Part shown: positions 1 to 64,000 of the stretch, one piece after another | How positions within the stretch are numbered: position 1 is the first letter of the stretch | Layout of the letters: the number at the start of each line of letters is the position of its first letter | Assembly: GCF_010915705.1 (NCBI RefSeq) | Contig: NZ_JAAIKE010000004.1 | Span: 186,001-250,000, forward strand | Direction of reading: 5' to 3' | DNA length: 64,000 nucleotides | DNA from: Pseudotabrizicola algicola | GTDB lineage: Bacteria; Pseudomonadota; Alphaproteobacteria; Rhodobacterales; Rhodobacteraceae | Translations under genes and position numbers: made by a program | Notes under the pieces: model-generated | The model's input: the letters and a program-made list of their open reading frames with translations, nothing else | The model's database searches: none | What the model was told of the DNA's origin: nothing

Positions 1-2
1 GC

Positions 3-518
3 CAGTCTGAAACCGTGGTAGCGGAAATCTGCGACCTGTTCATCCTGCTGCTGGCCCCGGCGGGGGGCGATGAACTGCAAGGCGTCAAGCGCGGCATCAT
101 GGAAATGGCCGACCTGATCCTCGTGAACAAGGCCGATGGCGATCTCAAACCCGCGGCCCAGCGCACCCGCGCGGATTACGCGGGGGCGCTGCACCTGTTG
201 CGCCGCCGCCCGCAAGACCCCGAAGGCTTTCCCAAGGCGCTTTGCGTCTCGGCCATCGAAGACAGCGGCCTGACCGAAGCCTGGGCCGACATGCAAAGGC
301 TGGCCGGCTGGCGCAAGGCAAACGGCCACTGGCAAAGCCGCCGCGCCCATCAGGCCCGCCACTGGTTCGGCGAAGAGGTGCGGCAGGGCCTTTTGTCGGT
401 GCTGGACCGTGAACCGGCCAAGGGCTCGATGGCCGCCTTGGGCGCGCGCGTCGAGGCGGGCGATCTGTCCCCCGAGGCGGCGGCAACGCAGATGCTGGCG
501 CTGCTGGGCCGCGCCTAG
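3..518 (+). CDS. meaB: MeaB/ArgK-family GTPase (3' part, 5' end outside window)
   Basis: The window opens inside this gene; the frame is open from base 3 and 171 residues remain. Visible are the QSE segment that follows the switch region, the guanine-specificity motif VNKAD, and the C-terminal arm with the HWFGEEV stretch typical of MeaB. In this family GTP hydrolysis gates delivery of adenosylcobalamin to methylmalonyl-CoA mutase and protects that enzyme, which serves propionate and ethylmalonyl-CoA metabolism. The Walker A motif lies outside the window, so catalytic competence cannot be checked. The cob genes near 59 kb fit a B12-using cell. No mutase gene is visible here. A GC-rich hairpin follows the stop codon. 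Confidence 0.88.
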   Translation, partial: QSETVVAEICDLFILLLAPAGGDELQGVKRGIMEMADLILVNKADGDLKPAAQRTRADYAGALHLLRRRPQDPEGFPKALCVSAIEDSGLTEAWADMQRLAGWRKANGHWQSRRAHQARHWFGEEVRQGLLSVLDREPAKGSMAALGARVEAGDLSPEAAATQMLALLGRA

Positions 519-546
519 CAGGCGCAAGGCACGGCAGAACTGCGGG

Positions 547-564
547 GGCTGCCCGCGGGCAGCC
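547..564 (+). terminator. GC-rich hairpin after meaB, possible terminator
   Basis: A perfect 7-bp inverted repeat (GGCTGCC, CGCG loop, GGCAGCC) lies 29 bases after the meaB stop. There is no T-tract, so this would be a weak or Rho-assisted terminator; it could also be a chance palindrome in GC-rich DNA. Confidence 0.3.
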
Positions 565-676
565 GCCACGATTCCCCTGCAAGACCTGTCACTTTTATGA
601 CAAGAGATCACATCCCGATGAAATTCACCGCAGTCAGCCATGCACAAATCGCATAGCGGCTTTGGGTTTTCAGTGG

Positions 677-707
677 ATTGTCGCGGTGCAGCATCCACCC
701 CATGTTA
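677..707 (+). promoter_or_regulatory. RpoH-type promoter of the first DUF1127 gene
   Basis: ATTGTCGC, then 13 bases, then CCCCATGTTA. This matches the sigma-32 layout (TTG-type -35, 14-base spacing, CCCCAT -10). The same 31-base block, with the same spacing, stands before the second DUF1127 gene at 32688-32718; the two agree at most positions, including GCAGCAT and the whole -10. Conservation between two otherwise different upstream regions is the main support. It predicts heat, singlet-oxygen or general stress induction. Confidence 0.7.
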
Positions 708-771
708 GCGTCAACGGAAAAGGCGGATGGGCCGCCCGATCCGGTCCGAAGATGATGAAGAGGAAAAGATC

Positions 772-987
772 ATGGCTTACACGAACACGCAAACGGTTGC
801 TGGCATTCAGGTCGGCGGATGGATGGGCGATGTTCTGGCCAAGTGGAATGTGGCCCGCGAGCGTCGCGCGGTCTATCTGCAAACCCTGAACGAATTGTCG
901 GCCATGTCCGACCGCGATCTGGCCGACATCAACGTCGCCCGCGTGTCGATCGAAGACATCGCGCGCCAGGCCGCCTACGGCAAGTAA
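772..987 (+). CDS. DUF1127 small arginine-rich protein
   Basis: 71 residues, start ATG with AGGAAAAG ahead of it. The C-terminal half carries the DUF1127 signature (YLQTLNELSAMSDRDLADINV) with alternating Arg/Glu residues. It resembles the second copy at 32776 in length, in the MAY start and in the AAYGK C-terminus. DUF1127 proteins such as CcaF1 of Rhodobacter sphaeroides bind RNA and influence maturation of small RNAs encoded in the same transcript. The layout is the same here: an RpoH-like promoter upstream and anti-Shine-Dalgarno hairpins downstream. The RNA-binding role is inferred from family and context, not shown by a motif. Confidence 0.85.
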   Translation: MAYTNTQTVAGIQVGGWMGDVLAKWNVARERRAVYLQTLNELSAMSDRDLADINVARVSIEDIARQAAYGK

Positions 988-1045
988 TCGCCACCCCGGT
1001 GGCCCCATGAAACACGTCGCCCACGGGTGACACCAGCCTCCTGAA

Positions 1046-1117
1046 GGCGCTCTCCTCCTCCCTGCGCCAACAGGTTTCGCGGCGAACCGGTCCTCCCCCG
1101 GTTCGCCGCTTTCTTTT
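1046..1117 (+). ncRNA. CcsR/cuckoo-like small RNA, two hairpins
   Basis: Two hairpins lie 59 bases after the DUF1127 stop. The first has a 5-bp stem GGCGC/GCGCC (1046-1050, 1064-1068) with loop TCTCCTCCTCCCT. The second has a perfect 12-bp stem (1079-1090 with 1098-1109), a shortened TCCTCCC loop and a T-rich tail. Two stem-loops exposing CCTCC-type sequence define the CcsR/cuckoo RNA family of Rhodobacteraceae, which is processed from a DUF1127 mRNA. This is a single-copy version of the array at 33 kb. Exact ends are not known; the hairpins mark the minimum. Confidence 0.75.
1079..1117 (+). terminator. Intrinsic terminator of the DUF1127/small-RNA transcript
   Basis: Perfect 12-bp stem GCGGCGAACCGG / CCGGTTCGCCGC with loop TCCTCCC, followed by TTTCTTTT. 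It is also the second hairpin of the small RNA. Confidence 0.9.
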
Positions 1118-1237
1118 GTCCGCCGCCGCCCCGCCCCTGTGGCGATGTTAGCGCTGTCATAATCTGTGAAGCGCGGGGGGCTTTCCGTGGCCTCTGCCCC
1201 GGTTTACCCAAGGGCGCATTACAGGGAGAAAGCCGCC

Positions 1238-2437
1238 ATGACCATGACCGAGGCAAACCGCGCCCGCTGGGCTGTCGCGATGATGTTCGCGGCGGCGGGT
1301 TTCGTCATGGGGGCCTGGGCCCCGCAGATCCCGCTGCTGCTGCCCCGCCACCAGATCAGCGAATTCACGCTGGGCCTTCTGATCCTCGTTCTCGGCCTCG
1401 GCGCGGTGGGGGCGATGGTCTTTACCGGACGGCTGATCGGGCGCTATGGCTCGGTCGCGGTCTTGCGCGCCTTTGCCCTCTCCGCCGCCGCCGCCTTGCC
1501 GATCGTGGTGTTCTCGCCCTCGCTCGTGGTGCTGACGCCTGCGATGGCGCTGTTGGGCGCGCTGATCGGCTGCATGGATGTGGCAATGAACGCCAATGCG
1601 GTCGAGGTCGAACGCCGCCTTGGCCGCGCCATCATGTCCTCCAGCCACGGGTTCTGGAGCCTTGGCGGCTTTGTCGGCGGATCGGCGGGCGCTTGGGTGA
1701 TCTCGCTTTGGGGCGCGGAAACGCAGGCGGCGCTGGTGGCTGTGGTCACGGCCGCGCTGGTCATCGCCGTGATGCCCTTCCTGCGGGGCGAGGCGCCTGC
1801 CCCCGTCACCGCCACGGCATCCGGCGAAAAGACCGTCCTGCTGCCGCGCGCGGCAGGGCTCTGGCTGCTGGGGGCGCTGGCGCTGTTCTCGATGGTGCCC
1901 GAAGGCGCGGTGCTCGACTGGGCGGCGCTCTACCTGCAAAAGGACATGCAGTCCGACGTGTTCCGCTCGGGTCTCGGCTTTGCCTTCTTTGCCGGGGCGA
2001 TGGCGCTGATGCGCTTTGCGGGCGATTCCGTGCGCAACCGCTTTGGCGCGGTGCTCACCCTGCGCGTCTCGGGTCTGGTCGCGGCGGCAGGGATGATGCT
2101 GGCCGCCCTCGCCCCCACCGACACGCTGGCGATTGCCGCCTTCTTCATCACCGGCCTCGGCGTCGCCAACATGGTGCCGATCCTGTTCTCCGCCGCCGGA
2201 AACTATCCCGGTGTCTCGTCAGGCAGCGCGATATCGGCGGTCACGATGGTGGGCTATGCGGGCATCCTCGTGGCCCCCGCCAGCATCGGCTTCGTGGCCG
2301 AGGCCATCGGTTTCCGCGTGACCTACGGCGTCCTGTCGCTCTTGCTGGTCGTGGTCGCCCTGCTCGCAGGCCGCACCTCCGGCGCGGACGAGGTGCAGGC
2401 CGCGCCCGAGGAAGACGCACACAGACCCGCTGCATGA
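1238..2437 (+). CDS. MFS transporter (FucP/YbjJ-like)
   Basis: 399 residues with about twelve hydrophobic helices, an N-terminal half ending before the loop near residue 195, and the short GRLIGRYGS loop between helices 2 and 3 typical of MFS carriers. Residues around 110-125 (IGCMDVAMNANAVEVER) match the sugar-permease-like YbjJ group. The inner-membrane substrate cannot be told from sequence. The start at 1238 is preferred because AGGGAGAA stands just ahead; the frame is open for 24 more codons upstream, and ATG 1244 is an alternative. It is preceded by the strong terminator at 1117 and so is transcribed on its own. Confidence 0.85.
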   Translation: MTMTEANRARWAVAMMFAAAGFVMGAWAPQIPLLLPRHQISEFTLGLLILVLGLGAVGAMVFTGRLIGRYGSVAVLRAFALSAAAALPIVVFSPSLVVLTPAMALLGALIGCMDVAMNANAVEVERRLGRAIMSSSHGFWSLGGFVGGSAGAWVISLWGAETQAALVAVVTAALVIAVMPFLRGEAPAPVTATASGEKTVLLPRAAGLWLLGALALFSMVPEGAVLDWAALYLQKDMQSDVFRSGLGFAFFAGAMALMRFAGDSVRNRFGAVLTLRVSGLVAAAGMMLAALAPTDTLAIAAFFITGLGVANMVPILFSAAGNYPGVSSGSAISAVTMVGYAGILVAPASIGFVAEAIGFRVTYGVLSLLLVVVALLAGRTSGADEVQAAPEEDAHRPAA

Positions 2438-2524
2438 CGCCGCAAGCCGGCGCATCTGGCCCCGGGCGTGCAGGCAGCGCGCTTGTCCTTGCGCCTTTTC
2501 CCGAATCCGCCTGCCGGCCACCCA

Positions 2525-3139
2525 ATGACCGGTGATCGGGGGCAGACCGGCACCGTCGGCCACCGCTCTACGGCTGGCACGCAAAGGTCAGAACGCGTCG
2601 TTTCGATCCTCGACCCGACATCGGCAGCAGCCTCCCATGTCGTGCTGGGACGAGCCGCCTATTTGCGTGAACTCGCGATTGCAGCGGGCTTGTCCGTTGC
2701 GATGCCCGCCGCGGTCCTCATCGGTGTGGCATTGTTCCACCTTGGCTATTCGCTCGTTGCCGCCGCCATCATCGCATCCGCCATCAACACGGTGACGGCC
2801 GTGCCGCTCATGGTCTATGCGACCTTGCGGCTCAACGCGGCCAGCCTCGCGCGCGAGCGCTGCGTGATCTCCCCCCGAACCCACCGGATTTATCAGCCAC
2901 TTCGCGGCCCGCTGCGCTGGGGGGGCCACTACTTCGCAGGGTCCACACGCTCCCGTACGATCTCGGGCCTGCCGGGTTCCCTTGCAGCCGCAATGGTCTT
3001 TGCCGTTTTCGCGCTTGTGACCGAGGATAGCATGTTCCGCTATTTCCACATCCCGATCGGACTTGTCCTGCTGCTTCAGGCGGCGGTGGCGGCCAGCCTC
3101 CTCGGCACCGGACGCAAGCAAGATCAGCCGCCCATGTAA
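2525..3139 (+). CDS. Hypothetical four-helix membrane protein
   Basis: No family recognised. The frame codes for about 204 residues from ATG 2525 (ATG 2468 would add 19). Four hydrophobic segments are visible: two in tandem (LAIAAGLSVAMPAAVLIGVA and YSLVAAAIIASAINTVTAVP) and two near the C-terminus (SLAAAMVFAVFALV and IPIGLVLLLQAAVAASLLG), with a basic loop between the pairs. The last 16 bases overlap the end of the convergent DUF1993 gene. Codon use is less GC3-biased than the neighbours, which may mean recent transfer or weak expression. No clear ribosome site precedes either start, so it could be a non-coding frame. Confidence 0.5.
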   Translation: MTGDRGQTGTVGHRSTAGTQRSERVVSILDPTSAAASHVVLGRAAYLRELAIAAGLSVAMPAAVLIGVALFHLGYSLVAAAIIASAINTVTAVPLMVYATLRLNAASLARERCVISPRTHRIYQPLRGPLRWGGHYFAGSTRSRTISGLPGSLAAAMVFAVFALVTEDSMFRYFHIPIGLVLLLQAAVAASLLGTGRKQDQPPM

Positions 3140-3615
3140 TCGCCCTTGCCCAGCGGCACCCCGTTGTGGCGCAGGATGTTGTAGGCGGTGGTCAGGTGGA
3201 AATGGAACTGCGGCATCGAATAGAGGTTCAGGAAGTTCTCTCCCGTCATCGTCACCTCCTGCCCCCGCACCTTCAGCGTGACCTTGCGGCCCTCGGCCCC
3301 GTCATAGCGGGCCGCCTCGAACCCGGCCATGTAACCCCGCGCCGCCGCGATCCTCTCTTGCAACTCGGCAAAGCTGGTTTCGGTGTCGGGAAAGGCCTTC
3401 GGCTCCTCCCCCGCCAGCCGCGCCGCGGCGCGGGCGGCAAAATCGCAGGCCAGTTGCACCTGCCGCACAAAGGGGAACATGTCGGGAAACAGCCTGAAGG
3501 TCAGCATCGCCTCGGGCGCGATGCCCTTCTCGCTGCAATGCGCCTCGGCGCGTGTCAGGATGCGCGACAGATTGGCAAGGAAACGGTCGTAAACGGCGAT
3601 GGAGCGGTGATGCAT
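3124..3615 (-). CDS. DUF1993 family protein
   Basis: 163 residues from the MHHRSIAVYDRF start. DUF1993 landmarks run along the whole length: the N-terminal helix YDRFLANLSRIL, the central LFPDMFPFVRQVQLACDFA block, and the C-terminal NLYSMPQFHFHLTTAYNILRH followed by GVPLGKGDYMG. The family belongs to the DinB-like four-helix bundles and its biochemical role is unknown. The upstream neighbour hemerythrin is divergent, with 113 bases between the starts. The open frame extends 24 codons further up, but the conserved block begins at this Met. Confidence 0.87.
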   Translation of the reverse strand: MHHRSIAVYDRFLANLSRILTRAEAHCSEKGIAPEAMLTFRLFPDMFPFVRQVQLACDFAARAAARLAGEEPKAFPDTETSFAELQERIAAARGYMAGFEAARYDGAEGRKVTLKVRGQEVTMTGENFLNLYSMPQFHFHLTTAYNILRHNGVPLGKGDYMGG

Positions 3616-3728
3616 CGGGCCTGTCCTCTTGGCGTGCGGCGGATTTTCACTGCCACCAGTGATCTGCCCCCGGTGCCACAGCGTCAAGACCGGTTGATGG
3701 TGCGCCGGAATGGGTTATGTGACGCAGC

Positions 3729-4274
3729 ATGACCCATGATCTTGCCAACCGCGACCGCCTCCCGCCCGACCTTGTCACCCTGCTGGCCGACTGGCCCCGC
3801 GAGAGGTGGTCCGACGTGCCGGGGTTCGAAGGCCTGTCCGCCTTCTGGCTCGACCGCCATCTGGGATTCCGGGACCTCATGTCGGGCCTGCGCCTCGATG
3901 CCGAACACATGGCCGGCGGGCGGATCGACCCGCAGCGCTGGCAGGGCCGCCTGCTGCGCGGGGGCGAGCAACTGGTGCAGGGCCTGATCGGGCATCACCA
4001 GATCGAAGACGCCAGCTATTTCCCCACGATGGTCCGGCTGGAGCCCCGCCTCGCGCGCGGCTTCGACCTGCTCGACGCCGATCACCACGCGCTCGACGCC
4101 CTGCTTGATGGCTTTGTCACCTCGGCCAACGCCGCCCTGCAGGCGACCGACCCGCAAGAGTCGGCGCTGGCCTTCCATGCCAGCCTCGCGCCCTTTGAAA
4201 AGCAGCTCGTCCGCCATCTCGAGGATGAGGAAGACCTCATCATCCCCGTCATCCTCAAGCACCAGATGGGCTGA
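3729..4274 (+). CDS. Hemerythrin HHE domain protein
   Basis: 181 residues forming one cytoplasmic hemerythrin-like four-helix bundle. Candidate di-iron ligands in order are His44 (DRHLGFR), His89/His90 and Glu93 (GHHQIEDASYFP), His119/His120 with nearby Asp (DADHHALD), and His163 with following acidic residues (RHLEDEEDLIIP). The set matches the HHE pattern, so the site looks intact. Such proteins bind oxygen or nitric oxide or sense iron; which applies here is unknown. It is divergent from the DUF1993 gene, also a predicted four-helix bundle. Confidence 0.85.
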   Translation: MTHDLANRDRLPPDLVTLLADWPRERWSDVPGFEGLSAFWLDRHLGFRDLMSGLRLDAEHMAGGRIDPQRWQGRLLRGGEQLVQGLIGHHQIEDASYFPTMVRLEPRLARGFDLLDADHHALDALLDGFVTSANAALQATDPQESALAFHASLAPFEKQLVRHLEDEEDLIIPVILKHQMG

Positions 4275-4321
4275 GTCGCGCACAGGCGCGCGCGACAAGC
4301 GCCCGAAGGGAGCGCGGAGCG

Positions 4322-5248
4322 CTACTTGCCCAGACACCAGCGCATGATCGCCTTTTGCGCATGCAGACGGTTCTCCGCCTCGTCGAAGATCACCGAATGC
4401 GGGCCGTCCATCACCGCGCTGGTCGCCTCGTCGTTGCGATGCGCGGGCAGGCAATGCATGAACAGGCTGTCGGGCTTGGCACGCGCCATCAGCGCCTCGT
4501 TCACCTGATAGCCGCGCAACTGGTTGTGGCGACGCTCCTTGGCCGACTCTGGGTCATGCATGCTGACCCAGGTGTCGGTGACCACCAGATCGGCCCCGAT
4601 CACCGCCGTATGCGGATCGCGCTCGATCTGCACATCCGACCCCTTGGCGCGTGCGAATTGCACGAACTTGTCCTCGGGATCGAGCGTTTCCGGTCCGGTG
4701 AAGGTGAAATCGAAGCCGAACTGCCCCGCCGCATGCAGGAAGGACGCACAGACATTGTTGCCGTCACCGGCCCAGACCACCTTCTTGCCCGCAATCGGGC
4801 CGCGATGCTCTTCATAGGTCATCACATCGGCCATGATCTGGCAGGGATGCGTGCGGTTGGTCAGCCCGTTGATGACCGGCACCGTGGCATGCTCGGCCAT
4901 TTCCAGCAGCGTCGCCTCTTCGAAGGTGCGGATCATGATGAGGTCGACATAGCGCGAGAGCACCCGCGCGGTGTCGGCAATCGTCTCGCCATGACCAAGC
5001 TGCATCTCCTTGCCCGACAGCACCATCGTCTGCCCGCCCATCTGCCGCACGCCCACGTCAAAGGACACACGGGTGCGGGTCGAGGGCTTTTCGAAGATCA
5101 GCGCGACCATATGTCCGGCCAAGGGCTGGTCATCATCGGGCGCGCCGCGCGGACGCCCGCCCCGCGCCGATTTCATCGCATGGGCCGAGTCGATCATGGT
5201 TCTGAGTTCGGCCGCGTCGGTTTTGTGGATATCGAGAAAGTGGTTCAT
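4322..5248 (-). CDS. argF: Ornithine carbamoyltransferase
   Basis: 308 residues. It forms citrulline from ornithine and carbamoyl phosphate in arginine synthesis. The carbamoyl-phosphate loop STRTR (56-60, in FEKPSTRTR), the HPCQ motif and the ornithine-site HCLPAHR are all present. A short basic insertion ([14 protein letters not shown], about residues 29-42) precedes the first motif, as in related alphaproteobacteria. The start at MNHFLDI is chosen by homology; the frame stays open 46 codons upstream through a repeat element, which would not be coding. It lies 79 bases downstream of argD on the same strand, so the two probably form one operon. Confidence 0.96.
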
Positions 5249-5273
5249 ATCGGTTCGCTGTTCTGGCGGGAAT

Positions 5274-5322
5274 CCCGGGGGCGCTGCCCCCGGACCCCCG
5301 GGATACTTGAAAGACAGAAAAT
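5274..5322 (-). repeat. Dispersed intergenic element, copy A (between argD and argF)
   Basis: On the minus strand it starts just after the argD stop with TTTTCTGTC, then an AAGTATCC core, then a GC-rich hairpin (CCGGGGGC/GCCCCCGG at 5275-5282 and 5286-5293). The core on the plus strand is GGATACTTGAAAGACAGAAA; related cores occur at 44 kb, 47 kb, 52.6 kb and 9.85 kb. It may act as a partial terminator or RNA-stability hairpin between the two arg genes. Confidence 0.6.
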
Positions 5323-5327
5323 GCAGA

Positions 5328-6506
5328 TCAGAGGGCATTTTCCAGATCGGTGGCGGTGGCGTCGAGGCGGGCAAGCGCCTCGGCAATGTCAGCCTCGGGG
5401 ATATTGAGGGCGGGCAGGAGGCGCAGCACGTTGTCGGCGGCGGCCACCGTCAGGATGTGGCGCGCATAGCCGGCCTTGACCACGTCGGCATTCGGCACCA
5501 CGCATTTCAGGCCAAGGATCAGGCCCTGCCCGCGCACCGCCTCGAACACCTTGGGGTGGCTGGCGACAAGCCCCTCCAGCCCCTGCCGGAACTGCGCCGC
5601 CTTCTGGCTGACGCCGTCAAGGAAGGCAGGCTCCGAGACGATCTCGGTGACCTTGGCCCCGATGGCGCAGCCAAGCGGGTTGCCGCCATAGGTGGAGCCG
5701 TGGCTGCCCGCCGTCATGCCGGAGGCCGCCGCCTCGGTGGCCAGCACCGCGCCGAGGGGGAAGCCGCCGCCGATGCCCTTGGCGACCATCATGATGTCGG
5801 GCGTGACGCCCGCCCATTCATGCGCGAAAAGCTTGCCGCTGCGGCCCATCCCGCATTGCACCTCGTCAAAGATCAGCAGGGTGCCGGTGCTGTCGCACAG
5901 ATCGCGCAGGCCCTTGAGGCATTGGTCGGGCACCACGCGGATGCCGCCCTCGCCCTGGATCGGCTCGATAATGACGGCACAGGTCCGGTCGGTGATCGCG
6001 GCGCGGATCGCGTCATGATCGGCCCATTTCACCTGCGTGAAGCCCGGCATCAGCGGGCCATAGCCCTTGACCATCTTTTCCGACCCCGCGGCCGCAATTG
6101 CGCCGGTGGAGCGGCCGTGGAAGGCGCCTTCCACCGCGATGATCTGCGTGCGCTCGGGCTGGCCCGCCTCGTAATGGTGCTTGCGCGCCATCTTGATCGC
6201 CAGTTCCGCCGCCTCGGTGCCGGAATTGGTGAAGAACACCGTATCGGCAAAGGTGCGCGCCACCAGCATCTCGGCCAGCCGTTCCTGCTCGGGGATCGTG
6301 TAGATGTTGGACACATGCCACAACTTCTGCGCCTGCGCCGTCAGGGTTTCCACCAGCGCCGGATGCGCATGGCCCAGCGCGTTCACCGCGATGCCTGCGC
6401 CCAGATCGAGGTATCGGCTGCCATCCTCTGCCGTCAGCCAGCTGCCCTCCCCTGAAACGAAGGCGAGCGGTGCACGGTTATAGGTGGGCAGAACGGCGGA
6501 AATCAT
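5328..6506 (-). CDS. argD: Acetylornithine aminotransferase
   Basis: 392 residues, a class-III PLP aminotransferase of the arginine pathway. The PLP segment reads [19 protein letters not shown] and the Schiff-base lysine is Lys243 in [12 protein letters not shown]. The [13 protein letters not shown] and AFHGRSTGA blocks are intact. These enzymes also act on succinyl-diaminopimelate, giving a second role in lysine synthesis. It is the first gene of an argD-argF pair transcribed leftward. The ATG at 6506 was chosen because the N-terminus [13 protein letters not shown] aligns with the family; 33 more codons are open upstream without conservation. Confidence 0.95.
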
Positions 6507-6869
6507 GGCAGATGCCTTTCGGGGTGGGACGGAACCGGGGGCGCAAGCATCCCCGGATGAACAGGGGAAAGCCAAGCCGTAACGGGGGACCGTGGGGGGT
6601 GTCAATCTGGGGATGACCCGAAGGGGGAATACCCCCTGCGCCGGGCCGCGCGCAGACCTTCGCTCAGAAGCGTCGGGGACGTCGGATAAGGGCGTGCCGC
6701 TTGGTCATGCCCTGCTGTTAGGGCAAGTTCCGCCGCCTGTAAACGGAAATCTGCCACCCGCAGCCGCCGTGGGGCGCTTGATCTTCGCCCTGCCTGCTTG
6801 TATCCCGTGCCGTCGCGGTTACAATGCGCGGCACAAAGACCTATCGGCAGCGCAATAGCGGAGATCACC
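6507..6869. other. Intergenic region between argD and gcrA
   Basis: 363 bases between divergent genes. The right end holds a good gcrA promoter (listed separately). No RNA gene, repeat or credible small gene was found in the rest; short frames here lack a ribosome site. The argD promoter must lie in its left part but no clear match stands out. Confidence 0.6.
6798..6825 (+). promoter_or_regulatory. Candidate promoter of gcrA
   Basis: TTGTAT, 16 bases, TACAAT. This is a near-consensus vegetative promoter 45 bases before the gcrA start. No GANTC or CtrA-type site was picked out inside it. Confidence 0.6.
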
Positions 6870-7481
6870 ATGTCCTGGACGGATGAGCGGGTTGAAACGC
6901 TCAAGAAGATGTGGGCCGAAGGCCAGTCGGCCAGCCAGATCGCCAAGGAGCTGGGTGGTGTCACCCGCAACGCGGTGATCGGCAAGGTGCACCGGCTGGG
7001 CCTGTCGAACCGCGTCGGTGGCGGCAAGGACGAGGGTGAGGACGAGGCTCCGGCGGTTGCCGCCAAGGCCGAACCGGCGGCCCGCCCCGCGCCAGAGCCG
7101 CGCCCCGAGCCGATGGCCGCTGCAGCCCCGCGCCCCGCGCCGGAGCGTCCCGCCGCCGCAGCCCCTGCCGCGCCGTCGAACGTGACACCGCTGCCGATCC
7201 GCAAGGCGATCATCCCCGCGGGCCAGCCGCTGCCGCCGCAGCCTTCGGCCAACGAGATCAGCCCCGAGGCACTGGCCTCGGTGCGCGAGGTGGAAAAGCA
7301 CGCCAAGCGCCTGACCCTGATGGAACTGACCGAGCGCACCTGCAAATGGCCGATCGGGGACCCTGCAACCGATGATTTCTGGTTCTGCGGCCTGCCCAGC
7401 CTGCCCGGCAAACCCTATTGCGAGGCCCATGTCGGCGTCGCCTTCCAGCCGATGAGCGCACGGCGCGACCGCCGCCGCTAG
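6870..7481 (+). CDS. gcrA: GcrA cell-cycle regulator
   Basis: 203 residues. The N-terminal helix-turn-helix block is typical of GcrA (SWTDERVETLKKMW, then AKELGGVTRNAVIGKVHRLGL). A Pro/Ala/Glu-rich linker (about 55-125) follows, and then the conserved C-terminal domain with CKWPIGDP, FWFCG and PYCEAH. GcrA binds sigma-70 RNA polymerase and methylated GANTC promoters to drive cell-cycle genes in alphaproteobacteria. Its presence here is a strong clade marker. The start is set by the invariant MSWT; a further upstream Met in frame lies inside the promoter. Confidence 0.96.
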   Translation: MSWTDERVETLKKMWAEGQSASQIAKELGGVTRNAVIGKVHRLGLSNRVGGGKDEGEDEAPAVAAKAEPAARPAPEPRPEPMAAAAPRPAPERPAAAAPAAPSNVTPLPIRKAIIPAGQPLPPQPSANEISPEALASVREVEKHAKRLTLMELTERTCKWPIGDPATDDFWFCGLPSLPGKPYCEAHVGVAFQPMSARRDRRR

Positions 7482-7631
7482 GCCCCGCGCCCCCCGAGGC
7501 CGCGCAGGAACGGGCGATGGCAAACGGCGCTCCGCCCCGTGGCCTGCGCCGGCGCCCGAAGCGGCACACTTCGCCCTCCGCAAACGCCCCGTGCGCCAGA
7601 CCCTGCGCGCGCCGCCGCAGATGGGCCCGCG

Positions 7632-9680
7632 TCAGTTGCCGCCGCCCAGCAGCCGCTCCAGCAGGCGTCCGGCCTCGGCGTCCAGCGCCTCTTGCGCGCG
7701 GCGGCGGGCGGCATCCTCGAAGCTCTCGCCCTCCTGCTGCACGATGCCAAGCTCCGCCTCCGCCTTCCGTGCCAGCTCTGCCCGCGCCCGCGCCTCTGCC
7801 GCCGCCGCCTCGGCCCGCGCCCGCGCCTCCAGCTCCTTGGCCTGCGCCTCGTAGCGCTCGCGCGCCAGCGCCTCCAGATCCAGCCGAAACCGCGGGCTGG
7901 CCCAGGGCCCGGTAATCAGCAGCGGCACCAGCACCCCGCCGCTGCCATCCTCCGCCGCCAGCGCCACAGGCCGCAACCGGTAGTCCAGCGTCCGCGCCCC
8001 CAGATCGACCACACCGCTGCCCGTCGCCGTCACATAAGGCGCGCGCAGGGCCAGATCGGAGTTCGAGAGCCGCCCCTGCTCTATCGAGAACCCCGCCGAG
8101 ACCGCGTCAAAGATCGTCCGCTGCCCCTCGCCGACATAGCCCGCATCCAGCCGCCGCAGCATCCCCGCCACATCCAGCCCGCGCAATTCCCCCGTGCCAA
8201 GGCTCAACTGCCCCGCGCCGGACAGGCTGCGCATGATCGCATCCACAGAGCCGCCGACACCCAGAAACTTCAGCGCCAGATCACCGCGCCCGATCAGCCG
8301 GTCATAGCCCGCCAGATCGACCAGCAGGGGCTGCATCGCCAGACCCGTCAGCTGCAAATCCCCTCCAACGGACAGGCCGGAGCGCCCGTTGACCACGAAC
8401 TGCCCGCTGATCGCGCCCTCATAGGCGGCCACCTGCCGCAGATCAAACACCGCGCGGCTCCGCTCCAGCGTGACCAGCGCCTGCGTCGCACCAAAACGCG
8501 CCCGCCCCAGATCGAGGCTCTGCGCCCGCAGCGCGACCGAGGCATCGAGCAGCCCCAGCGCCGATACATCCAGCGGCGCGCGCGACCATCCCCCGCTCTG
8601 CGCCGCGCCCTCTGCCCCGCTTCCCGCGGCCCCGCCTCCGGCCGGCCCGCCCAGCGCCGCCGCCAGCGAAAGATCGCCCGCCGTTACCTGCGCCGTCAGC
8701 TTGGGCCGCGCCCCTGCCGTGGTCAGATCGGCCTCCAGCGTCAGGCGGTTGTCATCCAGCACCAGCGCCCCGCCCCGCACATGCAGCGATTGCGCCTCGG
8801 TCAGCGTCAGCCGCCCCGTCGCCTCCAGCCTGCGCGCGCCCAGACCGGGCGGCAGATCGGGTGCAGACACCGCCGCCAGCCGCGCCAGCGCCGCCAGATC
8901 GCCGATGCGTGCCGCCAGCTCTCCCTCGGCCGCCGAGGATTTCCAACCCGCGCGCCCCGCAAAACGCAATTCCGAAGCCCCCGCCGTCAGCGTCAGGTCA
9001 ACGTCGCCCAGCCTCCCCGCAAGAAAGGGCGCAAACTCGGCCAGCGACAGACGCAGGGCAAAGGGCTGGCGGTTTATCACCGCCGTCATCTCGGCCTCGG
9101 CAGGCCCCAGAAAGGCCGGAATGCGCAAAGAGCCCTCGATCTCGCTCAGCTCCATCCGGCGCCCCGCCGCATGATCGACAAAGGTGACTCGCCCGCCCGT
9201 CACCTCCGCCAGATCAAGGGTAAAGGGCGCGCCCGTCGCCGCGTCCGGTGGTCCGCCCGTACTCGCGGCCCCCCCCGCGCCAGCGCCCCCGGCCTGCCCG
9301 CCGAACACCCAGTTCACCTGCCCGTCGCGCGCCCGCTCCAGCAGCAGATGCGGCTCCTGCGCCTGAAGGCCGGTGATCTTCACCTCTCCGCGCAGCAACG
9401 CCGCCATGTCCAGCCCGATGCTCAGACCCTCTGCGCGCAGCATCGCGCCCGCATCGCTCCATGCCGCGTTCGATATCGTCACCGCACCGGTCTGCACCCC
9501 GAGGACCGGATAGAGACTCGGCCGCACCGAGCCTTCGATGACCAGCCTGCGCCCTGTCATCTCGGTAAACCGCTCGCCCGCCAGCGCCGCAATGCGCTCG
9601 GCAGGGATCAAGAACAGCGCCGCCACGGCCAGAAACACAAACAGCCCCAGCGCCAGCACCGCGCGGATCATCCAACGCAT
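7632..9680 (-). CDS. AsmA family protein
   Basis: 682 residues with a single N-terminal membrane helix ([20 protein letters not shown]) followed by the AsmA start signature ([23 protein letters not shown]). The long periplasmic part is beta-rich, and its C-terminal third has the [18 protein letters not shown]-like block of AsmA proteins. The last 80 residues are a charged Ala/Glu/Arg helix with likely coiled-coil character ([21 protein letters not shown]). AsmA-like proteins are thought to carry lipids to the outer membrane or limit outer-membrane protein assembly. A Gly/Ala-rich loop near residue 130 ([13 protein letters not shown]) looks unstructured. It is transcribed alone and divergently from rimO. 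Confidence 0.9.
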
Positions 9681-9780
9681 CGCATCCCCCTCTGTCGCCG
9701 CCTCCGGCGCATCCGTGCCAAAGCCTACGCCGCCCCGCGCCCGCGCCGCAACGGATCACGACATCGCCGCCAGCCCCGCC

Positions 9781-9816
9781 GGCGCAGGATCGGCGGGCGC
9801 TCGCCGATCCTGCGCC
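9781..9816. repeat. Perfect 15-bp inverted repeat
   Basis: GGCGCAGGATCGGCG (9781-9795) and its exact reverse complement (9802-9816) are separated by 6 bases. It lies between two divergent promoters, so it is not an ordinary terminator for either neighbour and has no T-tract. Confidence 0.7.
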
Positions 9817-9849
9817 CCGCATCCCCAACAGAGCAGCATATCCAGGTCC

Positions 9850-9882
9850 TTGCTGCTTTTCCAAATACTCCCGCGCGGAGCG
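9850..9882 (+). repeat. Dispersed intergenic element, copy B
   Basis: TTGCTGCTTTTCCAAATACT followed by CCCGCGCGGAGCGC. The first part matches the left arm of the inverted repeat at 52627-52649 except for two bases (CC instead of GA). It is the only copy here not placed next to a stop codon. Confidence 0.6.
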
Positions 9883-10044
9883 CATCCCACGGCCACCACC
9901 CGCGCCGCGCCATCCCGTCCGCGCCCTGACCACAGCCCCGCCCCCCCTCCGCGCCTGTCCCGAACATTCCGCGCCGTGTCCCGGGCCCAGCGGGCGGCTC
10001 TTCCCCCCTATCCGCTTCCGAAAAACACAGGTATAGAGCGCCCC

Positions 10045-11436
10045 ATGTCGCAAAACCCGCCCAACCTCCGCCCTGATCTGGCCCCGAAAGCCACCTTCTC
10101 CGAGGCTCCGCGCCCCGGCCAGCCCACCATCGGCATGGTCAGCCTCGGCTGCCCCAAGGCGCTGGTCGATTCCGAACGCATCCTCACGCGGCTGCGGGCC
10201 GAGGGCTATGCGATCAGCCCCGATTACAAGGGCGCGGATGCGGTCATCGTCAACACCTGCGGCTTTCTCGACAGCGCCAAGGCCGAAAGCCTCGAAGCCA
10301 TCGGCGAGGCGCTGCAGGAAAACGGACGGGTGATCGTGACAGGCTGCCTCGGGGCGGAACCCGAATACATCACCGGCGCGCATCCCAAGGTTCTGGCCGT
10401 CACCGGCCCGCACCAGTACGAGGCCGTTCTGGATGCCGTCCACGGCGCGGTGCCGCCCGCGCCCGATCCGTTCATCGACCTGTTGCCGGCAACGGGCGTG
10501 TCGCTGACTCCGCGCCATTACAGCTATCTGAAGATTTCCGAAGGCTGCAACCACAAGTGCAAGTTCTGCATCATCCCCGACATGCGCGGCCGCCTTGTCA
10601 GCCGCCCGGCCCATGCCGTGCTGCGCGAGGCGGAAAAACTGGTCGAGGCGGGGGTGCGCGAGCTTCTGGTCATCAGCCAGGACACCTCCGCCTACGGGCT
10701 GGACCGCAAGCATGACCTCTCGCCCTGGAAAGGCGGCGAGGTGCGCGCCCATATCACCGATCTTGCGCGCGAGATGGGCAAGCTTGGCGCATGGGTGCGG
10801 CTGCACTACGTCTACCCCTATCCGCATGTGCGCGACCTGATCCCGCTGATGGCCGACCCCGCGAACGGCCTGCTGCCCTATCTCGACATCCCCTTCCAGC
10901 ACGCGCATCCCGATGTCCTGCGCCGCATGGCGCGGCCGGCGGCAGCGGCCAGGACGCTCGACGAAATCGCCGCCTGGCGCGCGATCTGCCCCGATCTCAC
11001 CCTGCGCTCCACCTTCATCGTCGGCTATCCCGGCGAGACCGAGGCCGAATTCCAGACCCTGCTCGACTGGCTGGACGAGGCGCAACTCGACCGTGTGGGC
11101 TGCTTCCAGTATGAAAACGTCGCCGGCGCGCGCAGCAATGACCTGCCGGACCATGTCCCGGCCGAGGTCAAGCAGGACCGCTGGGACCGCTTCATGGAAA
11201 AGGCGCAAGCCATTTCCGAGGCCAGACTTGCCGCCAAGGTGGGCCGCACCCTGCAGGTCATCGTGGATGAGGTCGATGCCGAAGGCGCGACCTGCCGCAC
11301 GATGGCGGACGCGCCCGAGATCGACGGCAACCTCTTTATCGACAGCGGCTTTGACACGCTCAAACCGGGCGATCTGGTGCGCGTGCAGGTGGACGAGGCG
11401 GGCGAGTATGACCTCTGGGGCCATCTTCTCGACTGA
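10045..11436 (+). CDS. rimO: Ribosomal protein S12 methylthiotransferase RimO
   Basis: 463 residues. A radical-SAM methylthiotransferase that modifies an aspartate of ribosomal protein S12. The N-terminal cluster cysteines are Cys36 ([12 protein letters not shown]), Cys72 (VNTCGF) and Cys101 (VTGCLG). The radical-SAM triad is Cys168/Cys172/Cys175 ([12 protein letters not shown]). A TRAM domain closes the protein (from about residue 395). The SLGCPKA sequence separates RimO from MiaB. The ATG at 10045 gives an N-terminus with a short Pro-rich lead (about 25 residues) before the conserved GMVSLGC. It is transcribed alone. Confidence 0.97.
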
Positions 11437-11623
11437 CCGGCCCCGCCCTGTGCCTTTTATGCCTGCCTGCCGCCCTGCCGTCACAAATCGCAGCAACTTC
11501 CACCTTTTTTTGGCCCCGCTTCAAGGCTAACACCCCGCTAAGACACGGCCCTGCCGCTGCCGCGCCTGACCGGATGCGCTGCGGACAGGCTGGGCGTATT
11601 GCTGCTGTCCAAGGAGAAAGATT

Positions 11624-12928
11624 ATGAAGGTTGCCATGATTGGCACAGGCTATGTCGGTCTTGTGTCGGGTGTTTGTTTCTCGGATTTCGGCCATGACGT
11701 GATTTGCGTCGACACCTCCGCCGACAAGATCGCGCAGCTTCAGGCGGGCATCGTTCCGATCTATGAACCCGGGCTCGACACGCTGATGCAGCGCAATGCC
11801 GAGGCGGGGCGTCTGCGCTTCACCACCGATCTTCGCGCGGCAGTCGACGGGGCAGAGGCGGTGTTCATCGCCGTCGGCACCCCCACCCGCCGCGGCGATG
11901 GCCATGCCGATCTGTCCTATGTCATGGCCGCCGCCGCCGAAATCGCCCATGCCCTGACGGGACCTGCTGTCATCGTCACCAAATCCACGGTCCCTGTCGG
12001 CACCAACCGCAAGGTGGCCGAGGTGATCCGCGCCACCCGCCCCGATGCAGAATTCGATGTGGCCTCCAACCCCGAATTCCTGCGCGAAGGCGCCGCCATC
12101 GATGATTTCATGCGCCCCGACCGTGTGGTGATCGGGCTGGAAACCGACCGCGCGCGTCAGGTCATGTCCGACCTCTACCGCCCGCTTTTCCTGCGCGATT
12201 TCCCCATCGTCTTCACCGATCTCGAAAGCGCCGAGATGATCAAATACGCCGCCAACGGCTTTCTGGCGGTCAAGATCAGCTTCATCAACGAAATCGCGGC
12301 CCTGTGCGAGCGGGTGGGCGCCGATGTCAAGGCGGTGGCCAAAGGCATGGGGCTCGATGGCCGTATCGGCAACAAGTTCCTGCATGCAGGGCCGGGCTAT
12401 GGCGGCTCGTGCTTTCCCAAAGACACGCAGGCCCTCGCCCGTATCGGGCAAGAGTATGGCGTGCCCCAGCGCATCACCGAAACCGTCATCACCGTGAACG
12501 CCGAAGTCAAACGCCGCATGATCGACAAGGCCTGCGATCTCTGCGGCGGCTCTTTCAACGGCAAGACCGTGGCGGTTCTGGGCGTGACCTTCAAACCCAA
12601 CACCGATGACATGCGCGAGGCCCCTTCGCTCACCATCGTCCCCGCCATGATCGGCGCAGGTGCGCGCGTGCATGTCGTGGACCCGCAGGGCCGCCGCGAG
12701 GGCGAGCATCTGCTGCCCGGTGTCACATGGTTCGCCGATGCCTATGCCGCCGTCGAAGGGGCCGACCTTGTGATGCTGCTCACGGAATGGAACGAATTCC
12801 GCGCCCTCGACCTGCCGCGCCTTGCCGCCACGATGAGACTGGCGCGCATGGCCGATTTCAGGAATATCTATGAACGCAGCGCCGTGCTCGGCGCAGGATT
12901 TGAGGCCTATGACGCGGTAGGACGGTAA
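11624..12928 (+). CDS. ugd: UDP-glucose 6-dehydrogenase
   Basis: 434 residues. It oxidises UDP-glucose to UDP-glucuronate with NAD+. The Rossmann motif GTGYVGLV is at the N-terminus, the catalytic cysteine is Cys263 in GYGGSCFPKD, and the family lysine/asparagine block EMIKYAANGFLAVKISFINE is intact. AAGGAG stands just before the ATG. It heads a plus-strand run of nucleotide-sugar genes, with rfbC following after only 5 bases, so transcription is probably shared. The 187 bases upstream carry AT-rich stretches that would hold the promoter. Confidence 0.97.
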   Translation: MKVAMIGTGYVGLVSGVCFSDFGHDVICVDTSADKIAQLQAGIVPIYEPGLDTLMQRNAEAGRLRFTTDLRAAVDGAEAVFIAVGTPTRRGDGHADLSYVMAAAAEIAHALTGPAVIVTKSTVPVGTNRKVAEVIRATRPDAEFDVASNPEFLREGAAIDDFMRPDRVVIGLETDRARQVMSDLYRPLFLRDFPIVFTDLESAEMIKYAANGFLAVKISFINEIAALCERVGADVKAVAKGMGLDGRIGNKFLHAGPGYGGSCFPKDTQALARIGQEYGVPQRITETVITVNAEVKRRMIDKACDLCGGSFNGKTVAVLGVTFKPNTDDMREAPSLTIVPAMIGAGARVHVVDPQGRREGEHLLPGVTWFADAYAAVEGADLVMLLTEWNEFRALDLPRLAATMRLARMADFRNIYERSAVLGAGFEAYDAVGR

Positions 12929-12933
12929 CCCTG

Positions 12934-13497
12934 ATGCTTGATGTGAAACCAACCTCCCTGCCCGGCGTGCTCCTGCTGGTGCCGCGCCGCTTTGGCGATG
13001 CCCGTGGCTGGTTCACCGAAACATGGAACGCGCAGCGCATGGCCGAGGCGGGACTGGACCTTGCCTTCGTGCAGGATAACCATTCCTATTCCGCCGAGGC
13101 GGGCACCCTGCGCGGCCTGCATTTCCAGAAGCCCCCGCGCGCGCAGGACAAACTGGTGCGTTGCACGCGCGGCGCGATCTTCGATGTCGCGGTCGATGCG
13201 CGGCGCGGCTCTCCCACCTATGGCCAATGGACGGGCGCGGAACTCACCGCCGAAAACGGGCATCAACTGCTTGTGCCCAAAGGCTTCCTGCACGGCTTTG
13301 TCACCTTGGTGGCCGATACCGAGGTGCAATACAAATGCACCGACGTCTACGCCCCCGACTGCGACGGCGCGGTGTTGTGGAACAGTTGCGGCATCGACTG
13401 GCCGCTGCCCGTCGCCTCGCCCGTCCTGTCGGACAAAGACCGCGCAGCCCAGTCCTTCGCCGATTTCGTCACCCCCTTCGAGACGGGTCAAGCATGA
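12934..13497 (+). CDS. rfbC: dTDP-4-dehydrorhamnose 3,5-epimerase
   Basis: 187 residues, the third step of dTDP-L-rhamnose synthesis. Cupin-fold landmarks are present: [13 protein letters not shown], the catalytic-histidine segment GTLRGLHFQ, and [12 protein letters not shown]. The last codons overlap the rfbB start in an ATGA junction, suggesting translational coupling. The order here is C-B-D-A. Confidence 0.96.
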
Positions 13498-14534
13498 AGA
13501 TACTCATCACCGGCGGCGCAGGCTTCATCGGATCGGCAGTCGTGCGGCTGGCGGTCGCGCGCGGGCATCATGTCGTGAACCTCGATGCGCTGACCTATGC
13601 CGCCAATCTGGCAAATGTCGCCTCGGTCGACAATTCGCCGCTCTACCGCTTCGAACAGGCCGACATCCGCGACCGTCAGGCGCTGACCCGCATTTTCAGC
13701 GACCACGCCCCCGATGCGGTGATGCACCTTGCCGCCGAAAGCCATGTCGACCGCTCCATCGACGGGCCGGGTGACTTCATCGAAACCAACATCACCGGCA
13801 CCTTCAACCTGCTCGAGGCCGCCCGCGCCCATTGGCAGGCGCAGGGCCGCCCTGACAGCTTCCGCCTTCACCACATTTCGACGGATGAGGTGTTCGGCTC
13901 GCTCGGCCCCACGGGGCAGTTCACCGAAACCACACCCTACGATCCGCGCAGCCCCTATTCGGCCTCCAAGGCCGCCAGCGACCATCTGGTGCGCGCTTGG
14001 CACGAAACCTACGGTCTGCCGGTGGTGCTGACCAATTGTTCCAACAATTACGGCCCCTTCCACTTCCCCGAAAAGCTGATCCCGGTGGTCATCCTCAACG
14101 CGCTGCATGGCCGCCCGATTCCGGTTTACGGTCAGGGTGAAAACGTGCGCGACTGGCTCTATGTCGAAGATCACGCTGCCGCCCTGCTGCTCGCGCTCGA
14201 AAAGGGCGTGCCGGGGCGCAGCTATGCCATCGGCGGCGAGAATGAACGGCGCAACATTGATCTGGTGCGCACGATCTGCGCCCTCCTTGATGAAATGCGC
14301 CCCGATGGCGCGCCGCATGACCGGCTCATCACCTTTGTGACCGACCGTCCGGGCCATGATGCGCGCTATGCGATTGATCCTTCCCGCATCCGCGAGGAAC
14401 TCGGCTGGTCGCCTTCCGTCACGGTGGAGGAGGGCCTGCGCCGCACCGTGCGCTGGTATCTCGACAACGAAGACTGGTGGCGTCCGCTGCTCGACCGTCA
14501 GGGCGTGGGCCAGCGTCTGGGGACCAAGGCATGA
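13494..14534 (+). CDS. rfbB: dTDP-glucose 4,6-dehydratase
   Basis: 346 residues, an extended short-chain dehydrogenase that makes dTDP-4-keto-6-deoxyglucose. The NAD site [12 protein letters not shown], the [12 protein letters not shown] active-site block and the Tyr155-Lys pair ([10 protein letters not shown]) are intact. It starts inside the rfbC stop (ATGA) and ends inside the rfbD start, so rfbC, rfbB, rfbD and rfbA are all chained by 4-base overlaps. Confidence 0.97.
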
Positions 14535-15385
14535 CCCTTCTGGTCTTTGGCCAAAGCGGGCAAGTGGCGCGCGCGTTGGCGCGGCTGGCGCCTGATGCCA
14601 CCTGTCTTGGCCGCGACCGCGCCGATCTGACCGACCCCGCCGCCTGCGCGCAGGCCATCCTGCAGGCCCGCCCCGGGGCGGTCATCAACGCTGCCGCCTA
14701 TACGGCAGTGGACAAGGCCGAGCAGGACGAGCAGACCGCGCATCTGGTCAACGCCCTCGCGCCCGAGGCGATGGCACAGGCCTGCGCCACGCTGGGCGTG
14801 CCTTTCGTGCATATCTCGACCGATTACGTCTTTGACGGCGCGGGAACAGCGGCGTTCCAGCCGTTCGACCCCATCGCCCCCCTCGGGGCCTATGGCCGCA
14901 CCAAGGCGGAAGGTGAGGCCCGCCTGCGCGCCACCGGCGCCGTGCACGCGATCCTGCGCACGTCATGGGTGTTCTCGCCCGATGGCGCCAATTTCGTCAA
15001 AACCATGCTGCGCCTCTCCGAAACCCGCGACCGGCTGACCATCGTCGGCGACCAGACCGGCGGCCCCACCCCGGCGGCCGCCATCGCACAGGCCTGCCTG
15101 ACCATTGCCGCGCGGCTGCGCGATGACCCTGCCCTCTCCGGCACCTATCACTTCTCCGGCGCGCCCGATGTGACATGGGCCGATTTTGCCCGCGCGATCT
15201 TTGCCCTCTCGGGCCGCAGCGTCGAGGTGGTGGACATCCCCACCGCCGATTATCCCACCCCCGCGCGCCGCCCCCTCAACTCGCGCCTCGACTGCACCGC
15301 GACCCGAGCCGCCTTCGGCCTCGCCCGGCCCGACTGGCACGCGGCCCTGCGCGACACCCTGACCACGCTGGAGGTTCTGCCATGA
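14531..15385 (+). CDS. rfbD: dTDP-4-dehydrorhamnose reductase
   Basis: 284 residues; it reduces dTDP-4-keto-rhamnose to dTDP-L-rhamnose. It has an N-terminal [10 protein letters not shown] nucleotide-binding loop, the [12 protein letters not shown] block, [10 protein letters not shown], and the catalytic Tyr121-Lys (YGRTKAEGE). It is coupled by ATGA overlaps to rfbB upstream and rfbA downstream. Confidence 0.96.
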
Positions 15386-16260
15386 CGACACGCAAGGGCA
15401 TCATTCTGGCAGGCGGCTCCGGCACGCGGCTCTGGCCGATCACCATGGGCGTGTCCAAGCAACTGCTGCCCATCTACGACAAACCGATGATCTACTACCC
15501 GCTCTCGGTCCTCATGCTGTCGGGCATCCGCGAGATCGCCATCGTCACCACCCCCGAAGACCAGCCGCAGTTCCAGCGCCTGATGGGCGACGGCGCGCAA
15601 TGGGGCGTGCGCTTTGACTGGATCGTGCAGCCCTCGCCCGATGGTCTGGCGCAGGCCTATCTGCTGGCCGAGGAGTTCCTGAACGGGGCTCCTTCGGCCA
15701 TGGTGCTGGGCGACAACATCTTTTTCGGCCACGGACTGCCCGAACTCTTGCAGGCCGCCGACAGCCGCACGACCGGCGGCACCGTCTTCGGCTACCGCGT
15801 GACCGATCCCGAACGCTACGGCGTGGTGGGCTTCGATGCCACGGGTAAGGTGCGCGAGATCATCGAGAAACCCGCCGTGCCGCCCTCGAACTACGCCGTC
15901 ACCGGCCTTTACTTCCTCGATGGCCGCGCGCCCGAACTGGCCCGCCAGATCAAACCGTCGCCGCGCGGCGAGCTGGAAATCGTCGACCTTCTCCAGATCT
16001 ATCTGGCCGAAGGCAGCCTGCAGGTCGAACAGATGGGCCGCGGTTTTGCATGGCTCGACACCGGCACCCACGAAAGCCTGCTCGATGCGGGCAATTTCGT
16101 GCGCACCCTGACCGGACGGCAGGGCCTGCAAGTCGGCTGCCCCGATGAAATCGCCTTCCTGCTGGGCTGGATCAGCGCCGATGACCTTGCCCGCCGCGCC
16201 GAGGTGTTCCGCAAGAACGATTACGGCAAATACCTGCTGACCATCGCCAAACAAGCCTGA
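15382..16260 (+). CDS. rfbA: Glucose-1-phosphate thymidylyltransferase
   Basis: 292 residues, the first committed enzyme of dTDP-rhamnose synthesis. The signature [11 protein letters not shown] followed by [15 protein letters not shown] is complete, the metal-binding [11 protein letters not shown] block is present, and the length is that of RmlA. It is the last gene of the overlapping rfb chain; 260 bases separate it from manC. Confidence 0.97.
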
Positions 16261-16520
16261 CCCCGCGCCATGGCACGCATCCGACACAGCCCGCCGCCCT
16301 GCCTGCAATCGCCGTCGCCCCCGGCTGCCTCTATATTGCGCGGCCCGACGCCACGCGTCGGTTTTGCGCGGCAAATCCCGCGCACGGCTTTGACGAAACG
16401 GGCCGGCATCTGTAACCAGCCTGATACGGATTTCCGAACGCGCTCCGGCCCTTGCCTTTCGGCCCGGGCCAGCGTCCACTTGCCAACCAGACACCTTTTC
16501 GCAACCGACAGGCCTTTTTC

Positions 16521-17966
16521 ATGACATCCTTCATCCATCCGGTCCTTTTGTGCGGCGGGTCGGGAACGCGGCTTTGGCCGCTCTCCCGCAAATCCTTTCC
16601 CAAACAGTTTTCCCGCCTGACAGGGGATGAAAGCCTGTTCCAGGGTGCCGTGCGCCGCCTGATCGGTGCGGGCTTCAAGGAACCTGTCGTCATCACCGGC
16701 AATGATTTCCGCTTCATCGTCGTCGAACAACTCGCCGCCATCGAAACCAGCCCGCAGGCCATCCTGATCGAACCCGACGGGCGCAACACCGCCCCCGCCG
16801 TTCTGGCCGCCGCGCTGCATCTGCGCACCACCCAGCCCGATGCGCTGCTGCTCGTCGCCCCGTCCGACCATGTGGTGCCCGATGCCGCCGCCTTCCGTGC
16901 CGCCGTGCAGGCCGCAGCGCCCCGCGCCCTCGCGGGCGATATCGTCACCTTCGGCATCACCCCCACGCGGGCCGAAACCGGATATGGCTATCTCGAACTC
17001 GCCCCCGGCGCCGATGCAACCGCGACCGAGCCGCAGGCCCTTGCCCGCTTTGTCGAAAAACCCAAGGCCGAGCAGGCCGAACAGATGATCGCCGCCGGCA
17101 ATTTCCTGTGGAACGCGGGCATCTTCCTGTTTACCGCCGATACGCTGGTCAAGGCGTTCAGCCAATACGCCCCCGATGTGCTCGAACCCGTCAGCGCCGC
17201 TGTTGCCAATGCCAAGCCCGACCTCGGCTTCAGCCGCCTTGATCCGGCGGCTTGGGCGCAGGTGCCGGATATCTCCATCGATTATGCCATCATGGAAAAG
17301 GCCCCGAACCTCGCCGTCATGCCCTTTTCTGCCGGATGGTCCGACCTGGGAGGCTGGGAAGCCGTCTGGCAAGAGGCCGGGCCGGATGCGGCGGGCAATG
17401 TCGCCTCGTCCAATGCGACCGCCATCGGCTGCGAAGACACGCTGCTGCGGTCAGAATCGCCGCGTGTGGAACTGGTCGGCATCGGGCTCAAGGATATCGT
17501 GGCCATCGCCACCACCGATGCCGTGCTGGTCGCGCATAAATCGCAAAGCCAGCGCGTGAAAGAGGCTGTTGCCGCGCTTCAGGCCAAAGGCCGCGCGCAG
17601 GCCACCGCCTTTCCGACCGATCACCGCCCGTGGGGCATGTTCGAAAGCCTCGTCATCGGCTCGCGCTTTCAGGTCAAGCGCATCGTGGTGAAACCGGGGG
17701 CGGCCCTCAGCCTGCAATCGCACCACCACCGCTCGGAACACTGGATCGTCGTCGAGGGCACCGCCCGCGTGACCGTCGACAACGAGGTGAAACTGCTCAC
17801 CGAAAACCAGTCCGTCTATATCCCGCTCGGTGCGGTGCACCGCATGGAAAACCCCGGCAAGGTGCCGATGGTGCTGATCGAGGTGCAAACCGGCAGCTAT
17901 CTCGGTGAAGATGACATCATCCGTTACGAAGATGTCTACGCGCGCGGCCAAGGGGCCAAAGGCTAG
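16521..17966 (+). CDS. manC: Mannose-1-phosphate guanylyltransferase / mannose-6-phosphate isomerase
   Basis: 481 residues, a type-II bifunctional enzyme. The pyrophosphorylase half has [19 protein letters not shown] and the FVEKP substrate motif. The C-terminal cupin (about 360-481) has HHHRSEHWIVVEGTARVT, the metal-binding isomerase signature. It makes GDP-mannose from fructose-6-phosphate-derived mannose phosphates (the phosphomannomutase is not in the window). The start at MTSFIHP is chosen by homology; 23 open codons upstream are unconserved. The galE start follows 34 bases later. Confidence 0.96.
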   Translation: MTSFIHPVLLCGGSGTRLWPLSRKSFPKQFSRLTGDESLFQGAVRRLIGAGFKEPVVITGNDFRFIVVEQLAAIETSPQAILIEPDGRNTAPAVLAAALHLRTTQPDALLLVAPSDHVVPDAAAFRAAVQAAAPRALAGDIVTFGITPTRAETGYGYLELAPGADATATEPQALARFVEKPKAEQAEQMIAAGNFLWNAGIFLFTADTLVKAFSQYAPDVLEPVSAAVANAKPDLGFSRLDPAAWAQVPDISIDYAIMEKAPNLAVMPFSAGWSDLGGWEAVWQEAGPDAAGNVASSNATAIGCEDTLLRSESPRVELVGIGLKDIVAIATTDAVLVAHKSQSQRVKEAVAALQAKGRAQATAFPTDHRPWGMFESLVIGSRFQVKRIVVKPGAALSLQSHHHRSEHWIVVEGTARVTVDNEVKLLTENQSVYIPLGAVHRMENPGKVPMVLIEVQTGSYLGEDDIIRYEDVYARGQGAKG

Positions 17967-18000
17967 GCCCTCGCGGCACGCGATTTGAGGAGACTGCATT

Positions 18001-18984
<984 letters not shown>

Positions 18985-18987
18985 AAG

Positions 18988-19028
18988 ACCGGCGCTTGCC
19001 GGTGCCGCGCCGTGTTCCGGCGCGGCAC
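18988..19028 (+). terminator. Hairpin pair after galE, likely terminator region
   Basis: Two overlapping hairpins follow the galE stop: ACCGGC-GCTT-GCCGGT (988-1003 of this kb) and a perfect 11-bp stem at 19002-19012 with 19018-19028. No long T-tract follows. It sits between convergent galE and murD. Confidence 0.45.
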
Positions 19029-19123
19029 TGGCCTTGACGGCGCGCAACGGTTAAGAAAAACCTAACGCCCGCAGGTCAAACCATTGAAATAAAACGATTA
19101 ATGGGGCTGTAACACAGGGGGAC

Positions 19124-20518
19124 TCACAGCGCCCTCACCCGCGCCACAAAATCCTCCCCCCGCTTCTCGAAGTTCGGATACTGGTCGAAACTGGCCGCAG
19201 CCGGGGCCAGCAGCACCACCTCCCCCGCCTGCGCCTCCTCCGCCGCCCGCGCCACGGCCCGCTCCATCGTCTCGCAGATCTCATGCGGGGTCTGGCCCAG
19301 TTGCAGGGCGAAATCGCGGGCCGAATGGCCGATCAGATAGGCCTTCACCACCGCGCCCAGATGGGGCTGCAAGGCCGCGATGCCGCCGTCCTTGCCCATC
19401 CCCCCCGCAATCCAGCGGACCGCCGGAAAGGCCTGCAGCGCCTTGGCCGCGCTGTCCACATTGGTCGCCTTCGAGTCGTTGATGAACCGCACCCCGTTCC
19501 GCTCCAGCACCAGCTGGCTGCGGTGCGGCAGCCCCGCGAAAGACTGGAACGCCCCCTCGATCAGCTTGGGCGCAATCCCCAGCGCCCGGCAGGCCGCATA
19601 GGCGGCGCAGGCATTCTGGTGGTTGTGCGCCCCCGGCAGACCCGCCACCTCTCGCAGATCGATGCTGGCCACCTGCCGCCCCTTGCGCCACTCTGCAAGA
19701 AACCCCTTGCGAGCAAAGACGCTCCACCCGAACTGGTCGAGCTTCTGGCCGGACGAGATGCGGATCACCCGGTCATCCTGCGGCCCCATGCCAAGCTGGT
19801 TGGCCATGAAGCGGCCCTCCAGCTCGTCTACCCCGACCACCGCCCGGTCAGGGCCGCCTTCGGAGAACAGGCGGCGCTTGGCGGCATAATAGCCCCCCAT
19901 CCCGTTGTGGCGATCCAGATGGTCGGGCGACAGGTTGGTGAAAACGGCGACATCCGGGGTGAGGGCGCGGGCAAGCTCTGTCTGATAGCTCGACAGTTCC
20001 AGCACCACCACCTCGCCATCCCGCGCGGGATCGATCGACAAGACACCCTTGCCGATGTTGCCCGCCATCTGGGTCGGCCGACCCGCGACCTCCAGAATGT
20101 GATGGATGAGCGCGGTCGTCGTGGATTTCCCGTTCGATCCGGTGACGCAGACCACGCGGGGCATCGTTTCGAAGTTGTCCCAGTCCGACGTGGAGAAGCT
20201 GCGGAAGAACAGGCCGATGTCATTGTCGACCGGCACACCCGCCTCGAGCGCGCGGGCGATGATCTTGTTGGGGGCGGGATAGAGGTGGGGGATGCCGGGG
20301 CTGGTGATGAGGCAGGCGACGCCCTCGAGCGCGCCGGCGCGGCCCAGATCGGTCAGGGTGAAGCCCTCGGCTTCGGCCTTGGCGCGGGCTTCGGGGCTGT
20401 CGTCCCACAACAGGGGCGTCGCCCCCCCTGCGACGAGCGCACGCGCGGTGGCAAGGCCGGAACGCCCGAGGCCCAGAACCGCGACCTTTTCGCCTGCATA
20501 GCCCTTGACTGGAATCAT
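19124..20518 (-). CDS. murD: UDP-N-acetylmuramoylalanine--D-glutamate ligase
   Basis: 464 residues. It adds D-glutamate to UDP-MurNAc-L-alanine in the cytoplasm. The ATP loop GSNGKSTTT (127-135) follows the UDP-binding [13 protein letters not shown] start. The central [16 protein letters not shown] block and the C-terminal AGGMGKDGG segment are complete. It is the last gene of the wall cluster in this window. The genes that normally follow (ftsW, murG) are not here; the next gene is galE on the opposite strand. Confidence 0.97.
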
Positions 20519-20542
20519 CTGCCGCCCCTTTCCGGTTGATCC

Positions 20543-21214
20543 TCACGGGATAGGGGATGGCGCGTGATCTTCCAAGGGGGCGGCGCAGGCGGCTTGTCCG
20601 GCGGGAGAGAGGGTGTAGCGGCCCTTGGCGGGGTGATCGAACCAGCCGTAGTGGTTGTCCCGCAGGATGGCGCCCGCCCGGGCGATGCCGGTGGCGCGGG
20701 CGAGGACGGCGGGGCTTTGGGCTTCCGGGCCGACGGCGAGGGCGGCGGCGAGGCGCAGGGCGTCCTGCCGATAGGCGGTCACCCGCTTGATACCCGTGGT
20801 GCCGCCGATGTTGGGGTCGCCCTGCCGCTTGTGGAACTCTTTCAGCAGGCGGGCGGCCTTGGCGGTGTTCTTGCGGGGCTGGTAGGGGGCGGGGTCGAGG
20901 TGGGGCTCGACGCGGCCATCGCGGACCGTGAGCAGGCCGAGGCCGAGGCGGCGCAGGAGGGCCGTCAGGTCGCGGTAGCGGTGGGTCCAGCGGGGGGGCT
21001 GGGGGATGGCGAGGTAGACGTGGTCGAAGAGGCCCTGCCGGGCCACGCCCTGCAGGATGAGGGGGAGGTTGAGGGCGGTCTTGAGCTCGACGATCAGGGG
21101 CGGCTCCTCGCCCCGGCAGGCCATGACATCGGCGGCCCCGATCTCGGCCTTGACGGTGTAGCCCTGCGCTTCGAGGAAGGCTTTGACGGGGGGGTAAAGG
21201 TCGGCTTCTTTCAC
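20543..21214 (-). CDS. DUF2161 putative PD-(D/E)XK phosphodiesterase
   Basis: 223 residues with a GTG start preceded by CAGGGGGA. The N-terminal half has a nuclease-fold pattern: acidic Asp in GAADVMA, then hydrophobic strand LIVELKTAL, giving the D...ExK triad of the PD-(D/E)XK superfamily to which DUF2161 is assigned. The C-terminal half (YRQDALRLAAALAVG onward) resembles a winged-helix reader, with GWFDHPAKGRYTLSPAG at its end. No substrate is known. It sits in the wall-synthesis operon between murD and a large membrane protein, with 24 bases to the murD start. A DNA-repair or restriction-like role is possible but unproven. Confidence 0.8.
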   Translation of the reverse strand: MKEADLYPPVKAFLEAQGYTVKAEIGAADVMACRGEEPPLIVELKTALNLPLILQGVARQGLFDHVYLAIPQPPRWTHRYRDLTALLRRLGLGLLTVRDGRVEPHLDPAPYQPRKNTAKAARLLKEFHKRQGDPNIGGTTGIKRVTAYRQDALRLAAALAVGPEAQSPAVLARATGIARAGAILRDNHYGWFDHPAKGRYTLSPAGQAACAAPLEDHAPSPIP

Positions 21215-21285
21215 GCGGTCCCCCTGTGTTACACGGGATTGGTCTGTGCAATTTCAATGGGTTAGCCGTGCGAATTTACGGCTTG

Positions 21286-23082
21286 TTAAGACCTTGCCGG
21301 CCTGTCGTCCCACAGATCGCGCGCCGGGTTGGCCCTTGCGCGCTCTGCCGCCCAATGGCCGAGGCGGTCCGGCACGGGGACTGGCGCACTGGAGGGGTCG
21401 CCGAAGGCCTCATAGCTGTAAAGCCGCAGCATCTGGAGGCGCAGGTGACGCTGGAGCAGATCGCCGTCAAGATCCAGATCGGCCATCGCGTCCGTCAGTT
21501 CGCGCAAGACGCCGATGGGCGAGATCAGACGGACCAGAAGCGGGATCACCCAGACAAAGACCGGAGAGAAGGCGCAGGCCTCGTCGTCATCAGGGTAATG
21601 GTCGATGTGGCGGTAGAAGGCGGGCGAATGGTGGCTGTCTTCCTCGGGGGGCGGCATGAACGGGCTTGCCTCCGCGGGAAAATCGTCTTCGGGCGGCACG
21701 AGTCCGTCGCGCTGCATCCGGCTGACCCATTCGTCCGGCGTTTCCGGTGGCAGGTCATCACCGGCGCTCTCGGCCAGATCGGCGGGATACATCGCGGCAA
21801 TCTCGTCCGCAGACAGATCATCAAGGCCGGGACTGTCATGGAAATGACGATCGGCCTGCATCATCAGGATGCTGGTGGGCTGCGCGACCTTGAAATGGGT
21901 GATGCAGGGCAGGAACCGACCGAGCAGCAGACCCAGAGCCTCGGGCGTGGCGGGGCCGCGCAGGGGAAAGCCGCGCAGCGCTGCCGCCTCGCCCTCGGTC
22001 TTGGTGACATCGAGGATGCGCAGGCGGCTGTGAAAGCAGGCATCGGGCAAGGCATCGGCCGGCAAGAGCGCGTCCGGCATATCGGCGCTGCGCAGGAAGG
22101 CAAGCGGCAGATGGCGCCCGAACAGTGCCGGCACTCGGGTCAGGGCGTGATAGCCTTCGGCAGCAAGGTCAGGCACTGGCCAGACGGTGCCATCCTGTTG
22201 TGCGACACTGTCCTGCCGGTTGACAGGCTGTGCCAGATGCGCCCCCAGCGGGGCAAAGGGGCCGGTGACAAGGCCCGCAAAGCGCCGCGACAGGACAGTG
22301 TGCAACAGGCCCGAGCGGGGCGAGGTCACGTCGGTGACGAAGCCTTCCAGTTCACGGCGAAGGGTATCCAGAGAGGCGTCGAAGGTCTGGGCTGCGGCCG
22401 GAACGGAAAGCTGCTCATCGGTCAGTTTCTGCTCTTGCGGCCAATACGGGACATGGCCGAAGCCTGCCCGCTGCTGCTCGGCAAAGGCCGCGCGGTCAAA
22501 GCCGGGCAAGCGGTAGATCACCTCGCCGAAGTAATCATCCGGATCATCGGCCAAGGCGATGTGTTCGGGCAGGTCTTCGGGGTCGGGGTCTTTTCCGCAG
22601 GCGGCACGGTGCGCATCGATGGCGCGCGCCTTGCGCGCGGCCAGAACGGCGCGCAGCGCATCGCCCGGCACCCTGTCGCGGCGATAATCCTCGAAGAGCC
22701 GCGCGCGGGTGAGGTGTGCGCCAGCAAGGGCGGTGGCGCGCATGGCAAGGACCACATCGCGCAGGCGGTCTTGCAGCGCGTTGGCTTCCTCGACCAGCGC
22801 GGTGATCTCGGGCTGGTAGATGTCGAGCAGCGCGATGGTGCGCTCTTTTTCCGCCGATTGCACCGAGCGCAGGGCGAGCAGGAGGGCCACCGAGGACGCA
22901 ACTGCCGAGATGGCCAGCCCGACCGTCGATTGCAGCAGCGGATAGGCCGCCGAGTCGCCCGAGGAGAGCGGATCATCGGACAGGAGCCGGACCCAGACGA
23001 GGATGGTGGCGAAAACGAAAGAGGCGAGGATGATCAGCAGGACCAGAAGCCCGCTGTATATCAGGAGCTTTCTGGCCTGCAT
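21286..23082 (-). CDS. Large hypothetical protein with N-terminal membrane anchor
   Basis: 598 residues, not recognised. Two hydrophobic helices lie at the N-terminus (LLIYSGLLVLLIILASFVFATILVW and STVGLAISAVASSVALLLAL). A helical segment with coiled-coil-like pattern follows (EKERTIALLDIYQPEITALVEEANALQDRL), and then a long soluble region with acidic loops (ETPDEWVSR, PPPEEDSHHSP). A third hydrophobic stretch (FSPVFVWVIPLLVRLISPI) lies near residue 515. It begins 8 bases after mraY, in the same operon. It may tether something to the membrane at the site of wall synthesis, but no evidence goes beyond position. Confidence 0.75.
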   Translation of the reverse strand: MQARKLLIYSGLLVLLIILASFVFATILVWVRLLSDDPLSSGDSAAYPLLQSTVGLAISAVASSVALLLALRSVQSAEKERTIALLDIYQPEITALVEEANALQDRLRDVVLAMRATALAGAHLTRARLFEDYRRDRVPGDALRAVLAARKARAIDAHRAACGKDPDPEDLPEHIALADDPDDYFGEVIYRLPGFDRAAFAEQQRAGFGHVPYWPQEQKLTDEQLSVPAAAQTFDASLDTLRRELEGFVTDVTSPRSGLLHTVLSRRFAGLVTGPFAPLGAHLAQPVNRQDSVAQQDGTVWPVPDLAAEGYHALTRVPALFGRHLPLAFLRSADMPDALLPADALPDACFHSRLRILDVTKTEGEAAALRGFPLRGPATPEALGLLLGRFLPCITHFKVAQPTSILMMQADRHFHDSPGLDDLSADEIAAMYPADLAESAGDDLPPETPDEWVSRMQRDGLVPPEDDFPAEASPFMPPPEEDSHHSPAFYRHIDHYPDDDEACAFSPVFVWVIPLLVRLISPIGVLRELTDAMADLDLDGDLLQRHLRLQMLRLYSYEAFGDPSSAPVPVPDRLGHWAAERARANPARDLWDDRPARS

Positions 23083-23090
23083 CTTGCGGC

Positions 23091-24173
23091 TTACCTTACC
23101 TTGAGCGTGGCCAGCCCGATCAGGGCGAGGATCAGGCTGATGATCCAGAAGCGGATGACGATCTGCGGCTCGGCCCAGCCCTTTTTCTCGAAATGGTGGT
23201 GGATCGGGGCCATGAGGAACACGCGTTTGCCGGTGCGTTTGAAGTAGAGCACCTGGATGATGACGCTGAGTGCCTCGACCACGAAGAGGCCGCCGACGAT
23301 GGCGAGCACGATTTCATGCTTGGTGCAGACGGCGATGGCGCCGAGCGCGCCGCCAAGGGCGAGGCTGCCGGTGTCGCCCATGAACACGGCGGCAGGGGGG
23401 GCGTTATACCACAAAAAGCCCATGCCGCCGCCGAAGAGGGCGGCGCAGAAGATCAGAAGCTCACCCGTGCCGGGCACGAAGTGGACGCCGAGGTATTGGG
23501 TGTAATTGAAGTTGCCCACCACATAGGCGATCACGCCCAGCGTGCCTGCGGCGATCATCACCGGCATGATGGCAAGGCCGTCGAGCCCGTCGGTCAGGTT
23601 CACCGCATTGGCGGCACCGACGATCACGATCATGCCGAAGGGGATGAAGAAGTAGGACAGGTTCAGCAGGAGGTCCTTCAGGAAGGGAAAGGCCAGCTGG
23701 TTGGTCAGTTCCGGCGGGTGGAAGCTGCTTGCGGCAAAGGTGGCCAGAACCGCGATCAGCAGACCGGCGGTAAAGCGCACGCGGCTGGAGACGCCCTTGG
23801 TGTTCTGCTTGGTGACCTTGGCATAGTCATCGGCAAAGCCGATCAGGCCGAAGGCGATGGTGACCAGCATCACGATCCAGACATAGGGGTTGTCGAGCCG
23901 CGCCCAGAGGAGGGTCGAGACCAGAAGCGCCGAGAGGATCAGGAGGCCGCCCATCGTCGGGGTGCCGGCCTTGGCGAAATGGGTGGCCGGGCCGTCGTCG
24001 CGGATGGGCTGGCCCTTGCCCTGCTTGCGGCGCAGGATGTTGATGAGCGGCTGGCCGAAGAGGAAGCCGAAGATCAGCGCGGTCAGGAAGGCACCACCGG
24101 CGCGGAAGGTGATGTAGCGGAAGAGGTTGAAGAAATCCCCTCCGGCAGAGAACTCGGTCAGCAGATACAACAT
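23091..24173 (-). CDS. mraY: Phospho-N-acetylmuramoyl-pentapeptide transferase
   Basis: 360 residues with about ten membrane helices. It forms lipid I at the inner membrane. The [13 protein letters not shown] segment, the [11 protein letters not shown] motif and the [11 protein letters not shown] block in the C-terminal loop are all present and hold the metal- and substrate-binding Asp/His residues. Its ATG follows the murF stop directly with no spacer. Confidence 0.97.
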
Positions 24174-25619
24174 TTACGCGGTCCCTTCTGTTGGGGCGCT
24201 GCCTTGGCCCATTTTGCGCAAGGCGTCAACAACAAGGCTGACCTTTGATCCTTTGGAGCCCTTGACGAGAACAATATCGCCTGCATCCACCAGCTGGCGG
24301 GCATGGGGGGCAAGTTCGGCTGCGGTTTCGACCCATTCCCCCTGCTGTTTGCGCGGCAGGGCGGCGTGCAGGGCGCGCATGCGCGGGCCGACGCAATGGA
24401 TGGTGTGGATGGCCGACAGGCCCGGATGGCGGGCGATGGCCGCGTGGAGCGCGGTTTCGGTGGGGCCGAGTTCCAGCATGTCGCCCAGAATGGCGATGCG
24501 GCGGCCCTGCCCCACGCGGCCGACGCCGTTTTCGGGCCGGGCGGCGATGAGCACATCGAGGCTGGCGGCCATCGAGGCGGGGTTGGCGTTGAAGGCATCG
24601 TCGATGAGCTGGAAGCTGGTTTCCTCGACGCGGTCGAGCTGGATGGTTTCGCGGGTGCCGCGCCCTTGCGGGGGGAGCCAGTTGCCGATGTCGCAGGCGC
24701 TGAGCGCGGGATCGCAGCCGAGCGCATCGGCCACGGCGAGCGCGCCGAGCGCGTTCAGGGCGAAATGCCTGCCGGGGGTGCGGACCTTGAACAGGACGGG
24801 GCGGCCCATGCAGGTGGCGCGGACGACGGTGGCGTCTTCGGCCAGATCGGCGTGGTCGAGGTGATACCCGGCGGCGTCGGCGGTGCCGAAGAGGGCGGCG
24901 CTGGCACCGGTGGCGGCGGCCTTGGCGGTCAGGATGGGGGTGGTGGGCAGGTCGGCGTTCAGGATCGCGGTGCCGCCCGGCACCAGACCGTCGATGATGG
25001 AGGCCTTTTCATGGGCGATGCCTTCGATGCTTTCGAAGGCTTCCAGATGCGCGGCGGCGACGGTGGTGATCATCACCACATGCGGGGCCGCCATGCGCGA
25101 GAGGGGCGCGATTTCGCCGGGGTGGTTCATGCCGATCTCGATCACGGCGAAATCGGCGTCGGCGGGCATCCGCGCCAGTGTGAGCGGCACGCCCCAATGG
25201 TTGTTGTAGCTGGCTTCGGCGGCATGGACCGTGCCTTGCCCGCCGAGGATGGCGCGCAGCATTTCCTTGGTGCTGGTCTTGCCGACCGATCCGGTGACGC
25301 CGACCACCTTGGCGCGGGTGCGGGCGCGGGCGAAGGTGCCAAGCTGTTCGAGCGCGCGCAGCACATCCGGCACGATCAGCAGTGGTGCGTCGGCGGCGAC
25401 GCCTTCGGGGCGGCGCGAGACGAGGGCGGCGGCGGCCCCCTTTTCCAGCGCCTGTGCCACGAAATCATGCCCGTCGCGCACATCCTTGAGCGCGATGAAC
25501 AGATCGCCGGGGCGCAGCGTGCGGGTGTCGATCGACACGCCCTGCGCCGTCCAAGCGGCGGTGGTCTGCCCCCCCGTCGCGGCGACGGCATCGGCAGAGG
25601 TCCAGAGGGATGCAGGCAT
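24174..25619 (-). CDS. murF: UDP-N-acetylmuramoyl-tripeptide--D-alanyl-D-alanine ligase
   Basis: 481 residues. It adds D-Ala-D-Ala to the nucleotide precursor. The ATP loop VGVTGSVGKTSTKEML is present, followed by the ASYNNHWGVPLTLARM substrate block, EIGMNHPGEI, and the ligase C-domain. The start overlaps the murE stop by one base (TGATG type). It is directly followed by mraY. Confidence 0.97.
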   Translation of the reverse strand: MPASLWTSADAVAATGGQTTAAWTAQGVSIDTRTLRPGDLFIALKDVRDGHDFVAQALEKGAAAALVSRRPEGVAADAPLLIVPDVLRALEQLGTFARARTRAKVVGVTGSVGKTSTKEMLRAILGGQGTVHAAEASYNNHWGVPLTLARMPADADFAVIEIGMNHPGEIAPLSRMAAPHVVMITTVAAAHLEAFESIEGIAHEKASIIDGLVPGGTAILNADLPTTPILTAKAAATGASAALFGTADAAGYHLDHADLAEDATVVRATCMGRPVLFKVRTPGRHFALNALGALAVADALGCDPALSACDIGNWLPPQGRGTRETIQLDRVEETSFQLIDDAFNANPASMAASLDVLIAARPENGVGRVGQGRRIAILGDMLELGPTETALHAAIARHPGLSAIHTIHCVGPRMRALHAALPRKQQGEWVETAAELAPHARQLVDAGDIVLVKGSKGSKVSLVVDALRKMGQGSAPTEGTA

Positions 25620-27100
25620 CAGATCACTCCGTCAAGGGCGGCTACGGCCACGCTGGCCTGTTCGACATCGTCAAAGGGATAGACCTGCCCCGCGATGGTC
25701 TGGCCGGTTTCGTGGCCCTTGCCCGCGATGAGCAGCGCATCGCCGGGTTGCAGCGCATCGACGCCGCGCAGGATGGCTTCGGCGCGGTCGCCGACTTCGG
25801 TTGCCTCGGGGCAGGCCGCCATGATCGCGGCGCGGATGGCAGCGGGATCTTCGGATCGGGGGTTGTCATCTGTCACGAACAGCACATCGGCATGGGCGGC
25901 GGCGGCGGCCCCCATCAGCGGGCGTTTCGTAGTGTCGCGGTCGCCGCCCGCGCCAAAGACAATCACGATGCGGCCCATCACATGCGGGCGCAGCGCCTTG
26001 AGCGCGGTTTCAATCGCGTCGGGCGTATGGGCGTAGTCGACATAGACCGCCGCGCCATTGGTGCGGGTGGCGGCCAGTTGCATCCGTCCGCGCACACCGG
26101 TGAGCTTGGGCAGGGTGGCAAAAACCGCCTCGGGGTCGTCGCCCGAGGCAATGGCGAGGCCCGCCGCAAGCGCCACATTCTCGGCCTGAAAGCCGCCCAC
26201 GAGGTTGAGGCGGGCCATATGGGGCTTGCCCTGCCATGAAAAGCGCAGGTCCTGTCCGGTGGCGTCATAGCGTTGTGACAAGAGGCGCAGGTCGGCCCCC
26301 TGCCCGTGGCCGATGGTCATGGTGGGCAGGCCACGGTCGAGGCAGAGTTCCACGATCTCGGACCCGTGCGCGCCGTTCAGGTTGACCACGGCAATCGCAT
26401 CATCGGGGAGGAGGCGGGTGAACAGCGCGGCCTTGGCGGCAAGGTAAGCCTCCATCGTGCCGTGATAATCCAGATGGTCCTGCGTGAGGTTGGTGAAACC
26501 TGCCGCGCAGAGGCGCACGCCATCCATCCGGCGCTGGTCGAGGCCGTGGGACGACGCCTCCATCGCGCCGTGGGTCACGCCCGCCCCTGCGGCAGCCGCC
26601 AGCATGCCGTGCAGGGTCAGCGCATCGGGGGTGGTGTGGGACGAAGGCGCGGTCCATGCGCCCTCTACCCCCGTGGTGCCGATGTTGATGGCGGCGTGGT
26701 CGAGCGCCTCCCAGATCTGGCGGGTGAAGGTGGCCACGCTGGTCTTGCCGTTGGTGCCGGTCACGGCGACCATGCGGGCGGGCTGCGCACCGAACCAGAG
26801 CGAGGCCGCGCGGGCAAAGGCCTCGCGCGCGTCCTGCACCACGACAACGGGTGTCGGTCCCTGCGGCAAGGCGCGCATGCCTTCGGCATCGGTCAGGATG
26901 GCGGCGGCCCCTTGGGCGATGGCGGTGGCGGCAAAGGCCGCGCCGTGCAGGCGGCTGCCCGGCAGCGCGGCAAAGAGAAAGCCGGGCTGCACCGCCCGGC
27001 TGTCTGCCGTAAGGCCGGTGATTGCAGGGTTCGCCCCTGCCCTTGGGGTCAGCCCAAGCTCTGCCAGAGTGGCGCGGCGAGTCGCCGGGTGCGGTGCCAT
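25619..27100 (-). CDS. murE: UDP-MurNAc-L-Ala-D-Glu--2,6-diaminopimelate ligase
   Basis: 493 residues. It adds meso-diaminopimelate. The ATP loop VTGTNGKTSVATF is present, and the amino-acid selectivity motif DDNPRSEDP indicates diaminopimelate rather than lysine. The HGAMEASSHGLDQ and NLTQDHLDYH blocks are intact. It lies 11 bases downstream of ftsI and overlaps murF. Confidence 0.97.
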   Translation of the reverse strand: MAPHPATRRATLAELGLTPRAGANPAITGLTADSRAVQPGFLFAALPGSRLHGAAFAATAIAQGAAAILTDAEGMRALPQGPTPVVVVQDAREAFARAASLWFGAQPARMVAVTGTNGKTSVATFTRQIWEALDHAAINIGTTGVEGAWTAPSSHTTPDALTLHGMLAAAAGAGVTHGAMEASSHGLDQRRMDGVRLCAAGFTNLTQDHLDYHGTMEAYLAAKAALFTRLLPDDAIAVVNLNGAHGSEIVELCLDRGLPTMTIGHGQGADLRLLSQRYDATGQDLRFSWQGKPHMARLNLVGGFQAENVALAAGLAIASGDDPEAVFATLPKLTGVRGRMQLAATRTNGAAVYVDYAHTPDAIETALKALRPHVMGRIVIVFGAGGDRDTTKRPLMGAAAAAHADVLFVTDDNPRSEDPAAIRAAIMAACPEATEVGDRAEAILRGVDALQPGDALLIAGKGHETGQTIAGQVYPFDDVEQASVAVAALDGVI

Positions 27101-27111
27101 GTCATTTCCCT

Positions 27112-28905
27112 TCAGTTCCGAACGGCTGTTAGCCTATCGGCGGGGGGGGCTTCAACCACTGGCCGAATGCCCAGCAGGGGCGCAATGCGGCGGGTGATCT
27201 CGGCAGCGACCGGAACGGCGGTCCAGCCTGCGGTGCGGCGCGGCTCGGTGCCCGAGGTTTCGACAGGTTCGTCGAGCGTGACGAGCACCACATAGCGCGG
27301 GTCCGAGGCGGGGAAGACCGAGGCGAAGGTGTTGATCACCTTGTCTTTGTAATAGCCCCCCGTGCGGCGGGGCTTGTCGGCGGTGCCGGTCTTGCCCGCG
27401 ACCTCGTAGCCCGGAACCTCGGCCAGACTGGCGGTGCCGCGCGTCACCACCTGACGCAGCATTTCGACCGAGGCATCGGCCACCTCTTCGCGCATCACCC
27501 GCACGCCCGCCTGCGGACCGCTTTGCTTGAGCAGGGTCGGCTTGACGGTGATTCCCCCGTTGGCGATGGTCGCATAGGCGGCGGCAAGGTGCAGCGGGCT
27601 GGCCGACATGCCGTGCCCGTAAGAGGTGGTGATGGTCACGATGTCGGGCCAGCGGGCGGGCAGCAGGGGCTTGGCCCCCGGCGCCTCGGTCAACTCGATC
27701 GGGGTGGGGTCGAAGAAGCCGAGCGATTTGAGGAATTCCTGTTGCCGCAGACCTCCGATCTGCAGGGCAAGGCGGGCGGTGCCGACGTTGGAGGATTTCA
27801 CGATGACATCGGTCACCGTGGCAAGGGGGCCGTAGTTCTTGTTCTGGAATTCGCGGATGCGGTGCTTGCCCCATTGCATCGGGGCATTGGCATCGACCAG
27901 CGTATCGGGGCCGACGAGGCCCAGTTCCATCGCTTGCGCGGTGGCGAAGATCTTGAAGGTGGAGCCGAGTTCATAGACCCCCTGCACCGCGCGGTTGAAC
28001 AGCGGGCTGTCACCCGGTTCGGCATCCTTGGGGAGCACCGGATTGGGGCGGTTGTTGGGATCGAAGGAGGGCAGCGAGGCCAGCGACAGGATCTCGCCCG
28101 TCTTCACATCCATGATGATCGCGGCGCCGCCCTTGGCGTTCAGCATGGTGACGCCCGCGCCAAGGATTTCCTCGACCGCCGCCTGCACCGTCAGGTCGAC
28201 CGAAAGTTCGAGCGGCGTGGCCGAAAGCGCCGGATCGCGCAGGCGGGCATCCATGGCCCGCTCGATTCCGGCGGTGCCGATGACTTCGGCGGAATGGACG
28301 CCCTCGACCCCGAAGGACGAACCGCCAAGGATATGTGCGGCCAAGGTGCCATTGGGATAGAGCCGCATCTCGCGCGGGCCGAACAGCAGGCCCGGATCGC
28401 CGATTTCATGCACCTGCTGCATCTGTTCGGGGCTGAGCACCTTGCGCAGCCAGATGAAGCTGCGCCCGTCGGTGAAGCGGCGGGTCAGGTCGTCGGCCTT
28501 CATCTCGGGGAAGATGGCGGCCAGTTCCTTGGCGACGCGGGCCGGGTCCACCATGTCCTTGGGGTGCGCATAGAGCGCGTGGGTGAGCATGTTGGTGGCC
28601 AGAACGCGGCCGTTGCGGTCGGTGATGTCGGCGCGTTGGGCAAGGATCTCGGCGCCGGAGGCGAAAGAGCGCGGCTCGGCCGCTTCGGTGGCCGACAGGA
28701 CGCCCATGCGAACGCCGATGGCGGAAAAGGCGAGAAAGAAGGAGAAGCCGAGGATCAGCAGGCGCACTTCGGCGCGCGAGCGGGCGGCGTCGCGCATCTG
28801 TTCGTGGCGCAGCCGCAGGTTTTCGCGCTCGATCACATCGGGGTTTTCGCCTTGGGCGCGGGCCTTGAGGATGCGGGCCAGCGGACGGAGGGGGGTGCGG
28901 GTCAT
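27112..28905 (-). CDS. ftsI: Septal peptidoglycan transpeptidase FtsI (PBP3)
   Basis: 597 residues, a class-B penicillin-binding protein at the division septum. A cytoplasmic N-terminus (about 45 residues) precedes one membrane helix (LLILGFSFFLAFSAIGV) and the dimerisation domain. The transpeptidase has the active-site Ser315 in STFK, the SSN motif (KSSNVGTARLAL) and the KTGTA box. Its ATG overlaps the ftsL stop (ATGA), so the division pair is translationally coupled. Confidence 0.97.
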   Translation of the reverse strand: MTRTPLRPLARILKARAQGENPDVIERENLRLRHEQMRDAARSRAEVRLLILGFSFFLAFSAIGVRMGVLSATEAAEPRSFASGAEILAQRADITDRNGRVLATNMLTHALYAHPKDMVDPARVAKELAAIFPEMKADDLTRRFTDGRSFIWLRKVLSPEQMQQVHEIGDPGLLFGPREMRLYPNGTLAAHILGGSSFGVEGVHSAEVIGTAGIERAMDARLRDPALSATPLELSVDLTVQAAVEEILGAGVTMLNAKGGAAIIMDVKTGEILSLASLPSFDPNNRPNPVLPKDAEPGDSPLFNRAVQGVYELGSTFKIFATAQAMELGLVGPDTLVDANAPMQWGKHRIREFQNKNYGPLATVTDVIVKSSNVGTARLALQIGGLRQQEFLKSLGFFDPTPIELTEAPGAKPLLPARWPDIVTITTSYGHGMSASPLHLAAAYATIANGGITVKPTLLKQSGPQAGVRVMREEVADASVEMLRQVVTRGTASLAEVPGYEVAGKTGTADKPRRTGGYYKDKVINTFASVFPASDPRYVVLVTLDEPVETSGTEPRRTAGWTAVPVAAEITRRIAPLLGIRPVVEAPPADRLTAVRN

Positions 28906-29264
28906 AGCGGTTCCTCCTCGGGGTTCAGCTGGCCATTGACCATGACCGAATTGTTGATGTCGCCAAAGAATTCATCCACCGCCGGATAGGAGAGGTTGGC
29001 GGCATCGCCGAATTGCGACGGCTCCAGCGGCATCAGGCCAAGCCGTTCGAAGTTGAGCGACGCGAGTTCGCGCAGGCGGTCGGGGCGGTTGAGATAGGCC
29101 CATTCGGCGCGTTGCAGCGCAAGCGCCTCGCGCAGGCCCGCGATTTCCGAATTGAGCCGGGAGACATCGCGCAGGGCCTGACGGGTGTCGTAATGTTCAC
29201 GGTAGGCCCAGAACCCAAGGCCGAGCACGGCGATGAAGGACAGAACATAGATGACGGGGCGCAT
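28902..29264 (-). CDS. ftsL: Cell division protein FtsL
   Basis: 120 residues with the expected bitopic plan. A short N-terminus is followed by one membrane helix (IYVLSFIAVLGLGFWAY), then a periplasmic heptad region (LRDVSRLNSEIAGLREALALQRAEWAYL) and the conserved NRPDRLRELA motif. It bridges rsmH and ftsI with 1- and 4-base overlaps. FtsL sequence is poorly conserved, so position and topology carry much of the call. Confidence 0.9.
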   Translation of the reverse strand: MRPVIYVLSFIAVLGLGFWAYREHYDTRQALRDVSRLNSEIAGLREALALQRAEWAYLNRPDRLRELASLNFERLGLMPLEPSQFGDAANLSYPAVDEFFGDINNSVMVNGQLNPEEEPL

Positions 29265-30271
29265 CAGCGGCGTCCTTTCTTCTGGGGCGGTGGCTCGGGC
29301 AGGCCGAGCGCGGCGGGATCGAGGTTTTGGGCGGGCGCGGCGGTGCGGCGCCCGATGCGCAGCTTGGCCGAGCGCGCGCGGGGGTTCTCTTCCAGCTCGC
29401 GCTCGTCGGGGCCGACGGCGCGCTTGGTGACCAGATCAAAGCGCGCGGTGTTGAGCGCGGTTTGCGGGGCATAGCGGTTGGCGTTGGATTCGCTGCCCGA
29501 AGCCAGTTGGAAGAAGCGTTTGACGATACGGTCTTCGAGGCTGTGGAAGCTGACCACGGCCAGAAGGCCGCCGGGTTTGAGCGCACGTTCGGCGGCCATC
29601 AGCCCCTCGGCCAGTTCGGTGAATTCGGTGTTCACCGCGATGCGGATGGCCTGAAAGCTGCGGGTGGCGGGGTGGCTTTGCCCCGGTTTCGGGCGCGGCA
29701 GGCAGCGGGCGACGATCTCGGCCAGTTGCAGGGTGCTTTCGATCGGGGCGCGGCTGCGGTGGTCGACGATGGCGCGGGCGATGCGGCGCGAGGCGCGTTC
29801 CTCGCCGTAATGATAGAGGATGTCGGCGAGCCGCGATTCATCGGCGGTGTTGACCAGATCGGCAGCGGAGGGGCCATCTTGCGACATGCGCATGTCGAGC
29901 GGGCCATCCTTCATGAAGGAAAACCCGCGCTCGGCCTGATCGAGCTGCATCGAGCTGACGCCAAGGTCGAGCACCACGCCATCGAGCGGCTGCGGCGCAT
30001 ACTGGTCGAGGTTCGAGAAGGTGCCTGCCACCAGTGTCAGACGGTCGCCATAGGTGGCGCGCCAGCCTTGTGCCATTTGCAGCGCCAGCGGGTCGCGGTC
30101 GACGCCGATCACATCCGCCCCTGCGTCCAGAAGCGCGCGGGCATAGCCCCCTGCCCCGAAAGTGCCGTCAAGCCAGAGGCCCGAGATCGGGGCGCAAAGC
30201 TCGAGGATCGGGCGCAACAGCACCGGGATATGGGGGGCGCGACCCTGATCCTGATCGCCGGTCTGTGCCAT
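29264..30271 (-). CDS. rsmH: 16S rRNA (cytosine1402-N4)-methyltransferase
   Basis: 335 residues. The SAM-binding motif [19 protein letters not shown], the [15 protein letters not shown] block and the C-terminal [15 protein letters not shown] segment identify RsmH (MraW). It modifies the P-site region of 16S rRNA. It lies one base after mraZ and overlaps ftsL by one base, the standard order of this cluster. Confidence 0.97.
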
Positions 30272-30272
30272 C

Positions 30273-30785
30273 TCACCCTACCTTTGGGTAACGGCCAACC
30301 ACCGCAAGGGCATCTTCACCGTCGTCTTCATCGTCATCATCGCCGAACATGTCGCGGTAGACATCGCCGCGCCAGAGCGAAAAGCGGTCGGTCGCGCCAG
30401 CAAGCGCAGCCTCGACACCGTCCTTGATCATCTCGGGGGTGAGGCCCAGCTTTTCACGGACCGGACCAGGAAGCACGATGCGGCCATCGTCGTCGATTTC
30501 CACCGTGGCCGAGCGCGTGATGAGGTCACGTTCGGCCTTGATGCGGTCCTTGCTGCCCAGCGGGATGGTTTCGACCCAGCGCGCCAGAGCATCGGCACCT
30601 GCCATCGAATAGCAGTCGCAGAACTGTCGGTTCTTGCCGCCGTAGACGATGATCATGCGGGTGCGGGGGCTTTCGGCGGTGCGGGTGTCGCCAGCGTCGA
30701 GAACACGCCGAAACGGTGCCGGGATCAGGACCCGAACTTTCGAATCTACCTTCTGGTAGTATTCACCGCGAAACATGTCCGACAT
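30273..30785 (-). CDS. mraZ: Transcriptional regulator MraZ
   Basis: 170 residues with two AbrB-like MraZ domains: [25 protein letters not shown] at the N-terminus, and [23 protein letters not shown] in the second half. A strongly acidic tail follows ([13 protein letters not shown]). MraZ binds GGG-type direct repeats spaced 10 bp and represses its own operon. Candidate boxes of that type lie 285-640 bases upstream here. The ATG at 30785 (MSDMF) is taken; ATG 30776 is an alternative, and neither has a strong ribosome site, so expression may be low. Confidence 0.93.
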
Positions 30786-31070
30786 AATTGCTGAGCTTGC
30801 GCCCGTCCCTTTCCATTCTGCCGGCCCCGAAGGGGCCAAATCCTTGGGCCAGAAACGGGAACGGAGGACCGAGCTGCTGCCACTGCTCGATCCGCCGCCT
30901 GTCCCATCGCTGGGCGTCCAGCTACGCGCGCCACCTGGGGGAGATGTCTGCTCGCTCGCGCGCCGGATCTCTGTTTGTCTAAACGGGTTTGCCTGTATGA
31001 AGCCTGACTGTTTCGCCTGTTTGCGGTCTTGAGCTGCCGCTGCTTTCCGTACTGCCCGTTTCGATGGTGT

Positions 31071-31125
31071 AGGGATGACATGGGATCATCTGGGAAGCAA
31101 CGGGAAATTTCGGGCGAAGGCGGGC
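31071..31125 (+). promoter_or_regulatory. Six GGG boxes at exact 10-bp period (candidate MraZ operator)
   Basis: The boxes start at 31071 AGGGA, 31081 TGGGA, 31091 TGGGA, 31101 CGGGA, 31111 CGGGC and 31121 CGGGC. Each five-base box is followed by a five-base spacer. MraZ recognises TGGGN repeats with 5-base spacers upstream of mraZ. The boxes read on the plus strand, opposite to mraZ. Confidence 0.6.
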
Positions 31126-31241
31126 AGATTTGGTTTTCCGGCCCGATCCGAAACATCATCTAGGGGTCGGAGAAATCAAAATACAGCGGAAAACCAGCGA
31201 TCACAGCGCCGTGAACGCTATATGTAGTGACCCGGATTTAT

Positions 31242-31256
31242 TCCCAGAGTTTCCCG
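31242..31256 (-). promoter_or_regulatory. Two GGG boxes, 10-bp spacing, mraZ orientation
   Basis: On the minus strand CGGGA then TGGGA, starting 10 bases apart. Same box type as the six-box array but facing mraZ. Confidence 0.4.
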
Positions 31257-31355
31257 TGCCGGGGCGGTCAGGCCGCAAAAGACGGCGAGACAATTGCACT
31301 TTTGCAACAGGCACATGGGCCAGAAATGCAGAAATCCGGGCCGATCACCCGGATT

Positions 31356-31422
31356 TCCCAGAAATTCCCATTTGCGTGATTCGCCGTGAACGCCCTTTCC
31401 CGCCCGATCCCGGCCAATCCCG
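31356..31422 (-). promoter_or_regulatory. Five further GGG boxes in two phased groups
   Basis: On the plus strand TCCCA starts at 31356 and 31366, and TCCCG starts at 31398, 31408 and 31418. On the mraZ strand these are CGGGA three times and TGGGA twice, each group at exactly 10-bp period. The group ends 6 bases from the apbC/mrp stop codon. Confidence 0.5.
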
Positions 31423-31427
31423 CCGCG

Positions 31428-32519
31428 TCAGGCCATGCCCCCCGCGATCAGGCGATGGGCAAGGCGGGCATAGGCCTCGGCCTCGGGGGCATCGGTGGCC
31501 GCGATAGGGGTGCCGCTGTCGCCTGCCTGACGCACGGCGAGGGTAAGCGGAAGCTCTCCCAGAAAGGGCAGATCGAGCCGTTCGGCATCGGCGCGCACCC
31601 CGCCATGACCGAAGATCTGCGTCTCGTGGCCGCAATTGGGGCAGCAGAAGGTGGACATGTTCTCGATCAGCCCGAGAACCGGCGTTTTGAGCTTGAGGAA
31701 CATATCAAGCGCCTTGCGCGCATCGAGCAGCGCCACATCCTGCGGCGTGCTGACGACGATGGCCCCGGTCAACTGGGTGCGCTGGCACAGGGTAAGCTGG
31801 ATATCGCCCGTGCCGGGGGGCAGGTCGATGAGCAGCACATCGAGCTGGCCCCATGCCACCTGCGTCAGCAGTTGCTGCAAGGCCCCCATGATCATAGGGC
31901 CGCGCCAGATCACCGCCTCGTCGTCCTTGAGCATGAGGCCGAGGGACATCATGGTGACGCCATGCGCGGTGAGCGGTTCGATGATTTTTCCATCGGGGCT
32001 GCCGGGGCGGCGGTTGACGCCCATCATGCGCGGCTGGCTGGGGCCGTATATATCGGCGTCCAGCAGGCCGACGCGGCGGCCCTGACGGGCGAGGGCGACG
32101 GCGAGGTTCGATGACACGGTGGATTTGCCCACCCCGCCCTTGCCCGAGCCGATGGCGATGATGCGGTCGATGCCCGCCAGCTTTTGCGGCCCGCCCTGAT
32201 GCGGGGTCGGGTGCTGGCCGATCTTGAGGCTGGGCGCAGGGGCTGCCGGTTTGGCGGCGGGGCCATGCGCGGTGGTGACGGCCTGCACCGAGGCGACGCC
32301 CGCAATGGCCCGCACGGCAGCTTCGGCCTGCGGCTGCAAGGGCGCGACGATGCGGGCGACCTCGGGCGTCGGGGCCTCGATCACGAAACGGACGCTGGCA
32401 CCGCCCGCCGATTCGTCAATCGAAAGGGCGCGGATCATGTCTTGCGAGACCAGATCACCGCCTTCGGGCAGCTTGACGGACGCCAGAGCCGCCATGACTT
32501 CACGTTGCGACACACCCAT
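31428..32519 (-). CDS. apbC: Mrp/ApbC family iron-sulfur cluster carrier ATPase
   Basis: 363 residues. An N-terminal MIP18/DUF59 domain (about 1-85) is followed by a Pro/Ala linker and a P-loop ATPase with the deviant Walker [12 protein letters not shown], switch DLPPGTGD, and the cluster-binding CxxC in FCCPNCGHE. It assembles Fe-S clusters and hands them to target enzymes in the cytoplasm. Two tandem dyads lie 44-82 bases upstream of its start, suggesting iron- or Fe-S-linked control. It is divergent from the DUF1127/small-RNA locus. Confidence 0.95.
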
Positions 32520-32562
32520 CTTTGTTTTCCTTTTGCCTGTCGTTGCGGCACAGTTGCGATGT

Positions 32563-32601
32563 TTGACCGAAAGCTCAAGGTTTGCTTGACCAAACGCTCA
32601 A
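32563..32601 (-). promoter_or_regulatory. Tandem imperfect dyads upstream of apbC
   Basis: TTGACCGAAAGCTCAA (32563-32578) and TTGACCAAACGCTCAA (32586-32601) are 16-base near-palindromes (TTGA...TCAA) differing at two positions and starting 23 bases apart. The placement fits an operator for apbC/mrp. Which regulator binds is not known from sequence. Confidence 0.5.
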
Positions 32602-32687
32602 ATTTTGCGCGAAGGCGCTGTAATTAATGACGTTTCTGTGACAGTCAGCCATGCGGTTGCTGCATGGCGGCATTGCGCGAAGGGCGT

Positions 32688-32718
32688 ATTGTGCAGTTGC
32701 AGCATTTGCCCCATGTTA
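32688..32718 (+). promoter_or_regulatory. RpoH-type promoter of the second DUF1127 / CcsR-like locus
   Basis: ATTGTGCA, 13 bases, CCCCATGTTA. Same length and same -10 as the block at 677-707, with GCAGCAT shared between the two elements. In Rhodobacter sphaeroides the corresponding DUF1127-CcsR transcript is driven by RpoH-type sigma factors, which fits. Confidence 0.75.
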
Positions 32719-32775
32719 CCCCTAACAACGCGGCAGAACGCTGCAACCGCAATCGAACCAAGAGGCTAGAGTATC

Positions 32776-32991
32776 ATGGCTTATGTAAACTCCTCGCGTG
32801 CCGCGTCTTACGGCATTGCTGACCGGGCGGCGGCCATCGTGAAATCCATTCGCGTTGGCCTTGAGCGTCGCCGGGTGTTCAAACAGACCGTCCGCGAACT
32901 GCAGGCGCTGTCGAACCGCGAACTGGCAGACCTTGGCATTCACCGCAGCATGATCACCCGTGTTGCAAACGAAGCGGCCTACGGCAAGTAA
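32776..32991 (+). CDS. ccaF1: DUF1127 protein, CcaF1-like
   Basis: 71 residues: an N-terminal Ser/Ala-rich part, then IRVGLERRRVFKQTVRELQA and LSNRELADLGIH, the DUF1127 core with many arginines. Its length and AAYGK ending match the copy at 772. The gene is immediately followed by twelve CCTCCTCCC hairpins, the arrangement known for ccaF1 and the CcsR RNAs in Rhodobacter sphaeroides, where the protein binds RNA and affects processing of the co-transcribed small RNAs. The symbol is assigned by synteny and size. AGAGGCTAGAG is the nearest ribosome-site-like sequence before the ATG. Confidence 0.85.
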   Translation: MAYVNSSRAASYGIADRAAAIVKSIRVGLERRRVFKQTVRELQALSNRELADLGIHRSMITRVANEAAYGK

Positions 32992-33002
32992 GTTTCTTTG
33001 CG

Positions 33003-33072
33003 AGGCCCCTCTCCTCCTCCCCGGGGTCTGTAGCAAAAGCGTCGGTATCGTCCTCCTCCCTGATACCGACGC
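33003..33072 (+). ncRNA. CcsR-like small RNA unit 1
   Basis: Hairpin 1 has stem AGGCCCC/GGGGTCT (33003-33009, 33023-33029) with loop TCTCCTCCTCCCC. Hairpin 2 has a perfect 11-bp stem GCGTCGGTATC/GATACCGACGC (33039-33049, 33062-33072) with loop GTCCTCCTCCCT. The unit starts 11 bases after the DUF1127 stop. Ends are estimated from the hairpins. Confidence 0.75.
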
Positions 33073-33082
33073 CCTTTAAACC

Positions 33083-33177
33083 GGAGCAAGCGCTCCTATC
33101 TGATACGGGAAGCCCCTCCTCCTCCCCGGGGCTTTTCGGAACAGCGGCACCCTTCTCCTCCTCCCTGAGGGTGCCGC
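33083..33177 (+). ncRNA. CcsR-like small RNA unit 2
   Basis: A lead hairpin GGAGC/GCTCC (33083-33096) comes first. Next is AAGCCCC/GGGGCTT (33110-33116, 33128-33134) with loop TCCTCCTCCCC, then a perfect 10-bp stem GCGGCACCCT/AGGGTGCCGC (33144-33153, 33168-33177) with loop TCTCCTCCTCCCTG. Confidence 0.75.
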
Positions 33178-33186
33178 GGATCATTC

Positions 33187-33282
33187 GAGGGGTTCACCCC
33201 TCACCACAGTTCGAACGGCTCCTCCTCCTCCCTGAGCCGCTCGGATCAGCGGCGGCCCCCTCCTCCTCCCTGGGGTCGCCGC
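33187..33282 (+). ncRNA. CcsR-like small RNA unit 3
   Basis: Lead hairpin GAGGGG/CCCCTC (33187-33202). Then CGGCTC/GAGCCG (33216-33221, 33234-33239) with loop CTCCTCCTCCCT. Then an 11-bp stem with one G-T pair (33249-33259, 33272-33282) with the same loop core. Units 3 and 4 are near-identical 107-bp repeats. Confidence 0.8.
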
Positions 33283-33293
33283 GCCCGAAATCC

Positions 33294-33389
33294 GAGGGGT
33301 CCACCCCTCACCACAGTTCGAACGGCTCCTCCTCCTCCCTGAGCCGGTCGGATCAGCGGCGGCCCCCTCCTCCTCCCTGGGGTCGCCGC
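33294..33389 (+). ncRNA. CcsR-like small RNA unit 4
   Basis: A near-exact copy of unit 3, shifted 107 bases: lead hairpin GAGGGG/CCCCTC, CGGCTC/GAGCCG (33323-33328, 33341-33346) and an 11-bp stem (33356-33366, 33379-33389). Only a few bases differ, all outside the anti-Shine-Dalgarno loops. Confidence 0.8.
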
Positions 33390-33400
33390 GCCCGAAATAC

Positions 33401-33506
33401 GAGGGTTGCACCCTCAGACCCCTTCGGTTCCGCCCCCTCCTCCTCCCTGGGGCTGGACTGAAAGTCGGAACCTCCGCCCCCTCCTCCTCCCCGGGGCGCG
33501 GGTTCC
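33401..33506 (+). ncRNA. CcsR-like small RNA unit 5
   Basis: It begins 107 bases after unit 4. The lead hairpin is GAGGGT/ACCCTC, a paired change from GAGGGG/CCCCTC. Next come GCCCC/GGGGC (33432-33436, 33449-33453) and a longer stem in which GGAACC (33467-33472) pairs with GGTTCC (33501-33506) outside CGCCCC/GGGGCG. Both loops carry CTCCTCCTCCC. Confidence 0.75.
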
Positions 33507-33512
33507 CGGATA

Positions 33513-33592
33513 GGCCGGCCCCCTCCTCCTCCCTGGGGTTGGTCGTGAATGATGCGGCGGCGCCCCTCCTCCTCCCTGGGCGTCGCCGTTTT
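33513..33592 (+). ncRNA. CcsR-like small RNA unit 6
   Basis: A ten-pair stem with three G-T pairs, GGCCGGCCCC/GGGGTTGGTC (33513-33522, 33535-33544), is followed by the terminator hairpin (33555-33588). Both loops carry CTCCTCCTCCCT or CTCCTCCTCCC. This unit ends the transcript. Confidence 0.75.
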
Positions 33593-33600
33593 CATTTTCG
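33555..33600 (+). terminator. Intrinsic terminator closing the small-RNA array
   Basis: Eleven-bp stem (33555-33565 with 33578-33588, one G-T pair) followed by TTTTCATTTT. It is the only hairpin of the array with a strong T-tract, so the DUF1127 gene and all six units probably share one primary transcript. Confidence 0.85.
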
Positions 33601-33686
33601 GGGCTTGCAGTCGCGCGGGACTTGGGATTGTTCGGGGCCTGCGGGTGCCGGTTGCGCCGGAACAGCCGCGCCAGAGCGGGAGCATC

Positions 33687-34829
33687 ATGCAGATTTCCTT
33701 GATCTCAGCAGCCCTTGTCGCTGCGCTTGTCGGCTATGGGTCCACCATTGCGCTGGTGCTGGCGGCGGCGGCGGCGGTGGGCGCGGATGCGGGGCAGACG
33801 GCGAGCTGGGTGCTGGCGGTGTCGCTGGCCAAGGCGGCGGGCTCGGCCTGGCTGTCGGTGTGGAACCGGGTGCCGGTGGTTCTGGCATGGTCGACACCGG
33901 GCGCTGCGCTGATTGCGGCGACCACGGGGGTCACGCTGCCGCAGGCGGTCGGGGCCTTTGTGCTGGCGGGTGCGCTGGTGGCGCTGACGGCGGCGGTGCG
34001 CCCCCTCGGGCGGCTGGTCGCGTCGATTCCCGACGGGATCGCGGCGGCGATGCTGGCGGGGGTGCTGCTGCCCTTTTGTCTGCGCGGGGCCGGGGCGGCA
34101 GAGGCGGCGCCGGGATTGGTCATGCCGATGGTGGCGGTCTTTGCGCTGGTGCGGCTGTGGAATCCTGCGCTTGCGGTTCTGGCGGCACTGGCGGCGGGGC
34201 TGGCGCTGGCCTTTGGCGGCGGGGCGGCGGTGCTGCCTGCGCTGGCAGTGCCGATGCCTGCCCCTGTGCCGGTGCTGCCCGAATGGGATCTGGGGGTGCT
34301 GCTCGGCTTGGGCGTGCCGCTGTATCTGGTGACGATGGCGAGCCAGAACCTGCCGGGGTTCGCGGTGATGCGGGCGGCGGGCTATGAGCCGCCGGTGTCG
34401 CGGGCGCTGGCGGTGACGGGGGGGCTTTCGGCGGTGTCGGCGCTGTTCGGGGCGCATACGGTGAACATGGCGGCGATCACGGCGGCGATCTGCATGGGCG
34501 ATGACGTGCATCCCGACCGCGCGCAGCGCTGGAAGGTGGGGCTTGCCTATGCGGGCGTCTGGGTGGTGCTTGGCCTGAGTTCGCCCGCGATTCTGGCCTT
34601 GCTGGCCGCGCTGCCGCCGCAGGTGATGGCGGCGCTGGTGGCCCTGGCGCTGCTGGGTCCGCTTATGGGGGCGCTGACGGGGGCCTTTGCCGCGCCGCAG
34701 ACCCGTTTTGCCGCCACGATCACGCTGGCGGTGGGCGGATCGGGGGTGGCGGTGTTCGGCGTCGGAGCGGCGTTCTGGGGTCTGGTCGCCGGACTGGTCG
34801 TTTACGGGCTGGAGCGGGCGCGGGCCTAG
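33687..34829 (+). CDS. benE: BenE family benzoate/H+ symporter-like transporter
   Basis: 380 residues with about twelve hydrophobic helices. The NCS2-like repeat motif STPGAALIAA in the first half, and QNLPGFAVMRAAGY with FGAHTVNMAAITAAICMGDDVHPD in the second half, match BenE. Inner-membrane uptake of an aromatic acid or similar anion is expected; no degradation genes are nearby to name the substrate. The frame is open 46 codons upstream into the RNA terminator, so the internal ATG 33687 is the start. It ends with a 4-base convergent overlap with uvrD. Confidence 0.88.
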   Translation: MQISLISAALVAALVGYGSTIALVLAAAAAVGADAGQTASWVLAVSLAKAAGSAWLSVWNRVPVVLAWSTPGAALIAATTGVTLPQAVGAFVLAGALVALTAAVRPLGRLVASIPDGIAAAMLAGVLLPFCLRGAGAAEAAPGLVMPMVAVFALVRLWNPALAVLAALAAGLALAFGGGAAVLPALAVPMPAPVPVLPEWDLGVLLGLGVPLYLVTMASQNLPGFAVMRAAGYEPPVSRALAVTGGLSAVSALFGAHTVNMAAITAAICMGDDVHPDRAQRWKVGLAYAGVWVVLGLSSPAILALLAALPPQVMAALVALALLGPLMGALTGAFAAPQTRFAATITLAVGGSGVAVFGVGAAFWGLVAGLVVYGLERARA

Positions 34830-37198
34830 AACGGCACGTCATCGACCTGATCGGCGGGTATGACGAAGCGGGCGACCAGCTTTTTCAGGCCGGTATGGTC
34901 GAAATCGACATCGAGTTTGTCGCCTTCGATGCCCGACACGCGCCCGTAGCCGAATTTCTGGTGAAACACGCGGTCCCCGATGCTGAAGGCGGAAATCGCC
35001 TCGGCGTCGATGGTCAGGTGGCGGGTTTCGCGCGGCTGATGCACGGGGCGCTGGCTTGCGCCTTGCAGGCGGCGCCAGCCGGGGGAGTTGTAGACATCGG
35101 CCTTTGACACCCGCTCTTCCAGACCGGAGCCAAAGCCGACAGAGGCCGCCGCGCCGAAGCCGCCGCCATAAAGACCGGGGGGCGTCAGCACCTCGACATG
35201 GTCGGCGGGCAGTTCGTCGATGAAGCGGCTGGGAAGTTGCGATTGCCACTGGCCATAGACGCGGCGGTTGGACGCGAAAGAGATGGTGCAGAGCGTTTCG
35301 GCCCGCGTGATGCCGACATAGGCAAGGCGGCGTTCTTCCTCCACCCCTTTCAAGCCCGATTCGTCCATGCTGCGCTGGCTGGGGAACAGACCGTCCTCCC
35401 AGCCCGGCAGGAACACCACGGGAAATTCGAGGCCCTTGGCGGCGTGCAGGGTCATGATCGAGATCTTTTCGGACGCCTCTTCGGTTTCGTTGTCCATGAT
35501 GAGGCTGACGTGTTCGAGGAAGCCTTGCAGGTTGTCGAACTGTTCGAGCGCCTTCACGAGTTCCTTGAGGTTGTCGAGCCGCCCCGGGGCTTCGGGCGTC
35601 TTGTCGTTCTGCCACATGGCGGTGTAGCCCGATTCGTCGAGAATCGTCTCGGCCAATGCGATATGGTTGTAATCGGGGCGCAGCGTGGCCTGATGCCAGC
35701 GGTCGACGCCTTCGACAAACTGGCGCAGTTGCCCGCCGCCCTTGCCGCCGATGATGCCCTTGGCCACCGCCTCGCGCGCGCCATCCAGAAGCGGCACTTC
35801 GGCCGCGCGGGCAAGGCGCTGGATTTCGCCTTGCGCCTTGTCACCGAGGCCCCGCTTGGGGGTGTTGACGATGCGTTCGAAGGCGAGATCGTCTTCGGGG
35901 GACACGGCAAGGCGGAAATAGGCCATCGCGTCGCGGATTTCCTGCCGTTCGTAGAATCGCGGGCCGCCGATCACGCGGTAAGGCAGACCGATGGTGAGGA
36001 AACGGTCCTCGAAGGCGCGCATCTGGTGGCTGGCGCGGACCAGAATCGCCTGATGGTCAAGGCTGACGGGATCGAGCCCGCGGGTGCCGCGTTGCAGCGC
36101 CTCGGCCTCTTCGCCGATCCACCTTGCCTCTTCCTCGCCATCCCAATGACCGATGAGGCGCACCTTTTCCCCCGCCTCGCCCGCTGTCCACAGGGTCTTG
36201 CCAAGGCGGCCCTTGTTGGCCGCGATGACGCCGGAGGCGGCGGCGAGGATATGGGCGGTGGAGCGGTAATTCTGTTCCAGCCGCACGACGGTTGCGCCGG
36301 GAAAGTCCTTTTCGAAGCGCAGGATATTGCCCACCTCGGCCCCGCGCCAGCCGTAGATGGACTGGTCGTCATCACCCACGCAGCAGATGTTCTTGTGCGA
36401 TTGCGCCAGAAGCCGCAGCCAGAGGTATTGGCAGATGTTGGTGTCCTGGTATTCGTCGACAAGGATATAGCGGAACCAGCGCTGATACTGGCCCAGCACA
36501 TCGGGATGCGCCTGAAAGATGGTGACGCAGTGCAGCAAGAGGTCGCCGAAATCGGTGGCGTTCAGGGTGCGCAGGCGGTCCTGATAGGCGGCGTAAAGTT
36601 CGGTCCCCATGTTGTTGAAGCCCGAAGCTTCGGCCGACGGCACGTTCATGGGCGTGAGCGCGCGGTTCTTCCAGCCGTCGATCATGCCGGCAAGCATGCG
36701 GGCGGGCCAACGCTTTTCATCGATGTTGGCGGCGGCGATGAGTTGCTTGAGCAGGCGGATCTGGTCGTCGGTGTCCAGAATGGTGAAATTGGGTTTCAGC
36801 CCCGCCAGTTCCGCATGACGGCGCAGGATTTTGACCGAAAGCGAGTGGAAGGTGCCGAGCCACGGCATGCCTTCGGCCACCTGTCCCAGCAGGCGGCCGA
36901 CACGCTCTTTCATCTCGCGCGCGGCCTTGTTGGTGAAGGTGACCGACAGGATTTCATTGGGGCGGGCGCGGCCCGTGTGCAGAAGATGCACGATGCGGCT
37001 GGTCAGCGCCTTGGTCTTGCCCGTGCCTGCGCCCGCGAGCATCAGGACGGGGCCGTCCAGCGCCTCGACCGCGGCGCGCTGCGCGGGGTTCAGATCATCG
37101 AGATAGGGCGCGGGGCGCGCGGCCATTGCCCGCTGCGACAGCGGCACGGCAGGTGCGGCGGCGGCCTCGAAGGCATCATTTTCATCCCAGGTGTTCAT
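34826..37198 (-). CDS. uvrD: UvrD/PcrA-type ATP-dependent DNA helicase
   Basis: 790 residues, a superfamily-1A 3'-5' helicase. Motif I AGAGTGKTKALTSRI (about 55-69), TFTNKAAREM, motif II DEYQDTN, GDDDQSIYGWRGA, and the C-terminal TLHAAKGLEFPVVF and YVGITRA are all intact. The last 55 residues form a Tudor-like end (VFHQKFGYGRVSGIEGDKLDV) that in PcrA contacts RNA polymerase. It serves nucleotide-excision repair and transcription-coupled processes. A 20-residue acidic/Ala N-terminal extension precedes the core. Confidence 0.95.
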   Translation of the reverse strand: MNTWDENDAFEAAAAPAVPLSQRAMAARPAPYLDDLNPAQRAAVEALDGPVLMLAGAGTGKTKALTSRIVHLLHTGRARPNEILSVTFTNKAAREMKERVGRLLGQVAEGMPWLGTFHSLSVKILRRHAELAGLKPNFTILDTDDQIRLLKQLIAAANIDEKRWPARMLAGMIDGWKNRALTPMNVPSAEASGFNNMGTELYAAYQDRLRTLNATDFGDLLLHCVTIFQAHPDVLGQYQRWFRYILVDEYQDTNICQYLWLRLLAQSHKNICCVGDDDQSIYGWRGAEVGNILRFEKDFPGATVVRLEQNYRSTAHILAAASGVIAANKGRLGKTLWTAGEAGEKVRLIGHWDGEEEARWIGEEAEALQRGTRGLDPVSLDHQAILVRASHQMRAFEDRFLTIGLPYRVIGGPRFYERQEIRDAMAYFRLAVSPEDDLAFERIVNTPKRGLGDKAQGEIQRLARAAEVPLLDGAREAVAKGIIGGKGGGQLRQFVEGVDRWHQATLRPDYNHIALAETILDESGYTAMWQNDKTPEAPGRLDNLKELVKALEQFDNLQGFLEHVSLIMDNETEEASEKISIMTLHAAKGLEFPVVFLPGWEDGLFPSQRSMDESGLKGVEEERRLAYVGITRAETLCTISFASNRRVYGQWQSQLPSRFIDELPADHVEVLTPPGLYGGGFGAAASVGFGSGLEERVSKADVYNSPGWRRLQGASQRPVHQPRETRHLTIDAEAISAFSIGDRVFHQKFGYGRVSGIEGDKLDVDFDHTGLKKLVARFVIPADQVDDVPF

Positions 37199-37425
37199 GG
37201 GTCATTTATACGCCGGATTGGGGGGATGAAAAGCGTCTGTTCGTGACTTGTTCACATTTTCCCCGAGGAAAGGCGGGATTTCGCAGGTGCAAAGATCGGC
37301 CTGCATATTTCGCAAACTTTGCAGTTTGGCATCAGAGCGCCCTTGCGCTGCAGTGCGGCAACAATAGAGTGAGGCGGATTGCCGCGCCGATGCCGCGCCG
37401 ACGCCATGTCTTTGAGGAGTAGACA

Positions 37426-40400
37426 ATGCCCGAGTTCAGCAAGATTCTTGTCGCCAACCGGGGGGAAATCGCAATCCGCGTGATGCGGGCGGCGAACGAG
37501 ATGGGCAAGAAGACGGTGGCGGTCTTTGCCGAGGAAGACAAGCTGAGCCTGCACCGTTTCAAGGCGGATGAAGCCTACCGGATCGGCGAGGGGCTGTCCC
37601 CCGTCGGGGCCTATCTGTCGATCCCCGAAATCATCCGCGTGGCCAAGATGTGCGGGGCCGATGCGATACACCCCGGCTATGGCTTGCTGTCCGAGAACCC
37701 CGATTTCGTCGATGCCTGCGATCAGGCCGGAATCATCTTCATCGGGCCGCGCGCCGAGACGATGCGTGCGCTTGGCGACAAGGCCAGCGCGCGGCGGGTG
37801 GCGATGGAAGCCGGAGTGCCGGTGATTCCGGCGACAGAGGTGCTGGGCGAGGACATGGCCGCGATCAAGGCCGAGGCCAAGGCGGTGGGCTATCCCTTGA
37901 TGCTCAAGGCGTCATGGGGCGGCGGCGGGCGCGGGATGCGTCCGATCATGTCGGAAGACGAGCTGGAGGCCAAGGTGCGCGAAGGGCGGCGCGAGGCCGA
38001 GGCGGCCTTTGGCAATGGCGAGGGCTATCTGGAAAAGATGATCCTGCGCGCGCGGCATGTCGAGGTGCAGATCCTTGGCGACAAGCATGGCGAGATCTAC
38101 CATCTGTGGGAGCGGGACTGCACCGTGCAGCGCCGCAACCAGAAGGTGGTGGAGCGCGCCCCTGCCCCCTACCTGACCGAAGCGCAGCGCGCCGAGGTCT
38201 GCGAGATGGGCCGCAAGATCTGCGCCCATGTGAATTACGAATGTGCCGGCACGGTCGAGTTCCTGATGGATATGGACTCGGGCAAGTTCTACTTCATCGA
38301 AGTGAACCCGCGCGTGCAGGTGGAGCATACCGTGACCGAAGAGGTGACGGGCATCGACATCGTGCAGGCGCAGATCCTGATTGCCGAGGGCAAGACGCTG
38401 GCCGAAGCGACGGGCGTCGCGTCACAGGCCGAGGTGCGGCTGAACGGCCATGCGCTGCAGTGCCGCGTGACGACCGAAGACCCGCTGAACAACTTCATCC
38501 CCGATTACGGGCGCCTGACCGCCTATCGCAGCGCCACCGGCAACGGCATCCGGCTGGATGGCGGCACCGCCTATGCGGGGGGCGTCATCACGCGCTATTA
38601 CGATTCGCTTCTGGTCAAGGTGACGGCCCATGCCCAGACCCCCGAGAAGGCGATTTCGCGGATGGACCGCGCCTTGCGCGAATTCCGCATCCGGGGGGTG
38701 GCGACGAATATCGAGTTCGTCATCAACCTCCTGAAGCACCCGACCTTCCTCGATGACAGCTACACCACCAAGTTCATCGACACGACGCCCGATCTGTTCG
38801 CCTTCCGCAAGCGGCGCGACCGCGCGACGAAGATCCTGACCTATATCGCCGACATCACGGTGAACGGGCATCCCGAAACCGCAGGCCGCCCCAAGCCGCC
38901 CGCCGAGGCCAAGGCCCCCAAGGCCCCCAAGCTGCGCGCCGAGCCCGCGATGGGCACCCGCAACCTGCTGGAGCAGAAGGGGCCGCAGGCGGTGGCCGAC
39001 TGGATGAAGGCGCAGAAGAAGGTGCTGCTGACCGACACCACCATGCGCGATGGCCACCAGTCGCTGCTGGCGACGCGGATGCGGTCGATCGACATGATCA
39101 AGGTGGCGCCCGCCTATGCCGCCCATCTGCCGCAACTGTTCAGCGTGGAGTGCTGGGGCGGGGCCACATTCGATGTGGCCTACCGCTTCTTGCAAGAATG
39201 TCCGTGGCAGCGGCTGCGCGATCTGCGCGCGGCGATGCCGAACCTGATGACGCAGATGCTGCTGCGCGCCAGCAACGGGGTGGGATACACGAATTACCCT
39301 GACAATGTGGTGCAGAGTTTCGTGAAACAGGCCGCCGAAACCGGCGTCGATGTGTTCCGCGTGTTCGATTCGCTCAACTGGGTGGAAAACATGCGGGTGG
39401 CGATGGATGCCGTGCTGGAGGCGAACAAGGTTTGCGAAGGCACCATATGCTATACCGGCGATCTGCTCGATCCGGCGCGGTCGAAGTATGACCTGAAATA
39501 CTATGTCGAGCGCGCGCTGGAGCTGAAGGCGGCAGGGGCGCATATCCTCGGGCTCAAGGATATGGCGGGGCTTCTGAAGCCTGCGGCGGCGCGGGTTCTG
39601 GTCAAGACGCTGAAGCAGGAGGTGGGGCTGCCGGTGCATTTCCACACGCATGACACCTCGGGCGCGGCGGCGGCCACGGTGCTGGCCGCCTGCGATGCAG
39701 GCGTCGATGCGGTGGATGCGGCGATGGATGCGTTCTCGGGCGGCACCTCGCAGCCCTGCATCGGCTCTATCGTCGAGGCGCTGCGCCATACCGACCGCGA
39801 CACAGGGCTCGACATCGCGGCGATCCGCGAGATTTCCAACTATTGGGAGCAGGTGCGCGCGCAATATGCGGCCTTTGAATCCGGCACCCCTGCCCCGGCG
39901 TCGGAGGTTTATCTGCACGAAATGCCGGGCGGGCAGTTCACCAACCTGAAGGCGCAGGCGCGGTCCCTGGGCCTTGAGGATCGCTGGCCCGAGGTGGCGC
40001 AGGCCTATGCCGATGCCAACCAGATGTTCGGCGATATCGTGAAGGTCACGCCATCCTCAAAGGTGGTCGGCGACATGGCGCTGATGATGGTGGCGCAGGG
40101 GCTGACCCGCGCGCAGGTGGAAGACCCTGCGGTGGATGTGGCCTTCCCCGACTCGGTGGTCGATATGCTCAAGGGCAATCTGGGCCAACCGCATGGCGGC
40201 TGGCCCGAGGGCATCCTGAAAAAGGTGCTCAAGGGAGAGGCCCCCTTGACCGAGCGGCCGGGCAAGACGCTGCCGCCCGTCGATCTGGATGAAGTGCGGG
40301 CCAAGCTGGCGCAGGAGCTGCATCTGGGGCAGGACGAGGCCGATGGCGAGATGCTGGATGAGGAAGACCTGAACGGCTACCTGATGTATCCCAAGGTCTT

Positions 40401-40887
40401 CATGGATTACCGCGCCCGCCATCGCCTGTACGGGCCGGTGCGGGTGCTGCCGACGCGGACTTTCTTTTACGGCATGACCTCGGGCGAGGAGATTGCCGCC
40501 GAGATCGACCCCGGCAAGACGCTGGAAATCCGGCTGCAGGCGGTGGGCGATGTTTCGGAAGACGGGGATGTGAAGGTGTTCTTCGAGCTGAACGGCCAGC
40601 CACGGGTGATCCGCGTGCCGAACCGCGCGGTGAAGGCCAAGACCGCCGCACGCCCCAAGGCGGCCGAGGGCAACCCCGCCCATGTCGGCGCGCCGATGCC
40701 CGGATCGATTGCCAGCGTGACGGTGAGCGTGGGGCAAAAGGTGCGCGCGGGCGATCTGCTGCTGACCATCGAGGCGATGAAGATGGAGACGGGGCTGCAC
40801 GCCGACCGCGAGGCGACCGTCAAGGCGCTGCATGTCCATGCGGGCAGCCAGATCGACGCCAAGGACCTGCTGATCGAGCTGGAATAA
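37426..40887 (+). CDS. pyc: Pyruvate carboxylase
   Basis: 1153 residues, a full-length single-chain enzyme. The biotin carboxylase domain (about 1-455) has KASWGGGGRGMR, the ATP-grasp core and EVNPRVQVEHTVTEE. The carboxyltransferase domain (about 535-800) has TTMRDGHQSLLATRMR and the metal-site HTHDTSG. The biotin carrier domain at the end has Lys1119 in EAMKMET. It makes oxaloacetate from pyruvate, bicarbonate and ATP. GAGGAG lies before the ATG. A clear terminator follows, so it is a single-gene unit. Confidence 0.98.
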   Translation: MPEFSKILVANRGEIAIRVMRAANEMGKKTVAVFAEEDKLSLHRFKADEAYRIGEGLSPVGAYLSIPEIIRVAKMCGADAIHPGYGLLSENPDFVDACDQAGIIFIGPRAETMRALGDKASARRVAMEAGVPVIPATEVLGEDMAAIKAEAKAVGYPLMLKASWGGGGRGMRPIMSEDELEAKVREGRREAEAAFGNGEGYLEKMILRARHVEVQILGDKHGEIYHLWERDCTVQRRNQKVVERAPAPYLTEAQRAEVCEMGRKICAHVNYECAGTVEFLMDMDSGKFYFIEVNPRVQVEHTVTEEVTGIDIVQAQILIAEGKTLAEATGVASQAEVRLNGHALQCRVTTEDPLNNFIPDYGRLTAYRSATGNGIRLDGGTAYAGGVITRYYDSLLVKVTAHAQTPEKAISRMDRALREFRIRGVATNIEFVINLLKHPTFLDDSYTTKFIDTTPDLFAFRKRRDRATKILTYIADITVNGHPETAGRPKPPAEAKAPKAPKLRAEPAMGTRNLLEQKGPQAVADWMKAQKKVLLTDTTMRDGHQSLLATRMRSIDMIKVAPAYAAHLPQLFSVECWGGATFDVAYRFLQECPWQRLRDLRAAMPNLMTQMLLRASNGVGYTNYPDNVVQSFVKQAAETGVDVFRVFDSLNWVENMRVAMDAVLEANKVCEGTICYTGDLLDPARSKYDLKYYVERALELKAAGAHILGLKDMAGLLKPAAARVLVKTLKQEVGLPVHFHTHDTSGAAAATVLAACDAGVDAVDAAMDAFSGGTSQPCIGSIVEALRHTDRDTGLDIAAIREISNYWEQVRAQYAAFESGTPAPASEVYLHEMPGGQFTNLKAQARSLGLEDRWPEVAQAYADANQMFGDIVKVTPSSKVVGDMALMMVAQGLTRAQVEDPAVDVAFPDSVVDMLKGNLGQPHGGWPEGILKKVLKGEAPLTERPGKTLPPVDLDEVRAKLAQELHLGQDEADGEMLDEEDLNGYLMYPKVFMDYRARHRLYGPVRVLPTRTFFYGMTSGEEIAAEIDPGKTLEIRLQAVGDVSEDGDVKVFFELNGQPRVIRVPNRAVKAKTAARPKAAEGNPAHVGAPMPGSIASVTVSVGQKVRAGDLLLTIEAMKMETGLHADREATVKALHVHAGSQIDAKDLLIELE

Positions 40888-40908
40888 GCGCCATTTTACA
40901 AATGCTTG

Positions 40909-40939
40909 AAAGCTCCGGCCCCGCGCCGGGGCTTTTTTT
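40909..40939 (+). terminator. Intrinsic terminator of pyc
   Basis: AAAGCTCCGGC (40909-40919) pairs with GCCGGGGCTTT (40925-40935) with one G-T pair, loop CCCGC, then a run of seven T. Confidence 0.9.
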
Positions 40940-41004
40940 GTTGGGCTTTTCGGATGGCCTGTCCGGGCGGCGGAAAAAAAGCGCACGGCCCATGCATTTT
41001 CCTC

Positions 41005-41033
41005 TTGCGGGCACCCGCGGCTTCCCCTAAATC
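41005..41033 (+). promoter_or_regulatory. Candidate promoter of tRNA-Gly
   Basis: TTGCGG, 17 bases, TAAATC, ending 18 bases before the tRNA. Confidence 0.45.
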
Positions 41034-41051
41034 ACCGCTTACCGAAACGGT

Positions 41052-41126
41052 GCGGGCGTAGCTCAGGGGTAGAGCATAACCTTGCCAAGGTTAGGGTCGG
41101 GCGTTCGAATCGCCTCGCCCGCTCCA
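41052..41126 (+). tRNA. tRNA-Gly (anticodon GCC)
   Basis: 75 bases with encoded CCA. Acceptor GCGGGCG pairs fully with CGCCCGC. The D-arm is GCTC/GAGC, and the anticodon stem TAACC/GGTTA has loop TTGCCAA. The T-loop is TTCGAAT. It reads GGC and GGT. Confidence 0.97.
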
Positions 41127-41140
41127 TTTCGGTCTGTAAG

Positions 41141-41164
41141 AGGGCAGCTTCGGCTGCCCTTTTT
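41141..41164 (+). terminator. Terminator of tRNA-Gly
   Basis: AGGGCAGC, UUCG-type tetraloop TTCG, GCTGCCCT, then TTTT. Fifteen bases after the CCA end. Confidence 0.9.
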
Positions 41165-41310
41165 CATTTCCCCCCTTTGGCTTTGATGATGACGGTTTCG
41201 GCCTTGCAGGGGGCGGCGAAGCGCTGCGCAGGTGCGGGTGGCGACCGCGTGGCCGCGTATTGCGGACGCGGCGCGGATGGCTTTGGGCGCGGGGCGTGAC
41301 GCTGCGGGAG

Positions 41311-41340
41311 AAAAAGAAAAAGCCGCCCGGAGGCGGCTTT
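41311..41340 (-). terminator. Terminator of tRNA-Tyr
   Basis: On the minus strand AAAGCCGCC, short loop, GGCGGCTTT, then TTCTTTTT. It lies 29 bases past the tRNA 3' end. Confidence 0.85.
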
Positions 41341-41368
41341 CCTTGTGTCGGTCCCCATCCGGAAGGGA

Positions 41369-41452
41369 TGGTGGGTGACCCTGGAATCGAACCAGGCATG
41401 GGTCTCCCCGGCGGAGTTACAGTCCGCTGCCGCACCTTGCAGCTCGTCACCC
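41369..41452 (-). tRNA. tRNA-Tyr (anticodon GTA)
   Basis: 84 bases with encoded CCA. Acceptor GGGTGAC pairs with GTCACCC, discriminator A. The anticodon stem GCGGA/TCCGC has loop CTGTAAC. A long class-II variable arm lies between the anticodon and T arms, and the T-arm is CCTGG-TTCGATT-CCAGG. The D-stem GCTG/CGGC includes one T-G pair. Confidence 0.95.
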
Positions 41453-41461
41453 GACGGGGGC

Positions 41462-41490
41462 GGAATACCCAAGGCGCGGGGGGGCGTCAA
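41462..41490 (-). promoter_or_regulatory. Candidate promoter of tRNA-Tyr
   Basis: On the minus strand TTGACG, 17 bases, TATTCC, ending about 10 bases before the mature 5' end. The -35 is one base from consensus. Confidence 0.55.
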
Positions 41491-41581
41491 GCGCCGAATG
41501 CATGGTTGTGCCAAGAGTTTCGGCTTGCGCATCCCCCCTGCCCCGCCGCATTCTGCGGGGCCAGAAACAATGGGCTGCAGC

Positions 41582-42391
41582 ATGAAGACCGGAACCACCA
41601 AACCGACATGGGTGATCGACAAGGAACGCGGCAAGCGGGCCGAAGCCAAAGAGACGGTCTGGCTGTTCGGCCTGCACGCGGTGCGTGATGCGCTGGTCAA
41701 TCCGGCACGCGAGAAGCTGCGGCTGGTGCTGACCAAGAACGCGCTGGACAAGCTGGAGGCGGCGGTGGCCGAGTCGGGGATGACGCCGGAAATCGCCGAT
41801 CCGCGCCGCTTTGACGTGCCGATCGACGAGGGATCGGTGCATCAGGGCGCGGCGCTGGAGGTGCGGGCGCTGAACTGGGGCAAGCTGCCCGATGTGGCGA
41901 TCTCGGGCGAGGGCCTGCCGCTGGTGGTGTTGCTGGACAGGGTGACCGACCCGCATAACGTGGGCGCGGTGCTGCGCAGCGCCGAAGTGTTCGGCGCGCG
42001 CGCGGTGATCGCGCCGCGCCACCATTCGGCACCGGAAACCGGGGCGCTGGCCAAGACCGCGAGCGGCGCGCTGGAACGCCAGCCCTATCTGCGGGTGGGC
42101 AATCTGGCGGATGCGATGCAGGAGTTGCGCGATATGGGCTATATCCTGATCGGGCTTGCCGGAGAGGCGGAGCAGTCGCTGGAGGGCGCACTGGACCTTG
42201 CGAACGGACGGCCCGTGGCGCTGGTGCTGGGGGCCGAGGGGCCGGGCCTGCGGGAGCGGACGCGCGAGACCTGCGATCATCTGGCGCGGATTCCCTTTGC
42301 CGGAGCCTTTGGCAGCCTGAACGTTTCAAACGCGGCGGCGGTGTCGCTTTATGCGGCAAGCCAGCGGCTGCATCACAAAAGCGCGACATGA
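41582..42391 (+). CDS. rlmB: 23S rRNA (guanosine-2'-O)-methyltransferase RlmB (TrmH family)
   Basis: 269 residues. An N-terminal substrate-binding domain (LFGLHAVRDALVNPAREKLRLVL) is followed by the SPOUT fold with its three motifs: DPHNVGAVLRSAEVFGA, VLGAEGPGLRE and SLNVSNAAAVSLY. It methylates the ribose of G2251 in 23S rRNA. The frame is open upstream across the antisense tRNA-Tyr; ATG 41582 is taken as the start, and ATG 41570 is a close alternative. Neither has a strong ribosome site. It is divergent from tRNA-Tyr. Confidence 0.92.
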   Translation: MKTGTTKPTWVIDKERGKRAEAKETVWLFGLHAVRDALVNPAREKLRLVLTKNALDKLEAAVAESGMTPEIADPRRFDVPIDEGSVHQGAALEVRALNWGKLPDVAISGEGLPLVVLLDRVTDPHNVGAVLRSAEVFGARAVIAPRHHSAPETGALAKTASGALERQPYLRVGNLADAMQELRDMGYILIGLAGEAEQSLEGALDLANGRPVALVLGAEGPGLRERTRETCDHLARIPFAGAFGSLNVSNAAAVSLYAASQRLHHKSAT

Positions 42392-42482
42392 ACTTTAAGG
42401 CGGGCTTAAACTTCTTATGTGAGGATGAGGAGGCACGGGCCGGAACTCCCGTCTCTTATTCACTGTCCCTCGTTCCACACCT

Positions 42483-42517
42483 GGCGCCCGGGGTTCACCC
42501 GCGGCGCCTTTTTCTTT
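42483..42517 (+). terminator. Terminator of rlmB
   Basis: GGCGCC (42483-42488) pairs with GGCGCC (42503-42508), enclosing a nested CGGG/CCCG hairpin, followed by TTTTTCTTT. It lies 92 bases after the rlmB stop. Confidence 0.8.
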
Positions 42518-42540
42518 GCGGTTTTCTTTGAGGTGAGCCG

Positions 42541-42966
42541 ATGACCGATGCCGAAGATGCGCGGCTGCGCGCGATTCTGACCCGCTGCCGCACGATTGCG
42601 CTGGTGGGCTGGTCCCCGAAGCCTGACCGCCCGAGCCACCGTGTGGCGGCCTATCTGGCGGCCCGTGGCTACCGGGTGATTCCGGTCAACCCCGGACAGG
42701 CGGGACAGACGGCCCTGGGCGAGGTGGTGCGCGGCAGTCTGGCCGAAATCGAGGGGCCGGTGGACATGGTGGACATCTTCCGGCGCAGCGAGGAGGCGGG
42801 CGCGGTGGTGGACGAGGCGCTGGCGCGGTTTCCCGATCTGACCTGCGTGTGGATGCAACTGGGTGTCGAGGATGCCGCAGCGGCGGCGCGGGCCGAGGCG
42901 CGCGGGGTGGCGGCGGTGATGAATCGCTGCCCGGCCATCGAAATCCCGCGCCTCGGACTGGGTTAG
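42541..42966 (+). CDS. CoA-binding domain protein (YccU-like)
   Basis: 141 residues forming one Rossmann-like CoA_binding_2 domain. Landmarks are TIALVGWSPKPDRPSHRVAAYLAARGYRVIPVNPG at the N-terminus, VDMVDIFRRSEEA in the middle, and the C-terminal VMNRCPAIEIPRL. The family is widespread and binds CoA, but no reaction is established. It starts just after the rlmB terminator, with GAGGTGAG before the ATG. Confidence 0.9.
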   Translation: MTDAEDARLRAILTRCRTIALVGWSPKPDRPSHRVAAYLAARGYRVIPVNPGQAGQTALGEVVRGSLAEIEGPVDMVDIFRRSEEAGAVVDEALARFPDLTCVWMQLGVEDAAAAARAEARGVAAVMNRCPAIEIPRLGLG

Positions 42967-43031
42967 GGCACGCCGGTCGGCGGCGCTCATCGGGCGCGGG
43001 CCTGCGTGGGGCTGGTGAGCGAGAAGGCCCG

Positions 43032-43364
43032 TCAGGGCCGCCGAGCGGCCTTTTCGGAGATGCCGGACTGCCCCTCGCGGCGATCCAGTTCGGCCAGCAC
43101 GTCGGCCAGGGCCACGTCGCGTGCAGCCAGCATCACCAGAAGGTGGTAGAGCACGTCTGCCGCCTCCGAGGCCAGTCTGGCGCGGTCGCCCCTGACCGCC
43201 TCGATGATGGCCTCGATTGCCTCTTCCCCGAATTTCTCGGCGCATTTTTCGGGGCCTTTGGCCAGCAGCTTGGCGGTCCAGCTCGACTCGGGGTCGGCGC
43301 CCTTGCGGACGGCGATGGTGGCGGCGAGACGGTCGAGCGTGTGGGTCATATCGGCCTTGGTCAT
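43032..43364 (-). CDS. hisE: Phosphoribosyl-ATP diphosphatase
   Basis: 110 residues, an all-alpha MazG-like pyrophosphatase of histidine synthesis. [30 protein letters not shown] and the metal-binding [13 protein letters not shown] are complete. It is separate from hisI, which is not in this window. It overlaps the hisF stop by 4 bases and so is translationally coupled. Confidence 0.95.
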
Positions 43365-44122
43365 GTCAGCCGCACCGGGATGCCGGCGGCGGCCATATGG
43401 GCCTTGGCCTCGGCGATGGTGAAGGTGCCGAAGTGGAAGATGGAGGCGGCGAGAACGGCAGAGGCATGGCCTTCGGTCACGCCTTCGACGAGGTGGTCGA
43501 GCGTGCCGACACCGCCCGAGGCGATGACGGGGATGCTGACGGCATCGGCGATGGCGCGGGTGAGGGGCAGGTTGTAGCCGCCCTTGGTGCCGTCACGGTC
43601 CATCGAGGTGAGAAGGATCTCGCCCGCCCCCTTGGCGGCGACGGTGCGGGCGAAGTCGACCGCGTCGATGCCGGTGGGTTTGCGCCCGCCGTGGGTGAAG
43701 ATCTCCCATTTGCCGGGGGCGACGGTCTTGGCATCGATCGCCACCACGATGCACTGGCTGCCGAAGCGGTCGGCGGCTTCGGCCACCACATCGGGGTTGG
43801 CAACGGCGGCGGAGTTGAAGCTGACCTTGTCGGCCCCTGCGAGGAGGAGCGCGCGCACGTCGTGATGCGTGCGCACCCCGCCCCCCACGGTGAGGGGCAT
43901 GAAGCATTGCTCGGCGGTGCGGGTGACCAGATCGAACATGGTGCCGCGGTTTTCATGGGTGGCGTGGATGTCGAGGAAGGTCAGCTCGTCCGCGCCGGCG
44001 GCATCATAGGCGCGGGCGGCGGCGACCGGATCGCCCGCGTCGATCAGGTTGACGAAGTTGACGCCCTTGACCACGCGGCCATCGGCGACATCAAGGCAGG
44101 GGATGATACGGGTTTTCAGCAT
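43361..44122 (-). CDS. hisF: Imidazole glycerol phosphate synthase subunit HisF
   Basis: 253 residues forming a TIM barrel. The catalytic Asp11 is in [15 protein letters not shown], the second catalytic Asp is in VAIDAKTV, and the phosphate sites TVGGGVRT and [11 protein letters not shown] are intact. It uses ammonia made by HisH, encoded 2.5 kb away in the same cluster. The 97 bases to hisA carry dispersed element copy C. Confidence 0.97.
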
Positions 44123-44155
44123 GCTCGGACCCTAGCGCGTGTGGCGGGGCGGGGA

Positions 44156-44219
44156 AAGGGGGGCGTTGCCCCCCTTCGCGCTGCGCGCACCCCCCAGGAT
44201 ACTCTCGGACAGAAAATGG
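44156..44219 (-). repeat. Dispersed intergenic element, copy C (between hisA and hisF)
   Basis: It begins directly after the hisA stop on the minus strand. The plus-strand core GGATACT...GACAGAAAATG matches copy A. A 9-bp hairpin AAGGGGGGC/GCCCCCCTT (44156-44164, 44168-44176) follows, as in copy A. Confidence 0.6.
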
Positions 44220-44939
44220 TCAGGCCTTGAGCGCCGCGAGGGCGGTGGCAAGGTCGATGGCCCCATCGTAGAGGGCGCGGCCCGAGATGGCACCGGCGAT
44301 GACGCCGGTGTCGCGCAGCGCGACGAGGTCTTCCATGCGGCTAACACCGCCGCTGGCGATGACGGGGATCGAGACGGCGCGGGCGAGCGCCTCGGTCGCC
44401 TCGATGTTGGGGCCCTGCATGGCGCCATCGCGGTCGATGTCGGTGTAGATGATCGCGGCGACGCCGGCATCTTCGAAGCTGCGGGCGAGGTCGGTGGCCT
44501 GCACCGTGGTTTCGGTGGCCCAGCCCTTGGTGGCGACAAAGCCCTTGCGAGCGTCGATGCCGACCGCGACCTTGCCGGGAAAGGCGCGGGATGCCTCGCG
44601 CACCAGAGCGGGGTTTTCGACGGCGACAGTGCCGAGGATCACGCGGGCGAGGCCCTTGGAGAGCCACATCTCGATGGTGGCCATGTCGCGGATGCCGCCG
44701 CCCAGTTGCGCGGGCACCTTGATGCGGGCAAGGATCGCCTCGACCGCTGCCGCGTTGACGGGCTGTCCTGCGAAGGCGCCGTTGAGGTCGACAAGATGCA
44801 GCCAGTCGCAGCCTGCCGCCTCGAACTTGGCGGCCTGCGCGGCGGGGTCGTCGCCGAACACCGTGGCGGCGGACATCTCGCCGCGCAGGAGGCGGACGCA
44901 TTGGCCGTCTTTCAGGTCGATGGCGGGATAGAGGATCAT
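44220..44939 (-). CDS. hisA: ProFAR isomerase HisA
   Basis: 239 residues, a TIM barrel that isomerises the aminoimidazole carboxamide ribotide intermediate. The catalytic Asp8 in YPAIDLKDG, the second Asp region [14 protein letters not shown], and the phosphate loops QLGGGIRD and [11 protein letters not shown] are present. The start at MILYPAID is fixed by homology. Confidence 0.97.
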
Positions 44940-45079
44940 GGCGCGCACCTTTGACAGGGGTTTGCCCCCCTTTGGCACGGCGGGCCTGCGATGCCAAGGG
45001 GGCCGCGACCCGACGTCATGCTTGCACGGGCGCGGGCGGCATGCGGATGATCGCGCACGCTTCAGGGAGGAGCCCAGAT

Positions 45080-45475
45080 ATGAACAGATTCGCGAAACAG
45101 GTGGCGATGGCCGCCGCCCTTGTGATGTGTGCCGGAACGGCTTTTGCCGAGCCGATCGTCGGCTTGTGGCAGACGCAGGAAGATGACGGGGCCTATGCCC
45201 ATGTGCAGATCGCGCCTTGCGGGGCCAATTTCTGCGGCACCATCGTCAAGACCTTCAAGGCGGGGGCGGAATACAAGTCGGAGAACCTTGGCAAACAACT
45301 GGTGCGCGACATGGCGGCCAAGGGCGGCGGGGCCTACGAGGGCAAGGTGTGGCGGCCGTCGAACAACAAGATCTACATGGGCAAGATCGCGGTCAACGGC
45401 ACGGCGATGAAGCTTTCGGGCTGTGTCGCGGGCGGACTGATCTGTTCCAAGCAGGATTGGAAGAAGATCAAGTAA
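45080..45475 (+). CDS. DUF2147 secreted protein
   Basis: 131 residues. A cleavable signal peptide of about 23 residues ends AGTAFA, and the mature part begins [21 protein letters not shown], the DUF2147 hallmark. Four further cysteines ([20 protein letters not shown]) could form two disulfides in the periplasm. The family is a small lipocalin-like barrel of unknown role. AGGGAGGAG lies ahead of the ATG. It is a plus-strand gene inside an otherwise minus-strand his cluster. Confidence 0.87.
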
Positions 45476-45547
45476 GCGCAGCTTTCGGGTCGCATTCCGG
45501 CGCGGTCAGGGGCAACCTTGGCCGCGCTTTGGTTTGGGGAGGGAAGC

Positions 45548-45916
45548 ATGACAGCCGAAGAGTGGGCCGATCTGCGCGGGCGCCAGCCACGGCACGGGAT
45601 TTACGCCGTGATCACCACGGGGATTTTCTGCGGCTTCGGTTGCCCCGCGCCGCCGCCGCTGCGCCGCAACGTGCGGCTGTTTGACAGCCCGGCGGCGGCG
45701 CAGGCAGCGGGATATCGGCCTTGCAAGCGCTGTGGCGGTCAGCCGAAGACAGACCATCCGGTGGCGCGGGCGAGGTGTTCCATCGCCTCTGCCCCCAGTC
45801 TGGAATTGCCTTGCGCGTCGAGACCCGGCGACCAGACGGCGATGCTGGCGCGGCCGGGAGCGATGGCGAGGATGCCGCCGCCGACGCCGGATTTTCCCGG
45901 CAGGCCGACCCGATAG
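45548..45916 (+). CDS. Orphan Ada-type zinc-binding domain (possible gene remnant)
   Basis: Residues 1-65 match the N-terminal domain of the Ada methylation-repair protein. Its four zinc cysteines are Cys28, Cys32, Cys59 and Cys62, with the same C-x3-C-x26-C-x2-C spacing as Ada Cys38/42/69/72, inside [11 protein letters not shown] and RPCKRCG. The helix-turn-helix and alkyltransferase domains are absent. After residue 65 the frame runs on for 57 codons antisense to the end of glsA, which looks non-conserved. GGAGGGAAG precedes the ATG. It is either a functional one-domain protein or the remnant of an ada gene cut by rearrangement. Confidence 0.65.
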
Positions 45917-46668
45917 GCGAAATCGCCCGAGGCATCGTAATGGCCGCAGGTGAGCATGAGCGCATTGATGCGGCGGACGCGGGCGGGTGAGACGAGGCGC
46001 GGTGCGGCGGGCAGGCCCGCCAGAAAGCGCCCTGCGCGGGCGAGTTGCACGCAGGTCATCTCCACCGCGCATTGGTGGCAATAGGTGCCGATGGTGAGCG
46101 CGGCGGGATTGCGCAGATTGCCATGTGCGGCCATGAATTCGGCCAGAGCGGTGTTGCGATGGGCATGGGCGCGCTCGGAGGCGGCGACGGTCTTGTCGAT
46201 GTGGATGTCCTCGTCCCCGGCGGCCACGCGCAGGAAGCGCAGCAGTTCGGCCAGCACATCACGCGGCTGCAAGCCTTCGAGGATGGCATCGGTCACCGCG
46301 ATGGCGCCGGCATTGATGAAGGGGTTCCGGGGGATGCCCTGATCATGCTCGAGCGAGACGATGGAGTTGAAGGCAGCGCCGGAGGGTTCGCGCCCGACGC
46401 GCTGCCACAGGTCATCGCCGAGGCGGCCGAGCGCGATGGCAAGGGTAAAGACCTTCGAGATCGACTGGATCGAGAAGCGGGTGGTGGCCTCGCCCGCCAG
46501 GAGCGTCTGCCCGCCGGGCAGGCAGAGCGCGATGCCGAAGTGCTGTGGGCTGACGCGGCCCAGTTCGGGGATGTAGCTGGCAGGCTGGCCACGATCGCTG
46601 CGCTGCGCCATCGCGGCGGCGATGTCATCGAGAATGGATTGCAGCGCGGCGGGGCTCAGGGATTCCAT
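45739..46668 (-). CDS. glsA: Glutaminase
   Basis: 309 residues, a beta-lactamase-fold glutaminase. The catalytic Ser-x-x-Lys lies in [27 protein letters not shown], the Tyr/Cys block [11 protein letters not shown], and the C-terminal [13 protein letters not shown] complete the family pattern. It releases ammonia from glutamine. Its start overlaps the hisH stop by 13 bases, tying it to the his operon. Its 3' end overlaps the tail of the Ada-domain frame on the other strand. Confidence 0.95.
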
Positions 46669-47294
46669 TGCAGGAAGTTTGCGATGAGGCGCAGACCGGT
46701 GGCCTGCGATTTCTCGGGGTGGAACTGGGTGCCGACCATCGTGCCGCGCCCGATGATCGCGGTGACATCGCCCGCGTAATCGACATGGGCAAGGCGCTGT
46801 GCCGGATCGGCGACGCGGAAATGGTAGGAGTGGACGAAATAGGCGTGATCGCCGGTTCCGATGCCCGAAAGCACCGGATGCGGATGGTCGATCACCAGAT
46901 CGTTCCAGCCCATATGCGGCACCTTGAGCGCAGGATCGGCGGGGGTGATGCGAACGACCTCGCCGCCCACCCAGTCAAAGCCCCGCGTGTCCGAATATTC
47001 GCGGCCCCAGGTCGCCATCATCTGCATGCCGACGCAGATTCCGAGGAACGGGCGGGCCTTGCGGGTGACCGCCTCTTCGATGGCCTCGAACAGGCCGCCC
47101 ACATCGCCGAGCGCGCGGCGGCAGGCCGGAAAGGCCCCGTCGCCGGGCAGCACGATCCGGTCGGCGCGGGCCACGTCCTCGGGGCGGGAGGTGACGAGGA
47201 TGTCACCGCCGCCGGTTTCGGCCGCCATGCGCTGGAAGGCCTTCTCGGCGGAGTGCAGGTTGCCGCTGTCATAGTCGACGAGGACGGTGAGCAT
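46656..47294 (-). CDS. hisH: Imidazole glycerol phosphate synthase amidotransferase HisH
   Basis: 212 residues, a class-I glutamine amidotransferase. The nucleophile Cys is in [12 protein letters not shown], and the His-Glu pair is in [10 protein letters not shown]. It delivers ammonia to HisF. The start is set by [13 protein letters not shown]. It lies 70 bases after hisB, with element copy D between them, and overlaps glsA. hisA and hisF are about 1.7 kb downstream, past the plus-strand insert. Confidence 0.97.
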
Positions 47295-47319
47295 GGTTCT
47301 GGACCCTTGCGCCCGGCGG

Positions 47320-47360
47320 GGCTGGGGGAGCCTCCGGCGGGGATATTTGAAGACGGAAAA
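47320..47360 (-). repeat. Dispersed intergenic element, copy D (between hisB and hisH)
   Basis: On the minus strand it reads TTTTCCGTCTTCAAATATCC then CCGCCGGAGGCTCCCCC, starting directly after the hisB stop. The CCCGCCGGAGGCTCC part also occurs in copy E at 52647-52661. Confidence 0.6.
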
Positions 47361-47364
47361 CGGG

Positions 47365-47952
47365 TTAGAGCGCGCCCTTGGTGGAAGGAAGCTCGCCTGC
47401 CATGCGCGGATCGGGCTCCACCGCCATGCGCAGCGCGCGGGCAACCGATTTGAAGGTCGCCTCGGCGATGTGGTGGCTGTTGAACCCGTGGGTGCGGTCG
47501 ACATGCAGGGTGATCCCGCCATGCGTGGCAAGGGCCTGGAAGAATTCGCGCACCAGTTCGGTGTCAAAGGTGCCGATCTTGGCGGTCGGGAAATCGACGT
47601 TCCAGACGAGGAAGGGCCGCGCCGAGAGGTCGAGGGCGCAGGCGATCTGGCTGTCGTCCATCGCGAGGGCGAAGTGGCCAAAGCGGCGGATGCCGCGCTT
47701 GTCGCCAAGGGCTTTGGCGAGGGCCTGCCCCAGCGCGATGCCGCAATCCTCGACCGTGTGGTGATCGTCGATGTGCAGATCGCCGGTGGCGCGCAAGGTG
47801 ATGTCGATGAGCGAGTGGCGCGCGAGCTGGTCGAGCATGTGGTCGAAAAAGCCGACGCCGGTGGTCACATCATATTTGCCGGTGCCGTCGAGGTTGATCG
47901 ATACGGTGATCTGCGTCTCGGCGGTGGTGCGGGTGATTTCGGCTGTGCGCAT
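47365..47952 (-). CDS. hisB: Imidazoleglycerol-phosphate dehydratase
   Basis: 195 residues, a monofunctional dehydratase without the phosphatase domain seen in enterobacteria. The manganese-binding histidine motifs [30 protein letters not shown] and [10 protein letters not shown] are all present. The ATG at 47952 is used; a TTG three bases earlier is possible. It is the first visible gene of the leftward his run. Confidence 0.97.
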
Positions 47953-47981
47953 CAAGGGGCTCTCGGATTGCTGTGCGGGCC

Positions 47982-48851
47982 TTATAGGGCGGCGCGGGCG
48001 CGATGGGAAGCGATGAGCGCGGCGGCGGCCAGCATGAGGCCGCAGAGCGTGGCGATCATGCCCGCAGCCGAGAGGGTGAAGGGAAGGCCCAGCCAGAGCG
48101 GCGCGTAGCCTGCCAGCACATAGCCGCCGAGAGCCGCGGTCACGGCGAAGCCGAGCGAGGCCGCGAGCTGGGCCGGCAGGCTTTGCGTCAGAAGGCGGGC
48201 CGCGGCGGCGGGGCAGATCAGCATGGCGATGGTGAGGATGGAGCCGACCGCCTGAAAGGCGGCAACGGCGGCGAGCGCGGTGGCACCGGTCAGCCCTGCG
48301 CGCACCAGACCGACCGGCACGCCCTGGGTCTGCGCGAAGACCGGATCGAAGGTGGCAAGCACGAGGGGGCGCCAGACCAGCCGCAGCGCGAGGGCGAGGC
48401 CTGCCGCGATGAGCGTCAGGCGCAGAAGTTCCGGGGGCGGCGCGCCGAGCCAGATCAGGCTTTCCAGATTGCCATAGAGCGCGTGTTCGACATCGAGATG
48501 CACGCCCGAGGTGCCGGTGGTTTCCAGCAGCACGACGCCGAGCGCGAACATCGTGGTGAACACCACCGCCATCGCCGCCCCCGGCTCCATCCCCGTGCGG
48601 CGGGTGATCTCCTCGATGAAAAGCGCGGAAAGCCCTGCCGCCGCGAGGGCCCCTGCCCCCATCACCACGCCGCTGCCCGAGCCTGTGAGCAGGAAGGCGA
48701 CGACGATGCCGGGCAGCACGACATGGCTGAGCGCGTCGCCGAGCATGGCACGGCGCGAGAGCAAAAGGAAATTGCCCGGCAAGGCGCAGGCGATGGCCGC
48801 CAGCGCGGCGATCAGCATGGGCGGCAGCGAGAGGATCAGGAACTCATCCAT
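47982..48851 (-). CDS. sitD: Manganese ABC transporter permease SitD
   Basis: 289 residues with eight or nine membrane helices and the ABC-3 family pattern ([23 protein letters not shown] near the N-terminus, [22 protein letters not shown] near residue 210). It pairs with SitC to form the channel. Its start lies inside the end of sitC (8-base overlap). It is the last gene of the sit operon. Confidence 0.9.
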
Positions 48852-49701
48852 CGCGCCGCCCCCGCACCAGCAGGGTCAGCATGAAGGCCGCTGCCGCCAG
48901 CAGCACGATCACCGGACCGGTGGGCAGGTCGGGCACGCCTGCCGAGATGGCCGCGCCGAGATAGCCACAGACCGCCCCGATCAGCGCCGAGAGGCTGGCG
49001 GTGCCGCTGACCGTGCCGCTCCACATCCGGGCGGTGACGGCGGGTGTGACCAAGAGCGCCACGATCAGGATCAGCCCGGTGACGTTCAGCCCGACCAGCA
49101 CCACCGCCAGCACCAGCGCCATCAGCAGGCTGTCCATCCGGCGCGGGTTGATGCCCATCATGGCGGCGTGCAGCGGATCGAAGGCGACGAGTGTCAGCGG
49201 GCGGCGCAGCACCCAGAGCGCCGCCACGACCGCCAGCCCGCCAAAGCCGATCACCAGCGCATCGGCGCGCAGCATGCCGGCGGTCGATCCGAGCAGCACC
49301 GTCTCGAGCCCCGCAGGCCGGCCGGTGCCAAGGCCCTGGATCAGCGTCAGGAGCACGATCCCCGCGCCGTAGAAACTGGCCAGCACCGCGCCCGTGGCAG
49401 CATCCTCGTGGATCTGGCGCGACAGGCGCTGCACCGCCCACAGGCCCAGCGCCGCGGTGAGCGCCGCGCCCAGCATCAGGCCGGGCAGGAAGCGGCCATC
49501 GCCGCCCAGTGCGACCATGACCAGAAAGCCAAGCCCGATGCCCGGCAGCGTGGCATGGGCCATCGCATCCGACATCAGCGCCCGCCGCCGCAGCGTCAGG
49601 AACGCCCCTGCCGCCCCCGCCGCCGCGCCCAGACAGGCGGCCCCCAGACTGACCAGCGCGGCATTGTAGCCAGCCTGCAGCAAGAGGGCCTGCCAGATCA
49701 T
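48844..49701 (-). CDS. sitC: Manganese ABC transporter permease SitC
   Basis: 285 residues, an ABC-3 permease with the block LTLRRRALMSDAMAHATLPGIGLGF and the later VGLNVTGLILIVALLVTPAVTARM. It overlaps sitB by 4 bases and sitD by 8. The order A-B-C-D is that of sit operons for Mn2+ (and Fe2+) uptake. Confidence 0.9.
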   Translation of the reverse strand: MIWQALLLQAGYNAALVSLGAACLGAAAGAAGAFLTLRRRALMSDAMAHATLPGIGLGFLVMVALGGDGRFLPGLMLGAALTAALGLWAVQRLSRQIHEDAATGAVLASFYGAGIVLLTLIQGLGTGRPAGLETVLLGSTAGMLRADALVIGFGGLAVVAALWVLRRPLTLVAFDPLHAAMMGINPRRMDSLLMALVLAVVLVGLNVTGLILIVALLVTPAVTARMWSGTVSGTASLSALIGAVCGYLGAAISAGVPDLPTGPVIVLLAAAAFMLTLLVRGRRDG

Positions 49702-50477
49702 GAGGCAGACCGGATGGCGGGATCGGGAAAGAGCGCGGGACCGTAGGCTTTCTCAAGGGCGGCGCGGGTAAAGGTTTGCGCCACGGGGCCTTCGGCGATG
49801 CTGCGGCGGTTGAGCAGCAGCACGCGGTCGAAATAGCTGGCCACCGTCGTCAGGTCGTGATGCACGGCAAGGATGGTGGCCCCGCTTGCGCGCAGGGATT
49901 TCAGCACGCCGATGATGGCGGATTCGGTGGCGGCATCCACCCCCGCAAAGGGTTCGTCCAGCAAGAACAGATCCGCCCCCTGCGCCAGAGCGCGGGCCAG
50001 AAAGACCCGCTGTTGCTGGCCGCCCGACAGCGCCCCGATCTGGCGGCGCGCGAAATCCTGCAGCCCCACGCGCGCCAGTGCCGACTGGGCCTGCGCCATC
50101 ACCTGCGCGTCGATCCGGCCCAGAAGGCCGGTCTGGCGGTAGCAGCCCATCAGCACCACGTCGATGACCCGCACGGGAAAGGCCCAATCCACCGCCGCAC
50201 GCTGCGGCACATAGGCGATGCGCGCCATCGCCTGCGCGACAGGGCCGCCAAAGGCGCGCACCTCGCCCTCGGCCTGCACCAGACCCAGCACCGATTTGAG
50301 CAAGGTGGACTTGCCCGCACCATTGGGGCCGATGATGGCGGTCATCGATCCGGCCGGAACCGTGGCCGTGACCGCTTCCAGCGCCTGCACATCCTTGTAG
50401 CGCAGACTGAGCCCGCGCACCTCGAGCGCCGGGCATTCAGCGGCCCGCAGAGGGTTTGGCGGGACCCTGTCAGCCAT
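49698..50477 (-). CDS. sitB: Manganese ABC transporter ATPase SitB
   Basis: 259 residues. Walker A GPNGAGKST, the Q-loop region YVPQRAAVDW, signature LSGGQQQRVFLARAL, Walker B LFLLDEPFAGVD and the switch His (AVHHD) are complete. The Q-loop wording is typical of zinc/manganese importers. It overlaps sitA by 8 bases. Confidence 0.93.
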   Translation of the reverse strand: MADRVPPNPLRAAECPALEVRGLSLRYKDVQALEAVTATVPAGSMTAIIGPNGAGKSTLLKSVLGLVQAEGEVRAFGGPVAQAMARIAYVPQRAAVDWAFPVRVIDVVLMGCYRQTGLLGRIDAQVMAQAQSALARVGLQDFARRQIGALSGGQQQRVFLARALAQGADLFLLDEPFAGVDAATESAIIGVLKSLRASGATILAVHHDLTTVASYFDRVLLLNRRSIAEGPVAQTFTRAALEKAYGPALFPDPAIRSAS

Positions 50478-51402
50478 CTGCGGCCAGACGCCCCTGCGCG
50501 CCCCGTTCGGGCGCGGTGCCGCCCAGGGCGCGGGTGATCGTGGTCACGTTATGGTCCATCATGCCCACCCAGGTGCCTTCGTAGCTTCCGTCCGGCCCCA
50601 TCGCGTCGGAAAACAGCTCGCCCCCGATGCGCACCTGCTGGCCGCGCGCCGCCGCGCCCTCGATCAGGGCGCGCAAGGCGCGGTCCGACACCGAGCTTTC
50701 GACAAAGACCGCAGGCACGCGGCGCGCAACCAGCAGGTCGACCAGTTCGGAAATGCGCGCCAGCCCCGCCTCGGACTCGGTCGAGATGCCCTGCACCCCC
50801 TCCACTTCCAGCCCGAAGGCGCGGCCGAAATAGGCAAAGGCATCATGCGCCGTGACCAGAAGGCGCGCCTCTGCCGGAATGGTGTCCAGCGCCTGCCGCG
50901 CATAGGTGGCGATTTCGGCAATCTGGGCGCGATAGGCCGCGCCGCGCGCCGCGACATCCGGGGCAAAGGCGGCCAGCAAGGGCTCCATCCCCTCCGTTGC
51001 CTGCGCCCAGAGCGCCGGATCGAACCAGACATGCGGATCGGGGCGGTCCGGATAGGCCGGGTCCGACAGCAGAAGCTCGGCCGGGAGTGTTTCGGCCACC
51101 GCCAGCACAGGGCGCGTCTGCGCGAGATCCGGCATGAGCCGCGCAAACTGCGCCTCCAGATTGAGCCCGTGCCAGAAGACCAGATCGGCGCGCGACAGGG
51201 TCACAATGTCGTTGCGGGTCGGCCGATGGCCATGCGGGTCCATTCCCGGCCCGATCAAGGCGCTGACCGGCAGACCGCACAGCGCGCGGGCGGCATCGGC
51301 GATCATGCCGGTGGTGGCGACAATCGCAGGCGTATCGGCACGTGCCGAAATCGGCAGCAGGCCGCCCGCCATTACCCCCAGAAAACCGCGTCGCCCGAGC
51401 AT
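50470..51402 (-). CDS. sitA: Manganese-binding lipoprotein-like component SitA
   Basis: 310 residues, a cluster-9 metal-binding periplasmic protein. The N-terminus LGRRGFLGVMAGGLLPISARA is an export signal with a twin arginine, possibly Tat-type; there is no lipobox cysteine. Metal ligands are expected at the His in GMDPHGHRPT, the His in DPHVWFDP, the Glu/His in VTAHDAFAYF and FVESSVSD, and a late Asp in GELFSDAMG. ATG 51402 is favoured by a G-rich run ahead; ATG 51435 would add 11 residues. Two palindromes upstream mark likely Mur control. Confidence 0.9.
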   Translation of the reverse strand: MLGRRGFLGVMAGGLLPISARADTPAIVATTGMIADAARALCGLPVSALIGPGMDPHGHRPTRNDIVTLSRADLVFWHGLNLEAQFARLMPDLAQTRPVLAVAETLPAELLLSDPAYPDRPDPHVWFDPALWAQATEGMEPLLAAFAPDVAARGAAYRAQIAEIATYARQALDTIPAEARLLVTAHDAFAYFGRAFGLEVEGVQGISTESEAGLARISELVDLLVARRVPAVFVESSVSDRALRALIEGAAARGQQVRIGGELFSDAMGPDGSYEGTWVGMMDHNVTTITRALGGTAPERGAQGRLAADG

Positions 51403-51445
51403 GGTGTTTCGGCCCCCCGTCTTTGCCTTTTCCATCGTGAAGTTA

Positions 51446-51490
51446 TGCGAATTATTCGCAATGTCAATTATATTGCGAATGGTTCGCAAT
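51446..51490 (-). promoter_or_regulatory. Two tandem Mur-type operators before sitABCD
   Basis: TGCGAATTATTCGCA (51446-51460) is a perfect 7-1-7 palindrome. ATTGCGAATGGTTCGCAAT (51472-51490) is a perfect 8-3-8 palindrome. Both share the core TGCGAA-N3-TTCGCA; their centres lie 28 bases apart. Palindromes of this kind are recognised by the manganese-responsive Fur homologue Mur in alphaproteobacteria and precede sit operons. Confidence 0.75.
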
Positions 51491-51615
51491 CGCATCTTCG
51501 CGATTGCCGCCGCTTTGGGCAGTGCCGCGCGGCGCGGGGTCGAGGCGCGCAAGCCCCCTATCGCGGTGCGATATTCCCCGCTACACAAAACCCAAAGCGA
51601 GGGGCAGGACCGGAA

Positions 51616-52617
51616 ATGCGCGCGCCAGATCCGAAAACGTCACAGGATTTCACCGTGATGGCCATCGGCCAGGCGGGCCGCTTGCAATACGAGGCGATCC
51701 TGCTGGCAGGCTCCCTGCGCCTGACCAACCCCGGTTTTTCCGGCAGGCTTGTCATCTGCGAACCGCAGCCCGGCCCGCTGTGGCGGAGCGATCCGAGGAT
51801 GAGCGACGAGGCGCGCGCGCTGCTGCAATCGCTCGGGGCCACCATCCTGCCGTTCGACTCGCAGGTCTTCGGGCAAGATTACCCCTATGGCAACAAGATC
51901 GAGGCGCTGGCCGCCCTGCCCGACGCGCCTTTCCTCTTTCTCGACACCGATACCTTGATCCTTGGCGATCTGGGCAGCCTTGCACTCGACTTCAGACGCC
52001 CCTCGGCCAGCATGCGCCGCGAAGGCACCTGGCCGCAGATTGAGCTTTACGGTCCGGGCTATACCGCGATCTGGAAGTCGCTTTATGACCGCTTCGGGCT
52101 CGACTTTGCCGCCTCGCTCGATCTGGACCAGCCCGATGAATACTGGCAGCGCTATCTTTACTTCAACGCGGGCTGGTTCTTTCATGAAAGCCCCCGCCGC
52201 TTCGGCGCGCGCTTCCTGTCCTATGCCAGATCCATCCTCAACGACCGCCCCCCGGAACTCGTGCTGCAATCGCTGGACCCTTGGCTGGATCAGGTGGCGC
52301 TGCCGCTGGTGATCCATTCCTTCGGCGGCGGGCGGCCGGGACCGGGACTTGCGGGACTCGATGGCGCGGTGACATGCCATTACCGCAGCCTGCCGCTGCT
52401 CTATGCGCGCGAAAGCGACCGCGCGGTCGAGGTGCTGGAGGCGGTCGCCAAGGACCAGCCGCTGCGCCGCCTGCTGCGCGACCATGCGCCGGTCAAGGCG
52501 ATGGTCTACCAGAATCAGGGCCGCCGCGCCCGCGCCCTGTTTGACCGCGACGCCTTGCCCCGGCGCGAGCAGGTGATCCGCAACACGCTCAAGCGCGAAG
52601 GGCTCTGGCTGCGCTGA
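51616..52617 (+). CDS. Putative glycosyltransferase-like protein
   Basis: 333 residues. A nucleotide-sugar transferase pattern is visible: an N-terminal strand region (ILLAGSLRL, RLVICEP), then the DxD-type metal motif Asp110-Thr-Asp112 in FLFLDTDTLILGDL, followed by an acceptor-like aromatic half (YFNAGWFFHESP, VIHSFGGGRPG). No close named family was recognised and no signal peptide is seen. It is divergent from sitA across the Mur operators. The ATG at 51616 has GGACCGGAAA ahead; ATG 51658 is a possible shorter start. Confidence 0.6.
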   Translation: MRAPDPKTSQDFTVMAIGQAGRLQYEAILLAGSLRLTNPGFSGRLVICEPQPGPLWRSDPRMSDEARALLQSLGATILPFDSQVFGQDYPYGNKIEALAALPDAPFLFLDTDTLILGDLGSLALDFRRPSASMRREGTWPQIELYGPGYTAIWKSLYDRFGLDFAASLDLDQPDEYWQRYLYFNAGWFFHESPRRFGARFLSYARSILNDRPPELVLQSLDPWLDQVALPLVIHSFGGGRPGPGLAGLDGAVTCHYRSLPLLYARESDRAVEVLEAVAKDQPLRRLLRDHAPVKAMVYQNQGRRARALFDRDALPRREQVIRNTLKREGLWLR

Positions 52618-52626
52618 TCCCTTGCA

Positions 52627-52709
52627 ATTGCTGCTTTTGAAATACTCCCGCCGGAGGCTCCTGCGGCCGCCGCCGGACGCTCCGCGGGGAGTATTTCAAA
52701 AGCAGCAAT
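52627..52709. repeat. Long inverted repeat, dispersed element copy E
   Basis: Two perfect 23-base arms (52627-52649 and 52687-52709) reading ATTGCTGCTTTTGAAATACT plus CCC and its complement. An inner CGGAG/CTCCG extends the stem, with a GC-rich loop. It starts 10 bases after a stop codon, like copies A, C and D. In RNA it would form a very stable hairpin and may end the upstream transcript. Confidence 0.85.
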
Positions 52710-52748
52710 GCAGGCGTCCGATCCCGACGATTCCGGACAGAGCAGCGG

Positions 52749-52800
52749 TTGATGGTTGCCGCGAACCCCGATAGCGTTCCGCAGGAACCATCAAGGGGGG
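52749..52800 (+). promoter_or_regulatory. Leader hairpin abutting the metY ribosome site
   Basis: TTGATGGTT (52749-52757) pairs with AACCATCAA (52786-52794), and the GGGGGG ribosome site follows at once. An alternative inner pairing GGTT/AACC (52754-52757 with 52764-52767) competes with the long stem. It does not match the SAM-II motif as I know it. Confidence 0.4.
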
Positions 52801-52807
52801 ACACCAG

Positions 52808-54100
52808 ATGAGCGACACACCCGGCTACGGATTTGACACCTTGGCCATTCACGCGGGGGCCGAGCCTGACCCCGCGACAGGCGCGCGGCAGGTGCCGATC
52901 TACCAGACCACCGCCTATGTATTCCGCGATGCGGATCACGCGGCGAAATTGTTCAACCTGCAGGAAGTGGGCTACATCTATTCGCGCCTGACCAACCCGA
53001 CCGTGTCGGCGCTGGCGAACCGTGTTTGCGCGCTGGAAGGCGGCGCGGGGGCGATCTGCTGCTCTTCGGGGCATGCGGCGCAGATCATGGCGCTGTTTCC
53101 GCTGATGGGACCGGGGCTGAACATCATCGCCTCGACCCGGCTCTATGGCGGGACGATGACGCAGTTCAGCCAGACCATCAAACGCTTTGGCTGGTCGGCG
53201 AAATTTGTCGATTTCGACGATCTGGCGGCGGTGGAGGCGGCGGTGGATGACAACACCCGCGCGATCTTCTGCGAGACCATCGCCAACCCCGGCGGCTATA
53301 TCACCGATCTGGATGCCATCGCCGCGATTGCGGACAAGGTGGGATTGCCGCTGATCGTGGATAACACCACCGCCACGCCCTATCTGTGCAAGCCGATCGA
53401 GCACGGGGCGACGCTGGTCGTGCATTCGGCCACCAAGTACCTGACCGGCAACGGCACCGTCACCGGCGGTATCGTGGTTGATTCGGGCAAGTTCGACTGG
53501 TCGGCCAGCGGCAAGTTCCCGTCCCTGTCGGAGCCGGAGCCTGCCTATCACGGGCTCGCCTTCCATCCGGCGCTGGGGTCGATGGCCTTTACCTTCCATT
53601 CCATCGCGGTGGGCCTGCGCGATCTGGGCATGACGATGAACCCGCAGGGCGCGCATTACACGCTGATGGGAATCGAGACCCTGTCCTTGCGGATGCAGCG
53701 CCATGTGGAAAACGCGCTGGCGGTGGCCAAGTGGCTGGAGGCGGACCCGCGGGTCGAGATGGTGACTTATGCCGGGCTGGAGAGCAGCCCCTATGCGGAC
53801 CGCATCGGGCGCATATGCCCCAAGGGCGCGGGCGCGCTGTTCACCTTTGCGCTCAAGGGTGGCTATGACGCCTGCGTCAAGCTGATCGACAATCTGAAGC
53901 TGTTCAGCCATGTCGCCAACCTTGGCGACACGCGCAGCCTGATCATCCACCCTGCCTCGACCACGCACCGGCAATTGCCCGAGGCGCAGCAGATCAAGGC
54001 CGGAGCCGCGCCGAATGTGGTGCGTGTCTCGATCGGGATCGAGGATCTGGCCGATATCATCGCCGACCTCGATCAGGCGATGGACAAGGCGACTGCCTGA
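52808..54100 (+). CDS. metY: O-acetylhomoserine sulfhydrylase
   Basis: 430 residues, a Cys/Met-metabolism PLP enzyme. The PLP lysine is Lys210 in HSATKYLTGNGT. The N-terminal GFDTLAIHAGAEPDPATGARQVPIYQT, the YSRLTNPTVSALANRVCALEGG block and the C-terminal HPASTTHRQL are typical. The length and the extra segment after the lysine match MetY rather than MetB. It makes homocysteine directly from O-acetylhomoserine and sulfide. It has a strong ribosome site (GGGGGG) and a possible leader structure. Confidence 0.94.
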   Translation: MSDTPGYGFDTLAIHAGAEPDPATGARQVPIYQTTAYVFRDADHAAKLFNLQEVGYIYSRLTNPTVSALANRVCALEGGAGAICCSSGHAAQIMALFPLMGPGLNIIASTRLYGGTMTQFSQTIKRFGWSAKFVDFDDLAAVEAAVDDNTRAIFCETIANPGGYITDLDAIAAIADKVGLPLIVDNTTATPYLCKPIEHGATLVVHSATKYLTGNGTVTGGIVVDSGKFDWSASGKFPSLSEPEPAYHGLAFHPALGSMAFTFHSIAVGLRDLGMTMNPQGAHYTLMGIETLSLRMQRHVENALAVAKWLEADPRVEMVTYAGLESSPYADRIGRICPKGAGALFTFALKGGYDACVKLIDNLKLFSHVANLGDTRSLIIHPASTTHRQLPEAQQIKAGAAPNVVRVSIGIEDLADIIADLDQAMDKATA

Positions 54101-54159
54101 GTGTCACAGCCGATCTGCCGGGCGCACCGCGCGGCGCGCCCGGCAGAAGGGAGCCGACC

Positions 54160-54864
54160 TTACTGGTTGATTTCAAACACGATCGTCACGCTGGCACTGG
54201 TGGCCACCTCTCCCGCGGCCACCGGCACCGCGCCGACCGCTTCGGCGGATTGGCGGAACATAGGCTGCGGCACCGAATAGCCGCCGCCCTCGCTGATCGA
54301 CACGATCCGGCCCAGTTTGGCGCCTGCCGCCTCGACCAGCAGGGTGGCACGGGCGCGGGCATCTTCCACGGCGGCCTTGCGGGCGGCATCCATCGCGGGG
54401 CGCGGCTCGGACAGGCCGAAGCTGAGCCCGTTGAGCGTATTGGCCCCGTCCTGGATCGCGGCATCGAGGACAGCGCCGAGGCCGTCCAGATCGCGGATGC
54501 GCACGGTCAACTGGTTCGAGGCGGTGTAACCGTCGATCCGCTGGCGGGTGCCGTTGTCATAGCCCGTCCAGTTCGGATTGATCGACAGATTGGTTGTCTG
54601 CATGTCGCGGTCGGCGATTCCCGCCGCCTTGAGCCGGGCCATGACCGCGTCGAGCGACGCGGTATTGGCTGCCATCGCGGCGGCGGCGGTGTCGCCCATC
54701 GTGGTCACGCCGAGCGAGAGGGTTGCGATGTCGGGGACGCCGTCCACCACGCCTTCGCCGGTGACGGTGATCTGCGGCAGGCTGGGGCCGGACTGGGCAA
54801 GGGCCGGGGTGAGGACGGTGGCCGACAAGAGCGAGGCGATCAGGGCAGCGTGCAGGATGCGCAT
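54160..54864 (-). CDS. SIMPL domain periplasmic protein
   Basis: 234 residues. A signal peptide of about 23 residues ends TPALAQ. The mature protein begins LPQITVTGEGVVDGVPDIATLSLGV, the opening of SIMPL (DUF541) domains, and ends with the beta strands TSASVTIVFEI. The family includes the Brucella periplasmic BP26 antigen and YggE, linked to oxidative-stress tolerance. The start at MRILHAAL is set by the signal peptide. It converges on metY and is divergent from the large pilus-like gene. Confidence 0.9.
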   Translation of the reverse strand: MRILHAALIASLLSATVLTPALAQSGPSLPQITVTGEGVVDGVPDIATLSLGVTTMGDTAAAAMAANTASLDAVMARLKAAGIADRDMQTTNLSINPNWTGYDNGTRQRIDGYTASNQLTVRIRDLDGLGAVLDAAIQDGANTLNGLSFGLSEPRPAMDAARKAAVEDARARATLLVEAAGAKLGRIVSISEGGGYSVPQPMFRQSAEAVGAVPVAAGEVATSASVTIVFEINQ

Positions 54865-55027
54865 GGAGGTTCTCCGTTTGGTGCGATCAGGTTTCCGAAG
54901 TTGAAACGCAGCCCGCAAGCCGATCCTTGGTGCATCACGGGGCTTTTTCTTTTCTTCGGCGGAAAGCTGCTGTAGGAAAGATTTAGCCCGCAAGGAACGG
55001 TTCCCGCACCTTGTTTTCTCATGCTAG

Positions 55028-58000
55028 ATGCCGGACATGAAACCGAGTTTTGCCCTTAACCTGACCGAAGACGGCGTCACGCTCCTGCACCGGACGTCAC
55101 GGGGTTGGATGGATGTCGGAAGCGTCGCCTTTGCCGATCCGGACTTGGCGGCGGGCCTCGAATATCTGCGGTCGACCGCGCTTGGCCTCTCGCCCACCGG
55201 GGTGACGACCAAGCTGATCATTCCCGAGTCGCAGATCCTGTATTTGCAGATCGACGCCGTGGGGCCGGATGATGACAGCCGCCGCGCCCAGATCGAGGCG
55301 GCGCTGGACGGGCGCACACCCTATGCGCTGGACGAATTGGTGTATGACTGGTCGGGCAGCGGGGCGACGGTGACGGTGGCCGTTGTCGCGCGCGAGACTT
55401 TGGCCGAGGCCGAGGCCTTTGCGACCGAGCACCGGTTCAACCCGGTGTCCTTCGTGGCAGCGCCCGAGCGGGGATTTGACAAGGAACCGTTCTTCGGCAC
55501 CGCATCGCGGGCGGCAGAAAGCCTTGAGCCGGGCGAGACGGTGGAAGCCGACCCGCAGCCGGTGACCATCCTCGCCCGCGAGGTGCCGCGCGTGGCAGAG
55601 CCCGCGCCCGCCGAGGTCGGAGAAGTCGAGGGCGCGGCGGCCGAGCCGGAGGCCGTTGTCGAGGACGGGCCGGAGGCCGTGACTGCAGCGGCGGACGTGG
55701 ACGTGCCTGTTGCGGAGCCGCAAGCAGAGGCAGAGCCGGTTGTGGCGGAGCAGGATGCGCCCGCGCCGGAGCGTCCGGTGCCTGCGGCCTTCCGTCCGGG
55801 GGCCGCCGCATCGCCCGAAGTGCCCAAAGCGCCGGTTCCCGCGCCGCCCGAGGCCGTCGAGCCGGAGCCTGTGGTGCCAGAGCCTGTGCTGCCCGAGCCT
55901 GTCGTTGCGGTCCCGGTCATTGCCCCGCCCGTGGTTGCTTCTCCCCCGCGGCCCGAGCCGATTTTGCCGGAACCTGTGCCTCCTGAACCTGTGGCACCCG
56001 CCGAGCGTCCCGGTCTGGCAGAGCCGGAGCGGCCGGTTTGGTCGGCCGAAGCGGCCAAAGACCCTGCGGCCAGCGCCGCCGCGTCCGTCGATGCGCCCCG
56101 CGCACCCGCAGCCGCGGCTGACTCGGCAAGCCCTGTGATTGCCGCCGCCAAGTCCCGCGCCAAACCGTCCTTCGTCGACGAGAGCGAAGCCCCGATGGCG
56201 GTGGATGTCTCGCCCGAAGACGGGGACGCGCCACGGTCTGGCCCGCGCGTTGGCGCTGCGGCGGCGGCGGTGACCGATGAGGATGACGACCTGCCCCCAC
56301 CGATATCCTCGGCGGCGCTGCGCGCGTTTTCCACGCGGCGGGCTGCCGAAGGAGCACCGCGCCCGCTGGGCGGAGCCGAGCCGCGCGCCGGACGCCCCGA
56401 CCCTGCGGCTGCGCCGCGCCCTGCCCCGCCGGTTGCCGCGCGTCCCGCAGGCGCAAAGCCGGTGGTGGAGCGGCCAGCGGGGGCCAAGCCTGCCCCCAAG
56501 TTCAGCTATGATGATCCGCTGCCGACACCGCCACCGCGCCTGCCCGGCGATCCGCCGACGCCGCCCGCGAGTGTGATGGGCAAGGCGGGCAAGAGCCTGC
56601 GCAGCCTTGGCACCCTGGTGACGGCCCAGAGCATTCCCGGCACCCGCAAGAAAAAGCCCGGCCCAGCCGCAAGCCCTGCAGCGCCTGTCGGTGTGAAACC
56701 GGGGGTCGCCGCCTCGACCCTGGCTCCGATCACCACGCTGGCCGCGCCGCTGGACAGCGCAAGCGCCAAGGCGAGCGTTGCCGCTGCGGCGCAATCGCTG
56801 ACGCGGCAGAAGACGCCTGCCCCCGATGCAATTGGGCGCGGCCTGAGTGCGCGCACCATGCCGCGGCGGGGCAAGCCGAGGTATCTGGGGCTGATCCTGA
56901 CGGGCGTGCTGCTGTTGCTGCTGGCTCTGGTTGCGGCCTGGTCATCCTTCTATCTGACGCGCGCCGACGATCCGGCCCCCGAGGTCGAAATTGCCGGATT
57001 TGATCCGACCGGCGCGGCGGAGGCGCTGGCCGACGGGCAGTTGCTGGAGGGCGAGGAGGATGGCTATTCGCTGCTGGCCGAGCCGGATGATCTGCCGGTA
57101 AATGTCGATCTGGCCGATCTGGCCCCCGCGCCTGCCGCCCCTCTGGCAGAGCCGGAGCCGGAGGTTGCCGCGCTGCCCGAAGCGGCCGCGCCCGCCGTTG
57201 CCGAACCGGCGCCGCAAACCGGCGTGCAGGATGTCGCCGCCGCCGAGATACGGCCGGAAGCCGCCGAGCAGGACGAGATTTTTCTGGCCGGCATGGATGT
57301 TCCGCCCTCTCTGAGCGATCCGCTGGCGCTTCCCGCCCCTGCCGCGCGGGGCGATCTGCCGCCCGCCGCGCAGATGCCGCCGCCCCCTTTCGGCACCGTC
57401 TACCAATTTGATGCCGAAGGCCGCATTGTGCCGACGCCACAAGGTATCATGACGCCGGAAGGCGTGATGCTGATCGCAGGCAAGCCGGCACGGCTGCCGC
57501 CGGTGCGCCCTGCCGCGATCGAGGCGGCGGCGGCGGCGCTTGCCGCGCCGGTGGCCGCTGCGGCAGAGCCGGCCCCTGCCGCAGCGCCGGAGCTTGCCGC
57601 CAGCGCGGGGACAGACCCGCTGCCCGCCGAGACCTATGCCGCCGATCCGGCGCTGTCCGATGCGCGTCCGCGTGTGCGTCCTGCGGGTCTCGCCCCCGCC
57701 GCGCCGGCGACAGATGCAGCGACCGCCGGAACCGATGACGATGCCTCGCTCGCCCCCGCAGAGGACAGCCGTTTTGCCAGCCTGCGCCCGCGTTTGCGTC
57801 CGCAGGCGATTCTGGCCGCCGGAGAGGCCGCGCGCAAAGCCTCGGAAGCGGCATCGCTGGCAGTGCAGGCGGCGGTGGCCGAAGCAGTGGTGGCCGAGGA
57901 TGCGAGCCTGAGCCCGATGGCGGTTTCGGTGTCGCGCGTCCCCGCCCCGCGCCCCCGCGATCTGAGCCGCGCGGTAGAGGCTGCGGTGGCCGCCGCCACC

Positions 58001-58378
58001 CGCCGCGCCGAGCCGGAGGTGGTCGCGGCCGCCCCTGCCGCACGCGCCCCCGCCCCACCTGCCCAGATCGAGGCGGATGAGGCCGAGGACGAGCCGGAAG
58101 TGGTGGCCCGTTCCAACGCGCCGCGCATTCCGACCACCGCCAATGTGGCCAAGCAAGCGACCTTTGTGAATGCGATCAATCTGGGCCGGCTGAACCTGAT
58201 CGGCGTCTATGGCACGCAGTCCAAGCGCTATGCGTTGGTGCGCCAGCCGAATGGCCGTTACCGCAAGGTGCAGGTCGGAGACAATATCGACGGAGGCCGC
58301 GTGCAGGCGATCACCGCATCGGAAGTGCGCTATCAGAAGGGCGGGCGGATGCTTGCCCTGACCATGCCTGCGGGCTGA
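55028..58378 (+). CDS. Large membrane protein with PilM/GspL-like N-terminus and PilP-like C-terminus
   Basis: 1116 residues. The first 140 or so (ALNLTEDGVTLLHR, then TTKLIIPESQILYLQI and RRAQIEAALDGRTPYALDELVYDW) resemble the actin-like start of PilM or GspL. A Pro/Ala/Glu/Val-rich disordered stretch follows (about 170-600), with repeated EPV units. One membrane helix (LGLILTGVLLLLLALVAAW, about 618-640) comes next. A second disordered, presumably periplasmic part leads to a C-terminal domain (about 1043-1116: NLIGVYGTQSKRYALVRQP, then KVQVGDNIDGGRV) like PilP. It probably anchors an envelope machine. No other pilus genes are nearby. ATG 55037 is an alternative start. Confidence 0.65.
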   Translation: MPDMKPSFALNLTEDGVTLLHRTSRGWMDVGSVAFADPDLAAGLEYLRSTALGLSPTGVTTKLIIPESQILYLQIDAVGPDDDSRRAQIEAALDGRTPYALDELVYDWSGSGATVTVAVVARETLAEAEAFATEHRFNPVSFVAAPERGFDKEPFFGTASRAAESLEPGETVEADPQPVTILAREVPRVAEPAPAEVGEVEGAAAEPEAVVEDGPEAVTAAADVDVPVAEPQAEAEPVVAEQDAPAPERPVPAAFRPGAAASPEVPKAPVPAPPEAVEPEPVVPEPVLPEPVVAVPVIAPPVVASPPRPEPILPEPVPPEPVAPAERPGLAEPERPVWSAEAAKDPAASAAASVDAPRAPAAAADSASPVIAAAKSRAKPSFVDESEAPMAVDVSPEDGDAPRSGPRVGAAAAAVTDEDDDLPPPISSAALRAFSTRRAAEGAPRPLGGAEPRAGRPDPAAAPRPAPPVAARPAGAKPVVERPAGAKPAPKFSYDDPLPTPPPRLPGDPPTPPASVMGKAGKSLRSLGTLVTAQSIPGTRKKKPGPAASPAAPVGVKPGVAASTLAPITTLAAPLDSASAKASVAAAAQSLTRQKTPAPDAIGRGLSARTMPRRGKPRYLGLILTGVLLLLLALVAAWSSFYLTRADDPAPEVEIAGFDPTGAAEALADGQLLEGEEDGYSLLAEPDDLPVNVDLADLAPAPAAPLAEPEPEVAALPEAAAPAVAEPAPQTGVQDVAAAEIRPEAAEQDEIFLAGMDVPPSLSDPLALPAPAARGDLPPAAQMPPPPFGTVYQFDAEGRIVPTPQGIMTPEGVMLIAGKPARLPPVRPAAIEAAAAALAAPVAAAAEPAPAAAPELAASAGTDPLPAETYAADPALSDARPRVRPAGLAPAAPATDAATAGTDDDASLAPAEDSRFASLRPRLRPQAILAAGEAARKASEAASLAVQAAVAEAVVAEDASLSPMAVSVSRVPAPRPRDLSRAVEAAVAAATRRAEPEVVAAAPAARAPAPPAQIEADEAEDEPEVVARSNAPRIPTTANVAKQATFVNAINLGRLNLIGVYGTQSKRYALVRQPNGRYRKVQVGDNIDGGRVQAITASEVRYQKGGRMLALTMPAG

Positions 58379-58451
58379 CGGGGGTCTGGTGGCAACGGGC
58401 CGCCGCGGGGCGGCCCTTTTTCATGGCAGGGCAAGGTGGTGAAGGGGCCTG

Positions 58452-59468
58452 TCAGGCCCCGCTGACCCCGGCTTCGGCAAAGGTGGCCATGCCGGAATGG
58501 CAGGCGATGGCCCCCTGCACCACCCCCAGCGCCAGCGCCGCGCCCGAGCCTTCGCCAAGGCGCAGGCCCAAGGCCAGCAACGGGTCTTTGCCCAAGGCGG
58601 CCAGTAGGCGACCATGGCCCGCCTCGGCGCTGACATGGCCTGCTATGCAATGGTCGAGCGCGCCTTCATGCAGCCGTTGCAGCACAAGCGCCGCCGCGCA
58701 GCAGATAAACCCGTCGAGCACCACGGCGACCCGTTCCATCCGCGCGCGGGCGATGGCCCCTGTCATGGCCGCGATCTCGCGCCCGCCAAGGCGGCGCAGC
58801 ACCTCCAGCGGATCGTGGAGCGCATCGGCATGGGCGACAAGACCCGCGCGCACCGTTTCGGCCTTGCGGGCGAGCCCGTGATCATCCACGCCCGTGCCGC
58901 GCCCGACCCAATCCTGCGCGTTGCCGCCAAGAAGCGCGGCGGCGATGGCGGCGGCAGAGGTGGTGTTGCCGATGCCCATTTCCCCTGTGACCAGCAGATC
59001 GGCCTCGGGGTCGACCGCGTTCCAGCCCGTGGCAAGGGCGGAAACCACCTCGGCCTCGGTCATTGCGGGGCCTTGGGTGAAGTCTGCCGTGGGTTGGTCA
59101 AGGTCGAGCGCATGAACGCCGAGCGATGCGCCGAACGTGCGGGACAGCTGGTTGATCGCCGCGCCGCCGTGGCGGAAATTGGCGACCATCTGGGCGGTGA
59201 CCTGCGGCGGAAAGGCCGAGACCCCGCGGGCGGCGATGCCATGATTTGCGGCAAAAATCACCACTTGCGGCGCGCTGGCCTGCGGCTTTTCCCGCCCCTG
59301 CCAACCGGCAAGCCAGATCGCCAGATCCTCCAGTCGCCCCAAGGCCCCCGGCGGTTTGGTCAACTGCCCGTTGCGGGCCAGCGCCAGCCCTTGCGCGGCG
59401 CTGTCAGGCGCGGGGCACGTGGCCAGAAGGTGGCGAAAACTGTCGAGCGAGGTGAAAGGCACGGTCAT
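58452..59468 (-). CDS. cobT: Nicotinate-nucleotide--dimethylbenzimidazole phosphoribosyltransferase
   Basis: 338 residues. It activates dimethylbenzimidazole to alpha-ribazole phosphate for the lower ligand of B12. [20 protein letters not shown] at the N-terminus, [36 protein letters not shown], and the catalytic Glu region [13 protein letters not shown] are intact. It is divergent from cobS with 77 bases between the starts. No cobalamin-riboswitch sequence fits in that gap. Confidence 0.96.
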
Positions 59469-59545
59469 TTCGGTTCCTGCGTTGCAAGCCATTCCCGGCT
59501 TGGCTACAGACCAAAGCAGGAAATGGCCAGCCGGGAACGAACGAG

Positions 59546-60301
59546 ATGAGCGGCCCAGAGCAAAAGCCGGTGTGGATTTTGGCGGATGTGGCCTCGGCCT
59601 TTGGCCTGCTGACCCGCCTGCCCTTTCCGCAGACGCAGCACCACCGCGCGCAATCCTGTTGGGCTTGGCCGCTGGTGGGGCTAGTTCTGGGCGCGCTGGC
59701 GGCGGCAGCGGGATGGGCCGCACTGGCGCTGGAGCTGCCTGTCGGGGTGGCAGCGGCGCTGGTGCTGGCGGCCTCGGCCCTGATGACGGGCGCGCTGCAC
59801 GAGGACGGGCTGGCCGACGCGGCGGACGGGCTGTTTGGTGGCTGGACCCGCGAGCGGCGGCTGGAGATCATGAAGGACAGCCACATCGGCAGCTATGGCA
59901 CCTTGGCGCTGCTGCTCACGACGCTGGCGGCGTGGTCGGCGCTGGTCGCGCTGCTGCAAGCGGGGGCCTTTGCGGCGGTGGCGGCGGCGGCGGTGCTGTC
60001 GCGGGTGCCGATGGCGCTGATCATGGCGCTGATGGGCCATGCGCGCGCGGGCGGGCTTTCGCGGTCGGTCGGGCGGCCACCGCTGGCGGTGGCGCTGCTG
60101 ACGGCGGGCCTTGCCCTGCTGATCGCCGCGCCGCTCGGCGCGCTGGCGGCAGCGATGGGCGCGGCGGTGGCGGTGGCGGGGCTGGCGGTTGCCTTGACGG
60201 CGCAGCGGCGGATCGGCGGACAGACGGGCGATATTCTGGGGGCAAGCCAGCAGATGGCGTGGCTGGCGGCGCTGACGGTCGCGGCGGGCTGGGTGACATG
60301 A
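59546..60301 (+). CDS. cobS: Adenosylcobinamide-GDP ribazoletransferase (cobalamin synthase)
   Basis: 251 residues with several membrane helices. It joins alpha-ribazole to adenosylcobinamide-GDP in the inner membrane. The acidic metal-site motif [15 protein letters not shown], the following [15 protein letters not shown] and the C-terminal [14 protein letters not shown] are complete. CobS acts on the CobT product, so the divergent pair finishes the lower-ligand branch. Its stop touches the CarD terminator. Confidence 0.96.
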
Positions 60302-60330
60302 AAAAACGGCGGCCCTTGCAGGCCGCCGTT
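60301..60330 (-). terminator. Terminator of carD
   Basis: On the minus strand a perfect 10-bp stem AACGGCGGCC/GGCCGCCGTT (60321-60330 with 60305-60314) followed by a run of T (six A on the plus strand). It lies 28 bases past the carD stop and just after convergent cobS. Confidence 0.85.
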
Positions 60331-60358
60331 CGGAAATCGGTCGCGGTTCCGGCGCGGA

Positions 60359-60868
60359 TCAGGCCGCGCGGCTCACCAGCACATCATCCACGGTCTTTGC
60401 AGCCGATCCGGCGTCGATGCCGGAAACAGCCGCGACTTCCCGCGTCAGACGCTCCAGCGCGGCTTCGTAAAGCTGACGCTCGGAATAGGACTGTTCGCGC
60501 TGATCGTCGCTGCGGTGCAGGTCGCGCACCACTTCGGCAATCGCCATCAGGTCACCCGAATTGATCTTCTGTTCGTATTCCTGTGCGCGGCGCGACCACA
60601 TCGCCCGCTTGACCTTGGCCTTGCCCTTCAGCGTATCAAGCGCCTTGGATACCACATCGGGCGCCGAGAGAGCGCGCATCCCGATTTCGGTGGCCTTGTG
60701 GGTGGGCACCCGCAGCGTCATCTTGTCCTTTTCGAAGGTGATGACGAACAGCTCCAGCTTGAACCCGGCGATTTCCTGCTCTTCGATGGACATGATCTTG
60801 CCCACGCCATGAGCGGGATATACGACGAATTCATTCGGGCGGAACTCGGGTCTTTTGGACTTGGTCAT
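60359..60868 (-). CDS. carD: CarD family transcriptional regulator
   Basis: 169 residues. The N-terminal RNA-polymerase-interacting domain (FVVYPAHGVGKIMSIEEQEIAG, then LELFVITFEKDKMTLRVP) is followed by a helical DNA-contacting domain with KRAMWSRRAQEYEQKINSGD and LMAIAEVVRDLHR. CarD stabilises promoter open complexes, notably at rRNA and housekeeping promoters, and is standard in alphaproteobacteria. It has its own near-consensus promoter and terminator. Confidence 0.95.
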   Translation of the reverse strand: MTKSKRPEFRPNEFVVYPAHGVGKIMSIEEQEIAGFKLELFVITFEKDKMTLRVPTHKATEIGMRALSAPDVVSKALDTLKGKAKVKRAMWSRRAQEYEQKINSGDLMAIAEVVRDLHRSDDQREQSYSERQLYEAALERLTREVAAVSGIDAGSAAKTVDDVLVSRAA

Positions 60869-61022
60869 TCAGTCGCTTCCTAACAGCGGAGGCCCTCTGG
60901 CGACAAAAGAACCGCCCCGGCCTTGGCAGGCCCGGCGATGCGGCGCGTCGTGTCACAAGAAATTCCACCTCAGGCGAGCAGCTCTGAGCGGAGGTCAGGC
61001 GTCCATGGTTGTTTGTAACAGG

Positions 61023-61051
61023 TGTATATCACAAAAATCGCATGATTCCAA
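61023..61051 (-). promoter_or_regulatory. Promoter of carD
   Basis: On the minus strand TTGGAA, 17 bases, TATACA; the TG two bases before the -10 fits an extended -10. It lies 155 bases before the carD start, leaving a leader of about 145 bases. The 291-base gap between carD and fdxA holds nothing else recognised. Confidence 0.7.
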
Positions 61052-61159
61052 CTGCCGCGACTCTGCCCTCGGGGGCAAAGTTACATTGATTTCATTGGAT
61101 TTTTGTCAGCCTTGCCGATTCGGCATGGCGGATCTGACGAATCGGGCAGGATAAAGGCG

Positions 61160-61498
61160 TCAGCTGCCTTCGCCGGGGGCTTCCGAAAAATACTTCTCGC
61201 GCTTGCCCTTTTCGCCATCGCGTGCCTCGGCCTCGGGCAGAGGGTCTTTGCGGACGGTGATCACGGGCCACATTTCCGAATACTTGCGGTTGAACGCCAC
61301 CCATTCGTCCATGTCGGGTTCGGTATCGGGGCGGATGGCATCGGCGGGGCATTCGGGTTCGCACACACCGCAGTCGATGCATTCATCGGGGTGAATGACC
61401 AGCATGTTCTCGCCTTCGTAGAAGCAGTCCACCGGACAGACTTCCACGCAATCGGTGTATTTGCAGGCGATGCAGTTATCAATCACCACATATGTCAT
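61160..61498 (-). CDS. fdxA: Seven-iron ferredoxin FdxA
   Basis: 112 residues. The 3Fe-4S/4Fe-4S cysteine pattern is visible as [21 protein letters not shown] and [15 protein letters not shown], followed by the [21 protein letters not shown] segment of the C-terminal helix. It is a cytoplasmic low-potential electron carrier. The order helicase, S4 protein, fdxA, carD is common in Rhodobacteraceae, and all are on the minus strand. Confidence 0.96.
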
Positions 61499-61549
61499 CG
61501 GATCAGGCCCTTGGATTTGTCGGGTCAGTAGCTAGAGCAAGCCGCCGGA

Positions 61550-61870
61550 TCATTCAAGCGCCTCCGGCGTCGCATTCGGGTCAAGGTCCAGATAAAGCTG
61601 CTGCGCCTCGGTCGCGGGGCCACGGCGCAGGCCAAGCGCTTGCACCTTGATGACCCTGATCTGTTTGCCTTGCGCGAAGGTGAGCACATCCCCCACCCCG
61701 ACGCTGTAGCCGGGCTTGAGCGTCCGCTGCCCGTTCACCCGGCAATGGCCCCCTTCGATCACCTCGGCGCAGAGGCTGCGCGATTTGAAGAACCGCGCCT
61801 GCCAAAGCCATTTGTCCAGCCGCAAACGCGGCTGGACTCCGGGCGCGGGTTTCGCCCCCGGCCCGGCCAA
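61550..61870 (-). CDS. S4 domain RNA-binding protein (HslR-like)
   Basis: 106 residues. The S4 domain opens with RLRLDKWLWQARFFKSRSLCAEVIEGGHCRVNG. The rest resembles heat-shock protein 15 (HslR), which binds free 50S subunits carrying nascent chains. There is no ATG; the frame begins three bases after the upstream helicase stop with TTG at 61870, so translation is probably coupled to that gene. TTG or CTG codons closer to the S4 core are also possible starts. Confidence 0.85.
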   Translation of the reverse strand: MAGPGAKPAPGVQPRLRLDKWLWQARFFKSRSLCAEVIEGGHCRVNGQRTLKPGYSVGVGDVLTFAQGKQIRVIKVQALGLRRGPATEAQQLYLDLDPNATPEALE

Positions 61871-61873
61871 GTG

Positions 61874-64000
61874 TCAGACCTTGCCCTTCAGCGCGAGCAG
61901 CGCGGCAAAGGGATTGTCGGGGTCGATCGGCTTGTCGGCGCGCTGGGGGCGGGCCTCGAACTGACGCGGCTTGTTGGCATCGTTGCGGTCGGGACGGTCG
62001 CCCTTCCCCTTGCCACGATCGCCCTTGCTGCGGTCACCCTTGCCGTGATCGCCTTTTGCGTGCTGCGGCTTGCCTTCCCCTTGCGGACGCTCGCGCCGTT
62101 CGCCCTGCGGACGTTCCCCGCGGGGTTTGTCGCCAGCGGGGCGATCACCTTGCGGACGCTCGCCTTGGGGGCGCTCCCCGCGTGGCCGGTCGCCCTGCGG
62201 ACGGTCGCGCCGTTCGCCTTGCGGACGCGGGCCGCGTTCGGGGCGCGCGTTGCGCGGCTTGGGTGCCCAGGTGAAGGTGTAGAACGACTCCATCTCGGGC
62301 GCGGCGGCCTCGGCGGCCGGCTCTTCCGGCACCGGTGCAAGGATCGACACCTCTTCGGGGATCGGGTTTTGCGGCTGGTCGGGGTCTACCGCAGGCACGG
62401 CGGCCACGGGTTCGGCGGCCTTGACCTTCGGACGTTCGGCCTTTTCGCCCTTGTAGCCAAGACCGGCCATCAGATCGGCGAACTGGTCCAGCGTCATGCC
62501 GGTGATCGACAGCATGTCGGGGGTCGCTTCAAACCCGGCGCGGCTGTCTTTCTGGCGCAGGATATCGGCCAGACGTTCCAGCATGTCGATGCGGATCGCA
62601 CGGCTGCCTGCCGGATGATAACCGGCCAGCGTGTAATGCGACTTCGGCACCTCGGCCACGTTCGGAATGGTGACCAGACCGGGCGGCGGGCTTTCGGGAA
62701 ACTCGTCAAGGCCGTTCCACAGCGACCAGAGCACCAGCCGCAGACGGGTGGGCGCGGGTTTCAGAAGAAGCGGCAGGAAGATGGTGAACTGGCCAAAGCG
62801 CACGCCATGCTTGCGCAAGGCACCCCGCGATTCCTGATCGAGTTCCTTGACGTCATTGGCCACGATATCACGCGGCAGCACGCCCAGACCCTCGACCAGC
62901 CGGAAGGCAAAACCGCGCGCAAGCCCGGTCAGCGTCTCGTCGCGGCTCATCGCGGCCAGCGGCTCGAACTGCGCTGCAACCTTGCGGTCGATGAAATGTT
63001 GCAGGCGGCGGCGCACCTTTTCGGCCACTTCCGGCCCAGCCTCGTCATCGACGAAGGCCTCGACCGACGGGCGCAGCGCCTCGGCCCCCTTCACCAGTTT
63101 GCCCACCGCGGTGGTGCCCCACATCAGGCCCCCCTGCTCGGTGAAATCCATCTCGGTATCGGGGGCGTTGTAGAAGCGATCCGCCCGCAGATGGAATTCC
63201 GGCTTGAGCGCCTGAACGGCGGCCTGCGCCATCACCTTTGCCTCGTCGGGCGAGGTGCTGGCATCCTGCCGGAACCGGAATCCCTCCAGACGGCCGACGA
63301 ATTCGCCTTCGACCGTCACTTCGCCTTTGTCATTCACCTCGGCCACGAGGGTCTCCTTCTGCTTCAACCGGCGAAGCAGCACACTTGTCCGCCGGTCTAC
63401 AAATCTTTGAGTCAGTCGTGCGTGCAACGCATCTGACAGACGGTCTTCTACAGCGCGCGTTTCGTCGCGCCAATGGCTTTCGTCATCCACCCAGCCTTTG
63501 CGCTGCGCAATATAGGTCCAGGTGCGAATATACGCCAACCGCTTGGAAATGGCATCAATATCGCCATCGGTGCGGTCGATGCGGGAAACGGCCTTGCCGA
63601 TCCAGTCGGAAGGCACCCTGCCCCCGCCCAGACCCCGCCCGCAGAGGAATTCGAAAATCCTCGCCAGCAGACCGGCATGATCGGCCGCCGAGGCGCCGCG
63701 AAAATCGGGGATGCGGCAGACATCCCACAAAAGCTGGACCCGCTTGGGGCCGGTCAGCCGCTCGCGCACTTCGGCCAGTTCGACCAGCGATTTGAGCGCG
63801 AGCACATCGTCAGCATCGCGCGCGCGGGTGAGCCATTCATTCGAAGTCGGCTCTTCAAGGCTGCGGATCAGGCGGTCGGCATTGCCGAAATCGAGCGCAT
63901 GGTTGCGCCACATCAGTTTGCGCACGGGGGCGAACTGGTGGTTTTCGATCGCCTCGATGATCTCTTCGTCAAAGGGCCGCGCCTCTCCGGTGACGCCGAA
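61874..64000 (-). CDS. Helicase-related protein (C-terminal part, 5' end outside window)
   Basis: 708 residues are visible and the frame is open to the window edge. The segment resembles the C-terminal part of alphaproteobacterial Suv3-like RNA helicases: the AVRKL/LRRLKQKETLVAEV region, then FGQFTIFLPLLLKP and LAGYHPAGSRAIRIDMLERLADILRQ. The ATPase motifs would lie upstream, outside the window. A 130-residue tail (DNA about 61960-62260) is made of RPQGER/DRPQGD units and then KGDRGKGKGD, strongly basic and disordered, as in RNA-binding tails. It precedes the S4 gene directly. Confidence 0.8.
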   Translation of the reverse strand, partial: FGVTGEARPFDEEIIEAIENHQFAPVRKLMWRNHALDFGNADRLIRSLEEPTSNEWLTRARDADDVLALKSLVELAEVRERLTGPKRVQLLWDVCRIPDFRGASAADHAGLLARIFEFLCGRGLGGGRVPSDWIGKAVSRIDRTDGDIDAISKRLAYIRTWTYIAQRKGWVDDESHWRDETRAVEDRLSDALHARLTQRFVDRRTSVLLRRLKQKETLVAEVNDKGEVTVEGEFVGRLEGFRFRQDASTSPDEAKVMAQAAVQALKPEFHLRADRFYNAPDTEMDFTEQGGLMWGTTAVGKLVKGAEALRPSVEAFVDDEAGPEVAEKVRRRLQHFIDRKVAAQFEPLAAMSRDETLTGLARGFAFRLVEGLGVLPRDIVANDVKELDQESRGALRKHGVRFGQFTIFLPLLLKPAPTRLRLVLWSLWNGLDEFPESPPPGLVTIPNVAEVPKSHYTLAGYHPAGSRAIRIDMLERLADILRQKDSRAGFEATPDMLSITGMTLDQFADLMAGLGYKGEKAERPKVKAAEPVAAVPAVDPDQPQNPIPEEVSILAPVPEEPAAEAAAPEMESFYTFTWAPKPRNARPERGPRPQGERRDRPQGDRPRGERPQGERPQGDRPAGDKPRGERPQGERRERPQGEGKPQHAKGDHGKGDRSKGDRGKGKGDRPDRNDANKPRQFEARPQRADKPIDPDNPFAALLALKGKV

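Follow-up and report, generated by a model that had tools for sequence, protein, structure and literature searches.

Runs of hairpins that share one loop sequence and vary freely in their stems raise the question of whether they encode a set of separate small RNAs, one long structured untranslated region, a decoy for another RNA or repetitive sequence of no regulatory consequence. Such a run lies directly behind a short DUF1127 gene in Pseudotabrizicola algicola, within the window analysed here, a stretch of 64,000 nt from a genome of 4,491,281 bases in 29 contigs. The Cuckoo RNA family and its CIN1 locus, to which a locus of this layout might be compared, reportedly go back to Reinkensmeier and Giegerich in 2015. 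Loci of this family, in which CcsR-like sRNAs accompany a short DUF1127 gene, are common in alphaproteobacteria (PMC10253847, in part; here and below, 'in part' marks a source used as an excerpt). The best-described case is that of Rhodobacter (Cereibacter) sphaeroides, for which DUF1127/CcsR co-transcription, RNase E processing, effects of the DUF1127 protein CcaF1 and targeting of FlhR have been published (PMC10253847, PMC8307010, PMC7866481; all in part), with the CcsR mechanism also treated elsewhere (PMC8625941, in part).

A DUF1127 gene followed by a twelve-hairpin array

The DUF1127 protein, probably a small RNA-binding protein, is encoded next to a Mrp/NUBPL-type P-loop protein gene that lies upstream on the opposite strand, and shows 94-100% identity in records L066-L071. 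Twelve exact copies of CCTCCTCCC stand directly 3' of the gene on the same strand (33013-33576, + strand), spanning 564 nt, and a BenE-type transporter gene follows the array. DUF1127 has five matches in the whole genome; neither CCTCCTCC nor TCCTCCC occurs in the 3 kb of sequence covered at the other three. The earlier note on this DNA had described twelve hairpins with the motif in the loop, and this description held: CCTCCTCCC lies in a hairpin loop at all twelve sites, and 11 of the 12 stems exceed flank shuffles at p<0.01 (6,000 pooled shuffles), with the 7-pair stem of hairpin 1 at p=0.058. The same note's statement that the stems pair perfectly is accurate for seven of the twelve in the shuffle scoring, or six when longer stems are allowed; the remaining stems contain one or two mismatches each.

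Motif spacings along the array are 39, 66, 39, 67, 38, 69, 38, 70, 44, 42 and 43 nt, and the array reads as four two-hairpin units followed by a terminal, evenly spaced four-hairpin block (Table 1). A division into six two-hairpin units, as proposed earlier, is thus upheld for four close pairs and was set aside, on motif spacing, for the last four hairpins, which may form one RNA. Each of the four 66-70-nt gaps contains a 5-6-pair inverted repeat free of the motif (scores 14, 17, 17 and 16), and three of these rise above the 95% shuffle level (14.5), which bears out the motif-less lead hairpins also mentioned in that note. Gap inverted repeats pass the 95% shuffle level in 21 of 47 cases in genus clusters and in 68 of 124 cases in loci L073-L145, three of these loci being genus members that are counted in both sets. 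The last hairpin (33554-33589) runs into a T-rich stretch and is terminator-like; a terminator scan of 32500-33800 returned no terminator, and as it considered loops of 3-8 nt only, it says little about this hairpin.

Table 1. Features of the two DUF1127 loci, numbered from the first nucleotide of the window.
Feature	Position	Strand	Basis
Second DUF1127 gene, 71 aa	772..987	+	Pfam PF06568, E 1e-7
Second-locus tail: CCTCCTCCC hairpin (1046-1068) and terminator-like hairpin with TCCTCCCCC loop (1079-1109)	1046..1118	+	Sequence
PhaR-like site CTGCATGGCGG, differing from CTGCNNNGCAG at one position	32660..32670	+	Comparison with published PhaR consensus
Conserved element TTGTGCAGTTGCAGCA, containing TTG as candidate -35	32689..32704	+	Two exact matches in genome, including this one
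CCATGT, candidate RpoH-type -10	32711..32716	+	Sequence
DUF1127 gene, ccaF1-like, 71 aa	32776..32991	+	Pfam PF06568, E 3.6e-13
Unit 1: hairpins 1 (33003-33029) and 2 (33039-33072)	33003..33072	+	Rfam CcsR1, hairpins, hairpin 2 covariation
Separator inverted repeat GGAGCAAGCGCTCC, motif-free	33083..33096	+	Score 14, under 95% shuffle level
Unit 2: hairpins 3 and 4	33100..33182	+	CcsR1 52.3 bits, below cut-off
Separator hairpin GAGGGGTTCACCCCTC	33187..33202	+	Inverted-repeat score
Unit 3: hairpins 5 and 6	33209..33282	+	CcsR1 44.7 bits, below cut-off
Separator hairpin GAGGGGTCCACCCCTC	33294..33309	+	Inverted-repeat score
Unit 4: hairpins 7 and 8	33316..33389	+	CcsR1 45.2 bits, below cut-off
Separator hairpin GAGGGTTGCACCCTC	33401..33415	+	Inverted-repeat score
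Terminal block: hairpins 9-12, spacing 44, 42, 43	33423..33589	+	Hairpins; ar14 match below cut-off

Probable membership in the CcsR/cuckoo family

Rfam and covariation evidence both bear on the identity of the array. The CcsR1 model (RF02791) matches at 32992-33077 with 68.8 bits against a gathering cut-off of 65.3, covering unit 1 only, and five other matches along the array score 13.4-52.3 bits; the search with a CcsR covariance model that the earlier note suggested as a check thus recognises unit 1, the other matches all being below cut-off. The ar14 model (RF02344) gives four matches along the array, the best of which (33460-33594) reaches 49.2 bits and falls short of the cut-off of 58.8. 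Matches to 6C, Scr3202, ar7 and other Rfam families in the array were below their own cut-offs and were set aside.

Of the twelve stems, that of hairpin 2 (unit 1) was assessed for covariation, in 48 related and hence not independent sequences (the window and 47 of 80 named DUF1127 loci, the other 33 having been dropped by a spacing and flank rule). Two-sided changes occur at 11 of 11 pairs and 95.3% of cells are paired; cells with a two-sided change number 84, whereas the shuffles average 15.5 and none of 500 reaches as many; when the partner strand was slid by 1-3 columns, pairing fell to 25.6-62.1%. Covariance support in relatives, raised in the earlier note for the stems at large, was accordingly found for this hairpin. 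The loop motif is invariant in the alignment by the selection rule. A third of the motif sites in the genus set have weak stems by the shuffle scoring, 106 of 159 lying above the 99% level.

The layout agrees with that of the CcsR1-4/ccaF1 locus of R. sphaeroides (RF02791), in which a 71-aa DUF1127 gene is likewise followed by hairpins in the same direction with CCUCCUCCC in the loop, and with the Cuckoo/CIN1 arrangement, in which CcsR-like sRNAs go with a short DUF1127 gene. It differs in carrying 12 motifs instead of the eight expected of four two-hairpin RNAs, in its evenly spaced four-hairpin end block, and in that units 2-4 and the end block remain under the RF02791 threshold that unit 1 passes. 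SmelA075 and SmelA099 of Sinorhizobium meliloti have three and four hairpins (PMC3927594, in part). As far as that excerpt goes, these RNAs and the ar14 family (RF02344) share with the present array a succession of CCUCCUCCC-loop hairpins with variable stems, and the terminal block resembles them, whereas here the hairpin block forms the end of a DUF1127-CcsR array. Taken with the CcsR1 match over threshold, the PF06568 assignment, the covariation of one stem and the published CIN1 description (PMC10253847, in part), this supports the earlier reading of CcsR-like RNAs behind a ccaF1-like gene, and the locus is very probably a member of the CcsR/cuckoo (CIN1) stress-RNA family.

Distribution and growth of the array

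CcsR-like clusters are widespread in relatives. Within the genus, a CcsR1 match at E<=0.01 is present in 15 of 16 genomes (12 over cut-off), the sole exception being an 85% complete draft of about 740 contigs; the clusters stand 3' of a DUF1127 gene and contain 7-16 motifs (15 clusters, the present one and 14 others, with cluster L044 at a contig end). At the family level, 118 of 150 genomes have a CcsR1 match at E<=1e-4, eight of them over cut-off, and 32 have none. At least one motif lies within about 1.5 kb downstream in 74 of the 80 named DUF1127 loci (downstream sequence is shorter than 1.5 kb for six of the 80). At least 12 motifs are found at 11 of these loci, five of the 11 being genus members, and some relatives have only 1-5. 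Twelve motifs therefore represent a high copy number that is not exceptional, and the suggestion that this genome holds a special, expanded version of the locus is not sustained by these counts. In Mesobaculum littorinae, 16 motifs spaced very regularly at 69/44 nt form an array that represents a similar expansion outside the genus group.

Array length appears to vary through whole units. A 107-nt tandem repeat with 97% identity takes in units 3 and 4. In eight clusters compared by units, which were recognised by the spacing of exact motifs (the first units of L042 and L043 being missed in this way), units of the unit-3/4 type share 92-100% identity with a reference (unit 4 of L050), several of them 100%; one to three such units occur per cluster. 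Closest partners share 92-95% identity for first units and 86-96% for second units. This pattern fits growth of the array by duplication of a conserved unit.

The second DUF1127 locus and scattered motifs

The second DUF1127 gene in the window has a much shorter tail, which ends with a T-rich stretch after its terminator-like hairpin. Its CCTCCTCCC hairpin has a short stem (5 pairs, score 11), and its CcsR1 match of 34.0 bits is below cut-off. Tails of this type are also seen in L053, L056 and L061, and side loci of genus relatives combine a DUF1127 gene with CTCCTCC downstream in 8 of 13 cases. On both strands of the 4.49 Mb genome, CCTCCTCCC occurs 40 times: 12 copies in the array, one at the second locus and 27 elsewhere. 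Eight of the 27 stray sites were examined for a stem, of which one lies above and seven below the 95% shuffle level. The one above it, at C1:680732-680740, is flanked by a strong stem of 11 pairs (score 27.5). Away from the DUF1127 loci, two copies also share a strand at C12:524113-524232, with a spacing of 111 nt.

Upstream elements and a possible role for PhaR

The region before the DUF1127 gene contains elements that recur widely. The element TTGTGCANNTGCAGCA is found upstream of the DUF1127 start, at 61-192 nt, exactly in 41 of the 80 named loci and with one mismatch in 31; read backwards, it never comes closer than four mismatches in the same 80 loci. TTGTGC-N16-CCATGT or TTGTGC-N16-CCATCT is present in 31 of the 80, and the former occurs in the window and is conserved in the genus alignment. 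We take these sequences to be a possible RpoH-type promoter. At the CcsR locus of R. sphaeroides, an RpoHI/RpoHII promoter has been described (PMC10253847, in part). A sigma-70 promoter scan of 32500-33800 found none. The only other exact TTGTGCANNTGCAGCA in the genome (C1:983313-983328) sits between genes that, by translation, resemble those of a solute-binding protein and a LacI-type regulator. At C26:107387-107656, a DUF1127 gene lacking a nearby loop motif has a TTGTGCANNTGCAGCA-like site upstream with two mismatches.

A second recurrent element resembles the binding site of PhaR, which in R. sphaeroides binds CTGCNNNGCAG and which in S. meliloti represses the sRNA MmgR (PMC12542648, in part). 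The sequence CTGCNNNGCAG lies within 250 nt upstream at 50 of the 80 named loci, against 0.59 on average and never more than 3 when these upstream regions were shuffled 200 times, and 2 of 80 loci for a mock palindrome. Its N3-4 pattern occurs in 26 of 919 windows elsewhere in the same records; these control windows are mostly coding by position, and the test was repeated by shuffling the same upstream regions. The site accompanies the loop motif, being present at 49 of the 74 loci that have the motif versus one of the six that do not, and the TTGTGC element is found at five of these six. Among the main loci of the genus, exact CTGCNNNGCAG occurs at 10 of 14 (own locus included in the comparison), and at second-type loci, with that of the window included, at none of nine; the second locus of the window is also three positions off the TTGTGC element.

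PhaR is encoded in the genome (PHB_acc_N, E 7e-27), and its gene has a phasin-like neighbour (21.7 bits, below the Pfam cut-off); the region before this neighbour contains TGCTGCATTGCAG and TGCTGCGGTGCAGCA. In this gene pair (C24:135445-138723), the stop codon of the phasin-like gene is followed at about 30 nt by a copy of CCTCCTCCC, which precedes a terminator-like hairpin and forms no clear stem-closed loop by eye. Direct control of the ccaF1-CcsR locus of Rhodobacteraceae by PhaR, a PHB-granule sensor, can tentatively be proposed. It would act through CTGCNNNGCAG and through a TTGTGCANNYGCAGCA site that overlaps the -35 element, and the anti-Shine-Dalgarno array, variable in dose, might then couple carbon-storage state and stress to the translation of uptake and carbon-metabolism mRNAs. 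Such control is a lead only, because the site in the window deviates from the consensus at one position and the window's second locus has no site. A literature search on PhaR together with DUF1127, judged by titles and the beginnings of abstracts, returned nothing on such control.

Proposed mechanism and alternative explanations

The array might act as follows. A single stress-induced transcript would serve as DUF1127 mRNA and contain in the 3' UTR four two-hairpin RNAs and the four-hairpin end block, closed by the terminator-like hairpin. RNase E would cut this precursor into separate sRNAs, as in R. sphaeroides, and the DUF1127 protein may influence the processing step. The mature RNAs would each expose CCUCCUCCC in loops closed by stems and use it to pair with Shine-Dalgarno sites that are rich in purines (GGGAGGAGG type), thereby lowering the translation or stability of chosen mRNAs. 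Presumably the loop shares its polarity with the 16S anti-Shine-Dalgarno sequence; a mimic of that strand would have mRNAs, not ribosomes, as its partners. Copy number would set the dose, and the sequence shows that this number changes by unit duplication.

Published work offers partial parallels. CcaF1 promotes CcsR maturation according to one study (PMC10253847, in part), at odds with another in which increased CcaF1 amounts interfere with it (PMC8307010, in part). For the three- and four-hairpin relatives in Rhizobiales, a block of ribosome-binding sites is presumed (PMC3927594, in part), and by analogy we infer that the same may occur here. In the P. algicola genome, GGAGGAGG-N3-10-ATG sites number 27, compared with six for the pattern read backwards. 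Of the 27, 11 open frames of at least 100 codons, and the target set is consequently uncertain. Pfam matches for seven of these 11 candidates (L212, L218, L231 and L233 were left out) comprise two solute-binding proteins, two AMP-binding enzymes, an intradiol-type dioxygenase, a response regulator and a PD-(D/E)XK nuclease match; the list consists of predictions and is not evidence.

Alternatively, the array might be mainly one long 3' UTR structure that sets the timing of DUF1127 mRNA decay or stores DUF1127 protein as feedback, its loops being protein-binding sites and not antisense elements; this is unlikely, and the loop polarity that we take to match the 16S anti-Shine-Dalgarno sequence argues against it. 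A constant loop on free stems would also suit a protein-binding loop (constancy here being by selection), and the DUF1127 gene adjoins motifs at 74 of the 80 named loci. CcaF1 is also reported to bind RNA and affect CcsR levels (PMC10253847, in part), whereas CcsR1-4 of R. sphaeroides are processed RNAs with flhR as a reported target (PMC8307010, in part).

Somewhat less probable still is a sponge that titrates another RNA, with copy number as its point. The many copies of one loop, 7-16 per genus cluster, would serve such a function, but some relatives make do with 1-5 motifs, and the loop mimics the 16S anti-Shine-Dalgarno strand and so should bind mRNAs, not ribosomes; nothing in these results gives a sponge preference over ordinary antisense action on ribosome-binding sites. 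That the hairpins are tandem terminators or repeat-driven sequence with no regulatory role can be given next to no credence: although the last hairpins of the array and of the second locus are terminator-like and units 3 and 4 form a near-identical tandem repeat, a stem co-varies over 48 sequences, terminators have no need of a fixed loop, and the inner hairpins lack T runs by eye.

Significance

The preferred reading, that of a CcsR/cuckoo locus, places the array in a kind of locus that is already known and would itself not surprise a specialist. What is new is one clear further member, with named relatives, of a family whose loci encode a small RNA-binding protein together with its client sRNAs. 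The locus also shows how array length varies within one genus group, from 7 to 16 motifs and with near-identical tandem units, and it points to a possible link with the PHB regulator PhaR.
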